The notes below the pieces were generated by a model, which was given only the letters and a program-made list of their open reading frames with translations, did no database searches and was not told the DNA's origin. A DNA stretch of 64,000 bases from Amycolatopsis nigrescens CSC17Ta-90 (GTDB lineage: Bacteria > Actinomycetota > Actinomycetes > Mycobacteriales > Pseudonocardiaceae). Where the stretch lies: the NCBI RefSeq assembly GCF_000384315.1, contig NZ_ARVW01000001.1, positions 6,262,157 through 6,326,156 of the forward strand, read 5' to 3'. The translations under genes and the position numbers were made by a program. This document shows positions 1 through 64,000 of the stretch, one piece after another (position 1 is the stretch's first letter; every line of letters begins with the position of its first letter).

Positions 1-1
1 C

Positions 2-466
2 AACCACGGCACCGACCCGACCACCCGCGGTGCGCTGCTGGACGAGCAGATCGAGGCGCTGAAGGAGATCTGGACCAAGGACGAGGCGGAATACCACGGC
101 AAGCACGTGGACTTCGACCCGATCTTCGCCTGGCCGAAGCCGGTGCAGGAGCCGCACCCGCCGATCTACATCGGTGGCAACAGCCCCGCCGCGCTGGCCA
201 GGGTGGCCCGGCACTCCGCGATCTGGTTCCCCAACGCCGCGCCCGACGGTGAAGGGGCGCAGGAACAGCTGAAGATGCTGGCTGAGCACGTCGGGCCGGA
301 CGCGAAGATCTTCCCGACCACGACGAACCCGAACGCCGCCGACGTGCTGGACACCTTCGCCGAGGCCGGGGTCGAGCGGCTGGCGCTGGGGTTCGCCCCG
401 CAGCCGGAGGCGGAGAGCCTGCGGGCGCTGGACCAGCTCGTCCCGGTCGTGGAGCGGTACCGCTAG
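2..466 (+). CDS. LLM-class F420-dependent oxidoreductase, 5'-truncated by window edge
   Basis: This is the C-terminal part of a luciferase-like (LLM) flavin/F420 oxidoreductase; the frame is open from base 2, so the N-terminus lies outside the window. The segment NHGTDPTTRGALLDEQ, then WTKDEAEYHGK, then VDFDPIFAWPKPVQ and the PHPPIYIGG strand, is nearly the same as in the next gene. The two are therefore tandem paralogues of the TIGR03619-like (Rv2161c-type) subfamily. Family members use F420 or FMN for hydride transfer on mostly unknown substrates. The 3' half diverges from the paralogue (NAAPDGEGAQEQLKMLAEHV). It stops 43 bp before the ATG of the next gene, probably in the same transcript. 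Substrate unknown. Confidence 0.9.
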   Translation, partial: NHGTDPTTRGALLDEQIEALKEIWTKDEAEYHGKHVDFDPIFAWPKPVQEPHPPIYIGGNSPAALARVARHSAIWFPNAAPDGEGAQEQLKMLAEHVGPDAKIFPTTTNPNAADVLDTFAEAGVERLALGFAPQPEAESLRALDQLVPVVERYR

Positions 467-509
467 CAACCGGGAATGCGGATGCCCGTCGGCCGTGTTC
501 GAGCTTGAT

Positions 510-1340
510 ATGAAGTTCGGCATTTCGACGTTCGTGACCGATGAAGGCATCCGTCCGGGAGTGCTCGGCAAGGCGCTGGAAGAGCGGGGTTTCGACTCGC
601 TCTTCATCGCCGAGCACTCCCACATCCCGGTGAGCAGGCAGAGCCCGTACTCCGGCGGGGGCGAGTTGCCGCGCTACTACTACCGCACGCTCGACCCGTT
701 CGTGACGCTCACCGCGGTCGCGGCCATCACCTCGAACCTCCGGCTGGGCACCGGGATCGCACTGCAGATCCAGCGTGACCTGATCCACACCGCGAACGAG
801 GTGGCCAGCCTGGACCTGATTTCCGGCGGGCGGGTCGACTTCGGGGTCGGCGTCGGCTGGAACTTCGAGGAGATGCGCAACCACGGCACCGACCCGCGCA
901 CCCGGGGCGCCCTGCTGAATGAGCAGCTGGCCGCGTTGAAGGAGATCTGGACCAAGGACGAGGCGGAATACCACGGCAAGCAGGTGGACTTCGACCCGAT
1001 CTTCCTCTGGCCGAAGCCGGTGCAGCGGCCGCATCCGCCGATCTACGTCGGCGGCGAGAGCAAGGCCGCGCTCGACCGGCTGGCGAAGCACGGCGACGGC
1101 TGGCTGCCGCGCGCGCAGACCTCGCCGGACGAGCTGCGCCGAGTCCGGGAGTGGCTGGCCGAGCAGGGCCGCGACCGCGTGCCCTTCGCCATTTTCGGCG
1201 CGGGACGTGACCGCGACACGCTGAACGGCTACCTCGAGGCCGAGGTCGACCAGGTCACCTTCCTGCTCGCGACCCAGCCGGAGGCCGAGACGTTGCGCGA
1301 GCTGGACGAGCTCGCCGCGCTGGCTGACGGGCACCGTTGA
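510..1340 (+). CDS. LLM-class F420-dependent oxidoreductase
   Basis: A complete LLM-class oxidoreductase of about 276 residues. It starts MKFGISTFVTDEG, the usual first beta strand of the TIM barrel, so I prefer the ATG at 510 over the in-frame GTG at 495. Visible family features are ALEERGFDSLFIAEHSHIP near the N-terminus, LRLGTGIALQIQRD in the middle, and GRVDFGVGVGWNFEEMRNHG before the PHPPIYVGG strand. Its middle third is almost identical to the upstream truncated gene, which shows a local tandem duplication. Known members transfer hydride from F420H2 to enones or other carbonyl-type substrates. The position beside kstR makes a steroid substrate conceivable, but nothing in the sequence proves it and I see no KstR box in front of it. 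Confidence 0.9.
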   Translation: MKFGISTFVTDEGIRPGVLGKALEERGFDSLFIAEHSHIPVSRQSPYSGGGELPRYYYRTLDPFVTLTAVAAITSNLRLGTGIALQIQRDLIHTANEVASLDLISGGRVDFGVGVGWNFEEMRNHGTDPRTRGALLNEQLAALKEIWTKDEAEYHGKQVDFDPIFLWPKPVQRPHPPIYVGGESKAALDRLAKHGDGWLPRAQTSPDELRRVREWLAEQGRDRVPFAIFGAGRDRDTLNGYLEAEVDQVTFLLATQPEAETLRELDELAALADGHR

Positions 1341-1404
1341 CCGGGGTAGGTTTGGCCGTGAAGCCGGAAGATCAGCAGAACAGGGGAGAAGGGTTGATGA
1401 GCTC

Positions 1405-2397
1405 GTGAGCGATGTTCAGATCGGCATGGCTGCGGCCTTGGAGCAGTTCTCGCCGAGGGAGTCCATTGAGCTGGCCGCGCTGGCCGAGCAGCACGGATTC
1501 CGAGGGCAGATGGCTGCGGACCACTTCCAGCCGTGGGTGCCCGCGCAGGGGGAGGCGTCGTTCGTCTGGAGTGTGCTGGCGTCGCTCGCCGAGAACACCA
1601 CCGGTGACCTCGGGCCGGGGGTGACCTGCCCGTCGTTCCGGCTGCACCCGGCGATGGTGGCGCAGGCCGCGGCCACCCTGGAGGCCACCTACCCCGGCCG
1701 CACCTGGCTGGGCATCGGCTCCGGGGAGGCGCTCAACGAGCACATCATCGGCGGCTACTGGCCGGAGGCGCCGGAGCGGGTGCGGCGGATGTTCGAGGCG
1801 CTGGAGATCATCAACAAGCTGTTCAGCGGCAAGGACGTCAAGCACAGCGGCGAGTTCTTCAAGCTGCACACCACCAGGCTGTGGACGCTGCCGGACGGCC
1901 CGCCGCCGCCGATCTACATCGCCTCGGCCGGGCCGTACACCTCGCGCAAGACCGGCGAGCTGGCGGACGGGCTGATCACGCCGGGTGCGTCGCTGGAGAA
2001 GCTGGCCGGCATCCTGGACAACTTCGGCAAGGGCGCGAAGAAGGCCGGCAAGGACCCGGACGAGATGCCGAAGCTGCTGCAGGTGCACCTGTCCTGGGCC
2101 GAGACCGACGAAGAGGCGTGGAAGAACGCGATCGACCAGTGGCCGAACGGCGGGATGAAGTTCCCCAAGGCCGACGTCCGGTCGCCGTTCGACTTCGAGC
2201 AGATGGCGAAGCTGGTGCGCCGCGAGGACTTCGAGGGCCGGATGGTGGTCTCGTCCGACCCGGACGTGCACCGTGCCGCGCTGCAGAAGTACGTGGACGC
2301 CGGCTTCAACCGGATCTACGTGCACAACGTCGGCCGCAACCAGAAGGAATGGATCGAGACCTTCGGCCGCGAGGTCCTCCCCAAACTCTCCGCCTGA
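1405..2397 (+). CDS. LLM-class F420-dependent oxidoreductase, glucose-6-phosphate dehydrogenase-like
   Basis: An oxidoreductase of 330 residues with the TIM-barrel layout of the FGD/Adf group (TIGR03557-like). Motifs are MAADHFQPWVPAQGEA near residue 36, GPGVTCPSFRLHPAMVAQAAATL near 72, and RTWLGIGSGEALNEHIIGGYWPEAPER. These match F420-dependent glucose-6-phosphate or alcohol dehydrogenases, but the family contains many members of unknown substrate. The start is a GTG; the sequence upstream carries GGGAGAAGG about 14-20 bases before it. It is convergent with kstR, and a long hairpin lies between them. It is only distantly related to the two preceding LLM genes, so it is not part of the same duplication. 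Confidence 0.9.
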   Translation: MSDVQIGMAAALEQFSPRESIELAALAEQHGFRGQMAADHFQPWVPAQGEASFVWSVLASLAENTTGDLGPGVTCPSFRLHPAMVAQAAATLEATYPGRTWLGIGSGEALNEHIIGGYWPEAPERVRRMFEALEIINKLFSGKDVKHSGEFFKLHTTRLWTLPDGPPPPIYIASAGPYTSRKTGELADGLITPGASLEKLAGILDNFGKGAKKAGKDPDEMPKLLQVHLSWAETDEEAWKNAIDQWPNGGMKFPKADVRSPFDFEQMAKLVRREDFEGRMVVSSDPDVHRAALQKYVDAGFNRIYVHNVGRNQKEWIETFGREVLPKLSA

Positions 2398-2409
2398 CCT
2401 CGCTTGACC

Positions 2410-2455
2410 GGCAAATAGCCGACTTTTTGCCCCGGCAGAAAGTCGGCTATTTGCC
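2410..2455. terminator. Bidirectional hairpin, GGCAAATAG element copy A
   Basis: Two 17-base arms, 2410-2426 and 2439-2455, are perfect inverted complements around a 12-base loop. The left arm begins GGCAAATAGCCGAC. It lies in the 59-bp gap between a convergent gene pair (LLM oxidoreductase and kstR), which fits a bidirectional terminator. The same core recurs at four further places in this window. Confidence 0.75.
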
Positions 2456-2456
2456 T

Positions 2457-3116
2457 TTACTTGTCGAGGAGGAGGTGGACGGAGAGTTCGAGGCGGGTGG
2501 CGACGTCGGCGGCGGAGGCGCGGCGGGTCACCCAGGCCACCAGGTTCGCCATCCACACGTCCGCGATCAGGTGGAAGATGTCGCGGTCGTGCTCGGTGGG
2601 CTCCTCGATGCCCATCGCCTTGGCGAACATGCTCTCCATCAGCCTGCCGACCGTTTCCACCTCGGCGGCCGCGGTGGTGTCGGCGAACATGAAGGCCCGC
2701 ACCATCGCTTCGGTCAGATGCGGGTCGCGCTGCATCAGCCTGGTGTTGCGGCCGAGCACGAAGATCAGCCGCTCGGCGGCGGTGTCGCCGGGGATCGCGC
2801 CGCGCTCGAGCTTGTCCTGCGCGCGTTCGAACTCCCTGGCCAGCCCGGAGACCAGCAGGTGGATCTTGGACGGGAAGTAGCGGTACAGCGTGCCGAGTGC
2901 CACGTCGGCGCGTTCCGCGACGGCCCGCATCTGCACCGCGTCGTAGCCGCCCTTCGCGGCCAGCGCCAGCGTCGCGTCGATGATCCGCCGTCGCCGGTCG
3001 CGCTGCGCCGCCGAGCCCAGCTCCTCACCGCTGATCGCGTTGATGCCGTTACCGCCGCGGGCCTTGGACTGGGTGGGTGCACCAGCTTGCGCAGTGGCCT
3101 TCTGCTTGCCGGCCAT
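2457..3116 (-). CDS. kstR: TetR-family repressor KstR
   Basis: A regulator of 219 residues with an N-terminal TetR helix-turn-helix (RRRIIDATLALAAKGGYDAV then MRAVAERADVALGTLYRYFPSK, residues about 45-95) and a ligand-binding C-terminal domain. Gene order identifies it: it is divergent from fadE34 exactly as Rv3574 is from Rv3573c in Mycobacterium tuberculosis. In that family KstR represses upper-pathway steroid genes and is released by 3-oxo-cholestenoyl-CoA-type ligands. A near-match KstR box lies 24 bp upstream of the start, pointing to autoregulation. The chosen ATG (MAGKQKATAQAG) gives the usual length with a flexible N-terminal tail; the frame stays open upstream but runs antisense through fadE34. 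Confidence 0.93.
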   Translation of the reverse strand: MAGKQKATAQAGAPTQSKARGGNGINAISGEELGSAAQRDRRRRIIDATLALAAKGGYDAVQMRAVAERADVALGTLYRYFPSKIHLLVSGLAREFERAQDKLERGAIPGDTAAERLIFVLGRNTRLMQRDPHLTEAMVRAFMFADTTAAAEVETVGRLMESMFAKAMGIEEPTEHDRDIFHLIADVWMANLVAWVTRRASAADVATRLELSVHLLLDK

Positions 3117-3139
3117 CGACAGCTCCCCTGGGTCAAGGT

Positions 3140-3153
3140 CGGAACTTGTTTCA
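3140..3153. promoter_or_regulatory. KstR box (near match) upstream of kstR
   Basis: CGGAACTTGTTTCA matches the TnnAACnnGTTnnA consensus except for the first base. It is placed 24 bp upstream of the kstR start. Confidence 0.6.
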
Positions 3154-3217
3154 GTTTCAGTGCGTAGCGTACCTAACTCCCCGGAGCGTTCAACCGGTGG
3201 GTTTTTGGACGAAAAAC

Positions 3218-3231
3218 TGAAACACGTTCTA
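3218..3231. promoter_or_regulatory. KstR box upstream of fadE34
   Basis: TGAAACACGTTCTA fits TnnAACnnGTTnnA at every fixed position. It is in the kstR-fadE34 divergent gap, 55 bp upstream of the fadE34 start, and probably controls both directions together with the box at 3140. Confidence 0.85.
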
Positions 3232-3285
3232 TAGTTGGCCTCGGCGGGCTGTGCAAGCTCTGGCCGGAGCGGACGAGGAGGACGC

Positions 3286-5475
3286 GTGCCGATCGCGATC
3301 ACCGAGGAACAGCGGGCGCTGACCCAGTCGATCAGGGCGTGGGCGGACCGGCACCGGCCGGTGGACGCGGTGCGCGAGCTGGAACACGGCGGTGAGCACG
3401 GAAGACACCTCCGCGGGCTGGCGGCGATCGGGCTGTTCGCGGTGGCCGTGCCCGAGGAGCTGGGCGGGGCCGGTGCCAGCGTGGTGGACGCGGCCGCCGG
3501 GCTCGAAGAAGCCGCCGCCGCGCTGGTGCCGGGCCCGGTGCTCGGCGGGGTGCTGGCCGGGCTGGTGCTCGGCAGGCTGCCGGACTCGCCGGTGGCCAAG
3601 GAGCTGGTGCCGGACCTGATCGAGGGCACGGCCGCGCTCGCGGTGGCCCCGGGATCGCTGGCCGGGACCGTGGACCGGACCGGCTGCCTGCGGGTGCGCG
3701 GGCGGGTCGGTCCGGTGCCGGACGCGGACGCTTCGGCGCACCTGCTGCTGGCCGCCGAGTCCGATGGGGAGCAGTACTGGTTCGTGCTTCCGCCGGGCAC
3801 GCCGGGGGTCCGCGTGGTGGAGGCCAGGACCTTCGACTTCTCCCGTCGCGCCGCGCACATCGAGCTCGAGGATGTGGCGGTGCCGGAAGAAGCCCTGCTG
3901 CCGGGACTGACCGCGGAGCTGGTCGAGAACCTGACCGCCACCTTGGCCGCCGCCGAGGCCGCCGGGATCGCCGGCTGGTGCCTGCGCACCGCCACCGAGT
4001 ACGCCGGGGTGCGGGAGCAGTTCGGCAGGCCGATCGGCTCCTTCCAGGCGATCAAGCACCTGTGCGCGGAGATGCTCTGCCGCGCCGAGCTCGCCGCTGC
4101 GCTGGCCTGGGACGCGGCTCGTGCCGCCGACGGCGGGCTGGACGACACCTCAGAGACCCCAGACACCTCGCAGCACGCGCTGGCCGCCGCGACGGCCGCG
4201 GGCGCCGCGCTGGAGGCGGCGGTGCGCAACGCCAAGGACTGCGTCCAGGTGCTCGGCGGCATCGGGTTCACCTGGGAGCACGATGCGCATCTCTACCTGC
4301 GCCGCGCGGTTTCGCTGCGCCAGCTGCTCGGTGGCTCGGCGTACTGGCGGCGGCGCGCGGCCGGGCTGGCGCTGGCCGGGGTCCGTCGGAAGCTGGACGT
4401 GCCGCTCGAAGACGGCGATCCGGCCGTGCGGGCGACGGTGGCCGAGATCGCCGCGCTCGCGCCGGAGCGGCAGCGGGCCCGGCTCGCCGAGACCGGCTAT
4501 CTCGCCCCGCACTGGCCGCGGCCGTACGGGCTGGACGCGACGGCCGCCGAGCAGTTGCTGATCGACGCGGAACTGGCCCGCGCCGGGGTGCGGCGACCGG
4601 ATCTGGTGATCGGCGGCTGGGCCGCGCCGACCATCCTGGAGCACGGTTCGCCCGCGCAGCGCGAGCGGTTCGTCGGCCCGACCCTGCGCGGCGAGCTGAC
4701 CTGGTGCCAGCTGTTCAGCGAGCCCGGCGCCGGCTCGGACCTGGCCTCGCTGCGCACCAGGGCGCAACGGGTGGAGGGCGGCTGGCGGCTCACCGGGCAG
4801 AAGGTGTGGACGTCGCTGGCCAGGGAAGCGGACTGGGGCATCTGCCTGGCCAGGACCGATCCGGACGCGCCGAAGCACCGGGGGATCGGCTACTTCCTGG
4901 TGGACATGCGCTCGGCCGGGATCGAGGCGCGGCCGCTGCGCGAGATCACCGGCGACGAGATGTTCAACGAGGTCTTCCTGGACGAGGTCTTCGTCCCGGA
5001 CGACTGCTTGGTCGGGGAGCCCACCGGCGGTTGGCGGCTGGCCAGGACCACGCTGGCCAACGAGCGGGTCGCGATGAGCGGCGGCTCGTCGGTCGGGGAA
5101 GGGGTGGAAACCCTGCTCGAAGCCGTTTCTGCGGCGGGTGCTGGCGAGGATCCGGTGGTGCTGGACTCGGTCGGCGAGCTGGTGGCCGAGGGTTCCGCCG
5201 GCACGCTGCTGGACCTGCGGTCCGTGCTGCGCCGGCTGGACGGCCAGGACCCCGGCCCGGAGTCCAGCGTGCGCAAGCTGATCGGGGTGCGGCACCGGCA
5301 GGCGGTGGCCGAGGCGGTGCTGGATCTGCGCGGCCCGGACGGGGCCGTGGTGGACGAGCGGACCGCGGCCGAGCAGCACGAGTTCCTGCTCAGCCGCTGC
5401 CTGAGCATCGCCGGCGGCACCACCCAGGTGCTGCTCAACCTCGCCGCGGAGCGGCTGCTCGGCCTACCGCGCTGA
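3286..5475 (+). CDS. fadE34: Acyl-CoA dehydrogenase FadE34 (ChsE3), double-domain
   Basis: A protein of 729 residues made of two acyl-CoA dehydrogenase modules in one chain, the hallmark of FadE34. The first half (about 1-350) carries REQFGRPIGSFQAIKHLCAEM and VLGGIGFTWEHDAHLYLRR. The second half (about 370-729) carries WCQLFSEPGAGSDLASLRTRA, LTGQKVWTSLAREADWG and SIAGGTTQVLLNLAAERLLGLPR. In M. tuberculosis ChsE3 dehydrogenates the steroid side-chain CoA ester in the second beta-oxidation cycle. The start is set at GTG 3286 because GAGGAGGA lies just upstream; a longer frame to 3235 runs close to the operator. It is divergent from kstR with two KstR boxes between them. The 3' end overlaps the convergent esterase gene by 12 bp. 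Confidence 0.92.
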   Translation: MPIAITEEQRALTQSIRAWADRHRPVDAVRELEHGGEHGRHLRGLAAIGLFAVAVPEELGGAGASVVDAAAGLEEAAAALVPGPVLGGVLAGLVLGRLPDSPVAKELVPDLIEGTAALAVAPGSLAGTVDRTGCLRVRGRVGPVPDADASAHLLLAAESDGEQYWFVLPPGTPGVRVVEARTFDFSRRAAHIELEDVAVPEEALLPGLTAELVENLTATLAAAEAAGIAGWCLRTATEYAGVREQFGRPIGSFQAIKHLCAEMLCRAELAAALAWDAARAADGGLDDTSETPDTSQHALAAATAAGAALEAAVRNAKDCVQVLGGIGFTWEHDAHLYLRRAVSLRQLLGGSAYWRRRAAGLALAGVRRKLDVPLEDGDPAVRATVAEIAALAPERQRARLAETGYLAPHWPRPYGLDATAAEQLLIDAELARAGVRRPDLVIGGWAAPTILEHGSPAQRERFVGPTLRGELTWCQLFSEPGAGSDLASLRTRAQRVEGGWRLTGQKVWTSLAREADWGICLARTDPDAPKHRGIGYFLVDMRSAGIEARPLREITGDEMFNEVFLDEVFVPDDCLVGEPTGGWRLARTTLANERVAMSGGSSVGEGVETLLEAVSAAGAGEDPVVLDSVGELVAEGSAGTLLDLRSVLRRLDGQDPGPESSVRKLIGVRHRQAVAEAVLDLRGPDGAVVDERTAAEQHEFLLSRCLSIAGGTTQVLLNLAAERLLGLPR

Positions 5476-6708
5476 AGGCTCGCGCAGGGAACGCAGGTAG
5501 GCCCAGTCCAGGAACCGTTCCACCCCGCGCACCACATGCGCGCTGCGGATGGACGGGAAGATGTCGAAGGCGTGCTGGGTGCCGGGCAGTTCGGCGTAGA
5601 CCACCGGGTTCTTGGCGGTCTCGCGCAGCCGCCGGACGAACTCCCTGGCCTCGCGCACCGGCACCAGCGTGTCGTGTTCGCCGTGCAGCACGAAGAACGG
5701 CGGCGCCTTGTCGGTGATCCGGTCCAGCGGGGACGCGGCGATGTACTCGTCCAGGAACTTCACCGGGTCCTTGCCCACCACCAGCTTGGCCAGCAGCGAG
5801 TTCAGCCGGGCGGTGCTGGCCCGCGAGCCGCTGGTGGCGGCGAAGTCGTAGACCCCGTAGTGCGGCACGCAGGCCTGCACGCTGGTGTCGGTCTCGGGGA
5901 AATCCGGCTGCAGCACGGGATCGTTCGCGGTCAGCCCGAGCAGCGCGGCCAGGTGCCCGCCAGCCGAGCCGCCGGTGGCCGCCACGAAACCGGGGTCGCC
6001 GCCGTACTCGCCGATGTGCTCCCGGACCCAGGCGAGCGCCCGTTTGGCCGCCAGGATGTGCTCCGGCCAGCGGGAGGCCGGGGCGAGCGGGTAGTTGATC
6101 GCCACGCAGATCCAGCCGCGCTGGGCCATGTGCAGCATCAGCGGGATGCCCTGCTGGTCCTTGTTGCCGATCACCCAGGCGCCGCCGTGCACCTGCAGCA
6201 GCACCGGGCGGTCGCGCACCTCGCCGCGCGGCGCGTAGACGTCCAGCAGGAACCGCTTGCCGCCGGGGGCGTAGGCCACGTTCCGGAACCGGCGCACCTC
6301 CGGGTTGCGCATCCGGAACGGCAGCACCAGCTGTCCCCACGGGGTGGCCAGGTCGTCCGCGTCCGGTGGCCGCTCGAGGTCTTCGACGTACTTCGGGCCG
6401 AGCCCCTCGGCCAGCGCATCCTCGACCCGGTCCCCGGCCTGGCGCGCGGTGGCGATCATCGAGCCGAGCCCGGCCGCGGACAGCGCGGCCAGCGCCAGCC
6501 CTGCCTTGCCGGTGCCGCCGCGCAGGCCGTGCCTCGCCAGGTGCGCGGCGGTGTCCGCGGCGGTCAGCGCCAGCAGGTGCGGGGCGAGTTCGGAGGTCAG
6601 CCAGCCGGCGAAGAAGGCCGGGATGGAGGCCGAGCCGCGCAGCGGGCGCAGCGCGTTGGCGGTGAGACCGAGCTGGAGTGCCCTGCGGACCAGGAAGTTC
6701 GGCTGCAT
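5464..6708 (-). CDS. Alpha/beta-hydrolase fold esterase/lipase (LipC-like)
   Basis: An esterase of 414 residues from the hormone-sensitive-lipase-like group. After an N-terminal region of about 130 residues with hydrophobic helices come the oxyanion strand VLLQVHGGAWVIGNKDQQG, the nucleophile elbow TGGSAGGHLAALLG, the acid region VLHGEHDTLVPV and the histidine region PGTQHAFDIFPS. The Ser-Asp-His set is therefore complete. Similar actinobacterial proteins (LipC, LipW) hydrolyse short acyl or lipid esters. It runs back to back with a wax-ester/TAG synthase gene (67 bp between starts), suggesting roles in making and mobilising neutral lipid. No KstR box was seen in that 67-bp gap. Natural substrate unknown; it could also act on steroid esters. 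Confidence 0.88.
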   Translation of the reverse strand: MQPNFLVRRALQLGLTANALRPLRGSASIPAFFAGWLTSELAPHLLALTAADTAAHLARHGLRGGTGKAGLALAALSAAGLGSMIATARQAGDRVEDALAEGLGPKYVEDLERPPDADDLATPWGQLVLPFRMRNPEVRRFRNVAYAPGGKRFLLDVYAPRGEVRDRPVLLQVHGGAWVIGNKDQQGIPLMLHMAQRGWICVAINYPLAPASRWPEHILAAKRALAWVREHIGEYGGDPGFVAATGGSAGGHLAALLGLTANDPVLQPDFPETDTSVQACVPHYGVYDFAATSGSRASTARLNSLLAKLVVGKDPVKFLDEYIAASPLDRITDKAPPFFVLHGEHDTLVPVREAREFVRRLRETAKNPVVYAELPGTQHAFDIFPSIRSAHVVRGVERFLDWAYLRSLREPSAR

Positions 6709-6775
6709 ACGCCGATTCTACTGCCCGGTAAGTCCAGCCGGGCTGGTCCGGGACCGTTCACTTAGGCTGGCCGGT

Positions 6776-8185
6776 ATGGAGCGGTTGAGCGGCCTGGATG
6801 CGAGTTTTCTGTACCTGGAGACCTCGGCCCAGGTGCTGCACGTCTGCGGTCTGGTGACTTTGGACGGCGACACCATGCCGGGCGGCTACAGCTTTCCGCT
6901 GCTGCGCGAAAAGTTCGCCGAACGGGTCGAGCTCATTCCCGCGTTCCGCCGCAAGCTGCACAATCCGCTGTGGAACCTGAGCCATCCGGTCTGGGTGGAG
7001 GACGAGGACTTCGACCTCGGCCTGCACCTGCACCGGATGGCCGTGCCCGCGCCGGGCGGCAGGCACGAGCTGGCCGAGCTGTGCGCGCAGCTCGCCGGGC
7101 AGCCGCTGGACCGCGACCGTCCGCTGTGGGAGATGTACGTGATCGAGGGGCTGGCCGGGGACGCCGGCGGCTCGGTCGCGGTGCTGCTGAAGATGCACCA
7201 CGCGAGCGTGGACGGGGTCGGCGGGGCGAACCTGCTCACCCACCTGACCGGGCTCAGCGCCGATGCGCCGCCGCCGGAGTTCGGCGAGATCGACCTGGTG
7301 AACCCGTCCCCGCCGGGGCCGCTCACCCTGCTGCGCCGGAGCGCGACGGAGTTCGCCCGGCATCCGCGCGAGGTGGTCAGGCTGCTGCCGGAACTGCTCA
7401 CCATGGCGCCCCGCTGGGCCGGCCGCGCGCTGGCCGGCAAGGGCATGCCGGTGCCGTTCACCGCGCCGCGGACCTCGCTCAACGGCACCATCACGAACCA
7501 TCGCAGCGTGGCCTACGCCCAGCTCGACCTGGCCGACGTGAAGAAGGTGAAGAACGCCTTCGGGGTCACCGTGAACGACGTGGTGCTGGCGCTGCTTTCC
7601 GGTGCGCTGCGCAAGTTCCTCGCCGATCGCGGGGAGCTGCCGGCGGACCCGCTGGTGGCCACCGTGCCGGTTTCGGTGCACGAGCGCTCCGAGCGGGAGA
7701 CCGGGAGCAACAAGGTTTCCGCGTTCTTCGCCTCGCTGCCGACGCATCTGCCGGACCCGGCAGCCAGGGTGTTCACGCTGGCCGAGAACAACCGGCTGGC
7801 CAAGGACCACCACTACACGATCGACGCGGACATGCTGCACGACTGGGCCCAGTTCGCCGCGGCCACCACCTTCGGGCTGGCGATCCGCGTCTTTTCGGCG
7901 CTGCGGCTGGCCGAGCGGATGCCGGTGGTGCACAACCTGGTGGTGTCCAATGTGTCCGGTCCGCCGATGCCGCTCTACCTGCTCGGTGCGCGGATCACCG
8001 GGCTGTACCCGCTGGGGCCGGTGTTCCACGGCGCCGGGCTGAACGTGACCGTCCTTTCGCACGACGGGAAGGTCGGCATCGGCCTGCTCGGCGCACAAGA
8101 ACTCGTTCCAGATCTCTGGCCACTCGCGGCCGCTCTTCCCGCCTCGCTCGACGAGCTTCTCGCCTCCCTCCCTGCCTCCGGCTAG
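6776..8185 (+). CDS. WS/DGAT wax-ester synthase / diacylglycerol acyltransferase
   Basis: A protein of 469 residues beginning MERLSGLDASFLYLET, the usual start of bacterial WS/DGAT enzymes. The catalytic HHxxxDG motif is KMHHASVDGVGG at about residue 140. Later conserved blocks are VNDVVLALLSGALRKFL, NKVSAFFASLPT and the C-terminal NLVVSNVSGPPMPLYLLGARI. It transfers acyl groups from acyl-CoA to diacylglycerol or fatty alcohols for neutral-lipid storage at the membrane. It stands between fadE34 and the chsE1 operon. A KstR box follows its stop but belongs to the next gene. Steroid side chains yield propionyl- and acetyl-CoA, so storage lipid as a sink for these is a reasonable inference. Confidence 0.93.
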   Translation: MERLSGLDASFLYLETSAQVLHVCGLVTLDGDTMPGGYSFPLLREKFAERVELIPAFRRKLHNPLWNLSHPVWVEDEDFDLGLHLHRMAVPAPGGRHELAELCAQLAGQPLDRDRPLWEMYVIEGLAGDAGGSVAVLLKMHHASVDGVGGANLLTHLTGLSADAPPPEFGEIDLVNPSPPGPLTLLRRSATEFARHPREVVRLLPELLTMAPRWAGRALAGKGMPVPFTAPRTSLNGTITNHRSVAYAQLDLADVKKVKNAFGVTVNDVVLALLSGALRKFLADRGELPADPLVATVPVSVHERSERETGSNKVSAFFASLPTHLPDPAARVFTLAENNRLAKDHHYTIDADMLHDWAQFAAATTFGLAIRVFSALRLAERMPVVHNLVVSNVSGPPMPLYLLGARITGLYPLGPVFHGAGLNVTVLSHDGKVGIGLLGAQELVPDLWPLAAALPASLDELLASLPASG

Positions 8186-8217
8186 GGGTTGCGGAGGGGG
8201 AGGGCCGTGGGTGAGAC

Positions 8218-8231
8218 TAGAACAAGTTTCA
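8218..8231. promoter_or_regulatory. KstR box upstream of chsE1-chsE2-chsH-ltp2 operon
   Basis: TAGAACAAGTTTCA is a full match to TnnAACnnGTTnnA. It sits 27 bp upstream of the preferred chsE1 start, in the 72-bp gap after the acyltransferase gene. Confidence 0.85.
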
Positions 8232-8257
8232 GTATTGACCGGCGGTGAGGAGTGCGG

Positions 8258-9334
8258 GTGGACTTCGGGCTGGACGAGACGCAGCGGGAGATCGCCGAGC
8301 TGACGGCGGCCGTGCTGGCCAAGGAGACCGACCCGGGGCAGTCGTGGCGGGCGTTGGCCGACGCCGGGCTGCTCGCCCTCGCCCTGCCGGCCGAACTGGG
8401 CGGGGACGGCCTCGGCGTGGCCGAGGTGGCGATGGTGCTGACCGAGGTCGGCCGGGCCGCCGGGTCGGTGCCCGCTCTGCCCGCACTGGCCGCGCTCGGG
8501 CTGGGCGTGCTGCCGCTGAACCGGCTCGGCAGCCCGGAACAGCGGGCCGCGCTGCTGCCGGGGGTTGCCGCCGGCGAAACGCTGCTCACCGCCGCGGTGC
8601 ACGAACCTTCGAACCCGTTCACCACCCGGCCCGGCACCACCGCGGTGACCGACGGCGGGGTCTGGCGGCTCTCCGGCACCAAGATCGCGGTACCGCACGC
8701 GGACACCGCCGCCCGCATCCTGGTGCCGGCCTCGCTGCCGACCGGCACCGGGATCTTCCTGGTCGACCCGGCCGCGGACGGGGTCGCCTGCACCGCCACG
8801 CACACCTCCGGCGGCGGCACCGAGCATTCCGTCCGGCTGGACGGGGTGGTGGCCACCGAGGCGGAGCTGCTCACCGACTCGCGGCCCGGCGAGGCGATCG
8901 CGGTGCTGCACCGGTACGCGCTGGCCGCCGCGGTGGCGCTGGGCGACGGTGCGCTGGCCGGTGCGCTGGAGCTGACCACCCGGCACGTCGCGAGCCGCGA
9001 GCAGTTCGGCCGCCCGCTGGCCGCGTTCCAGGCGGTGGCGCAGCAGATCGCCGACGTCTACATCACGTCCAGAACCCTGCACCTGGCCGCCCTTTCCGCG
9101 GTCTGGCGGCTCTCGGCCGGTCTCGACCCCGGCCAGGACCTGGAGGTCGCCGCGTACTGGCTGGCCGAGGAGGCGCCCAAGGCGCTGGCGAGCTGCCACC
9201 ATCTGCACGGCGGGCTCGGCGTCGACGTCACCTACCCGCTGCACCGGTACTACGGGCTGGTCAAGGACCTCGGCCGGTTCACCGGGGGCGCGGCGGACCG
9301 GCTGGCCGCGCTGGGCGAGCGGGTGGCGGGGTGA
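8258..9334 (+). CDS. fadE28: Acyl-CoA dehydrogenase ChsE1 (FadE28-like)
   Basis: An acyl-CoA dehydrogenase subunit of 358 residues, shorter than a normal FadE. It has the C-terminal FAD-contact block SREQFGRPLAAFQAVAQQIAD at about 250 and HLHGGLGVDVTYPLHRYYG near 310. The order chsE1-chsE2-chsH2-chsH1-ltp2 matches Rv3544c-Rv3540c, where ChsE1 and ChsE2 form a heterotetramer that dehydrogenates the isopropionyl-CoA side chain. A GTG at 8252 is also in frame, but GTGAGGAG ends right at it. The GTG at 8258, with that Shine-Dalgarno about 6 bases away, is the likelier start. A KstR box precedes it. The stop overlaps a GTG of the next frame (GTGA). Confidence 0.9.
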   Translation: MDFGLDETQREIAELTAAVLAKETDPGQSWRALADAGLLALALPAELGGDGLGVAEVAMVLTEVGRAAGSVPALPALAALGLGVLPLNRLGSPEQRAALLPGVAAGETLLTAAVHEPSNPFTTRPGTTAVTDGGVWRLSGTKIAVPHADTAARILVPASLPTGTGIFLVDPAADGVACTATHTSGGGTEHSVRLDGVVATEAELLTDSRPGEAIAVLHRYALAAAVALGDGALAGALELTTRHVASREQFGRPLAAFQAVAQQIADVYITSRTLHLAALSAVWRLSAGLDPGQDLEVAAYWLAEEAPKALASCHHLHGGLGVDVTYPLHRYYGLVKDLGRFTGGAADRLAALGERVAG

Positions 9335-9339
9335 CCGGC

Positions 9340-10512
9340 ATGGAACTGGAACTCACCGCCGCGCAACGGGAACTGCGGGCCGAGCTGCGCCGCTACTTCG
9401 CCGGGCTGACCACGCCCGAGGAACGGCACGCGCTGCTGCGGGAGCGTCACGGCGGCACCTACCGCGAGATCGTCCGCCGGATGGGCCGGGACGGCTGGCT
9501 CGGCGTCGGCTGGCCGGAGGAGTACGGCGGCCGCGGCTTCGGCGAGATCGAGCAGCACCTGTTCGTGGACGAGGCGGCGCGCGCGGACGTGCAGCTGCCC
9601 TCGGTCACCCTGCAGACCGTCGGCCCCACCCTGCAGGCCTTCGGTACCGAGCGGCAAAAAGCCGACTTCTTGCCCAAGATCCTGGCCGGCGAGGTGCACT
9701 TCGCGATCGGCTACACCGAGCCGGACGCCGGCACCGACCTCGCGTCGCTGCGCACCTCGGCGGTCCGCGACGGCGACGAGTACGTGGTGAACGGGCAGAA
9801 GATCTTCACCACCGGCGCGCACGACGCGGACTACATCTGGCTGGCCGTGCGCACCGACCCGCAGGCGGCCAAGCACCGCGGCATCTCGATCCTGATCATG
9901 GACACCTCGGACCCCGGCTACTCGTGGACGCCGATCATCACCTGCGACGGTGCGCACCACGTGAACGCGACCTACTTCTCCGACGTGCGGGTGCCGGCGG
10001 ACATGCTGGTGGGCAAGGAGAACGAGGGCTGGCGGCTGATCACCACCCAGCTCAACCACGAGCGCGTGATGCTCGGCCCTGCCGGCCGGATCGGCGGGCT
10101 GTACGACCGGGTGCGCGAGTGGGCCGCGGCCAGGACGACCCCGGACGGCACCCCCCTGCTGGAGCTGGCGGACGTGCGCGCCGCACTGGCCGAAACGCTG
10201 GCCGTGACCAGGATCAACGAGCTGCTCAACTGGCAGGTGGCCGCGTCCTCGGCCAGTGCGGCGGTGGAGGTGGCGGACGCGTCGGCCACCAAGGTCTTCG
10301 GCTCGGAACGCATCCAGACGGCGGCAAGGCGGCTGACCGAGCTGATCGGGCGGCACGGCGACGCGAGCGAGCCGTCGACCGCGGAACTCACGGAATGGCT
10401 GGACGTGCTGGCGAAACGAAATCTGGTACTGACCTTCGGCGGCGGGGTCAACGAGATCCAGCGCGAGCTGATCGCCACCGCAGGGCTCGGGCTGCCGAGG
10501 GTGCCGCGATGA
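9340..10512 (+). CDS. fadE29: Acyl-CoA dehydrogenase ChsE2 (FadE29-like)
   Basis: An acyl-CoA dehydrogenase of 390 residues with the classical middle region: VHFAIGYTEPDAGTDLASLRT, VVNGQKIFTTGAHDADYIWLAVRT, and the C-terminal FGGGVNEIQRELIATAGLGLPR. It should pair with ChsE1 in the final side-chain beta-oxidation round, giving the enoyl-CoA that ChsH1-ChsH2 hydrates. Translation may start at GTG 9331, which overlaps the chsE1 stop, or at ATG 9340; I chose the ATG. An unusual detail is that bases 9653-9675, coding RQKADFLP, match 21 of 23 bases of the intergenic GGCAAATAG element found elsewhere here. The stop codon overlaps the start of the next gene (ATGA). Confidence 0.92.
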   Translation: MELELTAAQRELRAELRRYFAGLTTPEERHALLRERHGGTYREIVRRMGRDGWLGVGWPEEYGGRGFGEIEQHLFVDEAARADVQLPSVTLQTVGPTLQAFGTERQKADFLPKILAGEVHFAIGYTEPDAGTDLASLRTSAVRDGDEYVVNGQKIFTTGAHDADYIWLAVRTDPQAAKHRGISILIMDTSDPGYSWTPIITCDGAHHVNATYFSDVRVPADMLVGKENEGWRLITTQLNHERVMLGPAGRIGGLYDRVREWAAARTTPDGTPLLELADVRAALAETLAVTRINELLNWQVAASSASAAVEVADASATKVFGSERIQTAARRLTELIGRHGDASEPSTAELTEWLDVLAKRNLVLTFGGGVNEIQRELIATAGLGLPRVPR

Positions 10513-11474
10513 GCGAGACCATCACCGCGGCCGCCGAACGCGTTGCCGCGCAAGGAGAATCCACGCCAAGGTCGGGCCGCGACCCGGTGAACCAGCCGAT
10601 GGTGCACAACTGGGTGGAGGCGATCGGGGACACCAACCCGGTCTACACCGACCAGGAGTTCGCCGCCCGGACCGTCCACAAGGGACTTGTCGCGCCGCCC
10701 GCGATGGCGCAGGTGTGGACGATGAACGGACTGCACGGCGTGCGCGCGGACGACGACCCGCTCGGCGCCATGATGGCCGTGCTGGACGAGGCCGGGTTCA
10801 CCTCGGTGGTGGCGACCAATTCGGAGCAGACCTACCACCGGTACCTGCGCCACGGTGAGCAGGTGGCGGCCTCCACCCGGCTGGAGAGCGTCGTCGGGCC
10901 GAAGACCACCGCGCTCGGCGAAGGCTGGTTCGTGACCACCAGGACCATCTGGTACGTAGGCGAAGAAGCCGTCGCGGAGATGGTGTTCCGGGTGCTGAAG
11001 TTCCGCCCGCCCGGTGCCGAGCCGGCAGAGCCCACTTCGGAGTCCACTTCGGACAAGATCATCGAAGCTGGCGAGTTGGCCGCCGGGGTGCTCAGGCCGG
11101 TGATCTCGCGGGACACCGAGTTCTTCTGGGCCGGTACTCGCGCCGGCGAGCTGCGGATCCAGCGCTGGGGCGAGACCCTGCGGCATCCGCCGGGCCCGAT
11201 GCCGCCGGACGGCGACCTCAGCCGGGAACCGGACTACCTGGTGGCCAGTGGCCGCGGCACCGTCTACAGCTACGTGGTGCACCACCATCCGAAGGTGCCC
11301 GGCAAGAAGCTGCCGTTCGTGGTCGCGCTGGTCGAGCTGGAAGAGGGTGTGCGGGTGCTCGGCGAGCTGATCGACGCCGATCCCGACGACGTGCGGATCG
11401 GGCAGCCGGTGACCGCGGTGTTCCTGCGGATCGACGACGAACTGACCCTGCCCGCGTGGAAGGTGGCGCTGTGA
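10509..11474 (+). CDS. chsH2: ChsH2: MaoC-like hydratase with C-terminal OB/DUF35 domain
   Basis: A two-domain protein of 321 residues. The N-terminal MaoC hot-dog part (about 25-160) carries VNQPMVHNWVEAIGDTNPVYTD and HKGLVAPPAMAQVW. The C-terminal part (about 190-320) looks like a DUF35 OB-fold: FFWAGTRAGELRIQRWGETLRHPPGPMPP then GTVYSYVVHHHP and PVTAVFLRIDD. In M. tuberculosis ChsH2 pairs with ChsH1 to hydrate 3-oxo-4,17-pregnadiene-20-carboxyl-CoA, and its OB domain binds the aldolase Ltp2; the same three genes are adjacent here. Zinc-finger cysteines common in other DUF35 proteins are absent. It overlaps both neighbours by 4 bp (ATGA, GTGA), indicating tight translational coupling. Confidence 0.92.
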   Translation: MSETITAAAERVAAQGESTPRSGRDPVNQPMVHNWVEAIGDTNPVYTDQEFAARTVHKGLVAPPAMAQVWTMNGLHGVRADDDPLGAMMAVLDEAGFTSVVATNSEQTYHRYLRHGEQVAASTRLESVVGPKTTALGEGWFVTTRTIWYVGEEAVAEMVFRVLKFRPPGAEPAEPTSESTSDKIIEAGELAAGVLRPVISRDTEFFWAGTRAGELRIQRWGETLRHPPGPMPPDGDLSREPDYLVASGRGTVYSYVVHHHPKVPGKKLPFVVALVELEEGVRVLGELIDADPDDVRIGQPVTAVFLRIDDELTLPAWKVAL

Positions 11475-11875
11475 AAGCTGTGAAGCTTTCGGAGGTGACG
11501 GTCGGCACCGAGCTGCCGCCGCTGCGCCTGGAGGTGACCCCGACCATGGTGGTCAGCACCGCGGTGGCGACCAGGGACTTCCAGGACGTGCACCACGACC
11601 GCGACGCCGCGGTCGCCCGTGGCTCCAAGGACATCTTCCTGAACATCCTCACCGACAACGGCCTGGTGCAGCGGTTCGTCACCGACTGGGCGGGCCCGGA
11701 GGCGCTGGTGCGTTCGATCAAGATCCGGCTCGGGGTGCCGTGCTACGCCTACGACACGCTGACCTTCACCGGGCGGGTGGCCGAGCGCGACGGCGCCGAG
11801 CTGGTGATCGAGGTGACCGGCCGGGACAGCCTCGGCGACCACGTCACCGGCACGGTGCGGATCGAGCTGCCATGA
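11471..11875 (+). CDS. chsH1: ChsH1: MaoC-like enoyl-CoA hydratase subunit
   Basis: A single hot-dog MaoC-like subunit of 134 residues. TRDFQDVHHDRDAAVARGSKDIFLNILTDNG (about 35-65) carries the hydratase-type Asp and His residues, which makes this the catalytic partner of ChsH2. It begins at GTG 11471, overlapping the chsH2 stop, and ends in an ATGA overlap with ltp2. In the known complex the ChsH1-ChsH2 heterotetramer adds water across the side-chain double bond before the retro-aldol step. Confidence 0.9.
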   Translation: MKAVKLSEVTVGTELPPLRLEVTPTMVVSTAVATRDFQDVHHDRDAAVARGSKDIFLNILTDNGLVQRFVTDWAGPEALVRSIKIRLGVPCYAYDTLTFTGRVAERDGAELVIEVTGRDSLGDHVTGTVRIELP

Positions 11876-13047
11876 ACCTCTCCGGAAAGGCCGCGATAGC
11901 CGGGATCGGGGCGACCGAGTTCTCCAAGGACTCCGGCCGCAGCGAGCTGCGGCTGGCCGCGGAGGCGGTGCGCGCGGCGCTCGCCGACGCCGGCCTCGAT
12001 CCGTCCGATGTGGACGGACTGGTCAGCTTCACCATGGACGGCAACAGCGAGATCTCGGTGGCAAGGGAACTCGGCATCGGCGAGCTGAGCTTCTTCAGCC
12101 GGATCCACTACGGCGGTGGCGCGGCCGCGGCCACCGTGCAGCAGGCCGCGATGGCGGTGGCCACCGGGGTCGCCGACGTGGTGGTCGCCTACCGCGCGTT
12201 CAACGAGCGGTCCGGGCAGCGGTTCGGCCAGGTCTCCGCGGCCGCGGCGCAGCAGGTGAACACCTCCGGTGTGGACAACAGCTTCCACTACCCGATGGGG
12301 CTGGCCACCCCGGCCGCGACGGTGGCCATGCTGGCCCGCCGCTACCTGCACGACTACGGCGCCACCAGCGAGGACTTCGGCCGGGTGGCGGTGGTGGACC
12401 GGGCGCACGCGGCGACCAACCCGGCCGCCTGGTTCTACGGCAAGCCGATCACGCTGGCCGAGCACCAGGCCTCGCGCTGGGTCGCCGAGCCGCTGCACCT
12501 GCTCGACTGCTGCCAGGAGAGCGACGGCGGGGTGGCGCTGGTGGTCACCAGCACCGAACGGGCACGGGACCTGGCCAGGCCGCCGGCGGTGATCGCCGCG
12601 GCCGCCCAGGGCAGCGGGACCGACCAGTACGTGATGACCAGCTACTACCGCGACGAGCTGGCGGCGCTGCCGGAGATGAGCGTGGTGGGCCGTCAGCTGT
12701 GGGCGCAGTCCGGTTTGCGGCCGTCGGACGTGGACGTCGCTGTCCTCTATGACCACTTCACTCCTTATGTCCTGCTGCAACTGGAGGAGCTGGGTTTCTG
12801 CGGTCGGGGTGAGGCGAAGGACTTCATCGCCGGCGGCACCCTGGAACTGGACGGCGCGCTGCCGCTGAACCCGCACGGCGGCCAGCTCGGCGAGGCCTAT
12901 ATCCACGGCATGAACGGCATCGCCGAAGCGGTCCGCCAGGTCCGCGGGGACGCGGTCAACCAGGTCGCGGAGGTGGAGAACGTGCTGGTCACGGCCGGTA
13001 CCGGGGTGCCGACCAGCGGCCTGCTACTGATGGGTGACCGGACGTGA
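11872..13047 (+). CDS. ltp2: Ltp2: thiolase-like steroid side-chain retro-aldolase
   Basis: A thiolase-superfamily protein of 391 residues of the SCPx/Ltp type. It opens MNLSGKAAIAGIGATEFSK and carries VDNSFHYPMGLATPAATVAMLARRY, LDCCQESDGGVALVVTS, VLYDHFTPYVLLQLEELGFC and LPLNPHGGQLGEAYIHGMNGIAEAV. Ltp2 in mycobacteria and Thermomonospora cleaves 17-hydroxy-3-oxo-pregnene carboxyl-CoA to androstenedione and propionyl-CoA. It is the last gene of a block of five tightly packed genes that carries out the final side-chain degradation. A perfect 16-bp palindrome, 49 bp beyond its stop, may end the transcript. Confidence 0.92.
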   Translation: MNLSGKAAIAGIGATEFSKDSGRSELRLAAEAVRAALADAGLDPSDVDGLVSFTMDGNSEISVARELGIGELSFFSRIHYGGGAAAATVQQAAMAVATGVADVVVAYRAFNERSGQRFGQVSAAAAQQVNTSGVDNSFHYPMGLATPAATVAMLARRYLHDYGATSEDFGRVAVVDRAHAATNPAAWFYGKPITLAEHQASRWVAEPLHLLDCCQESDGGVALVVTSTERARDLARPPAVIAAAAQGSGTDQYVMTSYYRDELAALPEMSVVGRQLWAQSGLRPSDVDVAVLYDHFTPYVLLQLEELGFCGRGEAKDFIAGGTLELDGALPLNPHGGQLGEAYIHGMNGIAEAVRQVRGDAVNQVAEVENVLVTAGTGVPTSGLLLMGDRT

Positions 13048-13095
13048 TCCCTGGTCGGGGCGCTTTCACCTGCTTGACGGCTGGTGCCGTCCGGC

Positions 13096-13111
13096 CGTGA
13101 CCTGTCACGGT
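13096..13111. terminator. Short perfect inverted repeat after ltp2
   Basis: CCGTGAC and GTCACGG flank a CT loop. There is no T-run, so it could be a short actinobacterial terminator for the ltp2 operon or an operator for the DUF5134 transcript. Confidence 0.35.
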
Positions 13112-13146
13112 GGACTGGACAACCGGCACCACGGAGTGAGGCAGCC

Positions 13147-13227
13147 ATGGCGGGCCAGGATCGATTCGGACAGGTCATGACGGACCGAGTGCGCGCGGTG
13201 TTCGTCGTCGAGACCGTGCCGGCTTAG
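13147..13227 (+). CDS. Possible 26-residue small ORF upstream of DUF5134 gene
   Basis: An ATG with GGAGTGAGG 8-16 bases upstream opens a frame of 26 residues (MAGQDRFGQVMTDRV... ending VVETVPA). It stops 8 bp before the GTG of the DUF5134 gene. It could be a leader peptide or a chance frame. I know no homologue, and it is too short to judge from codon use. Confidence 0.25.
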   Translation: MAGQDRFGQVMTDRVRAVFVVETVPA

Positions 13228-13235
13228 CGCTCGCC

Positions 13236-13817
13236 GTGCACACCCCGGTAGTGGTGGGGTGGCTGCTCACCGCGGTCTTCTTGCTGATCACTCTGCCCTG
13301 CGTACGCCGGCTGTCCTCCTTCCAGTACGGACAGCCCGGCCAGTCCGTGCGCGGGCACGACGTCGCCGACCTGATGCTGGCGGTGGCCATGGTGGCGATG
13401 GTCTCCCCGGTGGGCGGCCCGATTCCGGCGGCGGGCTGGCTGGCCGTGCTCGGCGCCGCCGCGCTCTGGTTCCTGTGCACCGGCCTGCGCGCGCGGGAGA
13501 CCAGGGAGACGCGGTCGCAGGCCCTGCACCACGCGGTGTCCGCGCTGGCCATGTGCTACCTGGTCGCCGCCATGCCGCACGGCGGGCACGGGCCATGGCT
13601 CAACATGTCCACAATGGATGTCTCGGGGGATGTCTCGGGCGGGATGGCCTGGCCGGTGGTGGCGGTGCTGACCGGATACTTCGCGGTGGACGCGGTCCGG
13701 CACGGCTTGCTGGCCGTCCGGCCCGGTCCGTCCTCCTCGCCCGGGTTCGTCTCCCGCGCCGTGTTCCGCAGCGTGATGGGGCTCGGCATGGGGTATATGT
13801 TCGTCGCCGCGCTCTGA
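13236..13817 (+). CDS. DUF5134 integral membrane protein
   Basis: A membrane protein of 193 residues with about six hydrophobic segments: near 5-25, 43-62, 67-87, 97-113, 136-155 and 175-193. It looks like DUF5134, an actinobacterial family of unknown function. Histidines and methionines cluster in and beside the membrane segments (RGHDVADLMLAVAM, ALHHAVSALAMCYLVAAMPHGGHG), which hints at metal or copper handling; this is an inference only. The GTG start gives a first helix at the right place. It is followed after 12 bp by the aspartase-like gene, probably co-transcribed. Confidence 0.75.
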   Translation: MHTPVVVGWLLTAVFLLITLPCVRRLSSFQYGQPGQSVRGHDVADLMLAVAMVAMVSPVGGPIPAAGWLAVLGAAALWFLCTGLRARETRETRSQALHHAVSALAMCYLVAAMPHGGHGPWLNMSTMDVSGDVSGGMAWPVVAVLTGYFAVDAVRHGLLAVRPGPSSSPGFVSRAVFRSVMGLGMGYMFVAAL

Positions 13818-13829
13818 AGGGGGTTGGAG

Positions 13830-15734
13830 ATGACCGGTAGGTTCCGGATCGAAGAGGACTCCCTCGGCAGGGTGTCGATCCCCAGCGACGCGTACTACGG
13901 CGTGCAGACCGAACGCGCCAGGCAGAACTTCGCGGTCTCCGGCCAGACCCTCGGCGGGCAGCCGTCGCTGGTCGAGGCGATCGTGCAGGTGAAGAAGGCG
14001 GCCGCGCTGGCGAACCTGGACGTCGGGGTGCTGCGGGAACCGGTCGCCGAAGCCATCTGCCAGGCCGCGGACGAGGTGCACGCGGGCCTGCTCGGCCCGG
14101 AGCAGTTCCCGGTGGACGTGCTCAGCGGCGGCGGTGGCGCGTCGCTCAACGCGAACGTCAACGAGGTGCTGGGCAACCGCGCGAACGAGCTGCTGTGCGG
14201 CCGCCGCGGCAGCGAGTTCGCCCACCCGCAGCACCACGTCAACGCCGGACAGTCCACTTCGGACTCCATCGCGACCGCGGTGAACATCGCGCTGCACTGG
14301 GAGATCCAGCGGCTGCTCGAAGCGGTGGAGCACCTGGCCGAGGTGCTGGAGGAGAAGGTCCTCGAGTACGGCACCGCGGTCCGGCTGTCCAGGACCGGGC
14401 TGCCGGACGCGGTGCCGATCACCTTCGGCCAAACCTTCGGCTCCTACCTGGCGGTGACCAGGCGCGGCATCGACCGGCTCCGCACGGCCGCCGACTCCTG
14501 CCTGGACGTGCCGATGGGCGGCACCATGGTGGGCACCGGGCTCGGGGCCGGGGCCGGCTACCTGGAGCGGATCTACCCGCGGCTGCGGGAGACCACCGGG
14601 CTCGAGCTGCGCCAGCACCCGAACTTCTTCGACGCGCTGCAGAACGGCGACGGGTTCCAGTACGCCTCGACCGTGTTCAAAGCGCTCGCCTGCGGGCTGA
14701 CCAAGATGGCGAAGGACCTGCGCACGCTGGCCGACGGGGACCGGGTCGGCACCGGCATCAGCCTGCCGGTGGTGCAGGCCGGCTCGTCGTTCCTGCCGCG
14801 CCGGGTCGACCCGGTGATGGCCGAGCTGGTGGTGCAGGTCGGCTTCCAGGTGTGCGGGAACGACACGGTGGTCACCATGGCGGTGCAGGGTGCGGAGCTG
14901 GACTTCAACGCGTGGAGCACGGTGATCGCGAAGAACCTGTTCGAGTCGGCGAGGCTGCTCATCCAGGCGATGCCGCTGTTCGCGGACAAGTGCCTGCTCG
15001 GGCTGGAGATCGACACCGAGCACAACCGGCGCGCGGCCGAGCAGTCGCTGGGACTGTCCAGGGTGATCGGGGACGTCTACGGCTACGACGTCGCCGCGCA
15101 GGCGGCGAGGCACGCGGCGGGGCGCGGGCTGTCGGTCAAGGACGCGGTGATCGAGCTGGGCATCGCACCGGCGGGCACCGCGGAACGGCTGCTCGACCCG
15201 GCCGCGCTCGCCGACTCGACGCGCAGCTCGGCCCTGCTCGACGGCCTGGTCGCCGAGCGGCGGGCCGGTACCGCGGAACTGGTCCGCGGCCTCTCGCCGG
15301 AGGCCAGGCTGGCGATCTTCTACACCACCGGCGCGGTGGCGCTGGCGGACAGCGAGATCTCCCAGCAGGAGGAGCAGGCGCTCGCCGCGGTCGGGGACGT
15401 GCTCGGCCTCGCCGGGCTGGCCCCGGTCAGCGAGGTCGGGCTGCCCGCCGACCTCAGCACGCTGGACCGTTCGGAACGGGAGCTGGTCTACGCCTGCGCG
15501 GCCTGGCTGGCCAGCGCCGACTCGGTCACCGACGCCGCCGAGGCGGACCTGCTCAGCAGGCTGCGCGCCGCGCTGAACCTGGACGGGGAGACCGCCGACC
15601 TGCTGCGTGCCAGGGTGGACACGCTGCGCTCGGAGCGCCGGAGGTACCTGTCCCGCGCGGAGCAGCCGCCGTGGTGGGAGGAGTTCGGCGAGCTGCTGCA
15701 CCGGCTCCGCGACAAGGCCTTGCGCGCCGGCTAG
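13830..15734 (+). CDS. Aspartase/fumarase-like protein fused to a TerB-like domain
   Basis: A protein of 634 residues. Residues 1-455 follow class II fumarase/aspartase: YYGVQTERARQNF, NVNEVLGNRANELL, then AHPQHHVNAGQSTSD (131-145) where aspartases read HPNDHVNxxQSTND, and GSSFLPRRVDP (318-328) where the signature is GSSxMPxKxNP. The catalytic serine loop is kept but Lys and Asn are replaced by Arg and Asp. Residues about 488-610 (LSPEARLAIFYTTGAVALADSEISQQEEQALAAVGDVLGL) resemble the helical TerB/DUF533 fold, with its aspartate-rich site and LGL motif. The activity (aspartate to fumarate plus ammonia) is therefore uncertain. ATG 13830 has GAAGGGGG upstream and is preferred over TTG 13824. 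Confidence 0.85.
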   Translation: MTGRFRIEEDSLGRVSIPSDAYYGVQTERARQNFAVSGQTLGGQPSLVEAIVQVKKAAALANLDVGVLREPVAEAICQAADEVHAGLLGPEQFPVDVLSGGGGASLNANVNEVLGNRANELLCGRRGSEFAHPQHHVNAGQSTSDSIATAVNIALHWEIQRLLEAVEHLAEVLEEKVLEYGTAVRLSRTGLPDAVPITFGQTFGSYLAVTRRGIDRLRTAADSCLDVPMGGTMVGTGLGAGAGYLERIYPRLRETTGLELRQHPNFFDALQNGDGFQYASTVFKALACGLTKMAKDLRTLADGDRVGTGISLPVVQAGSSFLPRRVDPVMAELVVQVGFQVCGNDTVVTMAVQGAELDFNAWSTVIAKNLFESARLLIQAMPLFADKCLLGLEIDTEHNRRAAEQSLGLSRVIGDVYGYDVAAQAARHAAGRGLSVKDAVIELGIAPAGTAERLLDPAALADSTRSSALLDGLVAERRAGTAELVRGLSPEARLAIFYTTGAVALADSEISQQEEQALAAVGDVLGLAGLAPVSEVGLPADLSTLDRSERELVYACAAWLASADSVTDAAEADLLSRLRAALNLDGETADLLRARVDTLRSERRRYLSRAEQPPWWEEFGELLHRLRDKALRAG

Positions 15735-15758
15735 TACGTCCCGCTACCGTCTGCTGGT

Positions 15759-16058
15759 ATGAGCGAAGCCGAGCACGCGGATGACTACGAACCCCTCGAC
15801 GCCCGCCTCAACGGAGAGAACTTCATGCAGGCGATGGGCGACCTGTTCCAGGGCGCCCAGTCCTCGGAGAAGGGGGCGAAACCCGACCAGGTGCTCACCC
15901 TGGGCATGGGCAAGCTCCAGGCACTCGGCCTGATGGCGATCTACTACGAGATCCGGCACGGCAACGACCAGCAGGCCAAGCAGACCGCCGCGCTGCGCCG
16001 CCTCACCGAGGAGCTGCACGCGCAGAACGAGATCGCCCGCGCCCGAGAGGGCAAATAG
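15759..16058 (+). CDS. Hypothetical protein, 99 residues
   Basis: A small soluble acidic N-terminus (MSEAEHADDYEPLDARLNG) is followed by helices FMQAMGDLFQGAQ, VLTLGMGKLQALGLMAIYYEIRHG and a polar tail ending AREGK. It may form a helical bundle or coiled coil. I do not recognise a family. It begins 24 bp after the aspartase-like gene, in the same direction. Its last two codons and TAG stop are provided by the GGCAAATAG palindrome that separates it from the convergent chsH3 gene. Confidence 0.6.
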   Translation: MSEAEHADDYEPLDARLNGENFMQAMGDLFQGAQSSEKGAKPDQVLTLGMGKLQALGLMAIYYEIRHGNDQQAKQTAALRRLTEELHAQNEIARAREGK

Positions 16059-16080
16059 CCGACTTTTTGCCCTCTCGGGC
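16041..16080. terminator. Bidirectional hairpin, GGCAAATAG element copy B
   Basis: Arms 16041-16055 (GCCCGAGAGGGCAAA) and 16066-16080 are perfect complements around a 10-base loop. It lies between convergent genes. The TAG at 16056-16058 inside it is the stop of the + strand gene. Confidence 0.8.
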
Positions 16081-16085
16081 GGGGG

Positions 16086-16943
16086 CTAGAGGGTGAGGGA
16101 GGCGTCGGAGAGGACGGGGGCCTCGTCGCGTTCGACGGCGCAGGTGGTGAGGACAAGGCGGTCGGGTTCCCGCCAGATCCGGGTGCGCAGCGTTTCGCCG
16201 GGCAGCACGATGCCGGCGAACTTGGCGGAGAAGGAACCGATCCGGTGCACGTCCGCGTCCAGCATCGCGTCGGTGACCGCCTTCGCCACCACGCCGTAGG
16301 TGCACAGGCCGTGCAGGATGGGCACCTCGAACCCGGCGGCCTTGGCGAACGCGGGGTCCGAGTGCAGCGGGTTGCGGTCGCCGCACAGCCGGTACAGCAG
16401 CGCCTGCTGCGGCAGCGTCGGGGTGTCGATCACGGCGTCGGGTTCCCTCGACGGCGGGGGCACCTTGTCCGAACTTCCCCGCGTGCCGCCGAAACCACCC
16501 TCACCGCGGGCGAAGATGCTCGACTGCGCCGTCCACAGTGGACTTCCATCCTGGTCGGTCGCGGTCGTCTCCTGGACGATCACCGCGGCCTTGCCCTTGT
16601 CCAGCACGTCCAGGATCCGGGTGCGCGCGGTGGCCTTTCCGGCCGCCGGGAGCGGGCGGTGCGCGGTCACCGACTGCGTGCCGTGCACCACCTTGGCCAG
16701 GTCGATCTCCACCCCCGGCAGCGAAACCGCGGGCGGCCGGGTGCTGTGGAAAGTGGCCGCGACGGTGGCGAAGGTGGGCAGCACCCGTAGGTCCCGCTCG
16801 GTCGCGTACCGCAGCTCGCGCTCGTCGACCGGGTTCGCGCCCGCGCCCAGCGCCAGGTGGTAGAGCAGCACGTCCGATTCGGACCAGCTGAACGTCACCT
16901 CGCCGACTTCGGCGCCGATCGCGATGGACGGGTCAATCGGCAT
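16086..16943 (-). CDS. chsH3: Double-hotdog MaoC enoyl-CoA hydratase (ChsH3-like)
   Basis: A hydratase of 285 residues with two tandem hot-dog folds, as in hydratase 2 of peroxisomal MFE-2. The catalytic loop lies in the second half: LLYRLCGDRNPLHSDPAFAKAAGFEVPILHGLCTYG (about 182-217). The first half has ESDVLLYHLALGAGANPVDERELRYATE. The counterpart in M. tuberculosis is Rv3538 (ChsH3), assigned to the second beta-oxidation cycle of the cholesterol side chain. It is the last gene of the kstD-kshA-kshB operon, 9 bp after kshB. Its end faces the hypothetical gene across a terminator hairpin. Confidence 0.88.
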   Translation of the reverse strand: MPIDPSIAIGAEVGEVTFSWSESDVLLYHLALGAGANPVDERELRYATERDLRVLPTFATVAATFHSTRPPAVSLPGVEIDLAKVVHGTQSVTAHRPLPAAGKATARTRILDVLDKGKAAVIVQETTATDQDGSPLWTAQSSIFARGEGGFGGTRGSSDKVPPPSREPDAVIDTPTLPQQALLYRLCGDRNPLHSDPAFAKAAGFEVPILHGLCTYGVVAKAVTDAMLDADVHRIGSFSAKFAGIVLPGETLRTRIWREPDRLVLTTCAVERDEAPVLSDASLTL

Positions 16944-16952
16944 CGGGCACCC

Positions 16953-18041
16953 TCATTCGTAGCTGACCGAGACTTCGTCGGTGATCGGCAGGGACTGGCA
17001 GGCGAGCACGATCCCGTCGGCCAGGTCTTCGGAGTCCAGCACCTCGTTGTTGAGCAGCTTCACCTCGCCGGAGGTGATCCGGCAGGCGCAGGCGCTGCAC
17101 TGGCCCTCGCGGCAGGAGTACGGCGCGTCCAGGCCCTTCTCCAGCAGGAAGTCCAGCAGCTTCTGCTGCCGCGGCCAGGCGAAGGTGTGCGCGCTGCCGT
17201 CCAGCTCGACTTCGAGCGCGGCGGTGGCCTCTGTGGTTTCGGAGGTCTCGGCTGTTTCGGTGCTCTCGGTGGGGGCGGCGCTGGCGGTGGCTTCGAACGG
17301 GTTGCCGCCAAGCGACAGGAACCGTTCGATGTGGATCCGTTTCCGGGGCAGCCCAAGGCTTTTCAGCGCCTGCTTGGCCGCGTCCATGAACGGGCCGGGA
17401 CCGCAGACGAACGCCTCGTGCCCGGTGTAGGGCGCGGCGAGCGCGCGCAGGTGCTCGGTCGAGGGCATGCCCTGCACGCTCTCCAGCCAGTGGATCACCA
17501 CCAGCCGCCCGGCGTGCTCGGCGGCCAGCGCCGCCAGCTCGTCGGCGAAGATCACCGAGCGCTCGTCCCGGTTCGCGTACACCAGCACGATCTGGCCGTT
17601 TCCCTGCCGCAGCGCGGACTTCAGGATGGAGATCACCGGGGTGATCCCGCTGCCGCCGGCGAGCAGCAGGAAGTCCTCGTCGAAGGAGGCCGGGCTGAAC
17701 ACCCCGGCCGGCGGGAGCACGTCGACCGCCGAGCCGGGCTGGAAGTTGTCGCAGATCCAGTTCGACCCGTAGCCGCCCGCGGTCCGCTTCACGGTCACCT
17801 TGAGCAGGTCGCCCTCGTGTGGCGCGCTGGACAGCGAGTAGCAGCGGGCCACCGAACCGGTGCGGTCGCTGGGCACGCGCAGGGTCAGGAACTGGCCTGG
17901 CCGGTAGCGGAAGGTCCCGGCCAGCTCGGGATCGACCCGCAGCACCACCGACCGCGCCTCCTCGGTCTCGGCGACCACCTCGGCCACCGTCAGCCGGTGC
18001 GCCCCGGTGGCCGGCAGCTCGGGCTCATGTTGCTCAGCCAC
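16953..18041 (-). CDS. kshB: 3-ketosteroid 9-alpha-hydroxylase reductase KshB
   Basis: A reductase of 362 residues. The FAD/NAD part carries RYRPGQFLTLRV, RCYSLSSAP and LLLAGGSGITPVISILKSAL. It is followed by an Ala/Thr/Glu-rich linker (about 250-275) and a C-terminal plant-type [2Fe-2S] ferredoxin domain with CREGQCSACAC and a later cysteine in VLACQ. It passes electrons from NADH to KshA for 9-alpha hydroxylation of androstadienedione-type steroids. The GTG start (VAEQHEPELP) overlaps the stop of the upstream small cysteine protein by 8 bp. Operon position beside kshA supports the assignment. Confidence 0.93.
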   Translation of the reverse strand: MAEQHEPELPATGAHRLTVAEVVAETEEARSVVLRVDPELAGTFRYRPGQFLTLRVPSDRTGSVARCYSLSSAPHEGDLLKVTVKRTAGGYGSNWICDNFQPGSAVDVLPPAGVFSPASFDEDFLLLAGGSGITPVISILKSALRQGNGQIVLVYANRDERSVIFADELAALAAEHAGRLVVIHWLESVQGMPSTEHLRALAAPYTGHEAFVCGPGPFMDAAKQALKSLGLPRKRIHIERFLSLGGNPFEATASAAPTESTETAETSETTEATAALEVELDGSAHTFAWPRQQKLLDFLLEKGLDAPYSCREGQCSACACRITSGEVKLLNNEVLDSEDLADGIVLACQSLPITDEVSVSYE

Positions 18042-18381
18042 CGGACACCTCGAGCGTGCCGTCCTCGACCGCCGCCGCGATGCTCCCGGTGAGCCGTTCG
18101 CAGGTGTCCAGCAGCGCGGTGTTCGCGCCCTCCGCGGCCCGCTCGGCGAACACCGGGCAGCTGGCGACCGCGTCGGTGACCCACTGGATGCTGGTGTGCT
18201 TGCGGCTGTTCTTCTTGACCAGCACACAGGTCCCGCAGGCCCGGCAGTCGTGCGGCGCCAGGCCGGCGGCCAGGAACTCCCGCCGGTCGGCGAGGGTCTC
18301 CGCGCGCGCGGTCGGGTCGCCGAACGTGGTGCGCCCACCGGGAAGCGCCGCATGGGTACCGGTGCCGGTGCCGGGAGCCAC
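18034..18381 (-). CDS. Conserved-type small cysteine protein between kshA and kshB
   Basis: A protein of 115 residues with a short cysteine cluster, HDCRACGTCVLVKKNSRKH, at about residue 44-62 and two further cysteines (ASCPVF, DTCERL). The C-x-x-C-x-x-C spacing could hold zinc or an Fe-S cluster. I recall a hypothetical gene (Rv3527) beside kshA in mycobacteria, but I cannot verify homology here. It starts at GTG 3 bp after the kshA stop and overlaps kshB by 8 bp, so it is made together with the two Ksh components. A role as assembly or electron-transfer helper is an inference; function unknown. Confidence 0.72.
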   Translation of the reverse strand: MAPGTGTGTHAALPGGRTTFGDPTARAETLADRREFLAAGLAPHDCRACGTCVLVKKNSRKHTSIQWVTDAVASCPVFAERAAEGANTALLDTCERLTGSIAAAVEDGTLEVSGG

Positions 18382-18384
18382 GGC

Positions 18385-19527
18385 TCAGACCCCGGCCTGC
18401 TCGGCCTGCTGGCGGGCCAGGTTGTCCGCCACCTCCTTGGCCCAGACCTCGTTCGCCCTGGTGGTGTCCACCTCGAACTCGAAGCGCTGGGTCATGTCCT
18501 CGCTGATCTCCTCGACGTCCACGTAGAACTGCTCGTACCAGCGGCGCAGCTGGTAAACCGGACCGTCCTCTTCGCACAGCAACGGGTTGTCGATCCTGCT
18601 CTTGTTGCGCCAGATCTCCACGTCCTGCAGGAAACCGATGCCGATGCTCTTCGCGAACTTGCCGGCGATCTTGTCCGCCTGCTCGTCGGAGACACCGGGC
18701 AGCTTCTTCACGCTCACCCCCCATTGCAGCACGAAGGAGTTCTCCGTCACCGGGTAGTGGCAGTTGATCAGCACGTTCTCGATGTCGAAACCCTTGAACG
18801 TGTTGAGCAGCGTGTTGATCATGTAGGACGGCCCGTAGTAGGAGGCCTCGGAGCGCAGCAGGTTCTCCTCGCCGCCGTAGTTCGACGCCATCCCGACGTC
18901 CGGGCGGCCCTTGGTGTTCAGGAACTGCGACGCGATATGCCCCTCGAACACGTTCTTGAAGTAGGTCGGGAAGGCGTAGTGGATGTAGAAGAAGTGCGCC
19001 ATGTCGACCATGTTGTCCACGATCTCGCGGCAGTGCGAGCCCTCGATCAGCACCGAGTCCCAGGTCCAGTTGCTCCACTCGCCGTTGAACACGCCCTCGA
19101 TCCGCGGGATCACCACGTCCGACGGCGGCGGGTTGCCCTGCGGGTCGTGCCAGACGAACAGCTGTTTGTTCTCCTCCATGCTGGTCCACGACCTGGTCCT
19201 GGCCCGCAGCGGAACCCGCTTGGCGTAGGGGATCGAGACGCACTTGCCGTTGCCGTTCCAGCGCCAGTCGTGGAACGGGCAGGCGATCTCGTCCCCCTTG
19301 ACGGTGCCCTGGGTCAGGTCGCCGCCCATGTGCCGGCAGTAGCCGTCCAGCACGTGCAGCTCGCCGTCGGAGCTCTGGAACACCACCAGCTTGGTGCCGA
19401 ACGCGTTGATCGCGTGCGGTTTGCCGTCCTTGAAGGTCTCGGCCAGTCCCAGGCAGTGCCAGCCGCGGGCGAACCTGGTCGGCGGTGCGCCCACGTCGAT
19501 GGTGCGGACCGCGTCTGCCTGCGTCAT
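18385..19527 (-). CDS. kshA: 3-ketosteroid 9-alpha-hydroxylase oxygenase KshA
   Basis: A Rieske non-heme iron oxygenase of 380 residues. The Rieske site is CRHMGGDL (Cys64, His66) plus ACPFHDWRW (Cys83, His86). The mononuclear iron histidines are in NMVDMAHFFYIHYAFP (His178, His183). KshA hydroxylates C9 of 1,4-androstadiene-3,17-dione or its CoA ester, and the B ring then opens spontaneously to 3-HSA. It overlaps the kstD stop by 4 bp (ATGA) and precedes the small cysteine protein and kshB, forming one transcription unit led by kstD. Confidence 0.96.
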   Translation of the reverse strand: MTQADAVRTIDVGAPPTRFARGWHCLGLAETFKDGKPHAINAFGTKLVVFQSSDGELHVLDGYCRHMGGDLTQGTVKGDEIACPFHDWRWNGNGKCVSIPYAKRVPLRARTRSWTSMEENKQLFVWHDPQGNPPPSDVVIPRIEGVFNGEWSNWTWDSVLIEGSHCREIVDNMVDMAHFFYIHYAFPTYFKNVFEGHIASQFLNTKGRPDVGMASNYGGEENLLRSEASYYGPSYMINTLLNTFKGFDIENVLINCHYPVTENSFVLQWGVSVKKLPGVSDEQADKIAGKFAKSIGIGFLQDVEIWRNKSRIDNPLLCEEDGPVYQLRRWYEQFYVDVEEISEDMTQRFEFEVDTTRANEVWAKEVADNLARQQAEQAGV

Positions 19528-21236
19528 CGCTTACCTCCGGTTCGCTCGTCAGCGGCTTTCTCGGCAGCTCTGCCAGCTTTGTCGGCAGCTTTGTCGGCGA
19601 GGTGCCGGGCCGCAAGGTAGCCGAACACCATGGCGGGCCCGATGGTCGCGCCGGGCCCGGCGTAGGTGCGTCCCATCACCGCGGCGCTGGCGTTGCCGGC
19701 CGCGTACAGGTTCTCGATCACCGAGCCGTCCTCGCGCAGCACCCTGGCGTGCACGTCGGTGCACAGCCCGCCCTTGGTGCCAAGATCGCCGGGCACGATC
19801 TTGATCGCGTAGTACGGCGCTTGGTCCAGCGGGCCGAGGCTGGGGTTCGGCCGGTTGCGGGGGTCGCCGTAGTAGTGGTCGTAGGCGCTGTCACCGCGGT
19901 GGAAGTCCTGGTCCACCCCGGCACGGGCGAAACCGTTGAACCGCCGCACGGTGGCTTCCAGCGCCTCGGCCGGTACCTCGATGCGCTCGGCCAGCGAGGC
20001 CACGGTGGCGGCCTTGGCCGCGATCCCGGCCTTGAACCAGCGCCCCGGCAGCGGCTGGCGCGGGCCGAGCCCGGTGAACATGTACCGGTTGCGGTAGCGC
20101 TGGTCGAACACCAGCCAGGTCGGGATGTTCTCGCCGGGCCCCTCCCCGCCGCCGTACATCGCGTGCACCGCTTCGACATAGGGCGCGGACTCGTTCACGA
20201 ACCGTTCGCCCCGCGCGTTGACCAGCACGCAGCCGGGCCGGGACCGCTCGGCGAGTGCGAACCACGGCCCGCCGGTCAGCGGGATGGACGGGCCCCACCA
20301 GGCGTCGTCCATCAGGTCCACCGCGGCGCCGAGCTTGAGCCCGGCGTTGATCCCGTCGCCGGTGTTGGCCTTGGCGCCGACGGTCCACTCGGTGCCGATC
20401 GGCGCGCGCTGGTACTTCTTGCGCATCTCCTCGTTCCACTCGAACCCGCCGGAGCCGAGGATCACCCCGCGGCGGGCGCGCAGCCGCACCTCGGCGCCGT
20501 TGCGGCGGACCAGCACCCCGGTCACCGCGTCGTCCTCCACGATCAGGTCGAGCAGCGGGGTGTCCAGCCAGACCGGCACCTCCGCGCGGAGCAGCCCGAT
20601 CCGCAGTCCGGCGGCCAGCGCCTGGCCCATCGAAAGCAGCTTCTTGCCGGTGAGCCTGCCGGCCAGCCAGCGCAGGCCGAGGCCGAACATGCGGAGCACA
20701 CCCTTGGGATGCCGGGCGATCAGGCTCAGCCAGCGGTAGTCCGCCTGGGTGATCGGCACGCCGAGCGGCGGCGCGCTGTACGGCGGCTCCAGGTTCGCCA
20801 GCTCGGCGCCGAGCAGCCGTCCGTCCAGTGCCTTCGGCTCCACCGAGCGGCCACCGGCCCGGCCGCCGGGCGCCTCCGGGTGGTAGTCGGAGTAGTCGCG
20901 GACCCAGCCGAACCGGAGCGGGGTGTGCCGGTGCACGAAGGACACCACCTCGGGGCCGTGCTCGAGGTAGGCGGTCCGCCGCTCGGCGGGTACCACGTCG
21001 CCGATGATGGCCTGCAGGTACTCGCCGGCGCGTTCCGCGGTGTCCTCGATCCCGGCCGCGCGCAGCGCCTCGTTGTCCGGGATCCAGACGCCCCCGCCGG
21101 ACCGCGCGGTGGAGCCGCCGAAGCGCCCGGCCTTCTCCACCACCACCACGTCGAGGCCCTGCCTGGCGGCGGCCAGCGCGGCCGTCATCCCGGCGGCACC
21201 ACTGCCCACCACGACCACGTCGAACTCCTCCGACAT
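19524..21236 (-). CDS. kstD: 3-ketosteroid delta-1-dehydrogenase KstD
   Basis: A flavoprotein of 570 residues. The N-terminal FAD-binding motif is VVVVGSGAAGMTAALAAA, followed by EKAGRFGGSTARSGGGVWIP. Tyr118 in DYSDYHPE and the C-terminal GRTYAGPGATIGPAM correspond to active-site tyrosine and glycine regions of characterised KstD. It introduces the C1-C2 double bond in ring A of 3-ketosteroids. It is first in the operon kstD-kshA-cysteine protein-kshB-chsH3. Two KstR boxes lie in the 137-bp gap between it and the divergent KstD-like gene. The C-terminus carries an extra Lys/Ala/Asp-rich tail (LADKAADKAGRAAEKAAD) of unknown meaning. Confidence 0.95.
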   Translation of the reverse strand: MSEEFDVVVVGSGAAGMTAALAAARQGLDVVVVEKAGRFGGSTARSGGGVWIPDNEALRAAGIEDTAERAGEYLQAIIGDVVPAERRTAYLEHGPEVVSFVHRHTPLRFGWVRDYSDYHPEAPGGRAGGRSVEPKALDGRLLGAELANLEPPYSAPPLGVPITQADYRWLSLIARHPKGVLRMFGLGLRWLAGRLTGKKLLSMGQALAAGLRIGLLRAEVPVWLDTPLLDLIVEDDAVTGVLVRRNGAEVRLRARRGVILGSGGFEWNEEMRKKYQRAPIGTEWTVGAKANTGDGINAGLKLGAAVDLMDDAWWGPSIPLTGGPWFALAERSRPGCVLVNARGERFVNESAPYVEAVHAMYGGGEGPGENIPTWLVFDQRYRNRYMFTGLGPRQPLPGRWFKAGIAAKAATVASLAERIEVPAEALEATVRRFNGFARAGVDQDFHRGDSAYDHYYGDPRNRPNPSLGPLDQAPYYAIKIVPGDLGTKGGLCTDVHARVLREDGSVIENLYAAGNASAAVMGRTYAGPGATIGPAMVFGYLAARHLADKAADKAGRAAEKAADERTGGKR

Positions 21237-21285
21237 GCCACCTCCGATTTCACCGCTGTCACCGCTGTCGGCATCCGCGTCAACC

Positions 21286-21299
21286 TATAACGCGTTACA
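21286..21299. promoter_or_regulatory. KstR box in kstD/KstD-like divergent gap
   Basis: TATAACGCGTTACA matches TnnAACnnGTTnnA at all fixed positions. It is 49 bp upstream of the kstD start and probably controls the kstD-kshAB operon. Confidence 0.75.
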
Positions 21300-21342
21300 G
21301 AACAAGGACAGCCAGCTCGCTCCCGTTGTCGTAACCATAGAC

Positions 21343-21356
21343 GAGAACGTGTTTCA
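21343..21356. promoter_or_regulatory. KstR box (near match) upstream of KstD-like gene
   Basis: GAGAACGTGTTTCA differs from the consensus only at the first base. It lies 17 bp upstream of the GTG at 21374. Confidence 0.65.
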
Positions 21357-21373
21357 GTTCTAGGGTAGTTCGC

Positions 21374-23005
21374 GTGGCTGAACCTGGGTCGGAAGTGGCG
21401 GACGTGGTGGTGGTCGGCTTCGGCGCGGCCGGGGCCTGCGCGGCGATCGAAGCCGTGGAGGCATCAGACGCGTCGGGCGGTGAAGCGAAGGTGCTGGTGC
21501 TGGACCGGTTCTCCGGTGGCGGCGCGAGCGCGGTCAGCGGCGGCGTGGTGTACGCCGGCGGCGGGACCGAGCAGCAGCGGGCGGCCGGGGTGACGGACTC
21601 GGTGGAGGCCATGTACGAGTATCTCCGGCTCGAGGTCGGGGACGTGGTCTCGGAGCGGACCCTGCGCCGGTTCTGCGCGGAAAGCCCGGAGATGATCACC
21701 TGGCTGGAGCGCAACGGCGTGCCGTTCGAGGGCAGCTTGTGCCCGTACAAGACCTCCTACCCGAACGACGACTACTACCTGTACTACTCCGGTAGCGAGT
21801 CCGCGGGAGGGTTCCGCGACGCGGCGAAGCCCGCTCCTCGCGGCCATCGCGCGAAGGGGCCGGGCACCTCCGGCAAGCTGTTGTTCGCCAAGCTGGCGAA
21901 GTCGGCCCGCCGGCGCGGGGTGCGGGTGCTGCCGCAGACCACGGTCAAACGTTTGCGCACCGACGAGCGGGGCGCGGTGACCGGGCTGCTGGTGCGCACC
22001 CTGCGGGACGCGCCGGTCTGGGTGCGCACCGCGCACCGGCTGCTCGGGCGCTACGCCGCGAAACCGGGGATCTACGTGCCCGCGCTGCGCAAGGCGCTGC
22101 ACCGGCGTGCCGAGTCGCTGGAACGCCGGTATGCCCGCGACCTGGAGATCACCGCGCGCCGCGGGGTGGTGCTGTCCGCCGGCGGGTTCATCGCGAACCG
22201 CGAGCTGGTTCGCGAGCACGCGCCCGCCTACCGCGGCGGGCTGGCGCTGGGCACCTCGGCCGACGACGGTTCCGGTATCGGGCTCGGGGTGGCTGCCGGC
22301 GGCGCGACCGCCTGGATGCACCGCATCTCGGCTTGGCGGTTCATCACCCCGCCCAGCGCGTTCCTCGGCGGCGTGCTGGTGGACGCGCACGGGCGCCGGA
22401 TCATCGACGAGTCGCGCTACGGCGCCGCGATCGGCGAGAAGCTGATCACCGAGCACGATGGCAAGGGCTGGCTGCTGATCGACGACGCGATCGCGGCGCA
22501 GGCGGGGCGGGACGCGCGCCGGCAGAGCCAGTGGTTCCAGTGGCTGCAGGCGCTCTACCTGCTGCGGCGGGGCCGGGTCAGCGCCAGATCGGTGGCGGAG
22601 GTGGCACGCCGGGCCGGGGTCGACCCGGACGGCCTCGCGGCCACTGTGGCGGAGTACCACGCCGGGGGAGCGGACCCGGCCGGAAAGCCGGACGAGTTCG
22701 TCCAGCCGCTGCGCACCCCGCCGTTTTCGCTGATCGACGTCTCGGTCAAGCCGAACCTGGGCTATCCCTGTCCGATGCTGACCCTCGGCGGGCTGGTGGT
22801 GGACGAGGACACCGGCCAGGTGCGCGGCGCGGACGGTCGCGGGATCACCGGGCTGTACGCCGCCGGCCGCTCCGCGGTGGGAATCTGTTCTAGGTCGTAT
22901 GTGAGCGGTCTCTCGCTTGCCGACTGCGTGTTTTCCGGTCGCAGGGCGGGTCGGAGCGGTGCCCTGGCGCAGCGGGTTCTCGACAAAAACGAGAACGTGT
23001 TCTAG
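21374..23005 (+). CDS. KstD-like FAD-dependent dehydrogenase (Rv0785-type)
   Basis: A flavoprotein of 543 residues with an N-terminal FAD motif (VVVVGFGAAGACAAIEAVE), DRFSGGGASAVSGGVVYAGGG and a C-terminal TGLYAAGRSAVGICSRSYVSGLSLADCVFSGRRAG. It is related to KstD and fumarate-reductase-type flavoproteins but lacks the KstD GRTYAGPGAT region. It may therefore act on another 3-ketosteroid position, for example 4(5-alpha)-dehydrogenation, or on another enone. I associate it from memory with Rv0785 of the KstR regulon. The GTG start lies just after a KstR box. The stop TAG is inside the KstR box of the hsa operon. Confidence 0.8.
   Translation: MAEPGSEVADVVVVGFGAAGACAAIEAVEASDASGGEAKVLVLDRFSGGGASAVSGGVVYAGGGTEQQRAAGVTDSVEAMYEYLRLEVGDVVSERTLRRFCAESPEMITWLERNGVPFEGSLCPYKTSYPNDDYYLYYSGSESAGGFRDAAKPAPRGHRAKGPGTSGKLLFAKLAKSARRRGVRVLPQTTVKRLRTDERGAVTGLLVRTLRDAPVWVRTAHRLLGRYAAKPGIYVPALRKALHRRAESLERRYARDLEITARRGVVLSAGGFIANRELVREHAPAYRGGLALGTSADDGSGIGLGVAAGGATAWMHRISAWRFITPPSAFLGGVLVDAHGRRIIDESRYGAAIGEKLITEHDGKGWLLIDDAIAAQAGRDARRQSQWFQWLQALYLLRRGRVSARSVAEVARRAGVDPDGLAATVAEYHAGGADPAGKPDEFVQPLRTPPFSLIDVSVKPNLGYPCPMLTLGGLVVDEDTGQVRGADGRGITGLYAAGRSAVGICSRSYVSGLSLADCVFSGRRAGRSGALAQRVLDKNENVF
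22991..23004. promoter_or_regulatory. KstR box (near match) upstream of hsaADCB, overlapping upstream stop
   Basis: GAGAACGTGTTCTA matches the consensus except for the first base. Its last bases form part of the TAG stop of the KstD-like gene. It is 55 bp upstream of hsaA. Confidence 0.7.
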
Positions 23006-23059
23006 TCTTGCGCGGTAGCTGAGAAACGACCATCTAGGCGAGTGAGGACGGGGCGGAGC

Positions 23060-24238
23060 ATGAGCGAGCAGGGCACCCACGAGGTGATCGCCGGAGTCAG
23101 GGAGCTGCTGCCCACCCTCCGCGAACGGGCGCAGGACACCGAGGACGCCCGCCGGATTTCGGACGAGTCGATCAAGTCGCTGCAGGAGATCGGCTTCTTC
23201 AAACTGTTGCAGCCCAAGACCTACGGCGGCTACGAGGCCGACCCGGTGACCTTCTACACCGCGGTCAAGCTGATCGCGAGCGCCTGCGGTTCCACCGGCT
23301 GGGTGGCCTCCATCCTGGGGGTGCACCCCTGGCACCTGGCCCTGTTCGACGGGAAGGCGCAGGAAGAGGTGTGGGCCGACGACATCGACGTCCGGATCTC
23401 CTCCTCCTACGCCCCGATGGGCAAGGCGCAGGTCGTCGACGGCGGCTACCGGCTGACCGGCAAGTGGAGCTTCTCCTCCGGCTGCGACCACGCGACCTGG
23501 GTGCTGCTCGGTGCGCCCGCGTTCGACGCCGATGGCAAGCCGGTGGACTTCTGCACCTACCTGCTGCCGATCAGCGACTACCGGATCGACGACGTCTGGG
23601 ACACCGTCGGCCTGCGCGGCACCGGGAGCAACGACATCGCGGTGGACGACGTGTTCGTCCCGCAGCACCGCGCACTGAGCTTCATGGCCACCTCGAAATG
23701 CCGGACCCCAGGCCAGGACGTCAACCCCGGCCCGCTCTACAAGCTGCCGTACGGTTCGGTGCACCCCAGCACCATCACCGCCCCGATCATCGGCATGGCG
23801 CAGGGCGCCTACGACGCGCATGTGGACTACCAGCGCAGTCGGGTCCGCGCCGCCTACGCCGGCGAACAGGCCAAAGAGGACCCGTTCGCCAAGGTGCGGA
23901 TCGCCGAGGCGGCCAGCGAGATCGACGCGGCCTGGCTGCAGCTGACGCACAACATCGACGAGCTGTACCAGCGGGCGTGCGCCGGTGAGAAGCTGCCGTT
24001 CGAGACGCGGCTGCGGGTCCGGCGTGACCAGGTGCGCGGCACCGAGCGGGCGATCTCGGCGATCGACCGGCTCTTCGAGAACTCCGGCGGCCGCGCGCTG
24101 CGCAGCGGCACCCCGATCCAGCGGTTCTGGCGGGACGCGCACGCCGGGCGGGTGCACGCGGCCAACGACGCGGAGCGAGCCTACGTGATGTTCGGTACCG
24201 GCGCCTTCGGGCTCCCGGTCGAAAACGCGATGGTGTAA
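23060..24238 (+). CDS. hsaA: 3-HSA hydroxylase HsaA, oxygenase component
   Basis: A group D flavin monooxygenase of 392 residues with an acyl-CoA-dehydrogenase-like fold. Typical segments are FFKLLQPKTYGGYEADPVTFY, ACGSTGWVASILGVHPWHLALF, GYRLTGKWSFSSGCDHATWVLLGA and LRGTGSNDIAVDDVFVP. With reduced flavin from HsaB it hydroxylates 3-HSA to the catechol 3,4-DHSA. ATG 23060 (MSEQGTHEV) is preferred over the GTG at 23042 because GGCGGAG precedes it. It heads the operon hsaA-hsaD-hsaC-hsaB, the order of Rv3570c-Rv3567c. Confidence 0.95.
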   Translation: MSEQGTHEVIAGVRELLPTLRERAQDTEDARRISDESIKSLQEIGFFKLLQPKTYGGYEADPVTFYTAVKLIASACGSTGWVASILGVHPWHLALFDGKAQEEVWADDIDVRISSSYAPMGKAQVVDGGYRLTGKWSFSSGCDHATWVLLGAPAFDADGKPVDFCTYLLPISDYRIDDVWDTVGLRGTGSNDIAVDDVFVPQHRALSFMATSKCRTPGQDVNPGPLYKLPYGSVHPSTITAPIIGMAQGAYDAHVDYQRSRVRAAYAGEQAKEDPFAKVRIAEAASEIDAAWLQLTHNIDELYQRACAGEKLPFETRLRVRRDQVRGTERAISAIDRLFENSGGRALRSGTPIQRFWRDAHAGRVHAANDAERAYVMFGTGAFGLPVENAMV

Positions 24239-26567
<2,329 letters not shown>

Positions 26568-26578
26568 GCCCCGAAAAG

Positions 26579-27856
26579 TCATGATCGGAACCTGCCTGTT
26601 CGGGAGCGCGGCGGTGGATGCATGGTGTTGCGGCGGGGTGCCCGGGTGGGGTCGAGGAAACCGGGCGGGATGAACTCGGGGTGTCCGTCGGCTGCCAGGC
26701 GGACCGCCCAGTCGGAGTGGTGAATCAGCCGGTGGTGCCGGGCGCACAGGAGCACGAGGTTGCCGATCTTCGTTTCGCCGTGGTGGGCCCAGAAGACGAT
26801 GTGGTGTGCGGTGCAACGTTGGGGTGGGGCGTCGCAGCCGGGGAACGCGCAACCGCCGTCCCGGATCGCCAACGCCCGGCGCTGGGCCGGAGTGGCGAGC
26901 CGCTGGGCCCGGCCGACGTCGAGCGGTTCCCCGTGTGAGCCGAGGACGACCGGGATGATCGTGGCGTCGCAGGCCAACAGCCGGGCTTCGGTGGCGCTGA
27001 TGTCGCCGACCAGGTCGAGGCACGCGCGGCCGAGTTCACGGCGCAGGTCGTCGTAGGACAGCGTGACCACGATGTGCGTGGTGTCCCCGGCTTGGCCGGG
27101 CAGATCCGGGTTGGCCATCCCGATGCCGACGAACTCCGCGAACGCGTCCCCATAACGTTCCCCTTGGCCTCGGGTGTCGGGGCCTTCTTCCGGGGTCGCC
27201 GGACGGGGTTTCGCCAGCGGGTCGAGCGCGGCTTTGAGCCGGGCGAAGGTTTCATCGTCCAAAGTGGCCTTGAGACCGTGACTGCCGTCGCGATGGGTGA
27301 CGAAGGCCAGTTTCCGGCGGGCGGGGACAGGCTCGCGATGGTTCGGTTCCGGGCCGTCCGGATCGAGCCGGGTCAGCAGCCGCCAACCGGCCACGGCGAT
27401 CTCTCGGGGGCCGGCGGTCCTGGCGAGGTCGACCAGGATCTTTTCGCCCAGCCCCCATTCGTGTTCGGCCGTGCTGTCCGGAAGCTGCCCGAGGATGGCG
27501 AGGATCGCGTCGATCTGCCCGGCGCCCAGCGCACCTTCCATCGCGGCCAAAGCGGTGGCCGTCGCGAGTGCGGGCTGTTCGGTGCCCGCGAAATCTCGTC
27601 CGGGGTTCAGCGCGCGGGCGCGGGCGACCCGGGCCCGCGCCTCGGCGGCGGACACGTGGCACGACTCCTGGAGCAGCGCGGCGAGCGTGCCGTACCCGGT
27701 CGCTTCCCGCACGCCCCGCCGATCCAGCTCGGCCAGGATCTGGCCCTGCTCGGCATCGAGACGCCGCTTCTCCCGCTCACGGGAGAGCAGCTCGGCGACC
27801 AGTGCGCGGCCATCGAGCCGCCACCACCCGCCTGAAGCCTCGTTTCCGCTGGTCAT
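26579..27856 (-). CDS. DUF222 / 13E12-type HNH endonuclease domain protein
   Basis: A protein of 425 residues. The N-terminal DUF222 part (about 15-260) includes QILAELDRRGVREATGYGTLAALLQ and a histidine-rich stretch. The C-terminal HNH motif (about 345-400) reads LAIRDGGCAFPGCDAPPQRCTAHHIVFWAHHGETKIGNLVLLCARHHRLIHH. These are the 13E12 REP-type genes of actinobacteria, of unclear function and possibly linked to DNA repair or mobile introns. A perfect LexA box is 20 bp upstream of its ATG, so SOS induction is likely. It is convergent with hsaB and unrelated to steroid genes. Confidence 0.9.
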   Translation of the reverse strand: MTSGNEASGGWWRLDGRALVAELLSREREKRRLDAEQGQILAELDRRGVREATGYGTLAALLQESCHVSAAEARARVARARALNPGRDFAGTEQPALATATALAAMEGALGAGQIDAILAILGQLPDSTAEHEWGLGEKILVDLARTAGPREIAVAGWRLLTRLDPDGPEPNHREPVPARRKLAFVTHRDGSHGLKATLDDETFARLKAALDPLAKPRPATPEEGPDTRGQGERYGDAFAEFVGIGMANPDLPGQAGDTTHIVVTLSYDDLRRELGRACLDLVGDISATEARLLACDATIIPVVLGSHGEPLDVGRAQRLATPAQRRALAIRDGGCAFPGCDAPPQRCTAHHIVFWAHHGETKIGNLVLLCARHHRLIHHSDWAVRLAADGHPEFIPPGFLDPTRAPRRNTMHPPPRSRTGRFRS

Positions 27857-28206
27857 AACCCCACCCTAGCGATACTCGAACACAAGTTCGATTGCTCGAT
27901 GGGGTGAACTGGCCTTCACGGAGCCGGACGGATGTGACAGACCAAGCTATCTGTCACTTGTTCATGCTTTCTGTTGCTGCGCAGTCACCTTTCGCCAACG
28001 GGGTGGTTGTGCTCGTCGGGACTGGTCCCAGGCGGCAGGATTAGGGTCGTCGACCACCAAGACGGGAAGAAGTCGTGGGCCAAGCACAAGTTGGCACGAT
28101 CCGGATCGCACGCCGATGGGGCTGGTGGTCGGGGCTCCGGTGAGGGTGCAGTCCTGTGGACCACAGCTGAGAGGGTGACCATCTCGGCAACTGAGGTGAA
28201 GGCGGA
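27857..28206. other. 350-bp intergenic stretch, AT-richer than surroundings
   Basis: Apart from the LexA box near its left end I see no convincing gene or RNA. Both strands hold short open frames of about 100 codons that lack family features. The stretch, together with the next gene and the gap up to 28800, looks less GC-rich than the rest. Confidence 0.5.
27876..27891. promoter_or_regulatory. LexA (SOS) box
   Basis: TCGAACACAAGTTCGA is a perfect TCGAAC-N4-GTTCGA actinobacterial SOS box. It is 20 bp upstream of the HNH gene start on the minus strand. Confidence 0.85.
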
Positions 28207-28611
28207 ATGGGCAAGGGAAAACGCCTCCGGCGTTACCGTGACCGCCAGCCCCGCATCCACGCGAGGCGCGCACGGGCCCAGCTGAACAGCGCTGCTGCTG
28301 ATCGTGAGTGGCGCAGGAAACGCCGCGCGAAACGCATCGCGATCCTCGTCTCGGTGGTCTTCGCCATCATCGACCTGGGGCTCATCTGTGGCTATATAGT
28401 TAGCGGGTTCGACGGTGGATGGTTCTTTTTCATGCTCATGGGCATCTTGGGGTCGGTGGTTGCCGTAGCACTGGCGGTTACCGATATCTTCCTCCCGGAA
28501 GAAGCACGGCCGCCGGCCAACAAGCCGCGTCGCAATCCCTACGGAGGGCATGCGGGGGGCGTTGGGCCTGCGGAAGGCGGTGACGGCGGGGGCTGTGGCG
28601 GGGGAATGTGA
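28207..28611 (+). CDS. Small membrane protein with Gly-rich tail, unknown function
   Basis: A protein of 134 residues. A very basic N-terminus (about 1-45, RKRRAKR) leads into two hydrophobic helices (IAILVSVVFAIIDLGLICGYIV and FFFMLMGILGSVVAVALAVTDIFL, about 45-92). A short proline/arginine part and a glycine tail with a single cysteine (GGDGGGCGGGM) follow. GAAGGCGGA precedes the ATG. I do not recognise a family. Codon use (ATA, TTA-type codons such as tatatagtt) is less GC-biased than its neighbours, which may mark acquired DNA. Confidence 0.5.
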   Translation: MGKGKRLRRYRDRQPRIHARRARAQLNSAAADREWRRKRRAKRIAILVSVVFAIIDLGLICGYIVSGFDGGWFFFMLMGILGSVVAVALAVTDIFLPEEARPPANKPRRNPYGGHAGGVGPAEGGDGGGCGGGM

Positions 28612-28637
28612 AATTGGACGCGCGGCATTACGGCTTT

Positions 28638-28656
28638 CTGCGGCAGAGAACCGCAG
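28638..28656 (+). terminator. Possible hairpin after small membrane gene
   Basis: CTGCGG and CCGCAG flank a 7-base loop 26 bp after the stop codon, with an A-rich run after it but no T-run. The evidence is weak. Confidence 0.3.
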
Positions 28657-28801
28657 CAAAAAGATCCGCTCACCACGACGCGCCGAACTAGTGACAACGG
28701 TGGTGGAAAACATTTGCCTGTGAGCCGTAGCTGCGGTGTGGATAGTCGGGGTGCGGTAAAATCGTTGTTCAGCGCGGTCATCCCGTAGGCACACTGCGGG
28801 C

Positions 28802-29764
28802 GTGGCCGGACTGGGGAAGATCGCGCGGACGCCGGGCCGGGGCCAGGCGACCGGGTTGAGCCTGACTTCGTGGGTGCTGTTCGCGAGTTCCGGCCCGCTG
28901 GCCAAGGCGGTGATGGCGGCGGGCTGGTCCCCGGCCGCGGTGACCTCGGTACGGATCGCGTTGGCTGCGCTGCTGCTGGCACCGGTGGTCGCGGTGCTGC
29001 GGCCGCGGGCCCTGCGGTTCCGCCGTGCCGACCGGTGGCTGCTGCTCGGCTACGGGCTGCTCGGCGTTGCCGGCGTGCAGCTGTTCTTCTTCCTGGCCGT
29101 GGCCAGGGTCCCGGTCGGGGTGGCGATGGTGCTGGTCAACCTGGCGCCCGCGCTCGTCGCACTCTGGGTGCGGGTGGTGCGGCGCACCAGGCTGTCCGTG
29201 CTGGTGTGGCTGGGTATCGGGCTGGCCGTGGCCGGGCTGGCTCTGATCGCGGAGATCTGGCAGGGCGCCCGGCTGGACCTGATCGGCGTCGCCGCCGGGC
29301 TGGCCGCGGCGATCTGCTCGGCCGGGTACTTCCTGCTCGGTGAGCACGGCGCGAGCAGGCACGACTCGTTCGGGCTGACCGCGGCCGGGCTGGCGATCGG
29401 CGCGGTGGTGGTGGTCGCGGTCAGCCCGCCGTGGACGCTGCCAACGGGCCTGCTCACCGCGCCCGCGGTACTCGACGGCCTGCGGATCCCGGCGTGGCTG
29501 GCGCTGCTGACGCTCGCCGTGGTTGGCACCGTGCTGCCCTACCTGGCCGGACTGCGGGCGCTGCGCGAGCTGCCCTCGGCGCTGGCCAGCGTGCTGGCAC
29601 TGGTCGAACCGCTGGTCGCCGCCGTGCTGGCCTGGCTGCTGCTCGGTCAGGCGCTCGGCCCGGCGCAGCTGGCCGGGGCGGCGATCCTGCTCACCGGTGC
29701 GGTACTGGTGCAACTCGCCGGTCCGAAACCGCTCCCGGACGGCCACGGACGAGCACCGGGCTAG
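28802..29764 (+). CDS. EamA/DMT-family transporter
   Basis: A membrane protein of 320 residues with about ten transmembrane segments arranged as two EamA repeats. The first starts at SWVLFASSGPLAKAVMAAGWSPAAVTSVRIALAAL, and the second has LPYLAGLRALRELPSALASVLALVEPLVAAVLAWLLLGQAL. Members export or import small metabolites; the substrate cannot be told from sequence. The start is a GTG with no strong Shine-Dalgarno. It faces the MFS gene across a 1-bp gap, an unrelated unit. Confidence 0.85.
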   Translation: MAGLGKIARTPGRGQATGLSLTSWVLFASSGPLAKAVMAAGWSPAAVTSVRIALAALLLAPVVAVLRPRALRFRRADRWLLLGYGLLGVAGVQLFFFLAVARVPVGVAMVLVNLAPALVALWVRVVRRTRLSVLVWLGIGLAVAGLALIAEIWQGARLDLIGVAAGLAAAICSAGYFLLGEHGASRHDSFGLTAAGLAIGAVVVVAVSPPWTLPTGLLTAPAVLDGLRIPAWLALLTLAVVGTVLPYLAGLRALRELPSALASVLALVEPLVAAVLAWLLLGQALGPAQLAGAAILLTGAVLVQLAGPKPLPDGHGRAPG

Positions 29765-29765
29765 T

Positions 29766-31109
29766 TCACCGGTGCGCGGCGATTTCTTCCAGGGGGCGGC
29801 CGGTGGTGCGGGGGCCGAGCAGGGCGATGTCGGCGATCAGCACGGCCATGGCGACCGCGACCACGGTGAACATGGCGCCCGCGCCGCCGGCCTCCAGCAC
29901 CGGGATGAGCACGAACGGCATCGCGGCGGTGGCCAGCCTGGACAGCGAGTAGGCCGAGCCGGCCGCGGTCGCGCGCAGCGACGTGGGGAACAGCTCGCCC
30001 TGGTAGGTGTGGAAGGCGTTCGAGAACACGTTGCTGGTGGCGGTGTAGCAGAAACCGAGCACCGCGATCAGCGCGCTCGAACCGGAGAAGCCGAACCCGA
30101 GGCCGAACGCGGCCATGCCCAGCGCGCTGCCCACGATCAGCCATTTCCGCTGTACCCGCTCGATGATCGGGATGGACAGCGCCGAGCCGATCGGGTAGCC
30201 GAGGAAGGTGATCGCGCTGAAGGTCAGCGAATGCACCAGGCCGTAGCCCTTCGCGGCGAGCACGATCGGCACCAGCGAACCGAAACCGTAGTAGCCGAAA
30301 GCTTGCAGCAGCTGGAAAACGTAGAGCATCACGGTACGGCGGCGCCACGGCGGGCGCAGCAGCGCGCTCGCCCGCCACGGCTCTTCGACGGGGGTCGCCG
30401 GTGCCGGTTCGGCCAGCGGCTGCGGGGCGGCGGCTTCCAGCCGGCGGACCACCAGGTCGGCCTCCTCGTGCCGGCCGTTCGCGGCCAGCCAGCGCGGCGA
30501 CTCCGGTAGCCGGGCGCGCAGTACCCAGACCACCGCCGCGCCCAGCGCGCCGATCACGAACAGCCACCGCCAACCGTCCACCCCCAGCGGCGCTTCGCCG
30601 GCCAGCGCCATGGCGAGGAACCCGGCCGCGGGCACCCCGCAGAAGCCGATCGTGTAAGCCCACGCGGTGGCCCGGCCGCGGGACTTCGCCGGCAGCAGGT
30701 CGGCAAGGTAGGCGTCGGCAAGCGGCAGTTCGGCGCCGATCCCGATCCCGGCCACGAACCGGCAGGCGACCAGCATCCAGACGTCCGTGCTGAACGCGCC
30801 GAGCAAGGTGAACAGCGAGTAGATGCCCAGGGTCAGCAGGAACGCCCGGCGCCGCCCGATCCGGTCGGCCAGCCTGCCCAGCGTGAGCGCGCCGACGAAG
30901 GCGCCGAGGAAGGCGGACGCGAGCAGTGGCTTGATCTCCCCGCTGGAGACGCCGAACTCCTTGCTCAGCACCGTGCTGACCGTGCTGGCCAGGAACAGGT
31001 CGTACAGGTCGAAGAAGGTGGCGACGCCGACTACGGCGATCAGATAACGGTGCAGGCGGGTCACCGGCAGCCGGTCGAGCCTGGCCGCCACACTCGGCTG
31101 ATCGGGCAC
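29766..31109 (-). CDS. MFS transporter, metabolite:H+ symporter type
   Basis: A protein of 447 residues with about twelve transmembrane segments and a central cytoplasmic loop. The MFS signature after helix 2 is LGRLADRIGRRRAFLLTLG, repeated in weaker form as PIIERVQRKWLIVGS in the second half. PESPRWL at the end of helix 6 and the HTYQGELFPTSLRATAAGSAYSLSR region are typical of the sugar-porter and aromatic-acid:H+ symporter branches. It is 3 bp downstream of an IclR regulator on the same strand, suggesting an inducible uptake unit. Substrate unknown. Confidence 0.87.
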   Translation of the reverse strand: MPDQPSVAARLDRLPVTRLHRYLIAVVGVATFFDLYDLFLASTVSTVLSKEFGVSSGEIKPLLASAFLGAFVGALTLGRLADRIGRRRAFLLTLGIYSLFTLLGAFSTDVWMLVACRFVAGIGIGAELPLADAYLADLLPAKSRGRATAWAYTIGFCGVPAAGFLAMALAGEAPLGVDGWRWLFVIGALGAAVVWVLRARLPESPRWLAANGRHEEADLVVRRLEAAAPQPLAEPAPATPVEEPWRASALLRPPWRRRTVMLYVFQLLQAFGYYGFGSLVPIVLAAKGYGLVHSLTFSAITFLGYPIGSALSIPIIERVQRKWLIVGSALGMAAFGLGFGFSGSSALIAVLGFCYTATSNVFSNAFHTYQGELFPTSLRATAAGSAYSLSRLATAAMPFVLIPVLEAGGAGAMFTVVAVAMAVLIADIALLGPRTTGRPLEEIAAHR

Positions 31110-31112
31110 GGC

Positions 31113-31943
31113 TCAGCCGGCCTCCGGCACCGAGGCGACCGCGGGTTCGGGTTCGGGCAGCCGGGCCAGGTTGGCGCTGACCAGGTCGGCGGCGCGCTGC
31201 ACGGCCGGGCCGATGGCCTTCATCCGCAAGCTGTCGAACACCGACGCGCCCACCGCGGCCACCACCTGCCCGGACGGCGAGCACACCGGCGCGGCCACGC
31301 AGTACACCGAGGGCACGGCGCCTTCGTAGCCGAAGGCCAGTCCCTCGTTGCGGGCGGTGGCGATCAGCCGTTTCCACTCGGGCACCGAGTAGCGCTCCGG
31401 GGAGGCGGTCGACGGGGTTTCCATCTCGAACAGCATGTCCGCCGCGGTGCCGCGCGGGATCAGCAGCCCGGCCCGCAGCGGCAGCACCTCGTCCACCTCG
31501 CCGCGCATCCCGCCGACGATCAGGGTCTTGTCCTGGTCCGGCACCGCCACGCAGACGCTGGCCTTCCCGGTGGCGGTGGCCAGCTGGCGCAGCGGGTGCT
31601 TCGCCGCCGCGCGCAGCACCGGGGTGGGCCGCCATGCTTGTCCCAGCCGGAACATCCTGGCGCCCATCCGGTACCGCCCCGACCGGCGCTGCACGGCGCC
31701 GAGCTCGACGAGCTGGTCGAGCAGCCGATGTGCGGTGGCCTTCGGCAGCCCGGCGTCGGCGGCGAGCCTGGTCAGCCCGGCTTCGCCTTCCTTGGCCAGT
31801 CCCTCCAGCAGCGAGAACGCGCCTTCCAGCACGCCGCGCCCGGCGGTCCTGCCCAGATCTCCGCCCGCTGTGTTCTCGCGCACCGACCGGCCACTCCAAT
31901 CTTCTCGACCGGAGCGAAACGGACTCTGCTGCTCCGGGTCCAC
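31113..31943 (-). CDS. IclR-family transcriptional regulator
   Basis: A regulator of 276 residues. The N-terminal winged helix (about 35-90) reads EGAFSLLEGLAKEGEAGLTRLAADAGLPKATAHRLLDQLVELGAV. The C-terminal IclR effector domain (about 110-260) contains CVAVPDQDKTLIVGG, LPLRAGLLIPRGTAADMLF and VYCVAAPVCSPSGQVVAAVGASVF. The GTG at 31943 is the longest start; GTG 31883, with TTGGAG about ten bases upstream, may be the real one. It probably regulates the MFS gene that follows, and its effector is unknown. Confidence 0.87.
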   Translation of the reverse strand: MDPEQQSPFRSGREDWSGRSVRENTAGGDLGRTAGRGVLEGAFSLLEGLAKEGEAGLTRLAADAGLPKATAHRLLDQLVELGAVQRRSGRYRMGARMFRLGQAWRPTPVLRAAAKHPLRQLATATGKASVCVAVPDQDKTLIVGGMRGEVDEVLPLRAGLLIPRGTAADMLFEMETPSTASPERYSVPEWKRLIATARNEGLAFGYEGAVPSVYCVAAPVCSPSGQVVAAVGASVFDSLRMKAIGPAVQRAADLVSANLARLPEPEPAVASVPEAG

Positions 31944-32046
31944 TCAGCGGACCGTACCCTGCCCTCTCCGGCCCGGCCAGGTCATGCTGAGGGCTGGACC
32001 GCGTCCGTTCGACCGATCCAGCCGACGGCAGCCGTTGCACTGGGGG

Positions 32047-33093
32047 TCAACGGCTTCCGGCCTTCTCGAGCCGGATCGGCTCGCCGACCTCGTGCAGATG
32101 CCGCAGCGCCTGCCGGTACGAGTCGATGAGCCCGGTCTCGTAGTACGGGACGTCGATCTCCGCGCAGTACTCGCGGATGATCCGCTGCGCACGGGGCAGG
32201 TGCGGGGTCGGCATGCTGGGGAACAGGTGGTGCTCGATCTGGTAGTTCAGCCCGCCCATCGCGATGTCCACGACCGGCCCGCCGCGCACGTTGCGGGTGG
32301 TCAGCACCTGGCGGCGCAGGAAGTCCAGCTTCTCGCCGGCCTTCAGGGTCGGCATGCCCTTGTGCCCCGGTGCGAACACCGAGCCCATGTAGACGCCCCA
32401 CAGGCCCTGGTGCACCGCGAGGAAGGCCAGTGCCTTGTCCGGCGAGAGCACCAGGAACAGCAGGGCCAGGTAGCCGAGCACGTGCACGATCAGCAGGGTC
32501 GCTTCGATGCCGCGGTGCTTCAGGTTCGGCCGGAACAGCGCGCGGAACCCGGAAACGTGCAGGTTCAGGCCTTCCAGGGTGAGCAGCGGGTAGAACAGGA
32601 ACGCCTGCCAGCGGCCGATGAACCTGGGCAGCCCCTTGGCCGCTTTCGCCTGGTCGGTCGACCACACCAGGATGTCCGGATCGACGTCGGGGTCGAGTTC
32701 TTCGTGGTTGGGGTTGGCGTGGTGGCGGGTGTGCTTGTCCATCCACCAGCCGTAGCTCATGCCAACGCCGAGGTTGCCGGTGATCCAGCCGGCGACCTGG
32801 CTCGGCCGCCGGGTGCGGAAGACCTGGCGGTGCGCGATGTCGTGGGAGACGAGCGCGACCTGGGCGAACATGATCGCGAAGAAGGCGGCGATGGCGAGCT
32901 GCCACCAGGAGTCGCCGATCAGGAAGAAGGCGGCCAGCCCGGCGAGGTACAGCCCGGCCACGATGCCGATCCTGGCGACGTAGTAGCCGGGGCGCCGGTC
33001 GAGCAGGCCGGCCTTGGTGATCCGCTGGGCGAGGCGGGAGAAGTCGCTGCCGGTGGCAGGGCCGGCCGGTGGGGGAAGTTCGTCGATGGTCAC
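32047..33093 (-). CDS. Membrane fatty-acid / acyl-lipid desaturase
   Basis: A protein of 348 residues with the three histidine boxes of membrane di-iron desaturases: SHDIAHRQVF (about 83-92), KHTRHHANPNHEE (about 121-133) and QIEHHLFPSMP (near 290). Hydrophobic segments fall around 45-80 and 165-200. The QxEHH third box puts it with front-end/acyl-lipid or DesA-type enzymes rather than soluble ACP desaturases. The GTG at 33093 (VTIDELPPP) is preferred; the frame is open to 33141. There is no link to steroid genes beyond position. Confidence 0.88.
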   Translation of the reverse strand: MTIDELPPPAGPATGSDFSRLAQRITKAGLLDRRPGYYVARIGIVAGLYLAGLAAFFLIGDSWWQLAIAAFFAIMFAQVALVSHDIAHRQVFRTRRPSQVAGWITGNLGVGMSYGWWMDKHTRHHANPNHEELDPDVDPDILVWSTDQAKAAKGLPRFIGRWQAFLFYPLLTLEGLNLHVSGFRALFRPNLKHRGIEATLLIVHVLGYLALLFLVLSPDKALAFLAVHQGLWGVYMGSVFAPGHKGMPTLKAGEKLDFLRRQVLTTRNVRGGPVVDIAMGGLNYQIEHHLFPSMPTPHLPRAQRIIREYCAEIDVPYYETGLIDSYRQALRHLHEVGEPIRLEKAGSR

Positions 33094-33164
33094 CTGCCCG
33101 AGTCTGGGCCGGTGGTGATCGTCCGGTAATCCCGTGCGCACCCGGGTTCGCCGGGGGGTTGTCC

Positions 33165-34166
33165 CTACCGCTCCGCCCGGTCGGGCCCGACCCTGGCGAG
33201 GTGCTCGTGCGGCTGCCCGAACAGCTGGGCGCTGCCGTGCGCGCGTTTGAAGTAGCGGTGCGCGTCGTGCTCCCAGGTGATCGCGATCCCGCCGTGTAGC
33301 TGGATCATCTCCGCCGCCACCGCGCTGAACGCCTCCGAGCAGTACGCCTTCGCCACCGCGGCCAGCCGGCTCGACTCGGTCGCCGCGTATGCCGCCGAGC
33401 GCGCGGTCTCCACCAGCACGTGGAGATCGGCCATCCGGTGCTTGAGCGCCTGGAACCCGCCGATCGGGCGGCCGAACTGGCGGCGCTGACCGGTGTACTC
33501 CACGGTCAGCTCGAGTGCGCGGGCCGCGGCGCCGGCCTGCTCGGCGGCCAGCACGGCGCAGACCCCGTCCCGGACCCCGGCCAGGCCAGCCCGCAGGTCG
33601 CCGACCCGCCTACCGGGCACGCCGTCGAGTTCGATCGTGGCCAGCCGCCTGGTCTGGTCCATGGCTGGGGTGTGGGTGCGCCGTGCCTCGGCCGGATCGA
33701 CCTCGAACAGCGCCGGCCCGGCCACCACCAGCAGGATGTCTGCCTGGTCACCGTCGAGTACGTAGTGCGCGGTGCCGTTGAGCACATTTTCGTCGGTGGC
33801 CGTGCAGGCGGTGCCGCTCGTGTCGATGGCCCAGCGGCCGTTCGCGCCGGCCCAGGCCAGGGAAGCCACCTCGCCGCCGGCGAGCCGCGGCAGCAGCCGG
33901 GCGTTCGCCGCCTCGTCGCCGGCTTCGAGCAGGGCGAGCGTGGCCAGCACGGCCGAGCCGAGGAACGGGCCGGGGGCCAGCGTGCGGCCCAGCTCCTCGG
34001 CCACCACCTGGAGTTCGCGCAGCCCGGCACCGAGCCCGCCGTGGCGCTCCGGCACCGCCAGCGCCGGCACGCCCACCTGGTCTCGCAGCGCCGGCCACGG
34101 GTCGTCGTGGCGCTCGGCCACCGCACGCACGGTCTCGCGCAGCGCCTGCTGCTCCTCGGTGAACAT
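33165..34166 (-). CDS. fadE33: Acyl-CoA dehydrogenase FadE33
   Basis: An acyl-CoA dehydrogenase subunit of 333 residues: MFTEEQQALRETVRAV, VPERHGGLGAGLRELQVVAEEL, GQRRQFGRPIGGFQALKHRMADLHV and MIQLHGGIAITWEHDAHRYFKRAHGSAQLFG. Gene order fadD3-(echA)-fadE31-fadE32-fadE33 matches Rv3561-Rv3564, where these subunits form heteromeric dehydrogenases for the C/D-ring remnant. It overlaps fadE32 by 1 bp (ATGA junction shared with its start) and is last in the operon. Confidence 0.88.
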   Translation of the reverse strand: MFTEEQQALRETVRAVAERHDDPWPALRDQVGVPALAVPERHGGLGAGLRELQVVAEELGRTLAPGPFLGSAVLATLALLEAGDEAANARLLPRLAGGEVASLAWAGANGRWAIDTSGTACTATDENVLNGTAHYVLDGDQADILLVVAGPALFEVDPAEARRTHTPAMDQTRRLATIELDGVPGRRVGDLRAGLAGVRDGVCAVLAAEQAGAAARALELTVEYTGQRRQFGRPIGGFQALKHRMADLHVLVETARSAAYAATESSRLAAVAKAYCSEAFSAVAAEMIQLHGGIAITWEHDAHRYFKRAHGSAQLFGQPHEHLARVGPDRAER

Positions 34167-35125
34167 CAGGCGGCCACCGCGTCCAGCACCCGCCGCCGGT
34201 GGAACGCCTGGGTGCCCCAGGCACCGACCAGCGCGCGCACCTTGGTCAGCCACAGCCCGAGCACGTGCTCGGCGGTGTAGCCGATCGCGCCGTGCACCTG
34301 GAGCCCGGTGCGCGCCGCCAGGTAGGCCGCGTCCGCGGCGGCCACCTTCGCCGCGGAGACGTCCCTGGGCACGGTCGCCGCGCCCGCGTCCAACGCCACC
34401 GCAGCCCCGTGCACCAGCGGCCTCGCCAGCTCCAATTTGGTCGCCACGTCGGCGAGCAGATGCTTGATCGCCTGGTACTCGCCGATCGCCCTGCCGTACT
34501 GCTTCCGTTGCCCGGCATAGGAAACGGCCGCGTCCAGCAGCCACTGCCCGGCGCCGAGCAGCTGCGCCGCGGTGGCCAGCGCGCCGGTGTCGAAGGCGGC
34601 GCCGGGATCGGACACCGTGGCGACCCGCTCGCCGTAGTCCACTTCGTACAGTCGCCGCACCGGGTCCACCGAGGTCAGCGGTCTGGCAGGGGTGAACACC
34701 CGCAGGCCGGTGCCGTCCACCGCGAGCCGGGTCGGTGCCACGTCCGCGTCCAGCGCGTAGGGCACGTGCGGCGCGAACACCAGCGAGGCCAAGGTCTCCC
34801 CGGCGGCGACCGTGGCGAGCACCTCGTCGTCGAGCAGCGCGGGCAGCACCGCGACGGTGTCCACCCAGGGACCGGGTACCGCGTGGTAGCCCAGCTTTTC
34901 GAAGGCGACCACCAGGTCCACCGCGCCCGCGCCGAGCCCGTCGAAGCGTTCCGGCACGGTCAGCGCGGTGACGCCGAGCCCGGCCAGCCGCCGCCAGATC
35001 CGCAGCCCCGGCTCGTGCTCGCCGGCCGCCCACGACCGTGCCGCCGCCGGAACGTCCGAATCGGACAGAAGGTCACCGATGCTGGCGGCGAACTGCCGCT
35101 GCTCGGCGGAAAGCGCGAACCTCAT
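34166..35125 (-). CDS. fadE32: Acyl-CoA dehydrogenase FadE32
   Basis: A subunit of 319 residues: MRFALSAEQRQFAASIGDLL, VPERFDGLGAGAVDLVVAFEKLGYHAVPGPWV, GQRKQYGRAIGEYQAIKHLLADVATKLELARPLV and LQVHGAIGYTAEHVLGLWLTKVRALVGAWG. The middle beta domain is short, as is usual for FadE32-type partners of FadE31. It is coupled by 4-bp overlap to fadE31 upstream. Expected role: dehydrogenation of a CoA ester in HIP breakdown under KstR2. Confidence 0.88.
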   Translation of the reverse strand: MRFALSAEQRQFAASIGDLLSDSDVPAAARSWAAGEHEPGLRIWRRLAGLGVTALTVPERFDGLGAGAVDLVVAFEKLGYHAVPGPWVDTVAVLPALLDDEVLATVAAGETLASLVFAPHVPYALDADVAPTRLAVDGTGLRVFTPARPLTSVDPVRRLYEVDYGERVATVSDPGAAFDTGALATAAQLLGAGQWLLDAAVSYAGQRKQYGRAIGEYQAIKHLLADVATKLELARPLVHGAAVALDAGAATVPRDVSAAKVAAADAAYLAARTGLQVHGAIGYTAEHVLGLWLTKVRALVGAWGTQAFHRRRVLDAVAA

Positions 35126-36267
35126 CGATCACCTCGGGGTAGTCCCAGCAGCCGTTCGGCGACCACGTTCCGCTGGATCTGGTCGGTGCCGCCGTAGATC
35201 GGGCCGGCAAGGGAGAACAGCCAGCCCTCCACCCAGCCCGCCTCGTCCCGGACTTCGGCGGACGGCCCGAGCAGGTCCAGCGCGGTCTCCTGCAGCGAGA
35301 CGTCCAGATGCGACCAGAAGAGCTTGTTCACACTGGATTCCGGGCCCAGCCCGCCGCCGTCGGCGAGCCTGGTCACCGTGCCGAAGGTGTAGAGCTGGTA
35401 CGCCCGAGCGCCGATCCACGCGTCCGCGACCCGTTCCGCCAGCGCCGTGTCACCCCGGTCGGCCGTGCGGCGCCAGAGGTCGACAAGGCGATCTGCGGCG
35501 GCCAGGAACCGGCCCGGGCTGCGCAGGGACAGGCCGCGCTCGTTGTTCGCGGTGGTCATCGCCACCCGCCAGCCATGCCCCGGCTCGCCGATCACGTCCG
35601 CGTCCGGCACGAACACGTCGTCCAGGAAGATCTCCGCGAACCCCGGTTCGCCGTCCAGCTGGGCGATCGGGCGCACCCGCACGCCCTCGGCGCGCAGGTC
35701 GATCATGAAGTAGGTCAGCCCGCGGTGCCGGCTGCTTTCCGGGTCACCGCGGAACAGGCCGAACGCGCGGTCCGCGAACGCCGCCCGCGAGCTCCAGGTC
35801 TTCTGGCCCGAGAGCAGCCAGCCGCCTTCGGTGCGCACCGCCGTGCTGCGCAGCGCGGCGATGTCGCTGCCGGCCTCCGGCTCGGACCATGCCTGCGCCC
35901 AGATCTGCTCGCCGGTGGCCATCGCCGGCAGCACCCGCCGCTGCTGTTCGGCGGTACCGTGGGAGAACAGCGTCGGCCCGAGCATGAAGATGCCGTTCTG
36001 GCTCACCCGCGCCGGCGCGCCCGCCGCGTAGTACTCCTCCTCGAAGAGCACCCACTCCAGCAGGCTCGCGCCCCGGCCGCCGAACTTCTCCGGCCAGGAC
36101 ACCACGGACAGCCGCGCGTCCGCGAGCAGCGCCTCCCATTCGCGATGCCGCTCGAAACCCTCCGGGGTGTCGAAGGAGGGCAGCGGCCGCTTCGGCACGT
36201 GCTCGGCGAGCCAGCCGCGCACCTCGTCGCGGAACGCGGTGGCGTGCGCGTCCAGTTCGAGATCCAT
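35122..36267 (-). CDS. fadE31: Acyl-CoA dehydrogenase FadE31
   Basis: A full-size acyl-CoA dehydrogenase of 381 residues: WAQAWSEPEAGSDIAALRSTAV (about 125-146), LLSGQKTWSSRAAFADRAFGLF, FAEIFLDDVFVPDADVIG and the C-terminal GPIYGGTDQIQRNVVAERLLGLPRG. In M. tuberculosis FadE31 pairs with FadE32 or FadE33. It is joined by ATGA overlaps to the enoyl-CoA hydratase upstream and to fadE32 downstream. Confidence 0.9.
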   Translation of the reverse strand: MDLELDAHATAFRDEVRGWLAEHVPKRPLPSFDTPEGFERHREWEALLADARLSVVSWPEKFGGRGASLLEWVLFEEEYYAAGAPARVSQNGIFMLGPTLFSHGTAEQQRRVLPAMATGEQIWAQAWSEPEAGSDIAALRSTAVRTEGGWLLSGQKTWSSRAAFADRAFGLFRGDPESSRHRGLTYFMIDLRAEGVRVRPIAQLDGEPGFAEIFLDDVFVPDADVIGEPGHGWRVAMTTANNERGLSLRSPGRFLAAADRLVDLWRRTADRGDTALAERVADAWIGARAYQLYTFGTVTRLADGGGLGPESSVNKLFWSHLDVSLQETALDLLGPSAEVRDEAGWVEGWLFSLAGPIYGGTDQIQRNVVAERLLGLPRGDR

Positions 36268-37115
36268 CACGGTTTCCTGTTCGCGTCGCGCATGGACCTG
36301 GCGTCCTGCCCGCCAAGCGAGTCGCCGCCGGAGAGCTCCGCGTTGTGCGCGTGCGCGAAGTGGTGCAGGCCGAACACCGAGTCCATGCCGTTGCGCAGGC
36401 CCATCAGGTCCTCGGCCTGGTTGACCGCCTTCTTCGCCAGCGCCAGCCCGAACGAGGGCATCTCGGCGATGGTCTCCGCCAGCGCCAGCGTCTCCGCTTC
36501 GAGGTCCTCGCGCGGGACCACGCGGTTCAGCATGCCCCACTCCCTGGCCTGCGCGGCGCTGAACCGCTGCCCGGTGAACAGCACCTCCTTGGCCGCGCGC
36601 GGCCCCAGCATCCACGGGTGCGCGAAGTACTCGACCCCGGGAATTCCCATGCGCACCACCGGATCCGCGAAGAACGCGTCCTCCGAGGCGACGATCAGGT
36701 CGCACACCCAGGCCAGCATCAGCGCGCCGGCGATGCACGCGCCCTGCACACTGGCCACGGTCGGCTTGGGGATCTCCCGCCAGCGACGGCACATGCCGAG
36801 ATAGACCTCCGCCTCGCGGGCGAACCGCTGGTCCCCGCCGGACTTCCCGACGTGGTCCCACCACAGCAGCGCGCGGCGTTCGAAGGAGACGTCCACGTCC
36901 CGGCCGGGGGTGCCGATGTCGTGCCCGGCGGAGAAGTGCTTGCCAGCGCCGGCGAGCACGATCACCTTGACCTCGTCGTCGTCCACCGCGCGGGAGAAGG
37001 CGTCGTCCAGCGCGTAGGTCATCGCCGAGTTCTGCGCGTTGCGGTACTCGGGCCGGTTCATCGTCACCAACGCGACCGGCCCGCGCCGCTCGTAACGGAC
37101 CACTTCCTCGCTCAT
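36267..37115 (-). CDS. Enoyl-CoA hydratase/isomerase inside the fadD3 operon
   Basis: A crotonase-fold protein of 282 residues. The CoA-binding and oxyanion parts are VIVLAGAGKHFSAGHDIGTPGRD (about 50-72) and ASVQGACIAGALMLAWVCDLIVASEDAFFADPVVRMGIPGVEYFAHP (about 122-168). The catalytic Glu pair of classical hydratases is not obvious at the second position (VRMGIPGVEY), so hydratase or isomerase activity is open. It resembles EchA13-type proteins. M. tuberculosis has no gene between fadD3 and fadE31, so this is an addition. Both ends have 4-bp ATGA overlaps, so it is a genuine operon member under KstR2. Confidence 0.87.
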   Translation of the reverse strand: MSEEVVRYERRGPVALVTMNRPEYRNAQNSAMTYALDDAFSRAVDDDEVKVIVLAGAGKHFSAGHDIGTPGRDVDVSFERRALLWWDHVGKSGGDQRFAREAEVYLGMCRRWREIPKPTVASVQGACIAGALMLAWVCDLIVASEDAFFADPVVRMGIPGVEYFAHPWMLGPRAAKEVLFTGQRFSAAQAREWGMLNRVVPREDLEAETLALAETIAEMPSFGLALAKKAVNQAEDLMGLRNGMDSVFGLHHFAHAHNAELSGGDSLGGQDARSMRDANRKP

Positions 37116-38629
37116 GAAGCCTCCTGTTTGAGCACCCGCTTGAGCACCTTGCCCGCCGGGTTGCGCGGCAGCGCGGTGCGGAACTCCACCTGCCGCGGCA
37201 CCTTGTAGTTGGCCAGGTTCCGCTTGCAGTGCGCCAGAACGTCCTCAGTGGACGGTTCGGCGCCGGGACTGGCGACCAGGTACGCCCGGCCGACCTCGCC
37301 GAGCCGATCGTCCGGCACCCCGACCACCGCGGACTCGGCCACCCCGGGCAGCCTGGCCAGCACCTGCTCCACCTCCGCCGGGTAGACGTTGAAACCGCCG
37401 CAGATGTACATGTCCTTGAGCCGGTCGGTGATGCTGAGGTAGCCGCGCTCGTCCACCGCCCCGACGTCCCCGGTGTGCAGCCAGCCGTCCGCGTCGATCG
37501 CTTTCGCGGTGGCGGCCGGGTCACCGGTGTAGCCGAGCATCACGTTCGGCCCGCGCAGCAGGATCTCGCCGGACTCGGCGATCCTGATCTCGAACCCGGC
37601 GGTGGCCCGGCCGCAGGTGTGCGCGACGGTGCGCGCGTCGTCGTCGGGGCGGCACATGGTGACCACCACCGCTTCGGTGAGCCCGTACGCGGTGAGCACG
37701 GTGCGGAAGCTGAGCTCGGACTGCATGCGCTCCACCAGCGCCACCGGCACCGTGGCCGCGCCGGTCACCGCGAGCCGCAGGCTGGACAGGTCGTAGCGGG
37801 CGCGGGCCGGGGAGTCCAGCATGACCTGGTAGATGGTGGGCGGCCCCGGCAACACGGTGACCCGCTCCGCGGCGATCAGCCGCATCGCCTTCTCCGCGTC
37901 GAAGGTGAGCTGTGGCAGCAGTGTCGTGCCGCGCAGCAGCGCGGCCAGGATGCCCGCCTTGTAGCCGAAACTGTGGAAGAACGGGTTGATCACCAGATAC
38001 CGGTCGCGCTCGCCGAGCACGCCGCATTCGGCCCAGGCTTCGGCCACCCCGAGCGCCTGGCGGTGGCTGCTCATCGCGCCCTTGCTGCGGCCGGTGGTGC
38101 CGGAGGTGAACAGGATGTCGCTCACGTCGCCGGGCCGGACCGCCGCCGCGCGGGCGTCCACCTCGGCCAGGTCGACTTCGCGACTTTCCAGCGCGGACCA
38201 GTCCAGCACGCCGGGTGTCGGCTCGGGCTCGCCCTCCACCGGCACGCGCAGCACCGTGCGTGGCCGGGCGTCACCGAGCTCGGCGAGCCGGTCCACGCCG
38301 AGGAACTCCCCGGCCACCACCAGCGCCACGGCCTCGCTGCGCTCGAGCACGTCCCGCATCTCGGGTCCGGTGAACCGGGTGTTGATCGGCACCAGGGTGG
38401 CGCCCGCGTACTGGGCGGCCAGCGCCGCGATCACCCAGTGGTGGGTGTTGGGCGAGCAGATCGCCACCCGGTCGCCGGGGGAGACGCCCTCCGCGGCGAA
38501 CACTCCCGCGCAGTGGCGCACCCGCTGGCGCAGCTCGGCATAGCTGAGCCGAACCGGGCCGTCGACGAGTGCCTCCCGGTGGCCGAACCGCTGTGCCGCA
38601 CGGGCGAGCGCGGCCGGGATGGTTTCCAT
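37112..38629 (-). CDS. fadD3: HIP-CoA ligase FadD3
   Basis: An AMP-forming acyl-CoA ligase of 505 residues. The P-loop-like motif is ILFTSGTTGRSKGAMSSHRQ (about 175-195). Later motifs are TAYGLTEAVVVTM, GWLHTGDVGAVDERGYLSITDRLKDMYICGGFNVYPAEVE, and the C-terminal lysine in LPRNPAGKVLKRVLKQE. FadD3 activates 3aH-4a(3'-propanoate)-7a-methylhexahydro-1,5-indanedione with CoA, the entry to C/D-ring degradation and the source of the KstR2 ligand. It is first in a leftward operon. A perfect KstR2 box lies 12 bp upstream. Confidence 0.92.
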   Translation of the reverse strand: METIPAALARAAQRFGHREALVDGPVRLSYAELRQRVRHCAGVFAAEGVSPGDRVAICSPNTHHWVIAALAAQYAGATLVPINTRFTGPEMRDVLERSEAVALVVAGEFLGVDRLAELGDARPRTVLRVPVEGEPEPTPGVLDWSALESREVDLAEVDARAAAVRPGDVSDILFTSGTTGRSKGAMSSHRQALGVAEAWAECGVLGERDRYLVINPFFHSFGYKAGILAALLRGTTLLPQLTFDAEKAMRLIAAERVTVLPGPPTIYQVMLDSPARARYDLSSLRLAVTGAATVPVALVERMQSELSFRTVLTAYGLTEAVVVTMCRPDDDARTVAHTCGRATAGFEIRIAESGEILLRGPNVMLGYTGDPAATAKAIDADGWLHTGDVGAVDERGYLSITDRLKDMYICGGFNVYPAEVEQVLARLPGVAESAVVGVPDDRLGEVGRAYLVASPGAEPSTEDVLAHCKRNLANYKVPRQVEFRTALPRNPAGKVLKRVLKQEAS

Positions 38630-38640
38630 TGCGTCTCCCT

Positions 38641-38654
38641 AGCAAGTGCTTGGT
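38641..38654. promoter_or_regulatory. KstR2 box between fadD3 and fadE30
   Basis: AGCAAGTGCTTGGT is a full match to AnCAAGnnCTTGnT. It sits centrally in the 70-bp divergent gap and should repress both operons until HIP-CoA accumulates. Confidence 0.88.
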
Positions 38655-38699
38655 AGGGTAGCCTACGCATGACCGCCTGTTTTGAACAGAGGAGCGGCG

Positions 38700-39872
38700 T
38701 TGTCAGAGGACCTTCCGGGCTTGCCGGACACCGAGTTCCGGGCGCGCGTGCGCGACTGGCTGGAGCGGAACCTGGCCGGGGCGTTCGCCGGGCTGCGCGG
38801 GCTCGGCGGCCCCGGCCGCGAGCACGAGGCCTTCGCCGAGCGCGTCGCATGGGAGCGGCACCTCGCCGAGGCCGGCTGGAACTGCCTCGGCTGGCCGGTG
38901 GCGCACGGCGGCGCCGGGGCCACCCTGGCCCAGCAGGTGATCTTCCACGAGGAGTACGCCCGTTCCGGGGCGCCCGCGAAGGTCAGCCACCTCGGCCAGG
39001 AACTGCTCGGACCCACCCTGATCGCCTTCGGCACGCCCGAGCAGCAGCGCCGGTTCCTGCCGCCGATCGTCCGGGTGGAACAGCTGTGGTGCCAGGGCTA
39101 CTCCGAGCCCGGCGCCGGTTCGGACCTGGCCGCGGTGTCCACCACGGCGGCGCTGGACGGTGGCGAATGGGTGCTGCGCGGGCAGAAGGTGTGGACGTCG
39201 CTGGCGCAGGAGGCGGACTGGTGCTTCGTGCTGGCCCGCACCGAGCCCGGCTCGAAACGGCACCACGGCCTGTCCTACCTGCTCGTGCCGCTGGACCAGC
39301 CCGGGGTCGAGGTGCGGCCGATCCGGCAGCTCACCGGCACCTCGGAGTTCAACGAGGTGTTCTTCGACGGCGCGCGGACCGCAGCGGATCTGGTGGTCGG
39401 CGAGCCGGGACAGGGCTGGCGGGTGGCGATGGGCACGCTGGCCTTCGAGCGCGGGGTGGCCACCCTCGGGCAGCAGGTGGGTTTCCGCCGGGAGCTGCGC
39501 GCGCTGACCGAACTGGCCGAGTCGACCGGGGCCGCCGCCGATCCCGTGGTCGCGGACCGGATCGCCCGTGCCTGGATGGGGCTCGAGGTGATGCGCGCGC
39601 ACGCGGTCCGCACCCTCGGTGATCCGGCGACCGGGGTGGCCGAGGTGTCCAAGCTGGTCTGGGCGAACTGGCACCGCTCGCTTGGCGAGCTGGCCATGCT
39701 GGTGCGCGGGGCCGGGTCGCTGGTCACCGAGGGCGCGCCCTACGAGCTGGACGAGTGGCAGCGGCTGTACCTGTTCAGCCGCGCGGACACCATCTACGGC
39801 GGCTCCAACGAGATCCAGCGCAACATCATCGCCGAGCGGGTGCTCGGGTTACCGCGAGAGGTGCGTCAATGA
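38700..39872 (+). CDS. fadE30: Acyl-CoA dehydrogenase FadE30
   Basis: An acyl-CoA dehydrogenase of 390 residues: LPDTEFRARVRDWLERNLAG, WCQGYSEPGAGSDLAAVST (near 135), LRGQKVWTSLAQEADWCFVLART, FNEVFFDGARTAADLVVG and DTIYGGSNEIQRNIIAERVLGLPRE. In HIP degradation FadE30 acts early on the 5-hydroxy-HIP-CoA side chain. The best start is TTG 38700, five bases after AGAGGAG; an in-frame TTG also occurs at 38682. The stop overlaps ipdF (ATGA). Confidence 0.9.
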   Translation: MSEDLPGLPDTEFRARVRDWLERNLAGAFAGLRGLGGPGREHEAFAERVAWERHLAEAGWNCLGWPVAHGGAGATLAQQVIFHEEYARSGAPAKVSHLGQELLGPTLIAFGTPEQQRRFLPPIVRVEQLWCQGYSEPGAGSDLAAVSTTAALDGGEWVLRGQKVWTSLAQEADWCFVLARTEPGSKRHHGLSYLLVPLDQPGVEVRPIRQLTGTSEFNEVFFDGARTAADLVVGEPGQGWRVAMGTLAFERGVATLGQQVGFRRELRALTELAESTGAAADPVVADRIARAWMGLEVMRAHAVRTLGDPATGVAEVSKLVWANWHRSLGELAMLVRGAGSLVTEGAPYELDEWQRLYLFSRADTIYGGSNEIQRNIIAERVLGLPREVRQ

Positions 39873-40645
39873 TACCGGTGCCGAAGGACTTGGCAGGCCG
39901 CGAGTTGTTGCGGGACAAGGTGGTCGTGGTGACCGCCGCGGCCGGCACCGGGATCGGGTCGGCGGTGGCGCGGCGCGGCCTGCTGGAGGGCGCGCGGGTG
40001 GTGCTCAGCGATTGGCACGAACGGCGGCTCGCGGAGAAGGCGGCCGAACTCGGCGAGCTGGGCGAGGTGCACCCGATCGTCTGCGACGTCACCGACGAGA
40101 CCCAGGTTCAGGGACTGGTCGACGGCGCGGTGGCGCGGTTCGGCCGGATCGACGTGCTGGTGAACAACGCAGGCCTCGGCGGGTCGAAGTCCATTGTGGA
40201 CATGGCCGACGAGGAGTGGCAGCGGGTCCTGGACGTGACGCTGACCGGTACCTTCCGGATGACAAGGGCGGCCCTGCGCCGGTTCATCGAGCAGGGTGAC
40301 GGCGGGGTGGTGGTGAACAACGCCTCGGTGATCGGTTGGCGGGCGCAGGCCGAGCAGGCGCACTACGCGGCGGCCAAGGCCGGGGTGATGGCGCTGACCC
40401 GGTGCGCGGCGGTGGAGGCGGCGCCGCACGGGATCAGGGTGAACGCGGTCGCGCCGAGCCTGGCGATGCATCCCTTCCTGGCCAAGGTGACGTCTGAGGA
40501 ACTGCTCGAAGAGCTGACCGGGCGCGAGGTCTCCGGCAGGGCGGCGGAACCGGGGGAGGTGGCCAATGTGATGGTATTCCTGGCCAGCGACTACTCGTCC
40601 TATCTCACCGGCGAGGTCGTTTCCGTAAGCAGCCAGCACGCGTGA
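39869..40645 (+). CDS. ipdF: SDR-family oxidoreductase IpdF
   Basis: A short-chain dehydrogenase of 258 residues. The cofactor motif is TAAAGTGIGSAVARRGLLEGA (about 22-43), then DVLVNNAGLGG, and the active-site block VNNASVIGWRAQAEQAHYAAAKAGVMALTRC holds Ser, Tyr and Lys. It sits between fadE30 and kstR2 as Rv3559c does, and oxidises a ring hydroxyl in HIP-CoA breakdown. The C-terminus (SVSSQHA) departs from the usual DGG ending of classical SDRs. Confidence 0.9.
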   Translation: MIPVPKDLAGRELLRDKVVVVTAAAGTGIGSAVARRGLLEGARVVLSDWHERRLAEKAAELGELGEVHPIVCDVTDETQVQGLVDGAVARFGRIDVLVNNAGLGGSKSIVDMADEEWQRVLDVTLTGTFRMTRAALRRFIEQGDGGVVVNNASVIGWRAQAEQAHYAAAKAGVMALTRCAAVEAAPHGIRVNAVAPSLAMHPFLAKVTSEELLEELTGREVSGRAAEPGEVANVMVFLASDYSSYLTGEVVSVSSQHA

Positions 40646-40652
40646 GGGAGTC

Positions 40653-41276
40653 ATGAGCAAACAAGCGGCCAGGTCGTCGGTCTCCGGTCGCCGCGGTGAG
40701 CTGCTGGCCATCGCGGCGCGGCTGTTCGCCGACCGCGGTTTCGTCTCCACCACGGTTCGCGACATCGCCGACGCGGCCGGGATCCTCTCCGGCAGCCTGT
40801 ACCACCACTTCGACTCGAAGGAGTCGATGGCGGACGAGATCCTGACCGGTTTCCTCGACGAGCTCTTCGGCACCTACGCCGACATCGTGGCGACCGGGCT
40901 CGGCCCGCGGAAGACCCTGGAGGCGGTGGTGGTCGCCTCCTTCGAGTCGATCCACGCGCATCCGGCCGAGGTGGCCATCTACCAGAACGAGGCCAAGCAC
41001 CTCATGCAGTTCCCCCGGTTCGGCTACCTCAACGACCGCAACGCGGAGTTCCGCAAGCTGTGGAACGAGATCCTCGCCGGCGGGGTGGCCGAGGGCGCGT
41101 TCCGCGCCGATCTGGACGTGGAGCTGGTCTACCGGTTCATCCGGGACACCGTCTGGGTCGCGGTCCGCTGGTACAACCCCGGCGGCACGCTGTCCGCGAA
41201 CGCGGTGGCCGAGCAGTACCTGGGAATCCTGCTGGACGGGATCGCCACCCGGCGCCGTCCGGTCAAGAAGCAGTAG
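40653..41276 (+). CDS. kstR2: TetR-family repressor KstR2
   Basis: A TetR regulator of 207 residues. The helix-turn-helix is RGELLAIAARLFADRGFVSTTVRDIADAAGILSGSLYHHFDSKESM (about 14-60). The C-terminal ligand domain contains VAIYQNEAKHLMQFPRFGYLNDRNAEFRKLW and VRWYNPGG. Its placement between ipdF and fadA6 matches Rv3557c. KstR2 represses the C/D-ring (HIP) genes and responds to HIP-CoA. It is transcribed from the fadE30 promoter, hence autoregulated through the box at 38641. Confidence 0.93.
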   Translation: MSKQAARSSVSGRRGELLAIAARLFADRGFVSTTVRDIADAAGILSGSLYHHFDSKESMADEILTGFLDELFGTYADIVATGLGPRKTLEAVVVASFESIHAHPAEVAIYQNEAKHLMQFPRFGYLNDRNAEFRKLWNEILAGGVAEGAFRADLDVELVYRFIRDTVWVAVRWYNPGGTLSANAVAEQYLGILLDGIATRRRPVKKQ

Positions 41277-41285
41277 GGAGCCGAA

Positions 41286-42437
41286 ATGCCAGAGGCCTAT
41301 GTGATCGACGCGCTGCGCACGCCCATCGGCAGGCGCGGCGGCGGGCTGAGCGGGGTGCACTCGGCCGACCTCGGCGCGCACGTGCTCGCCGAACTGGTGC
41401 GGCGCAACGACTTCGACCCGGCGTTGGTGGACGACGTGATCATGGGCTGCACGGACACCCTCGGCTCGCAGTCCGGCAACATCGCCCGCACCGCCTGGCT
41501 GGCCGCCGGCCTCCCGCAGCAGGTGCCGGGGGTGACGGTGGACCGGCAGTGCGGTTCCAGCCAGCAGGCCGTGCACTTCGCCGCGCAGGCCGTGCTCAGC
41601 GGCACGATGGACCTGGTGGTCGCGGGCGGGCTGCAGAACATGAGCCAGATCCCGATCAGCGCGGCGATGCTGGCCGGGCGGGAGTACGGCTTCCCGGACC
41701 CGTTCTCGGGTTCGAAGGGCTGGCAGGAGCGGTACGGCTCGACGGAGATCTCGCAGTTCCGCAGCGCGGACATGATCGCCGGGCACTGGGACATCTCCCG
41801 CGAGGCGATGGAGGAGTTCGCCTACACCAGCCATCAGCGGGCGATCGCCGCCATCGACGAGGGCCGGTTCGACCGGGAGATCGTGCCGTTCGGCGGGCTG
41901 GTGCACGACGAGGGGCCGCGGCGGGACACCAGCCTGGAGCGGATGGCCGGGCTGAAGCCGCTCGCCGAGGGCTCCCGGCTGACCGCCGCGGTGGCCAGCC
42001 AGATCTCCGACGGCGCGAGCGCGGCGCTGCTCGCGTCCGAGGGTTTCGTCCGCGAGCACGGGCTCACCCCGCGCGCCAGGGTGCACCACCTGAGCGTGCG
42101 GGCCGCGGACCCGGTGTGGATGCTGACCGGCCCGATCCCGGCCACCTCGCACGCGCTGCGCAAAACCGGCCTGGCCATCGAGGACATCGATCTTTTCGAG
42201 GTGAACGAGGCCTTCGCCAGTGTGGTGCTGGCCTGGCTGGAGGAGACCGGCGCGGACCCGGCCAGGGTGAACGTCAACGGCGGCGGTATCGCGCTCGGCC
42301 ACCCGATCGGCGCCACCGGCAGCAAGCTGTTCGCCACCCTGCTGCACGAGCTGGAGCGCACCGGCGGCCGCTACGGCCTGCAGACCATGTGCGAAGGCGG
42401 CGGCACCGCCAACGTCACCATCATCGAACGCCTCTGA
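41286..42437 (+). CDS. fadA6: Thiolase FadA6
   Basis: An acetyl-CoA acetyltransferase of 383 residues. Nucleophile Cys89 lies in VTVDRQCGSSQQAVHFAAQAV. The C-terminal signatures are [41 protein letters not shown] and LQTMCEGGGTANVTIIERL (second Cys). It fits Rv3556c FadA6 by position beside kstR2; it thiolyses 3-oxoacyl-CoA intermediates in HIP degradation. It ends directly against the convergent AraC-family gene (0 bp gap). Confidence 0.92.
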   Translation: MPEAYVIDALRTPIGRRGGGLSGVHSADLGAHVLAELVRRNDFDPALVDDVIMGCTDTLGSQSGNIARTAWLAAGLPQQVPGVTVDRQCGSSQQAVHFAAQAVLSGTMDLVVAGGLQNMSQIPISAAMLAGREYGFPDPFSGSKGWQERYGSTEISQFRSADMIAGHWDISREAMEEFAYTSHQRAIAAIDEGRFDREIVPFGGLVHDEGPRRDTSLERMAGLKPLAEGSRLTAAVASQISDGASAALLASEGFVREHGLTPRARVHHLSVRAADPVWMLTGPIPATSHALRKTGLAIEDIDLFEVNEAFASVVLAWLEETGADPARVNVNGGGIALGHPIGATGSKLFATLLHELERTGGRYGLQTMCEGGGTANVTIIERL

Positions 42438-43373
42438 TCACGACCGCAGTTGGCCGGGGGTGTGGCCGAAGCGCTGCCGGTACACCCGGGTGAAATGCGC
42501 CTGGCTGATGAACCCGAGGGACAACGCCAGCTCCGCGATGGTGCCGTCGCTGTGCCGGCGCAGCTCCTGGTGCGCGCGGTCCAGCCGGCGGTGCAGGACG
42601 TACCGCGCCGGGCTGACACCCTCGTCCGCGAAGATCCGGCTCAGCTGCCGGGTGGACACGTCCAGCGCGGCGGCGACCTGACCGGCGCACAACCGCGGGT
42701 CGCCCAGGTTGCGCTCGATGTAGTCCTTGGCCACGATCAGCCGCGACGGACCGCCGTGCACATGCTCGCCAGCCCGCGGCGCGGCCAGCGACTGCACCAG
42801 GTCCAGCACGGTGTCCTCGTCCCGCTCGCGGGCACCTGCGGCGAACCCGGCCAGTGTGCTGCGCAGGGTGGACACGATCGCACCCTCAGCGGCGGACTCG
42901 CGGCCGAACACCATCGGCGCCGGCACCCCACCGGGTAGGCAGCGTTCGGTGAACACCGAGCGCGGGATGTCCACCAGCAGCTGGCGCATCGGGGAGGAGA
43001 AGCCGAACAGGTAGGACTGCCGGGTGTCGTAGAGCACCAGGTCGCCGCCGGTCACGGTGAAACAGCCCTGCCCGTGGAAGAACACCGCGTCCCCGCTGAC
43101 CAGCAGGCTGGCGAACACCGAGTCCTTCGGCTGCAGCCGGCACATCCGCGGGGTGCGCTCGATGACGTGCTCGTTGCCGGCGATGTCGGCCAGCCGCAGC
43201 TCGCCGAGCCGCAGGTTGGTCTGCCTGGCCAGCAGCCCGTGCTCGGAGTACGGCGAGCAGGTCAGCCCGACCAGCGCCTGCCGGTTGTAGTCCTCCCAGA
43301 AGTCCACCCGGTCCGGTGGGTCGATGCCTTCGGTGGACACACGGGAGACGACCGCGATCTGCTGCCCGGGCAT
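42438..43373 (-). CDS. AraC-family transcriptional regulator (AraC-binding-like N-domain)
   Basis: A regulator of 311 residues. The N-terminal part (about 20-190) resembles the AraC_binding_2 ligand domain seen in FeaR/NphR-type regulators: DRVDFWEDYNRQALVGLTC, GQGCFTVTGGDLVLYDTRQSYLFGF and RQLLVDIPRSVF. The C-terminal double helix-turn-helix (about 210-308) reads YIERNLGDPRLCAGQVAAALDVSTRQLSRIFADEGVSPARYVLHRRLDRA and GFISQAHFTRVYRQRFGHTPGQLR. Related regulators activate catabolic operons for aromatic compounds. It lies 83 bp downstream of the SDR gene of the cupin dioxygenase operon, its likely target. Confidence 0.88.
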   Translation of the reverse strand: MPGQQIAVVSRVSTEGIDPPDRVDFWEDYNRQALVGLTCSPYSEHGLLARQTNLRLGELRLADIAGNEHVIERTPRMCRLQPKDSVFASLLVSGDAVFFHGQGCFTVTGGDLVLYDTRQSYLFGFSSPMRQLLVDIPRSVFTERCLPGGVPAPMVFGRESAAEGAIVSTLRSTLAGFAAGARERDEDTVLDLVQSLAAPRAGEHVHGGPSRLIVAKDYIERNLGDPRLCAGQVAAALDVSTRQLSRIFADEGVSPARYVLHRRLDRAHQELRRHSDGTIAELALSLGFISQAHFTRVYRQRFGHTPGQLRS

Positions 43374-43424
43374 TTCCGGACCTCCTCGGCTGACGGCTGC
43401 GGCGCATCAGCGTAGTCGGGTCGA

Positions 43425-43438
43425 GTGACTTCAGTCAC
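43425..43438. promoter_or_regulatory. Perfect palindrome between SDR and AraC genes
   Basis: GTGACTTCAGTCAC has 6-base perfect arms. It is 52 bp upstream of the AraC-family start and 18 bp past the SDR stop, so it may be an operator or a short terminator. Confidence 0.35.
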
Positions 43439-43456
43439 GCGCCCCGCGGGTCCGGT

Positions 43457-44164
43457 TCAGGTGGCGAGATAGCCACCGTCCACCGGCAGCACCGCCCCGG
43501 TGACGTAACCGGCGGCGGGCGAGCAGAGAAACGCGATCACCTCGGCCACCTCGCGCGGCTCGCCGATCCGGCCAAGCGGGATCCGGCCGAGCACCGTCCC
43601 GGCCGCCGCCGGGTCGCCCAGCACGCCGCGGGCCAGCGGGGTGCGGATGAACCCGGGGGCGACCGCGTTCACCCGGATGCCCTCGCCCGCGTACTCCGCC
43701 GCCAGCGAGCGGGTGAGCTGGCCGATGGCGCCCTTGCTGGCGCTGTAGGCGGGGCGGTCGCGGCTGCCGGCGAAGGCGAACATGGACGAGACGTTCACGA
43801 TGGTGCCGCCGGTGGCGCCGAGCCCGGGGCGGGCCGCCTCCGCGGCGGCCATCGCGGCGGTCAGGTTGACCGCCAGCACCCGGTCCCACACCTCGAGGTC
43901 GTACTCGGCCCGGTCGCGGCTGATCCCGGCGCAGTTGACCAGGTGGTCGAGCCGGGGCAGCCCGGCGATCAGCGCGGTCAGCCTCGGCCGGTCGGTGATG
44001 TCCTGGCGCACCTGGCTGATCCGCGCGTGCAGCGGAAGGTCCACCGGCGGCAGGCCGAGCGCGAGCACCTCGGCGCCGCGGTCGGCGAGCAGGACGGCGG
44101 TCGCCGCGCCGATCCCGGAGGTGCCGCCGGTGACCAGCACGGTCTGCCCGTCGAACCCGGTCAT
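43457..44164 (-). CDS. SDR-family oxidoreductase
   Basis: A short-chain dehydrogenase of 235 residues: [26 protein letters not shown] (about 8-33), [13 protein letters not shown], and the catalytic block [56 protein letters not shown]. It ends in [15 protein letters not shown]. The substrate is unknown. Its ATG overlaps the stop of the alcohol dehydrogenase (4 bp), so the two work in one operon, plausibly on successive hydroxyl groups of the same compound. Confidence 0.88.
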
Positions 44165-45222
44165 CGCGCTTCCCGCCCCGGCCGGACCAGCACCTTGAGC
44201 TGGTCGGTGTCGCCGGCCAGTGCCTCGAACCCGGCGCCGACCACGTCGTCCAGCCCGATCACCGAGGTCACCACCGGTTCCAGGGACAGCCATCCGGCCG
44301 CCACCAGTCGGATCAGCTCCGGATGCGCGTCGCGGTAGCCGACGCTGGCGATGATCGACTGCTCGTTGTTCACCAGCGCGAAGGCGTCGATGCTCAGCTC
44401 GCCGGCCAGGCCGAGCAGCAGCACCCGCCCGCCGCGGCGGGTGGCCGCGAGGCAGTCCCGCAGGGTGTGCTCGGCGCCGACAACCTCGAAGGTCGCGTCC
44501 GCGCCCTCGCCCCTGGTCAGCCTGCGCATCGCGGCCGGTACCGGTTCGACGCGCGGGTCGATGAGGTCGGTCGCGCCGAGCCGGCCGGCCCGGTCCAGAC
44601 GCCGCGGGTTGACGTCGGCGGCCACGATCCGGCGCACCCCGCGCTGGGCGGCGAGCAGCACGGTGAGCAGCCCGATCGGGCCGAGCCCGACCACCAGCGT
44701 GACGTCGCCAGGGGTGAGCGCGGCGCGGCGGATCCCGTGCAGCGCCACCGCGGCGGGCTCCAGCAGGGCGGCTTCCCGCAGCGAAACGGAGTCCGGTAGC
44801 TGATGCAGCATGTACGCGGGCACGGTCGCGTACTCCGCCAGCCCGCCGTGCCCCATCAGCCCGGCGAAACCGAAGTCTCGGCAGACGTTGTACTCCCCGG
44901 CCACGCAGCGCGGGCAGGTGCCGCAGCGGTAGTGCGGTTCCACCGCGACCCGGTCGCCGACCGCGACCTCGGGCACCCCGCTGCCGAGCTCCACCACCGT
45001 GCCGGCGAACTCGTGCCCGAGCACCAGCGGTGCCCTGGTGCCGGACTGCGGATGCGGCACGGTGACCGGGATCGCGTGCGGCCCGCTGGTGTACTCGTGC
45101 AGGTCGCTGCCGCAGATCCCGCAGTAGGCCACCTCGATGGTCACCTCGCCGTCCTCGGGCGGGCGCACCGGCGTCTCCTCCACCCGGACGTCGTGCGCGC
45201 CGTACCAGACCGCCGCTTTCAT
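44161..45222 (-). CDS. Zinc-dependent medium-chain alcohol dehydrogenase (2,3-butanediol-type)
   Basis: An MDR-family enzyme of 353 residues. Catalytic-zinc residues lie in [13 protein letters not shown] (Cys about 37) and [15 protein letters not shown] (His-Glu). The structural-zinc cysteines are [15 protein letters not shown] (about 99-113). The NAD motif is [19 protein letters not shown] (about 175-193). The sequence is closest to 2,3-butanediol or sorbitol-type dehydrogenases. It is coupled to the MFS gene upstream and the SDR downstream by 4-bp overlaps. Substrate unknown. Confidence 0.9.
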
Positions 45223-46475
45223 CCGGCCGCCTCCGCGATCGGGGTCCTGCCCTTGCGCAGATGCAGCATCGGGGCGGTCTCCTTGAGCCAGCACGAAAGC
45301 AGCGCCACCAGCAGTGCGCCGCCGGCGGCGATGAACATGGCCGCGGACAGTCCCCACGCGTCCGACGCGCGGCCGGCGATGATCGGCCCGAACACCCCGC
45401 CCGCCAGCTCGCCGACCCCCATCACCAGCCCGAGCGTGCCGGCGAGTGCCGACGGCGGCACGGTTTCCGCCGGAATGGTGGCCATGAACAAGGTGAAGCA
45501 GCCGAGTCCGGTGTAGGTCAGGATGACCAGAACGCCCAGCAGCACCGGGTTCTCCACGAACACCACCAGCACCGGGCAGGCCGCGGCGATCGCGGAAAAC
45601 CAGATCATGCTGCGGCGGCGGCCGATCCGGTCCGAGATCGCCGGGGTGAGAAAGCCCCAGAGCACCCAAGCCACCCCGAAGCAGGTCATCACCGCGCTCA
45701 TCGTGCCGCTGGAGAACCCCTTCACCGTGGTCAGGTAGCTGGGCGTGAAGGTGATGATCACGACGAACCAGGTGAGGTAGCAGCAGGCCGCCAGCATGCA
45801 CAGCAAGACGTTGCGGTGCGCGAGGATCTGCCGCAGCGTGACCTTTTCGGTGACGTTTTCACGGGATTTCACCGGTTTTCGCGGCACCTCGGGGACCGGC
45901 CGCGGGGCGGCAGGCCGGTCCCGCACCGACTTCGCGATCCAGACCGCGAGCAACAGGCCCGGCACGATCGTGACGTAGAACGCCGTCCGCCAGCCGTAGG
46001 CCTCGGCCAGCGGCACCACCACCAGCGGGCAGGCGATCCCGCCCAGCAACCCGGCGGAGGAACCCTGCACCAGCCCCATGTTCAGGCCGCGCCGGTGCGT
46101 CGAGGACGCGTCCATCATCAGCGACTGCGCGACCGGCAGCACCGCGCCCTCGGCGATCCCCATCAGCGCCCTGGCCACCAGCAGCCCGGCGAACCCGGTC
46201 ATCAGCCCGGACATCGCGGAGAAGACCGAGAACAGCACCACCGCGGTGACCAGGATCGGTTTCCGGATGCCGAGCCGGTCCGAGATCCGGCCGGCGAACA
46301 TGCCCGACAGCGCCCAGGTCAGCGCCAGCACCCCGGAGAGCAGGCCCAGCTCGGTGTTGGACAGCGGGAAGTCGCGGCCGATCTGCGGGGCGAGAAAGGC
46401 CAGTGCCTGGCGGTCGAAGAACACGAAACCGAACGACAGGAACAGGATCAGCAGCAGCCGGTTCTCGCGCGACAT
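45219..46475 (-). CDS. MFS transporter (ACS-like, anion:cation symporter)
   Basis: A transporter of 418 residues with about twelve membrane helices. It begins [28 protein letters not shown]; the motif after helix 2 is [18 protein letters not shown] and its repeat is [17 protein letters not shown]. The central loop is basic and rich in proline. It resembles organic-acid/hexuronate transporters of the ACS branch. Its place between the cupin dioxygenase and the alcohol dehydrogenase suggests uptake of the operon's substrate. Confidence 0.88.
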
Positions 46476-46527
46476 CGAGAGGACCTCACATCGTTGGGAG
46501 GGCGGGGAATCAGGGTCTCGGGCGGAC

Positions 46528-47061
46528 TTATCGGAACAGCGAGTTCACTAGATCGGCGCCGAGCCCGACCTTCTCGTAGTGCTTGCGGCACATGTCGATG
46601 TAGTCGTGTACGTCGAAGAACCCGTCCGGCTCGCCCTTCTCGTCCAGCCAGATCAGCGGGCCCTTGACGATGAACAGCGTCTTCATCGGTTGCCCCGATT
46701 CGTAGGCCACCAGGGTGTGTCCTTCGCCGGGCGTCTCGTACACGAAGTCGCCGGCGGACGCGGTCCACGGCCGCTCCAGGTAGCCCCACTTGCCGGAGAT
46801 CGTGTAGGCGAAGACCTCACGCGGGTGGTAGTGCCGGTTGACCAGCCCGGCCTCCTTGGCCCGCAGGATGTCCGACCACGAGTTGTCCTTCACGTTGATC
46901 CACAGTGGACGCGAGTCGACGGTCTCGGTGAACGGCACGTAGTACCGGTCGTCGTCGGTGGCCACCTGCGGCAGGTAGACCTCGGGCAGCGCGTCCGGGC
47001 GCATGGAGTTCTCGATCGGCGCGAGGTCCTTCCAGAACTCGGTACCGGCCTGTTCGGGCAT
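46528..47061 (-). CDS. Cupin dioxygenase, 2,4'-dihydroxyacetophenone dioxygenase-like
   Basis: A single-domain cupin of 177 residues. Metal ligands are expected in VNRHYHPREVFAYTISGKWGYLE (H-x-H and Glu, about 77-100) and in GEGHTLVAYE (His about 116). This arrangement resembles 2,4'-dihydroxyacetophenone dioxygenase, which cleaves an aryl ketone beside the carbonyl; substrate transfer by homology is uncertain. It is first in a leftward operon with the MFS, alcohol dehydrogenase and SDR genes. The 110-bp gap to the divergent acetyltransferase should hold the promoter. The ATG at 47061 has AGAGGAG upstream. Confidence 0.82.
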   Translation of the reverse strand: MPEQAGTEFWKDLAPIENSMRPDALPEVYLPQVATDDDRYYVPFTETVDSRPLWINVKDNSWSDILRAKEAGLVNRHYHPREVFAYTISGKWGYLERPWTASAGDFVYETPGEGHTLVAYESGQPMKTLFIVKGPLIWLDEKGEPDGFFDVHDYIDMCRKHYEKVGLGADLVNSLFR

Positions 47062-47171
47062 GTCGCGGCTCCTCTCGGTGCGGGCCGGTCCAGTGAACCG
47101 CCGGGGGAGCTGGGGCGTCTTGCCGATTCGGGACACGCCGCTTGCCCGTTCCGGACCGGTAGCGTGGCGGC

Positions 47172-47729
47172 ATGGGTGAAGGCAAGGAACGCATGCTGCG
47201 CGGCGAGCTCTACCAGGACAGCGACCCGGAGCTGGTGGCCGAACGCCGGCGCGCGACCCAGCTGTGCGACGAGTTCAACGCGACCGCCGCGGACGAGACC
47301 GGGCTCCGGGACGCCGTGCTGCACAAGCTGCTCGGCGCGTTCGGCGATGGCTCGTGGATCATGCCGAGGTTCCGCTGCGACTACGGCTACCTGATCGAGA
47401 TCGGCTCGAACAGCTTCCTCAACTACGACGCGATCCTGCTCGACTGCGCGCCGATCAGGATCGGCGACGACGTGTCCATCGGGCCCCGCGCGCAGCTGCT
47501 CACCGCCCTGCACCCGGTGGAGGACCACCAGGCGCGGCGGGAGCGCTGGGAATCCGCGGCGCCGATCACCATCGGGGACAACGTCTGGTTCGGCGGCGGG
47601 GTGATCGTCTGCCCCGGAGTGACCGTTGGGAACGACACGGTGGTCGGTGCCGGCAGCGTGGTCACCAGGGACCTGCCCGCGAAGGTGTTCGCCGCCGGCA
47701 ACCCGTGCCGGGTGATCCGCGCACTCTGA
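47172..47729 (+). CDS. Sugar O-acetyltransferase (maltose acetyltransferase type)
   Basis: A protein of 185 residues with an N-terminal Mac domain (MLRGELYQDSDPELVAERRRATQLCDEFN) and a left-handed beta helix of hexapeptide repeats: IRIGDDVSIGPRAQLLTALHPVE, PITIGDNVWFGGGVIVCPGVTVGNDTVVGAGSVVTRDLPAKVFAAGNPCRVI. It transfers acetyl from acetyl-CoA to a sugar hydroxyl. It stands alone on the + strand with no visible link to its neighbours. Confidence 0.92.
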   Translation: MGEGKERMLRGELYQDSDPELVAERRRATQLCDEFNATAADETGLRDAVLHKLLGAFGDGSWIMPRFRCDYGYLIEIGSNSFLNYDAILLDCAPIRIGDDVSIGPRAQLLTALHPVEDHQARRERWESAAPITIGDNVWFGGGVIVCPGVTVGNDTVVGAGSVVTRDLPAKVFAAGNPCRVIRAL

Positions 47730-47763
47730 GCGCTGTCCAGGACGCCTGGCTAGGCTGGCCGGC

Positions 47764-48294
47764 ATGACCGGTTCTGGATCACCCGCCGCCGTCCGCCGCT
47801 GGGCGGTCCTGCTGGCGGTACTGGTGCTGGTCGTGGACCAGCTGACCAAGCTGTGGGCCGAGTCGGCGCTGGAAGATCGCGCGCCGATTCCGGTGCTCGG
47901 CGAGCTGCTCCAGTTCCGGCTGCTCTACAACTCGGGGGCGGCCTTCTCCATCGGCCGCGGCTCGACCTGGATCTTCACCATCTTCGCGGCCGCGGCGGTG
48001 CTCTGGGTCGGCTGGCTGGTGGTCCGGGTCCGTTCCCGGGGCTGGGCGGTGGCGCTGGGCCTGCTGCTCGGCGGCGCGGCCACGCACCTCGGCGACCGGC
48101 TGTTCCGCGCGCCCGGTTTCGCGAACGGGCACGTCGTGGACTTCATCGACTACAACGGCTGGTTCGTGGGCAATATCGCCGATATCGCGCTGACCGCCGG
48201 TGCCGTGCTGGTCGTCGTGCTCACCCTGCGCGGCATCAGCCTGGACGGGCGGGGCTCCACCGAGCAACCGGAGGAGAGCGCCCCTCCGCAGTGA
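47764..48294 (+). CDS. lspA: Lipoprotein signal peptidase LspA
   Basis: An aspartic membrane peptidase of 176 residues with four hydrophobic helices. Family motifs are VVDQLTKLW (helix 1), FRLLYNSGAAFSIG, GGAATHLGDRLF and VVDFIDYNGWFVGNIADIAL. The two catalytic aspartates in DR and AD are present. Flanking positions differ from the usual GGAxGNxxDR (His for Asn) and FNxAD (Gly for Phe). It cleaves the signal peptide of prolipoproteins. A predicted lipoprotein gene lies about 0.75 kb downstream. A second lspA elsewhere in the genome would fit the sequence drift. Confidence 0.88.
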   Translation: MTGSGSPAAVRRWAVLLAVLVLVVDQLTKLWAESALEDRAPIPVLGELLQFRLLYNSGAAFSIGRGSTWIFTIFAAAAVLWVGWLVVRVRSRGWAVALGLLLGGAATHLGDRLFRAPGFANGHVVDFIDYNGWFVGNIADIALTAGAVLVVVLTLRGISLDGRGSTEQPEESAPPQ

Positions 48295-48440
48295 CCCTGC
48301 CGCGCCGCTCGGGGTTGTCCAGACCTCTGCCGCGACTTAAGCTGTGCTGGCCGCCGCCACGTGGCTGGGAAAGCGGTTCCCGCGATCCTTGTCCGGAACA
48401 GACATATCCGCCGCCTGTTATCGGAAAGGGACACCCGAAC

Positions 48441-49040
48441 ATGTCGAAGTCAGCTCGTGCGCTGGCGTGCGCGGCCGTGATCTGCGGCCTGCTGAGCACG
48501 GCCCCGGCCGCACAGGCCCAGGTGGAGTCCGGCCCGTGGACCTCAACCTCGCCCACCTTCTCGGTGCAGGAACGCGGTTGCGGGCAGGTCGACAACCTCA
48601 CCTTCACCCTCACCTGCTCCACGGCCAGCGGTGACCAGCGCGCGGAACGGCGCTACGCCACCTACACCGGCGGTACCCGCCAGTTCGAGGGCAGCTTCCG
48701 GATCACCAGCATGGGCGGGACCAGGATCAGCCTGAAGCAGACCTTCAACGATTCGGCCCCCGGCCCGTACTTCATGCTCGCCGTCGAGCGCGGCGGGCGG
48801 CTCTACGCGGTGCACGGCGGGGACACCGTCGCGACCGGCGCGACGGTCGGTGCCACGGTACGGGTCAACACCGTGCACCAGGTCGGCACCAGCCACCGCA
48901 CCTACATCAACGGTTCGCTGCGGCACACCTACGCCAGCCCCGGCGGCAGTTTCTACGACAAGTTCGGCGCCTACCGGACCAGCAGCGGCCAGGGACCGGC
49001 CACCGTGGTGTGGAGCGGGGTCAAGTTCTGGCGCAAGTAG
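48441..49040 (+). CDS. Secreted protein, possible jelly-roll fold
   Basis: A protein of 199 residues with a clear Sec signal peptide (MSKSARALACAAVICGLLSTAPAAQAQ, cleavage after AQA). The mature part is rich in beta strands: RQFEGSFRITSMGGTRISLKQTFND, YFMLAVERGGRLYAVHGGDTV, HRTYINGSLRHTY, YDKFGAYRTSSGQGPATVVWSGVKFWRK. This pattern recalls concanavalin-type polysaccharide lyases or carbohydrate-binding proteins, but no catalytic residues can be assigned. Two cysteines (near 47 and 59) may form a disulphide. It precedes the lipoprotein gene by 2 bp, so the two are co-expressed. Confidence 0.72.
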   Translation: MSKSARALACAAVICGLLSTAPAAQAQVESGPWTSTSPTFSVQERGCGQVDNLTFTLTCSTASGDQRAERRYATYTGGTRQFEGSFRITSMGGTRISLKQTFNDSAPGPYFMLAVERGGRLYAVHGGDTVATGATVGATVRVNTVHQVGTSHRTYINGSLRHTYASPGGSFYDKFGAYRTSSGQGPATVVWSGVKFWRK

Positions 49041-49042
49041 CG

Positions 49043-49738
49043 ATGAGGCTCGCGACCGCGCTGCTGGCGCTGGTACTGGCCGGCTGCTCGGCGGCACCGG
49101 TGCCGGCCGAGCGGCTTTCGTCCACTTTGGTCTCCCCGGTGGACATCGAACTGCACTGGCAGGGCGACGATCCCGGCGCCGCCGGGCGGGTGGTGGAGTT
49201 CGCCACCGAGCCGCAGGGCGACTACACCGTGCTGGAGTACCTGCCGACGGCGAGGACCACCTTCCGGCATCCCGATCTCATTCCGGAAACCACCTTCTAC
49301 CACCGGATCCGGGCCTACTACGGGCCGGTTTCGAATACCGTCGAGGTGGTGCTGCCGCCGGGCGAGTTCACCGAGGAGGATCAGCGCAACGACCACGAGT
49401 GGGCGCCGCCGAAGGTGATCCCCGGCGGCACCGCGGCGAAACACGCCGTCCGCAGCGCCGATCCGGCGGCGGCACCGGCCGGGCTGACCGCGACCGTCAT
49501 GCACGCCAACGGGATCAGGTTCGGCTGGGCCGACAACGCCGGCGACGAAGACGGCTACCTGCTGGAGTCCAGGCCGGCGGGCGGCGGGGAGTTCGGGGTG
49601 ACCGCGGTGCTCGACCCGGACGTCAACTCCTTCGGCCTGATCACGCTGCCGAACGAAAAACGAGCGGAGTACCGGGTTCGCGCCTACTACTACGGCCCTT
49701 CGTCCAACGTGGTCCACCACCGCACCGGTCGTGAGTGA
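49043..49738 (+). CDS. Lipoprotein with two fibronectin-type-III-like repeats
   Basis: A protein of 231 residues. The signal peptide ends in a lipobox (LALVLAGC, Cys15). The mature chain has two similar beta-rich modules: IELHWQGDDPGAAGRVVEFAT...TTFYHRIRAYYGPVSNTV (about 35-110) and IRFGWADNAGDEDGYLLESRP...EYRVRAYYYGPSSNVV (about 165-225). This is an FnIII-like duplication. It may be an extracytoplasmic binding protein working with the secreted protein just upstream. Its TGA stop lies inside the left arm of a 17-bp hairpin. Confidence 0.72.
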   Translation: MRLATALLALVLAGCSAAPVPAERLSSTLVSPVDIELHWQGDDPGAAGRVVEFATEPQGDYTVLEYLPTARTTFRHPDLIPETTFYHRIRAYYGPVSNTVEVVLPPGEFTEEDQRNDHEWAPPKVIPGGTAAKHAVRSADPAAAPAGLTATVMHANGIRFGWADNAGDEDGYLLESRPAGGGEFGVTAVLDPDVNSFGLITLPNEKRAEYRVRAYYYGPSSNVVHHRTGRE

Positions 49739-49770
49739 AAAGTGTTGCCAGGACAACACTTTTCACTCAC
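49731..49770. terminator. Strong bidirectional terminator hairpin
   Basis: Arms 49731-49747 (GTGAGTGAAAAGTGTTG) and 49754-49770 form a perfect 17-bp stem with a 6-base loop, and the AAAA/TTTT tracts lie in the stem. Stop codons of both convergent genes are inside the arms (TGA at 49736-49738 and, on the minus strand, 49767-49769). Confidence 0.9.
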
Positions 49771-50540
49771 GACACCTGACCTGCGGGTTTGCGGGCTTCG
49801 ATGAGGAAGCGCGTGCTGTGCGCGACGAACGGGCCGTCCGCCTCGATGCGGTCGTGCAGGCTCCGCAGTTCGTCGCGATACCGCGGCACGGTGAAGTCCG
49901 GCACCATCCAGATCACCTTGCGCAGGAAGTAGATCACCGCGCCGATGTCGTGGAACTCGACGCGCAGGGACTCGTCGCGCAGGTCGGTGACCGTCAGCCC
50001 GGCGGCCTCCGCGCCCGCGCGGGCTTCTTCGGACGCCCGGCGTCGCCGCACCTCGGGCGGTTGCGGGCCGAGGAAGTACTCCACCAGCTCGAACACGCTG
50101 GCCGCACCGACCTGCTGCGAGAAGTAGGTTCCGCCGGGCTGCAGCACTCTGGCGATTTCCGTCCACCAGGTGGTCACCGGATGGCGGCTGACCACCAGGT
50201 CGAAGGTGTCGTCGGCGAAGGGCAGCGGCGGCTCGTCCTCGTCGGCCACCACCGCCACCCCGCGCGGGCGCAGCAACTCGGTGGCTCGCGCGATGTTCGG
50301 CGGCCATGACTCGGTGGCTACGGTCAGCCGGGGCAGTTCCGGCACGCTGTCGAGCACTTCGCCACCGCCGGTCTGGATGTCCAGTGCGGCGGTGGCCCCG
50401 GCCATCCGCCCGGCCATGGTCCGCGCGTAACCCCACGAAGGGCGCTGCTCACTGGCGCGCCCGTCCAGCCAGGAGAAGTCCCACCCGTCCACCGAGACGG
50501 CCTCCGCCTCGGCCACCAGCTCCTCGAAGTCCCTTGCCAT
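49767..50540 (-). CDS. Class I SAM-dependent methyltransferase
   Basis: A protein of 257 residues. The SAM-binding motif is ALDIQTGGGEVLDSVPELP (about 51-70) in place of the more common DxGxGxG. It is followed by LPFADDTFDLVVSRHPVTTWWTEIARVLQPGGTYFSQQVG (about 105-145), a methyltransferase motif IV-V pattern. The substrate is unknown. It stands alone between a terminator hairpin and the TetR gene. Confidence 0.85.
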   Translation of the reverse strand: MARDFEELVAEAEAVSVDGWDFSWLDGRASEQRPSWGYARTMAGRMAGATAALDIQTGGGEVLDSVPELPRLTVATESWPPNIARATELLRPRGVAVVADEDEPPLPFADDTFDLVVSRHPVTTWWTEIARVLQPGGTYFSQQVGAASVFELVEYFLGPQPPEVRRRRASEEARAGAEAAGLTVTDLRDESLRVEFHDIGAVIYFLRKVIWMVPDFTVPRYRDELRSLHDRIEADGPFVAHSTRFLIEARKPAGQVS

Positions 50541-50598
50541 GCCGCCACTCTGACACCCGGTCGACGGCCCCGCCAGCCGATTTCCGGCAGTGCGGGCG

Positions 50599-51183
50599 TC
50601 ACGGGTGCAGGAGGTCGAAGGCGCGGTCGAGCAGGGCGGCGCGGTCGGCGGTACCGCCGGAACGAAGCCATTCCCGTGACACCGCGTCCAATGCGGCCCC
50701 GGCCGCGGCGGTGAGCAGGTCGGCTTCGAACGCGCTCAGCTCCGCGCCCGGCCTGGCGCGGAGCGCGTCGCCGATCAGCGCCCGCGCCTGGTCGCGTTTC
50801 GCGTGCTGTGCAGCGCGCAGGGCGGGTGTGGACTCGATCAGCCGGAGGCCGGCGAGCTGCTCGGCGGAGGCGCGGATCCGCTCCTCCCAGCGCCGCAGCA
50901 CTTCGCGCAGGCACTGCCAGGGCGGTTCCTCCGGCGGGCGTTCGCGGATCTCCGCCACCACCTGTTCGCCGAGCACCTCGACCGCGCCCAGCGCCGCGTC
51001 CTCCTTGGTGGCGAAGTAGCGGAAGAAGCTGCGTTTGGACATCCCGGCGGCCTTGGCGATGTCGTCCACGGTCGTCTCTGCGAAGCCGTTCGCCTCGAAC
51101 AGCTCCATGGCGCGCTCGGCCAGCTCCGCGCGCACCGCGCGCCTGGTCCGGTCGCGGAGGCCCTCGCTCGCTTGACTTTCCAC
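50599..51183 (-). CDS. TetR-family transcriptional regulator
   Basis: A regulator of 194 residues. The helix-turn-helix is LAERAMELFEANGFAETTVDDIAKAAGMSKRSFFRYFATKED (about 20-61). The C-terminal domain is helical and variable. GTG 51183 is preferred; the longer frame to 51225 would start inside a palindromic operator. It is divergent from an SDR gene and probably represses it and itself through the palindrome at 51220. Confidence 0.87.
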   Translation of the reverse strand: MESQASEGLRDRTRRAVRAELAERAMELFEANGFAETTVDDIAKAAGMSKRSFFRYFATKEDAALGAVEVLGEQVVAEIRERPPEEPPWQCLREVLRRWEERIRASAEQLAGLRLIESTPALRAAQHAKRDQARALIGDALRARPGAELSAFEADLLTAAAGAALDAVSREWLRSGGTADRAALLDRAFDLLHP

Positions 51184-51219
51184 GAACCAACTGTATCTTT
51201 CGGCGTTAGATGACGAATA

Positions 51220-51234
51220 TGTCACCTAGTGACA
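51220..51234. promoter_or_regulatory. Palindromic operator for the TetR/SDR pair
   Basis: TGTCACCTAGTGACA has perfect 6-base arms around a 3-base centre. It lies in the 88-bp divergent gap and is a good candidate for the TetR binding site. Confidence 0.65.
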
Positions 51235-51271
51235 ACTTGTGGGCAGTGCACTGGAACCTGGGAGAACGAAG

Positions 51272-52144
51272 ATGGACGGCAGAACGGCACTGATCACCGG
51301 CAGCACCGGCGGCATCGGCAAGGAGACCGCCCGCGGGCTGGCGCGGCTGGGCATGCGCGTTCTGCTGGTCGGCCGGGACGAAGGCCGCGCCGCGGCGGCG
51401 GCCGAGGAACTCAAGCGCGACACCGGGAACGGTGAGATAGCGGCGTTCACCGCCGACGTCACTCGGCAACGAGACCTGCGCCGCCTCGCCGGCCAGGTGC
51501 GGGACCGCTACGACGCGTTGCACGTACTGATCAACAACGCCGCCGCGAACCGGCCGCGCCACGAGCTGACCGAGGACGGGGTCGAGACGGACTTCGCGGC
51601 CAACGTGCTGGCGCCGTTCGTGCTCACCCGGTTGCTGCTGCCGCTGCTGCGGGCGAGCGCGCCGGCCAGGGTGGTCAACATCACCGGCGGCATCCCCAAG
51701 GGCGCCATCGATCTGGCGAACCTGCAGGGCGAGCGGCGCTACGTCGGCCTGCTCGACTCGCAGTACAACCACACCAAACGCATCCTGATGGCGATGAGCT
51801 ACGAGTTCGCCCAGCGGTTGCCCGGCACCGAGGTGACCATCAACGTGGCCTACCCCGGGCACGGTTTCACCCCCGGCAACCGGGAGATGACCATCGGCAT
51901 GTTCCCGCTCGCGGCCAGGCCGCTGGCGCCCCTGCTCAGGTTGGCGATGCCGGTGCTCTTCGGCGCCAAGGCCATTTCGAAGGCGTCGCGGTCGAGCGTG
52001 TACCTCGCGTCCAGCGACGAGGTCGCCGGGGTGCACGGAAGCTACTTCGACCTCCGGAGCAGGCGGGCCGAATGGCCGTCCTTCGCCACCGACCCGCGCA
52101 ACCGCGAGGCGATCTGGCGGCTCTGCACCCGGCTCGAGCGCTAG
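51272..52144 (+). CDS. SDR-family oxidoreductase (retinol-dehydrogenase-like)
   Basis: A short-chain dehydrogenase of 290 residues: TALITGSTGGIGKETARGLARLGMRVLLVGRDEGR (about 6-40), LHVLINNAAANRP, and VVNITGGIPKGA then a Tyr-Asn-His-Thr-Lys block (LDSQYNHTKRILMAMSYEFAQRL), where Y-x-x-x-K is kept. ATG 51272 with GGGAG upstream is preferred over GTG 51239. It resembles retinol-dehydrogenase/WW-domain oxidoreductase-like SDRs; the substrate may be a lipophilic alcohol. Likely controlled by the divergent TetR. Confidence 0.86.
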   Translation: MDGRTALITGSTGGIGKETARGLARLGMRVLLVGRDEGRAAAAAEELKRDTGNGEIAAFTADVTRQRDLRRLAGQVRDRYDALHVLINNAAANRPRHELTEDGVETDFAANVLAPFVLTRLLLPLLRASAPARVVNITGGIPKGAIDLANLQGERRYVGLLDSQYNHTKRILMAMSYEFAQRLPGTEVTINVAYPGHGFTPGNREMTIGMFPLAARPLAPLLRLAMPVLFGAKAISKASRSSVYLASSDEVAGVHGSYFDLRSRRAEWPSFATDPRNREAIWRLCTRLER

Positions 52145-52953
52145 ATCGGGACGGTGAGCAGCAGTTCCTTCAGCACGGCGGCGAAATCGGCCGGGTTGCG
52201 CTGCGGTGCGAGGTGCGCGCCGGGCATCTCCTCGAACGGCATGCCGAGCTCCAGCGCCAGCGTCCTGGCCGGGCGGTAGTGGTAGTAGCCCCGGCTGTCC
52301 CGGCCGGCCACCGGCAGCACCGGCACCCTGGTCCGGCGCAGCGCGGCGATATCGGGCAGGTACGAGTAGAACTCGGTGATCTCCCGGTCGAACAGCAGCC
52401 GCCACTCGTCCTGGTTGGGCAGCCGGACGGCGCGCAGCTCGGGCAGCGCGGCGCCGGAGATGGAGCCGACGAACTTCAGGAAAGCGCCCAGCAGGTCACC
52501 GGAGCGCGCGACCGCGACCTGTTCGTCGTTGAAGGCCAGCCACTGCTCGGCGTCCGGCAGCAGGCGCACCGCGGGTGGCTCGTGCGCGACCAGTCCCTTG
52601 ACCACCCCGGGATGGGCGGTCACCAGCTCCAGGCCGATCTGCGCGCCCGCGCTGCTGCCGAAGACTGCGGCGGAGGGGAAGCCGAAGTGCTCGATCACCG
52701 CGCGGGCGTCCGCCGCCTGCCTGGCGACGGTGATCGGCCCGCTGCCGTGATCGGTGCTGCGGTAGTGCCCGCGCCGGTCGTAGCTCAGCACGGTGTACTC
52801 GCTGCTCAGGTCCTTGGCCAGGAAGCGGAAACCGTCCGCGGAGCCGAGCCCGCCGGCGATCAGCAGCAGCGGCGGGCCCTCGCCGGTGCGCTGCACGTGG
52901 AGTTCGGCGCCTTCGACGGCGCAGACGGCAGAGATCTGTTCTGCGGCGGGCAT
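52141..52953 (-). CDS. Alpha/beta-fold hydrolase
   Basis: A hydrolase of 270 residues: LHVQRTGEGPPLLLIAGGLGSADGFRFLAKDLS (oxyanion region), YTVLSYDRRGHYRSTDH, nucleophile in VFGSSAGAQIGLELV (Ser about 102), and a final histidine in PGAHLAPQRNPADF. Its substrate is unknown. ATG 52953 is preferred; the frame is open to 52995. Its 3' end overlaps the convergent SDR gene by 4 bp. Confidence 0.85.
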   Translation of the reverse strand: MPAAEQISAVCAVEGAELHVQRTGEGPPLLLIAGGLGSADGFRFLAKDLSSEYTVLSYDRRGHYRSTDHGSGPITVARQAADARAVIEHFGFPSAAVFGSSAGAQIGLELVTAHPGVVKGLVAHEPPAVRLLPDAEQWLAFNDEQVAVARSGDLLGAFLKFVGSISGAALPELRAVRLPNQDEWRLLFDREITEFYSYLPDIAALRRTRVPVLPVAGRDSRGYYHYRPARTLALELGMPFEEMPGAHLAPQRNPADFAAVLKELLLTVPI

Positions 52954-53000
52954 ACCCGAAGTCAAGCAGATCCGGCCCGCTTCCCTCGAACCCACCCGCC

Positions 53001-53028
53001 CTGGGCAAATAGCCGACTTTTTGCCCAG
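53001..53028. terminator. Hairpin, GGCAAATAG element copy C
   Basis: CTGGGCAAA (53001-53009) pairs with TTTGCCCAG (53020-53028). Outer bases CCCACC/GGTGGG can extend the stem. It lies in the gap upstream of the hydrolase and downstream of ipdC, next to copy D. Confidence 0.65.
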
Positions 53029-53042
53029 GTGGGTGGCCCGCA

Positions 53043-53070
53043 GAGGGCAAATAGTCGGCTATTTGCCCTC
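53043..53070. terminator. Perfect palindrome, GGCAAATAG element copy D, at ipdC stop
   Basis: GAGGGCAAATAG (53043-53054) and CTATTTGCCCTC (53059-53070) flank TCGG. The minus-strand TAG in the right arm is the stop codon of ipdC. Confidence 0.8.
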
Positions 53071-54108
53071 GGGGAGCTGGGCGATGGACCGCTCGGCCTC
53101 GGCCACCACGCCCTCGACCAGCTCGGCCACGCTCGGCAGGTCGCCCAGCAGGCCGACGACCTGCCCGGAAGCGAGCACCCCGGCGCCGGTGTCCCCGTCC
53201 ACCAGCCCGGCCCGCAGCAGCATCGGCGTGTTCGCCGCCATCAGCACCTGTGCCCAGGTGCGGTCCCCGCCGCGTTTCATGGCCAGACCTTCACGGGCCA
53301 TCGCGAGCCAGGACAGCCCGGTGAGCCGCCGGAAACGCACCGCGTTCGCCGCCGCGCGGGCGAAACCGGTGGCCGGGCCGGACCGTTCCAGCGCCTCGAC
53401 CAGCTCGGTGCGCAGCACCCGGTGCGGCATGCCGTCCACCTTCCTGGTGACCACCGTGTCGTTCAGCCCGCGCCGCAGATAGGCCTGTTTGACCGGTTCG
53501 GGCACCGTGCTCTCCTTGGTCAGCAGGAACCGCGTGCCCATCGCGACTCCGGCCGCGCCGTAGGCCAGCGCGGCGGCGAGCCCGCGGCCGTCGAAGAAGC
53601 CGCCGGCGGCGACCACCGGGATGTCCACCGCGTCCAGCACCGACGGCAGCAGCAGGGTGGTGGCCACCCCGCCGGTGTGCCCGCCGCCCTCGCCGCCCTG
53701 CACGATCACCGCGTCGGCGCCCCATTCGGCCACCTTCACCGCGTGCCGGGCGGCGCCGACCGAGGGGATCACCACGATGCCGGCGTCTTTCAGCCGCGCG
53801 ATCATTTCCCGGCGCGGGGCCAGCGCGAAGGACGCGACCCGGACCCCTTCGGCGACCATCAGGTCCACCCGGCGGCCGGCGTCCTCGGCGTCCGCGCGCA
53901 GGTTGACCCCGAACGGCCGGTCGGTGCGCTCCTTGGTCTCCTGCACCGCGAGGGCGAGCTCGTCGAAGCTCATCGTTGCCGAGGCCAGGATGCCAAGCCC
54001 GCCGGCCTCGGCGGTGGCCGACACCAGCCGCGGCCCGGCGACCCAGCCCATCCCGGTCTGCACCACCGGATGGCGCACCCCGGTCAGCTCGGTCAGCGCC
54101 GTCCTCAT
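53059..54108 (-). CDS. ipdC: IpdC: NAD(P)H-dependent flavin oxidoreductase (nitronate monooxygenase family)
   Basis: An FMN TIM-barrel protein of 349 residues of the nitronate-monooxygenase/2-nitropropane-dioxygenase family: LTGVRHPVVQTGMGWVAGPRLVSATAEAGGLGILAS (N-terminus), WGADAVIVQGGEGGGHTGG (about 130-148) and IPVVAAGGFFDGRGLAAALAYGAAGVAMGTRFLLTKES. The order echA20-ipdA-ipdB-ipdC equals Rv3550-Rv3553. There it acts as a flavin reductase/dehydrogenase in HIP degradation. Its last codons and TAG stop are part of a GGCAAATAG palindrome. The start overlaps the ipdB stop by 4 bp. Confidence 0.87.
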   Translation of the reverse strand: MRTALTELTGVRHPVVQTGMGWVAGPRLVSATAEAGGLGILASATMSFDELALAVQETKERTDRPFGVNLRADAEDAGRRVDLMVAEGVRVASFALAPRREMIARLKDAGIVVIPSVGAARHAVKVAEWGADAVIVQGGEGGGHTGGVATTLLLPSVLDAVDIPVVAAGGFFDGRGLAAALAYGAAGVAMGTRFLLTKESTVPEPVKQAYLRRGLNDTVVTRKVDGMPHRVLRTELVEALERSGPATGFARAAANAVRFRRLTGLSWLAMAREGLAMKRGGDRTWAQVLMAANTPMLLRAGLVDGDTGAGVLASGQVVGLLGDLPSVAELVEGVVAEAERSIAQLPEGK

Positions 54109-54851
54109 GACGGGACCTCCTTGTCCCGCAAGGACTTCGGGTCGACCACCGTGCGCAGCAGCCGCAGCTCCTCCGCCGTCGGCGCCCTGGTTTCGGTGGT
54201 CCGCGAGGTGTCCAGCTCGAAGGAGGTCGCCTCGGTCACCTCGGCCACCGTCACCCCCGGATGCACCGACAGCAGCCGCATCGCGTGCCCGGCACCGCCG
54301 AAGTCCAGCACGCCGAGGTTGGTGACCACCCGGTGCAGGTCGTGGAACCGCCACGCGGACGGTCCGGCCTGTTCCGCGCGGTCATAACCGACCCCGGAAA
54401 CCACGTCCACCTCCGGCACGAACACCCTGGTGCCGTGCCTCGGCACCCAGTAGCTGGTGCGGTGGTTGACCGTGTTGCCGGGACCGCCGCGCACCCCGAG
54501 CAGCTGCTTCTTCGGCCGGGCGTGCTCGCCGATCGCGGAGATGTTCTGGTTGCCGTACCGGTCGATCTGGTTGGCGCCCATCACCACATGCCGGTTTCCG
54601 TGCGGCACCACGGTTTCCAGCACCTTGCGGAAGGGCTGCCAACCTTCGATCACCGGCTCGCCGCCGGTGTTCGCCAGCAGGTATGCCTCGCCGTCGGACA
54701 GCAGCAGATCGGGCTCGAAGGTGAGCCTGGCCAGCTTGGCGCCGATCGAAGGCAGCAGGCCCATCGGGCTGACCACGATCTCGCCGTCGCCCCGGAACAG
54801 CTCGGCGCACGCCACCGCCGCGTACTCGGCCCTGGTGACTGTGGTGCTCAT
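54105..54851 (-). CDS. ipdB: COCHEA-CoA hydrolase subunit IpdB
   Basis: A CoA-transferase-family beta subunit of 248 residues: YAAVACAELFRGDGEIVVSPMGLLPSIGAKLARLT, RHVVMGANQIDRYGNQNISAIGEHARPKKQLLGVRGGPGNTVNHRTSYWV and TNLGVLDFGGAGHAMRLLSVHPGV. IpdA-IpdB, although CoA-transferase-like, is a hydrolase that opens the last steroid ring of COCHEA-CoA. The usual catalytic CoA-transferase Glu context is altered (GANQID), as expected for IpdB. Its ATG overlaps the stop of the 25-residue ORF that separates it from ipdA. Confidence 0.9.
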   Translation of the reverse strand: MSTTVTRAEYAAVACAELFRGDGEIVVSPMGLLPSIGAKLARLTFEPDLLLSDGEAYLLANTGGEPVIEGWQPFRKVLETVVPHGNRHVVMGANQIDRYGNQNISAIGEHARPKKQLLGVRGGPGNTVNHRTSYWVPRHGTRVFVPEVDVVSGVGYDRAEQAGPSAWRFHDLHRVVTNLGVLDFGGAGHAMRLLSVHPGVTVAEVTEATSFELDTSRTTETRAPTAEELRLLRTVVDPKSLRDKEVPS

Positions 54852-54925
54852 GCCGCCTCCTGTGTCTTGCGGGGCACCCGCACCCGGTCGGCCCGCATGA
54901 ATGGGGCTCCGCCAGTGTCAGTCAT
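54848..54925 (-). CDS. Possible 25-residue microprotein between ipdA and ipdB
   Basis: The ORF overlaps ipdA by 4 bp at its start (ATGA) and ipdB by 4 bp at its end (ATGA). GAGGAGGCCGC is directly upstream of its ATG, a strong Shine-Dalgarno, and CAGGAGGCGGC at its own 3' end serves ipdB. The peptide begins MTDTGGAPFMRADRV and ends PRKTQEAA; it is basic and has no signal or membrane segment. The similar sequences at its two junctions suggest it arose by duplication of the ipdA-ipdB boundary. Translation looks likely; function unknown. It may only couple translation, or it may be a subunit. Confidence 0.5.
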   Translation of the reverse strand: MTDTGGAPFMRADRVRVPRKTQEAA

Positions 54926-55785
54926 GCGGCCTCCTCGGTGAACCGGGCCACCTCGGCCTGGTAATGCGCCTCGTCGCCGGAGAGGAAGCGGTCCACGAAC
55001 TTCGGCCACTCGCCGGGATCCTTCGCAGCCGCCACGTAGTGCCGCTGGAATCGTTCGTCGCGGCCGTAGTCCGGGGCGGCGGTGGTGAAATGCGCGCCGT
55101 TCGGCGTTTCCGCGACGCCGTGCACCAGCCCGCGGCTCAGCAGCAGGCTCTGCACCGGTGCGGTCGCGGTCAGTTCCGCGGTCTCGACGACCTTCTCCAC
55201 CGAGACGTAACAACGCTTCGCGGCGAGCGCGAACAGTTCGTCGAAATACGGGTCCGGGCCGAGGTACTGCGCGTTGCCCCTGGCGTCCGCCCGGTTGAGG
55301 TGGACCAGCGCGGCGTCCAGCTCCAGCGCGGGCACCGCGAGCAGCTCCTCGCCGTCCGGGTAGGGCGAGCGCACGGTCTTCAGGTGCGGGTTCAGCCGGA
55401 GCACGTCCGAGCCGAGGCCGGCCCTGGTCGGCAGGAACGGCAGCCGCCCGGCGGCGGCGGAAAGCCCGGTGCCGAACACGCCTTCGTCGTACTCGGTCAC
55501 CTCGATCTCACCCGCCTCGCGGACCCTGCCGAACCACGGGTCGTAGGGCACCGAGTCCAGGGTGACGAAACCGAAGACCAGCCGTCGGATCTTGCCGGCC
55601 GAAGCGAGCAGCCCGACGTCCGGACCGCCGTAGGACACCACGGTCAGATCCCGCAACGGCGAGCGCAGTATCGCGCGCACCAGCGCCATCGGCTTGCGCC
55701 GGGAGCCCCAGCCGCCGATGCCGACGGTCATCCCGTCGGTGAGCTCGGCGACCACCTCGTCCGGGGTCATCCGCTTGTCGGCCAT
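54922..55785 (-). CDS. ipdA: COCHEA-CoA hydrolase subunit IpdA
   Basis: A CoA-transferase-family alpha subunit of 287 residues: MTPDEVVAELTDGMTVGIGGWGSRRKPMALVRAILRSPLRDLTVVSYGGPDVGLL, FGFVTLDSVPYDPWFGRVREAGEIEVTEYDEGVF and LDAALVHLNRADARGNAQYLGPDPYFDELFALAAKRCYVSVE. The paired subunit is ipdB. It is coupled to echA20 upstream by an overlap (ATG/TGA) and to the 25-residue ORF downstream. Confidence 0.91.
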   Translation of the reverse strand: MADKRMTPDEVVAELTDGMTVGIGGWGSRRKPMALVRAILRSPLRDLTVVSYGGPDVGLLASAGKIRRLVFGFVTLDSVPYDPWFGRVREAGEIEVTEYDEGVFGTGLSAAAGRLPFLPTRAGLGSDVLRLNPHLKTVRSPYPDGEELLAVPALELDAALVHLNRADARGNAQYLGPDPYFDELFALAAKRCYVSVEKVVETAELTATAPVQSLLLSRGLVHGVAETPNGAHFTTAAPDYGRDERFQRHYVAAAKDPGEWPKFVDRFLSGDEAHYQAEVARFTEEAA

Positions 55786-56549
55786 CAGTTCCCCTTGCCG
55801 TTGAGGAATTCCTGGCGCGCGGAGTCGCCCGCGCCGGCCAGGTTGAGCTCGAAGGTGAAGCCCTGTTCGAACCGGTAGCTGCGGTGCACCGGCTGCGGGT
55901 CGATTCCGTTGATGGCCTCCTTGGCCGCCCTGATCACCCTGGTGTCCTTGGCCGCTATCCGCCGCGCCAGCGCGAGCGCGGTCTCGTCCAGCTCGGCCTT
56001 CGGCACCACTTGGTACACCGAACCGTGGTGGTGCAGCTGATGCGCGTCCACGGTGCCGGCGGTGTAGTACAGCGTGCGCATCAGGTGCTGCGGCACCAGC
56101 CTGGCCAGGTGCGTTGCCGCGCCGAGCGCGCCACGGTCCACTTCGGGCAGTCCGAAGGTGGCGTCGTCGGCGGCCACCACCACGTCCGCGTTGCCGACAA
56201 GGCCGATCCCGCCGCCGAGGCAGAACCCGTGCACGGCCGCGATCACCGGCACTGCGCACTCGTACACCGCGGAGAACGCCGCCGCGCAGCCCCGGTTCGC
56301 GCCGAGCAGCGCGGTGTAGGAGCCGTCCTCGCTTTCCCGCTGGATTTCCTTGATGTCCACGCCGGCGTTGAAGCCGCGGCCTTCGGCGCGCAGCACCACG
56401 ACATGACATTCCGGGTCCTCGCCGGCGGCGGTCACCGCGGCCGCGAGATCGAACCAGCCTTGCACGGTCAGCGCGTTCACCGGTGGGGCGTGCACGGTGA
56501 CCAGCTGGATTCCCGGCTCGGCGCGGGCGGTGGTGACGGGGGCAGGCAT
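55785..56549 (-). CDS. echA20: Enoyl-CoA hydratase-family ring hydrolase EchA20
   Basis: A crotonase-fold protein of 254 residues: CHVVVLRAEGRGFNAGVDIKEIQRE (about 48-72), VIAAVHGFCLGGGIGLVGNADVVVAADDATFGLPEVDRGALGAATHLARLVP (about 100-152). In M. tuberculosis EchA20 (Rv3550) hydrolytically opens the D ring of HIEC-CoA. It is first in the leftward operon echA20-ipdA-(ORF)-ipdB-ipdC. A degenerate KstR2 box lies just upstream. Confidence 0.9.
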   Translation of the reverse strand: MPAPVTTARAEPGIQLVTVHAPPVNALTVQGWFDLAAAVTAAGEDPECHVVVLRAEGRGFNAGVDIKEIQRESEDGSYTALLGANRGCAAAFSAVYECAVPVIAAVHGFCLGGGIGLVGNADVVVAADDATFGLPEVDRGALGAATHLARLVPQHLMRTLYYTAGTVDAHQLHHHGSVYQVVPKAELDETALALARRIAAKDTRVIRAAKEAINGIDPQPVHRSYRFEQGFTFELNLAGAGDSARQEFLNGKGN

Positions 56550-56570
56550 ATCGGCCTCGCTTCCAAACCT

Positions 56571-56584
56571 AGCACTTGCTTGGT
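56571..56584. promoter_or_regulatory. Degenerate KstR2 box between echA20 and SDR genes
   Basis: AGCACTTGCTTGGT keeps the right half-site (CTTGnT) of AnCAAGnnCTTGnT but has CACT for CAAG on the left. Its position in the divergent gap mirrors the site at 38641. Confidence 0.5.
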
Positions 56585-56638
56585 ACGTTAGCAGGACGTC
56601 CGACTTCAGGTACAGACCCGAGCGGGAGGTGCGGCCCG

Positions 56639-57414
56639 GTGCCCATGGAACTCGGCCTGGACGGCAAGGTCGTGCTCGTCACCGGTGGCGTCCGCGGCGT
56701 CGGTGCCGGGATCACCGCGGCCTTTCTCGCGGCCGGTGCGCAGGTGGTGACCTGCGCCCGGCGTCCGCCGGAACACCCGGCGGGCGAGGCCGCCTTCCTG
56801 CCCTGCGACGTCCGCGATCCCGCTCAGGTGGAGCGCATGATCGGCGAGCTGACCGGGCGGTACGGCCGGCTCGACGTGCTGGTGAACAACGCCGGCGGCG
56901 CCCCCTACGCCGAGGCGGCCGCCGCGTCCGACCGGTTCCACGAGAAGGTGGTCGCGCTGAACCTGCTCGCTCCGCTGACCGTGGCCAGATGTGCCAATGC
57001 CGTTATGCGACAACAGGATTCCGGCGGCGCGATGGTGAACATCAGCAGCGTCAGCGGGACGAGGCCGTCGCCGGGCACGGCGTCCTACGGCGCGGCCAAG
57101 GCCGGCCTGGCCAGCCTGACCGAGAGCCTGGCGGTGGAGTGGGCGCCCAAGGTGCGGGTGAACGCGCTGGCGGTGGGCATGGTCCGCACCGAGCAGGCCG
57201 AACTGCACTACGGTGACGCGGCCGGGGTCGAAGCCGTCGGCTCGACCGTCCCGTTAGGACGGTTGGCGGAACCGAGCGAGATCGGCGCCTGTGCGGTCTT
57301 CCTGGCTTCACCGCTGGCTTCCTACGTCAGTGGCGCCTGCCTGACGGTGCACGGCGGCGGAGAACTGCCCGCCTTTCTGGCGGCGAGTACGGCGAAAACG
57401 GCAGAGGAGCGTGG

Positions 57415-57418
<4 letters not shown>
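56639..57418 (+). CDS. SDR-family oxidoreductase (Rv3549c-like)
   Basis: A short-chain dehydrogenase of about 259 residues: VVLVTGGVRGVGAGITAAFLAAGAQVVTCAR, LDVLVNNAGGAPYAEAAAASDRFHEKVVALNLLAP, and VNISSVSGTRPSPGTASYGAAKAGLASLTESLAVEWAPKVRVNALAVGMVRTEQ. GTG 56639 has GGGAGG nine bases upstream; ATG 56645 is the alternative. It is divergent from echA20 and paired with the next SDR (ATGA overlap), the arrangement of Rv3549c-Rv3548c. Expected to oxidise a hydroxyacyl-CoA intermediate of steroid catabolism. Confidence 0.87.
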
Positions 57419-58350
<932 letters not shown>

Positions 58351-58352
58351 AT

Positions 58353-58405
58353 GCAGCGAAGGCCACCTTGCCTGCGTTGGATGCAGGCAAGGTGGCCTTC
58401 GCTGC
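58353..58405. terminator. Bidirectional terminator, 23-bp perfect stem
   Basis: Arms 58353-58375 (starting GCAGCGAAGGCCACCTTG) and 58383-58405 are perfect complements with loop GTTGGAT. It lies between the convergent SDR and fadA5 genes. Confidence 0.9.
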
Positions 58406-58414
58406 GTAACGGGG

Positions 58415-59596
<1,182 letters not shown>

Positions 59597-59618
59597 CTAT
59601 CCGGCTCTTCGTCAAAAC

Positions 59619-59632
59619 TAGAACACGTTCTG
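59619..59632. promoter_or_regulatory. KstR box (near match) upstream of fadA5
   Basis: TAGAACACGTTCTG matches the consensus except for the last base (G for A). It is 41 bp upstream of the fadA5 start. Confidence 0.75.
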
Positions 59633-59782
59633 ATTTTGAGCAAGGCCGACCGCGGTCAACCGCCATTTGGTGACTCTCTGCCTGGCCTTTGCCTACCAGG
59701 AGTTTATGATCGCGACTCTGTCAGTAAACGGGTTTCACTGAGCCTCTTTTCTTAGTTAACACCGTATGCTTAAATCCTCGTC

Positions 59783-59796
59783 TAGAACGTGTTCCA
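59783..59796. promoter_or_regulatory. KstR box upstream of cyp125
   Basis: TAGAACGTGTTCCA is a full match to TnnAACnnGTTnnA. It lies 59 bp upstream of the cyp125 GTG at 59855. Confidence 0.85.
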
Positions 59797-59854
59797 CGGT
59801 TTCCGTGGGGTGCGGGTATCCCGCAGGCAGCAACGAAGCGCTCTGGAGGTAGCC

Positions 59855-61081
59855 GTGGCCACACCGCTCATTCCCGCTGGGTTCGACTTCACCGATCCCG
59901 ACCTGTACGCGACCAGGCTGCCACTGGAAGAGTTCGCCGAACTCCGGCAGACCGCCCCGGTCTGGTGGAACCCGCAGCGGCACAACGTCGCCGGGTTCCG
60001 CGACGAGGGCTACTGGGTGGTCACCCGGCTCGAGGACGTCAAAGAGATCTCCAAGGACAGCCAGCTCTTCTCCTCGCAGGAGAAGACCGCGATCATCCGG
60101 TTCGACGAGAACATCACCGAGGACAACCTGAACGCGAACCGGCTCGTCCTGCTGAACATGGACGCCCCGCAGCACACCAAGCTGCGCCGGATCGTGTCCA
60201 AGGGGTTCACCCCGCGCTCGATCGGCAAGCTGGAGGACGCGCTGCGCGACCGGGCCGCCCGGATCGTGCACGCGGCGAAAGCCAAGGGCTCCGGGGACTT
60301 CGTCACCGACGTCGCCTGCGAACTGCCCCTGCAGGCCATCGCCGAGCTGATCGGCATCCCGCAGGAGGACCGGCTCAAGATCTTCGACTGGTCCAACCAG
60401 ATGATCGCCTACGACGACCCCGAGTACGACATCGAACCGATCGCGGCCTCCGCCGAACTGCTCGGCTACGCCTGGAACATGGCCGAAGAGCGCCGGAAGT
60501 GCCCGATGGACGACATCGTCACCAAGCTGATCGAGGCCGATGTGGACGGTGAGTCGCTGGCGTCGGACGAGTTCGGCTTCTTCGTCCTGCTGCTCGCGGT
60601 GGCCGGGAACGAAACCACCCGCAACGCCATCACGCACGGCATGAAGGCGTTCATCGACCACCCCGACCAGTGGCGGCTCTACCAGCAGGAGCGGCCCAAG
60701 ACCGCGCCGGACGAGATCGTCCGCTGGGCCACCCCGGTGGTCGCCTTCCAGCGCACCGCGACCGCGGACACCGAGCTCGGCGGCCAGCGGATCCGCAAGG
60801 GCGACCGGGTCGGCATGTTCTACAGCTCGGCCAACTTCGACCCCGAGGTGTTCGACGAGCCGGAGAAGTTCGACATCCTGCGCGACCCCAACCCGCACGT
60901 CGGCTTCGGCGGCACCGGCTCGCACTACTGCATCGGGGCGAACCTGGCCAGGCTGGAGATCGACCTGATCTTCAACGCGATCGCGCAGGAGATGCCCGGC
61001 ATCAGCGAGGTCGCGGCGCCGGAGCGGCTGCGTTCCGGCTGGCTCAACGGCATCAAGCACTACCAGGTCAAATACGAGTGA
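59855..61081 (+). CDS. cyp125: Cytochrome P450 CYP125 (steroid C26 monooxygenase)
   Basis: A P450 of 408 residues: VWWNPQRHNVAGFRDEGYWVVTRLEDVKEIS near the N-terminus, I-helix LLLAVAGNETTRNAITHGM (about 250), E-x-x-R region IVRWATPVVAFQRTA, and the heme loop VGFGGTGSHYCIGANLARLE with the axial Cys near 356. CYP125 oxidises C26 of cholest-4-en-3-one to the acid, starting side-chain degradation. GTG 59855 follows TGGAGG by six bases and is preferred; a longer frame to 59789 would run into the KstR box. Alternative: the related CYP142, but pairing with fadA5 favours CYP125. Confidence 0.93.
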   Translation: MATPLIPAGFDFTDPDLYATRLPLEEFAELRQTAPVWWNPQRHNVAGFRDEGYWVVTRLEDVKEISKDSQLFSSQEKTAIIRFDENITEDNLNANRLVLLNMDAPQHTKLRRIVSKGFTPRSIGKLEDALRDRAARIVHAAKAKGSGDFVTDVACELPLQAIAELIGIPQEDRLKIFDWSNQMIAYDDPEYDIEPIAASAELLGYAWNMAEERRKCPMDDIVTKLIEADVDGESLASDEFGFFVLLLAVAGNETTRNAITHGMKAFIDHPDQWRLYQQERPKTAPDEIVRWATPVVAFQRTATADTELGGQRIRKGDRVGMFYSSANFDPEVFDEPEKFDILRDPNPHVGFGGTGSHYCIGANLARLEIDLIFNAIAQEMPGISEVAAPERLRSGWLNGIKHYQVKYE

Positions 61082-61114
61082 TCGGATCGCGGCGGGACAC
61101 TAGGGTCCCGTCTC

Positions 61115-61867
61115 ATGCACGATCATGAGTTCACCGCGCACGTGGCCGACCGGTTGGCCGGCCTGCCGGGGGTGCGCGCGGTTTCCCTCGGCGGGTCACG
61201 GGCGCAGGGCACGCACCGGCCGGACAGCGACTGGGACTTCGCGCTGTACTACCGGGACCGGTTCGACCCGGCGGAGCTGCGCGCGCTCGGCTGGCCCGGC
61301 GAGGTGTCCGAGCTCGGCGGCTGGGGCGGCGGGGTGTTCAACGGCGGCGCCTGGCTGCGGATCGACGGCAGGCCGGTCGACCTGCACTACCGCGACCTCG
61401 GGGTGATCGAGCACCAGCTGGCCGAGGCGCGGGCCGGGCGGTTCCAGGTGGAGCCGCTGATGTTCCACCTCGCCGGGATACCGAGCTACCTGGTGCTCGG
61501 CGAGCTGGCGCTCAACCTCGTGCTGCACGGGGAGTTGCCGAAGCCGGCGTACCCGGACGCGCTGCGCGCCGCGGCGCCGAAGGCCTGGTCCGGCATGGCG
61601 ACGCTGGTGCTCACCTACGCTGAGGCGAACCACGCGCCGCAGGGCAGGCTGACCGAGACGGCGGGCGCGCTGGCGCAGGCCGCGCTGCAGACCGCGCACG
61701 CGGTGCTCGCCGCCCGCGGTGAATGGGTGACGAACGAGAAGACCCTGCTCGCCCGCGCCGGCCTCCGCGAGATCGACCGCATCGTCGGCGCCCTCACCCC
61801 GGACCCGGCCGCCCTCACCGCCGCCGTCGCCGAAGCCCGCGCCCTCCTCACCGCCACGGGCAAATAG
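61115..61867 (+). CDS. Nucleotidyltransferase-domain protein
   Basis: A protein of 250 residues. The pol-beta nucleotidyltransferase motif is VSLGGSRAQGTHRPDSDWDFALYYRD (about 23-48: GGSxAxG...DSDxD). A later acidic residue lies in GRPVDLHYRD. The rest is helical (TAGALAQAALQTAHAVLAARGEWVTNEKTLLARAGL), resembling DUF4037/kanamycin-nucleotidyltransferase-type domains. It may transfer AMP to a small molecule; the target is unknown. Its last codons (GK, TAG) belong to the GGCAAATAG palindrome shared with the convergent GH92 gene. It is 33 bp after cyp125 but no functional tie is evident. Confidence 0.82.
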   Translation: MHDHEFTAHVADRLAGLPGVRAVSLGGSRAQGTHRPDSDWDFALYYRDRFDPAELRALGWPGEVSELGGWGGGVFNGGAWLRIDGRPVDLHYRDLGVIEHQLAEARAGRFQVEPLMFHLAGIPSYLVLGELALNLVLHGELPKPAYPDALRAAAPKAWSGMATLVLTYAEANHAPQGRLTETAGALAQAALQTAHAVLAARGEWVTNEKTLLARAGLREIDRIVGALTPDPAALTAAVAEARALLTATGK

Positions 61868-61882
61868 TCGGCTATTTGCCCG
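61857..61882. terminator. Perfect palindrome, GGCAAATAG element copy E, shared stops
   Basis: CGGGCAAATAG (61857-61867) and CTATTTGCCCG (61872-61882) flank TCGG. TAG in each arm is the stop of the gene reading into it, on both strands. Confidence 0.85.
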
Positions 61883-64000
61883 GGTTCCAGGGGTGCGGGG
61901 TGGGGCTCATGGTGAAGCGGAGTTCGCCGCCGCGGGTCAGGTCGCGCTGGGAGATGAACGGCTCAGCGACCGGTTTTCCGTTGACGCGCAACGACTTCAC
62001 GTACTTGTTCGACGCCGAGTTGCCGGGCGCGGAGACCACCAGCGGCCGTGGCGAGCCGGGCAGCCGGAGGGTCACCTCGTCGAAGAACGGGCTGCCCACC
62101 GCGTACTGGTCAGACGCCGGGTTGACCGGGTAGACGCCGATCGCGGAGAGCAGGTACCAGGCCGACATCTGGCCGAGGTCGTCGTTCCCGCTGAGCCCGT
62201 CCGGCCGGTTCGCGTAGTCGCTCTCCGCGATCGCCCGCACCTGCTCCTGCGTCTTCCACGGCTGGCCAGCGTAGTCGTAGGAGTAGGCGATGTGGTGGCT
62301 CGGCTCGTTGGTGTGGTTGTTGTGCCCCTCCGCGAAATGCCGGTCCAAAGTGGACGTGAAGCGGTCCTTGCCCATCAGCTCGATCAGGCCGGGCATGTCG
62401 TGCATGACGTCGAAGGTGTAGACCCACTCGTCGCCCTCGGTCCAGCCGCCTTCGGCCCACGTCCCGTCGAAGTTCCGCGACTGCATGAAGCCGGTCTCCG
62501 CGTTGTACATGTTCCGGTAGTTCTTGCTGCGCTGTAAGAAGAACTCGGCGTCCGCCGGTTTGCCGACGGCCTTGGCCACCTGGGCGACGGCCCAGTCCTC
62601 GAAGGCGTAGTCCAGCGTCCGCGAACCGGCTTCGGCGGTCCGGTCCGAGGCCACCCAGCCGTTCTGCTTGTAGGTGGTCAGCCCGGCCCTGGCCTCCACC
62701 GGAGTGCCCTCCTCGCGGTCGGCGAAGCGCAGCTCGGTGTCGCGGTCCGGCGGGGTCATCGCGTTCTTGTGCACCGCCTCGTACGCCAGCTTCCGGTCGA
62801 ACCCGTGGAAGCCCTTGTTGAGCACCTCGGCGATGATCGAGTCCGCGTTGGTGCCGACCATGATGTTGGTCTCGGTCGGGTTCTTCCACATCGGCAGCCA
62901 GCCGCCCTCCCGGTAGTCCTGCAGCATCGACGTGACCATGTCGTCGATCCGCTCCGGCGCGAACAGGGTCAGGAAGGCGTTCTGCGCGCGGAAGGTGTCC
63001 CACAGCGAGTAGCTGGTGTAGCTGGTGCCGTGGTGCACCTTGTCGTCGTAGGCGCTGTAGTAGCGGCCGTATTCCGACATCTCCGACGGGTACTGCAGGG
63101 CGTGGAACATGCCGGTGTAGAAGTTCGCGAGCTGGTCCTTGCTGGCGCCCTTGATGTGCACCCGGTCCAGTTTCTCGCTCCAGGCCGCCCTGGTGCCCGC
63201 GGCCACCGAGTCGAACCCGCGCCAGGCCGGGATTTCCCGCCGCAGGTTCTCCCTGGCCTGCTCGACCGAGATGAACGAGGTGCCGATCCGCACCCGCACC
63301 TGGCCGGTGCCCGCCGGGAACCGCACGTACGCGCCGACCCCGGCGTCGGTGCGGCCGCGCTCGTTTTCGTGCAGCGCCTCGCCGGTCGACGTGCCGTAGC
63401 TGTCGAACGGGGTGTCGAAGCTGGCCACGAAGTAGCCCTTGAAGTTCGCCGCCTTGAACGGGCCGAGCTTGTTGTCCTGGCGGTCCGGGTTGTAGCCGGT
63501 GATCTCGCGGCGCTCCTGGTCCACGTTCACCTGGCCACGGATGCCGGCCCTGGTCGCCTCCAGCACGAAGTTGGCCGGCATCCCCTCGGGGTAGCTGAAC
63601 CGCATGTCGCCGGCGCGTGAGGTGCCGGTCAGCTCCGCCTTCAGCGTCTTCCCGGCACCGGCTTGGAGGTCCACGGAGTACTTCGACGGGGTGGCGATTT
63701 CGTCCTCGTGCCGGTAGGGCAGGGCGCGCGCGTCCATCCCGGCCTTGACCTCGCCGACGCCCGGCATCCCGGTCACGTAGCCGTAGTCGCCCATCCAGAT
63801 CGCCGGCTGGTGGGTGCCGATGAAGCCGCTGATCGCGGTGTCGTCGTGGTGGTACGGCAGCCTGCTCACCCAGTTCTGCCTTGTCATCGGCGACCAGCGG
63901 GTCATCGCGAACGGTGGCGCGGTGCTCGGGATCATGCCGCCGTACTCGGTCGCGCTCTCCCCGTCGGTGCCGATCAGCGGGTTGACCAGGTCCACGTTCG
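61872..64000 (-). CDS. GH92 glycoside hydrolase (alpha-mannosidase family), N-terminus cut by window edge
   Basis: The C-terminal 700 or so residues of a family 92 glycosidase, open to the right edge. Conserved parts: VNPLIGTDG at the left of the domain, SLWDTFRAQNAFLTLFAPERIDDMVTSMLQDYREGGWLPMWKNPTETNIMVGTNADSIIAE, GWTEGDEWVYTFDVMHDMPGLIELMG, HHIAYSYDYAGQPWKTQEQVR and LSGNDDLGQMSAWYLLSAIGVYPVNPAS, where the GNDDxGxMSAWY block carries the acidic catalytic pair. GH92 enzymes are calcium-dependent exo-alpha-mannosidases, usually secreted; the signal region lies outside the window. The stop codon is within the shared palindrome. Confidence 0.92.
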   Translation of the reverse strand, partial: NVDLVNPLIGTDGESATEYGGMIPSTAPPFAMTRWSPMTRQNWVSRLPYHHDDTAISGFIGTHQPAIWMGDYGYVTGMPGVGEVKAGMDARALPYRHEDEIATPSKYSVDLQAGAGKTLKAELTGTSRAGDMRFSYPEGMPANFVLEATRAGIRGQVNVDQERREITGYNPDRQDNKLGPFKAANFKGYFVASFDTPFDSYGTSTGEALHENERGRTDAGVGAYVRFPAGTGQVRVRIGTSFISVEQARENLRREIPAWRGFDSVAAGTRAAWSEKLDRVHIKGASKDQLANFYTGMFHALQYPSEMSEYGRYYSAYDDKVHHGTSYTSYSLWDTFRAQNAFLTLFAPERIDDMVTSMLQDYREGGWLPMWKNPTETNIMVGTNADSIIAEVLNKGFHGFDRKLAYEAVHKNAMTPPDRDTELRFADREEGTPVEARAGLTTYKQNGWVASDRTAEAGSRTLDYAFEDWAVAQVAKAVGKPADAEFFLQRSKNYRNMYNAETGFMQSRNFDGTWAEGGWTEGDEWVYTFDVMHDMPGLIELMGKDRFTSTLDRHFAEGHNNHTNEPSHHIAYSYDYAGQPWKTQEQVRAIAESDYANRPDGLSGNDDLGQMSAWYLLSAIGVYPVNPASDQYAVGSPFFDEVTLRLPGSPRPLVVSAPGNSASNKYVKSLRVNGKPVAEPFISQRDLTRGGELRFTMSPTPHPWNPGK

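Follow-up and report, generated by a model that had tools for sequence, protein, structure and literature searches.

REP, MITE and stem-loop repeats are small, dispersed sequences without a gene of their own. For the MIRUs of mycobacteria, the source cited for insertion at start codons and for a coupled ORF is reportedly Supply 1997. In PMC12548453, MIRUs are likewise described as inserting at start codons and as carrying an internal ORF coupled at -4 nt, and this coupling is said there to likely minimise the impact on the host gene. Supply 1997 is also cited in PMC3635867. PMC4213456 gives MIRU unit lengths of 77 and 53 bp, and PMC2267715 describes stem-loop families of bacteria, one of which contains the MIRU repeats.

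The window analysed here, a stretch of 64,000 nucleotides from Amycolatopsis nigrescens CSC17Ta-90, carries ipdA (54922..55785, 287 aa) and ipdB (54105..54851, 248 aa) on its minus strand, separated by a small minus-strand ORF of 25 codons plus stop (54848..54925). We regard this ORF as very probably a copy of a short interspersed repeat that was inserted in the ATGA overlap of ipdA and ipdB so that coupling is preserved, its peptide being a by-product. The products of ipdA and ipdB matched the A and B chains of the solved structures 6co6/6con (best values 2e-114 and 1.6e-95), which are named there CoA-transferase alpha and beta subunits and which we take to be IpdAB. The small ORF begins with an ATG at 54925-54923, encodes MTDTGGAPFMRADRVRVPRKTQEAA and ends with a TGA at 54850-54848. 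It shares one ATGA with the ipdA stop (54924-54922; overlap at 54922-54925) and another with the ipdB start (54851-54849; overlap at 54848-54851), and GGAGG lies ahead of both the small-ORF start (GAGGAGGCCGC at 54936-54926) and the ipdB start (CAGGAGGCGGC at 54862-54852). The preliminary description, a 25-codon ORF with an ATGA overlap and a Shine-Dalgarno sequence on each side, was therefore exact, and its observation that the end of the ORF supplies the Shine-Dalgarno sequence of ipdB was confirmed.

The unit has the order target copy, loop, inverted target copy (T'), constant core and target copy, all read on the minus strand. The left target copy T (GGAGGCCGCATGACTG, 54919..54934), which contains the Shine-Dalgarno sequence, the ipdA stop and the small-ORF start, is followed by the semi-constant loop of the first hairpin (54903..54918) and by T', a site-matched inverted arm (ATTCATGCGGGCC, 54890..54902) that is largely complementary to the left target. 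The constant core (GACCGGGTGCGGGTGCCCCGCAAGACACAGGAG, 54857..54889) is the dispersed part of the unit and contains a possible short hairpin, TGCGGG-TGC-CCCGCA (54882-54868). The right target copy (CAGGAGGCGGCATGA, 54848..54862) holds the Shine-Dalgarno sequence and start of ipdB and differs from the left copy, GAGGAGGCCGCATGA, at 2 of 15 positions; the near-identical junctions had been attributed to a duplication, and they do resemble copies of a target site. The unit with its flanks (54842..54939, minus strand) matched the covariance model R1 with 106.4 bits, the window copy itself being among the 24 copies used to build the model.

We collected 80 named relative loci via ipdB and found that 73 of them have a direct 4-bp ipdA/ipdB overlap without a wedge, including the nearest by ipdB, Amycolatopsis anabasis (L004; 88% identity in IpdA and 83% in IpdB). 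The empty junction of A. anabasis reads GAGGAGGCCGCATGA, 15 bases that are identical to the left flank in the window up to the ATGA. Direct overlap was also observed at 29 of 29 loci in a second set and at 18 of 21 loci in a further set, both of which partly repeat named strains; the three exceptions in the further set were L147, L148 and L156, the last with a decayed unit. Qaidamihabitans albus (L017) carries the same unit as the window at its ipdA/ipdB junction, which is occupied also in the genomes G201 (two tandem units), G357 and G358 (decayed). L034 and L072 have short gaps between the two genes, L034 also having an upstream start with which a 4-bp overlap would result, and the junction of L071, the seventh of the 80 rows without the overlap, was not parseable.

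Other sequences were also seen at this junction. In Prauserella shujinwangii (L005), with which L148 is listed, 388 bp of a different tandem repeat with a unit like GCACCCAATGTGGCGTTCGGTGC lie between ipdA and ipdB. Two Nocardia loci (L074 and L081) have a different, 45-codon ORF between the genes with ATGA overlaps on both sides; the wedge peptide of N. veterana, read by eye, is MTNENSTSAPREPHPNRTRMRVVFSRPGVMTVRFDQAPVPTEERR. In both loci a copy of the window's repeat lies just upstream of ipdA, near 1935, and there is no closed small ORF at this copy in N. veterana.

The core is dispersed. Allowing at most three mismatches, 68 of the 390 family genomes contained its 3' half, GACCGGGTGCGGGTG(C/T)CCCGCAnGACACAGGAG, with 7 copies in the own genome and 37 in one other genome, and a reversed-pattern control gave 0 in every row. 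The repeat unit is about 74 bp long, and core copies occur in tandem at about 71-85 bp in several genomes. When 397 genomes were drawn evenly from the order, 25 contained the core; 2 of these did not belong to the family and were both members of genus g20 (family f8), which is probably Nocardia, a genus with named copies (L074, L081 and an N. farcinica record). The core gave no match in phages and one match in the plasmid collection, in the Nocardia farcinica record. The covariance model gave 74 matches in the own genome at E<=0.1, the top 16 of which belong to the same class as the window copy. Ten downstream proteins scanned in the own genome were of unrelated kinds, including a thiolase, a GntP permease, a protocatechuate dioxygenase, FtsX and a response regulator.

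Some copies stood out on inspection. At L282 and L283 in the own genome, about 20 bases were identical by eye on both sides of each copy, which points to a duplicated target of about 20 bp; each of these copies lies just upstream of an open frame, that of L282 being a flavin oxidoreductase resembling GltD. The L114 copy has an inverted arm of 14 bases and is contained in a long open frame that looks by eye like a polyketide synthase linker, so the repeat may also add protein sequence. At L135 the unit appears, by eye, to extend the upstream protein.

For the analysis of insertion sites, 172 distinct copies were reduced to 133 by removing internal tandem units and then to 100 independent sites by removing those with similar upstream flanks. 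NTGA was found just after the core at 80 of these sites, upstream at 77 and on both sides at 69, the last compared with 12 of 744 offset controls and 14 of 99 opposite-strand controls. The NTGA-NTGA spacing was 2 mod 3 at 50 of the 69 two-sided sites (p about 4e-11). A closed small ORF between the NTGA sites flanking the core was present at 53 of the 100 sites (controls: 1/744 offset, 9/99 opposite strand), and at 43 sites one open frame of 60 codons or more ended with the left TGA and another began with the right NTG (controls: 4/744 and 4/99, respectively). Left and right flanks of 54 copies matched at 12.0 compared with 8.5 after shuffling, as expected for target duplication. Together, these results indicate that the unit favours stop/start overlaps, duplicates its target and has a length of mostly 3n+2. 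Since NTGA was missing on at least one side at 31 of the 100 sites and 19 of the 69 two-sided sites were outside the 3n+2 register, coupling is not kept everywhere.

T and T' covary among copies. T' comprises roughly 13 bases ahead of the core and tends to be the reverse complement of the sequence to the left of each copy. Against its own target T' scored 8.33 across 54 copies, compared with 5.71 when the arms were shuffled among copies (0/5,000), and 8.23 compared with 5.48 across the 100 sites (0/10,000); the same shuffle test on the loop of the 100 sites gave nothing (4.06 vs 4.23). A shuffle within genomes, which removes lineage effects and included 88 of 104 sites (18 genomes with at least 3 sites each), gave 8.38 vs 6.30 (0/10,000). 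At 29 of the 100 sites the own arm was the best or tied best of all arms, and T' had its better fit to the left target at 51 sites and to the right target at 11, with no difference at 38. All 16 sites of the own genome exceeded their mean with other arms, L165 barely (6.0 vs 5.7).

The stem was also evaluated in an alignment (A1) of 24 of 27 ungapped copies, from which L130, L206 and L244 had been left out beforehand as misaligned by eye; L244 has no convincing T'. In this alignment 89.6% of cells were paired compared with 75.2% after shuffling (0/500). The stem covariation was 0.446, compared with 0.187 after shuffling (0/500) and with at most 0.086 in slid controls, a comparison that favours the stem because it was defined from the same sequences; the shuffle tests on the 100 sites and within genomes do not depend on this definition. 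Twelve of the 13 proposed pairs were standard in at least 16/19 or 20/24 sequences with letters, and the pair at columns 15/51, adjoining a bulge, failed in 12 of 24. Pairs changed on both sides, one of five stem measures, numbered 8, which was not unusual (116/500 shuffles). Single-column covariation, first calculated on the 27 ungapped copies, had given modest values, which we ascribe to the one-base bulge; the bulged alignment was clear.

In the predicted fold of the window copy, T' pairs with the left target, and the stretch is no more stable than its shuffles (z -0.67 and -0.10); four other copies gave z values of -1.86 to -2.75. The T:T' stem was predicted in L285, L197 and L200, and L281 was predicted to prefer another pairing. 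A known RNA family was considered for the unit and set aside, Rfam 15 giving no match at E<=1 in 54500-55300 of the window.

The own genome also contains a related repeat, which we call class II. Its core, GATCGGGTGCGGGTGTCCCGCAAGATTCTG, is nearly the same as that of the window repeat, and its hairpin is constant (GATGGGGGCATGCGAGGCTTTTTGCGCATGCCCCCATC / CTGAGATGGGGGCATGCGAGGCTTTTTGCGCATGCCCCCATCGATCGGGTGCGGGTGTCCCGCAAGATTCTGAG), in contrast to the site-matched hairpin of the window class. All 14 of the own-genome matches at ranks 17-30 of 74 (L286-L299, 41-48 bits) are class II, and this class is probably more numerous, since 44 weaker matches rank below those inspected. Since a near-identical core is present on a constant hairpin too, whatever spreads the repeat may recognise it by its core.

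According to the reading that we prefer, insertion of the repeat into the ATGA overlap would have duplicated GGAGGnnnnATGA, so that ipdA keeps its stop while ipdB keeps its ribosome-binding site and start. A ribosome would end ipdA at the first ATGA, restart there on the small ORF, read the unit as 25 codons and stop at the second ATGA, where ipdB would start with its own GGAGG ahead. The unit, presumably a mobile one, would be tolerated because its 3n+2 length and lack of stop codons keep the coupling, and the small-ORF peptide would be a by-product. T and T' may form a hairpin in the mRNA over the small-ORF start codon, in which case access to this start would be largely restricted to ribosomes that come from ipdA. 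Translational coupling had also been proposed in the preliminary description, and the layout of the junction fits it; the wedge could possibly change the IpdA:IpdB ratio as well.

That the ORF instead encodes a true microprotein, a third component or chaperone of IpdAB, seems to us very improbable. The open frame, the Shine-Dalgarno sequence and the overlaps are all present, and in 47 of the 53 closed small ORFs the core falls into one shared frame, DRVRVSR.TQE, which leaves some peptide role conceivable; the remaining 6, on the other hand, use other frames, and none of the six frames of the consensus core contains a stop, so that being open does not single out one frame or strand. By codon position, the core differed from the consensus 49 times at the first, 100 times at the second and 49 times at the third, and 47 of these differences were silent and 151 were not, a silent share of 0.237 compared with the 0.303 expected under 4:1 transition weighting; this deviation (p 0.044) is in the direction of fewer silent changes. 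The core differences thus show no preference for silent changes and no hint that the peptide is kept by selection. Absence from close relatives had been named beforehand as evidence against a protein, and it is what the direct overlaps at 73 of 80 and 29 of 29 loci represent. The idea of a conserved microprotein does not agree with relatives that lack the ORF, with the same core adjoining unrelated genes or with amino acids that are not spared, and that of a third component of the hydrolase is unsupported, the ORF being absent from the closest relatives found. We consequently rejected the microprotein or hydrolase-subunit reading on the basis of the empty relatives and the lack of amino-acid saving. 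Nor is it at all likely that the ipdA/ipdB junction was simply duplicated locally in tandem, with no inserted repeat and no mobility: the near-identical flanks and the tandem arrays of the unit at several sites agree with such an event, but it leaves unexplained why the core recurs across the own genome and across genera, and this dispersed core makes it unlikely.

An RNA regulatory element that is maintained at the ipdA/ipdB junction, where it sets the subunit ratio or stabilises the message and its hairpin is the selected part, is an unlikely but more serious alternative. It would account for the T:T' covariation and for the 74 GU-type compared with 9 AC-type mismatches between T and T' (98 of the 100 sites), a bias that constraint on the sense RNA strand would produce. 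However, the GU count is inflated, because the surplus of G in T' extends to other opposing bases (A.G 27, G.G 29), long complementary arms are also present where there is no start codon (L285, L281) or where the unit lies within an ORF (L114), Rfam contains no match, and the window stretch does not fold more stably than its shuffles.

For the inserted repeat, the origin of T' is a separate question. At ipdA/ipdB, empty relatives already carry the target sequence, so it was presumably T' that came to match T rather than T that came to match T'. Tentatively, the element may, on inserting, incorporate a reverse complement of its landing site by target-templated snap-back synthesis; this would explain the long arms at L285 and L281, sites without a start codon, and, if true, would define a new small mobile element whose hairpin has host ribosome-binding and start/stop sequence as one arm. 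With the same reserve, T' may have been inherited and corrected later by template switching, for which no new enzyme is needed; the L277 arm has at one position the base of the target of L164 and not of its own (by eye), which hints at inheritance of the arm. Maintenance of T' by selection on the mRNA hairpin, as the excess of GU-type mismatches suggests, is only slightly less probable than these two, none of the three being more likely than not.

The window repeat resembles MIRUs in several respects. It is short and dispersed, with some copies in tandem; it occupies NTGA stop/start sites with target duplication at 69 of 100 sites, the other 31 not; and, judged from the layout alone, its small ORF has the -4 spacing to both neighbours at 53 of 100 sites. 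The published MIRU lengths, 77 and 53 bp, are both 3n+2, like the usual length of the window repeat. Homology to mycobacterial repeats was considered and not detected in 60 genomes of one f8 genus, by inference Mycobacterium: R1 gave 37 weak matches in 26 of these genomes, with at most 25.1 bits (vs 106.4 for the window copy), and in the 12 of the 37 that were compared the best core-like stretch was 8-17 of 33 bases off the core, the closest being L303 and L305 with 8 and 10 differences. We took these matches as chance. A motif that is presumably MIRU was dispersed and in tandem in 33 of the same 60 genomes. By eye, 40 copies of this mycobacterial motif lay mostly at NTGA sites and had a largely constant interior and no target-matched arm. 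The site-matched arm thus distinguishes the window repeat from MIRU, although the constant interior is a criterion in our own wording, judged by eye on the mycobacterial side. The window repeat would therefore work like MIRU without being MIRU by the tests made here. It would extend the MIRU way of life beyond mycobacteria, and the lack of a sequence match suggests that the ATGA overlap was adopted convergently as a safe place to insert.

We found no prior description of the repeat or of a target-derived inverted arm, and no match to the core letters, in a search of open-licence literature with few terms, and we know of no bacterial repeat with a site-matched arm. Such repeats could be called genes by annotation or ribosome profiling, and for Amycolatopsis and its actinomycete relatives one class of apparent microproteins would be explained as coupling-preserving repeats; the site-matched arm also makes the origin of such repeats testable. 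Quasi-palindrome correction could make T' complementary to T after insertion via template switching in the hairpin; it is a mutation process and is not known as a feature of a repeat family. No terminal inverted repeats of the unit were apparent by eye. REP, MITE and stem-loop families are also small, dispersed and hairpin-forming, whereas here the stem changes with the insertion site. Together, these comparisons support the notion that the unit between ipdA and ipdB belongs to a new family of MIRU-like repeats whose hairpin is matched to the insertion site.
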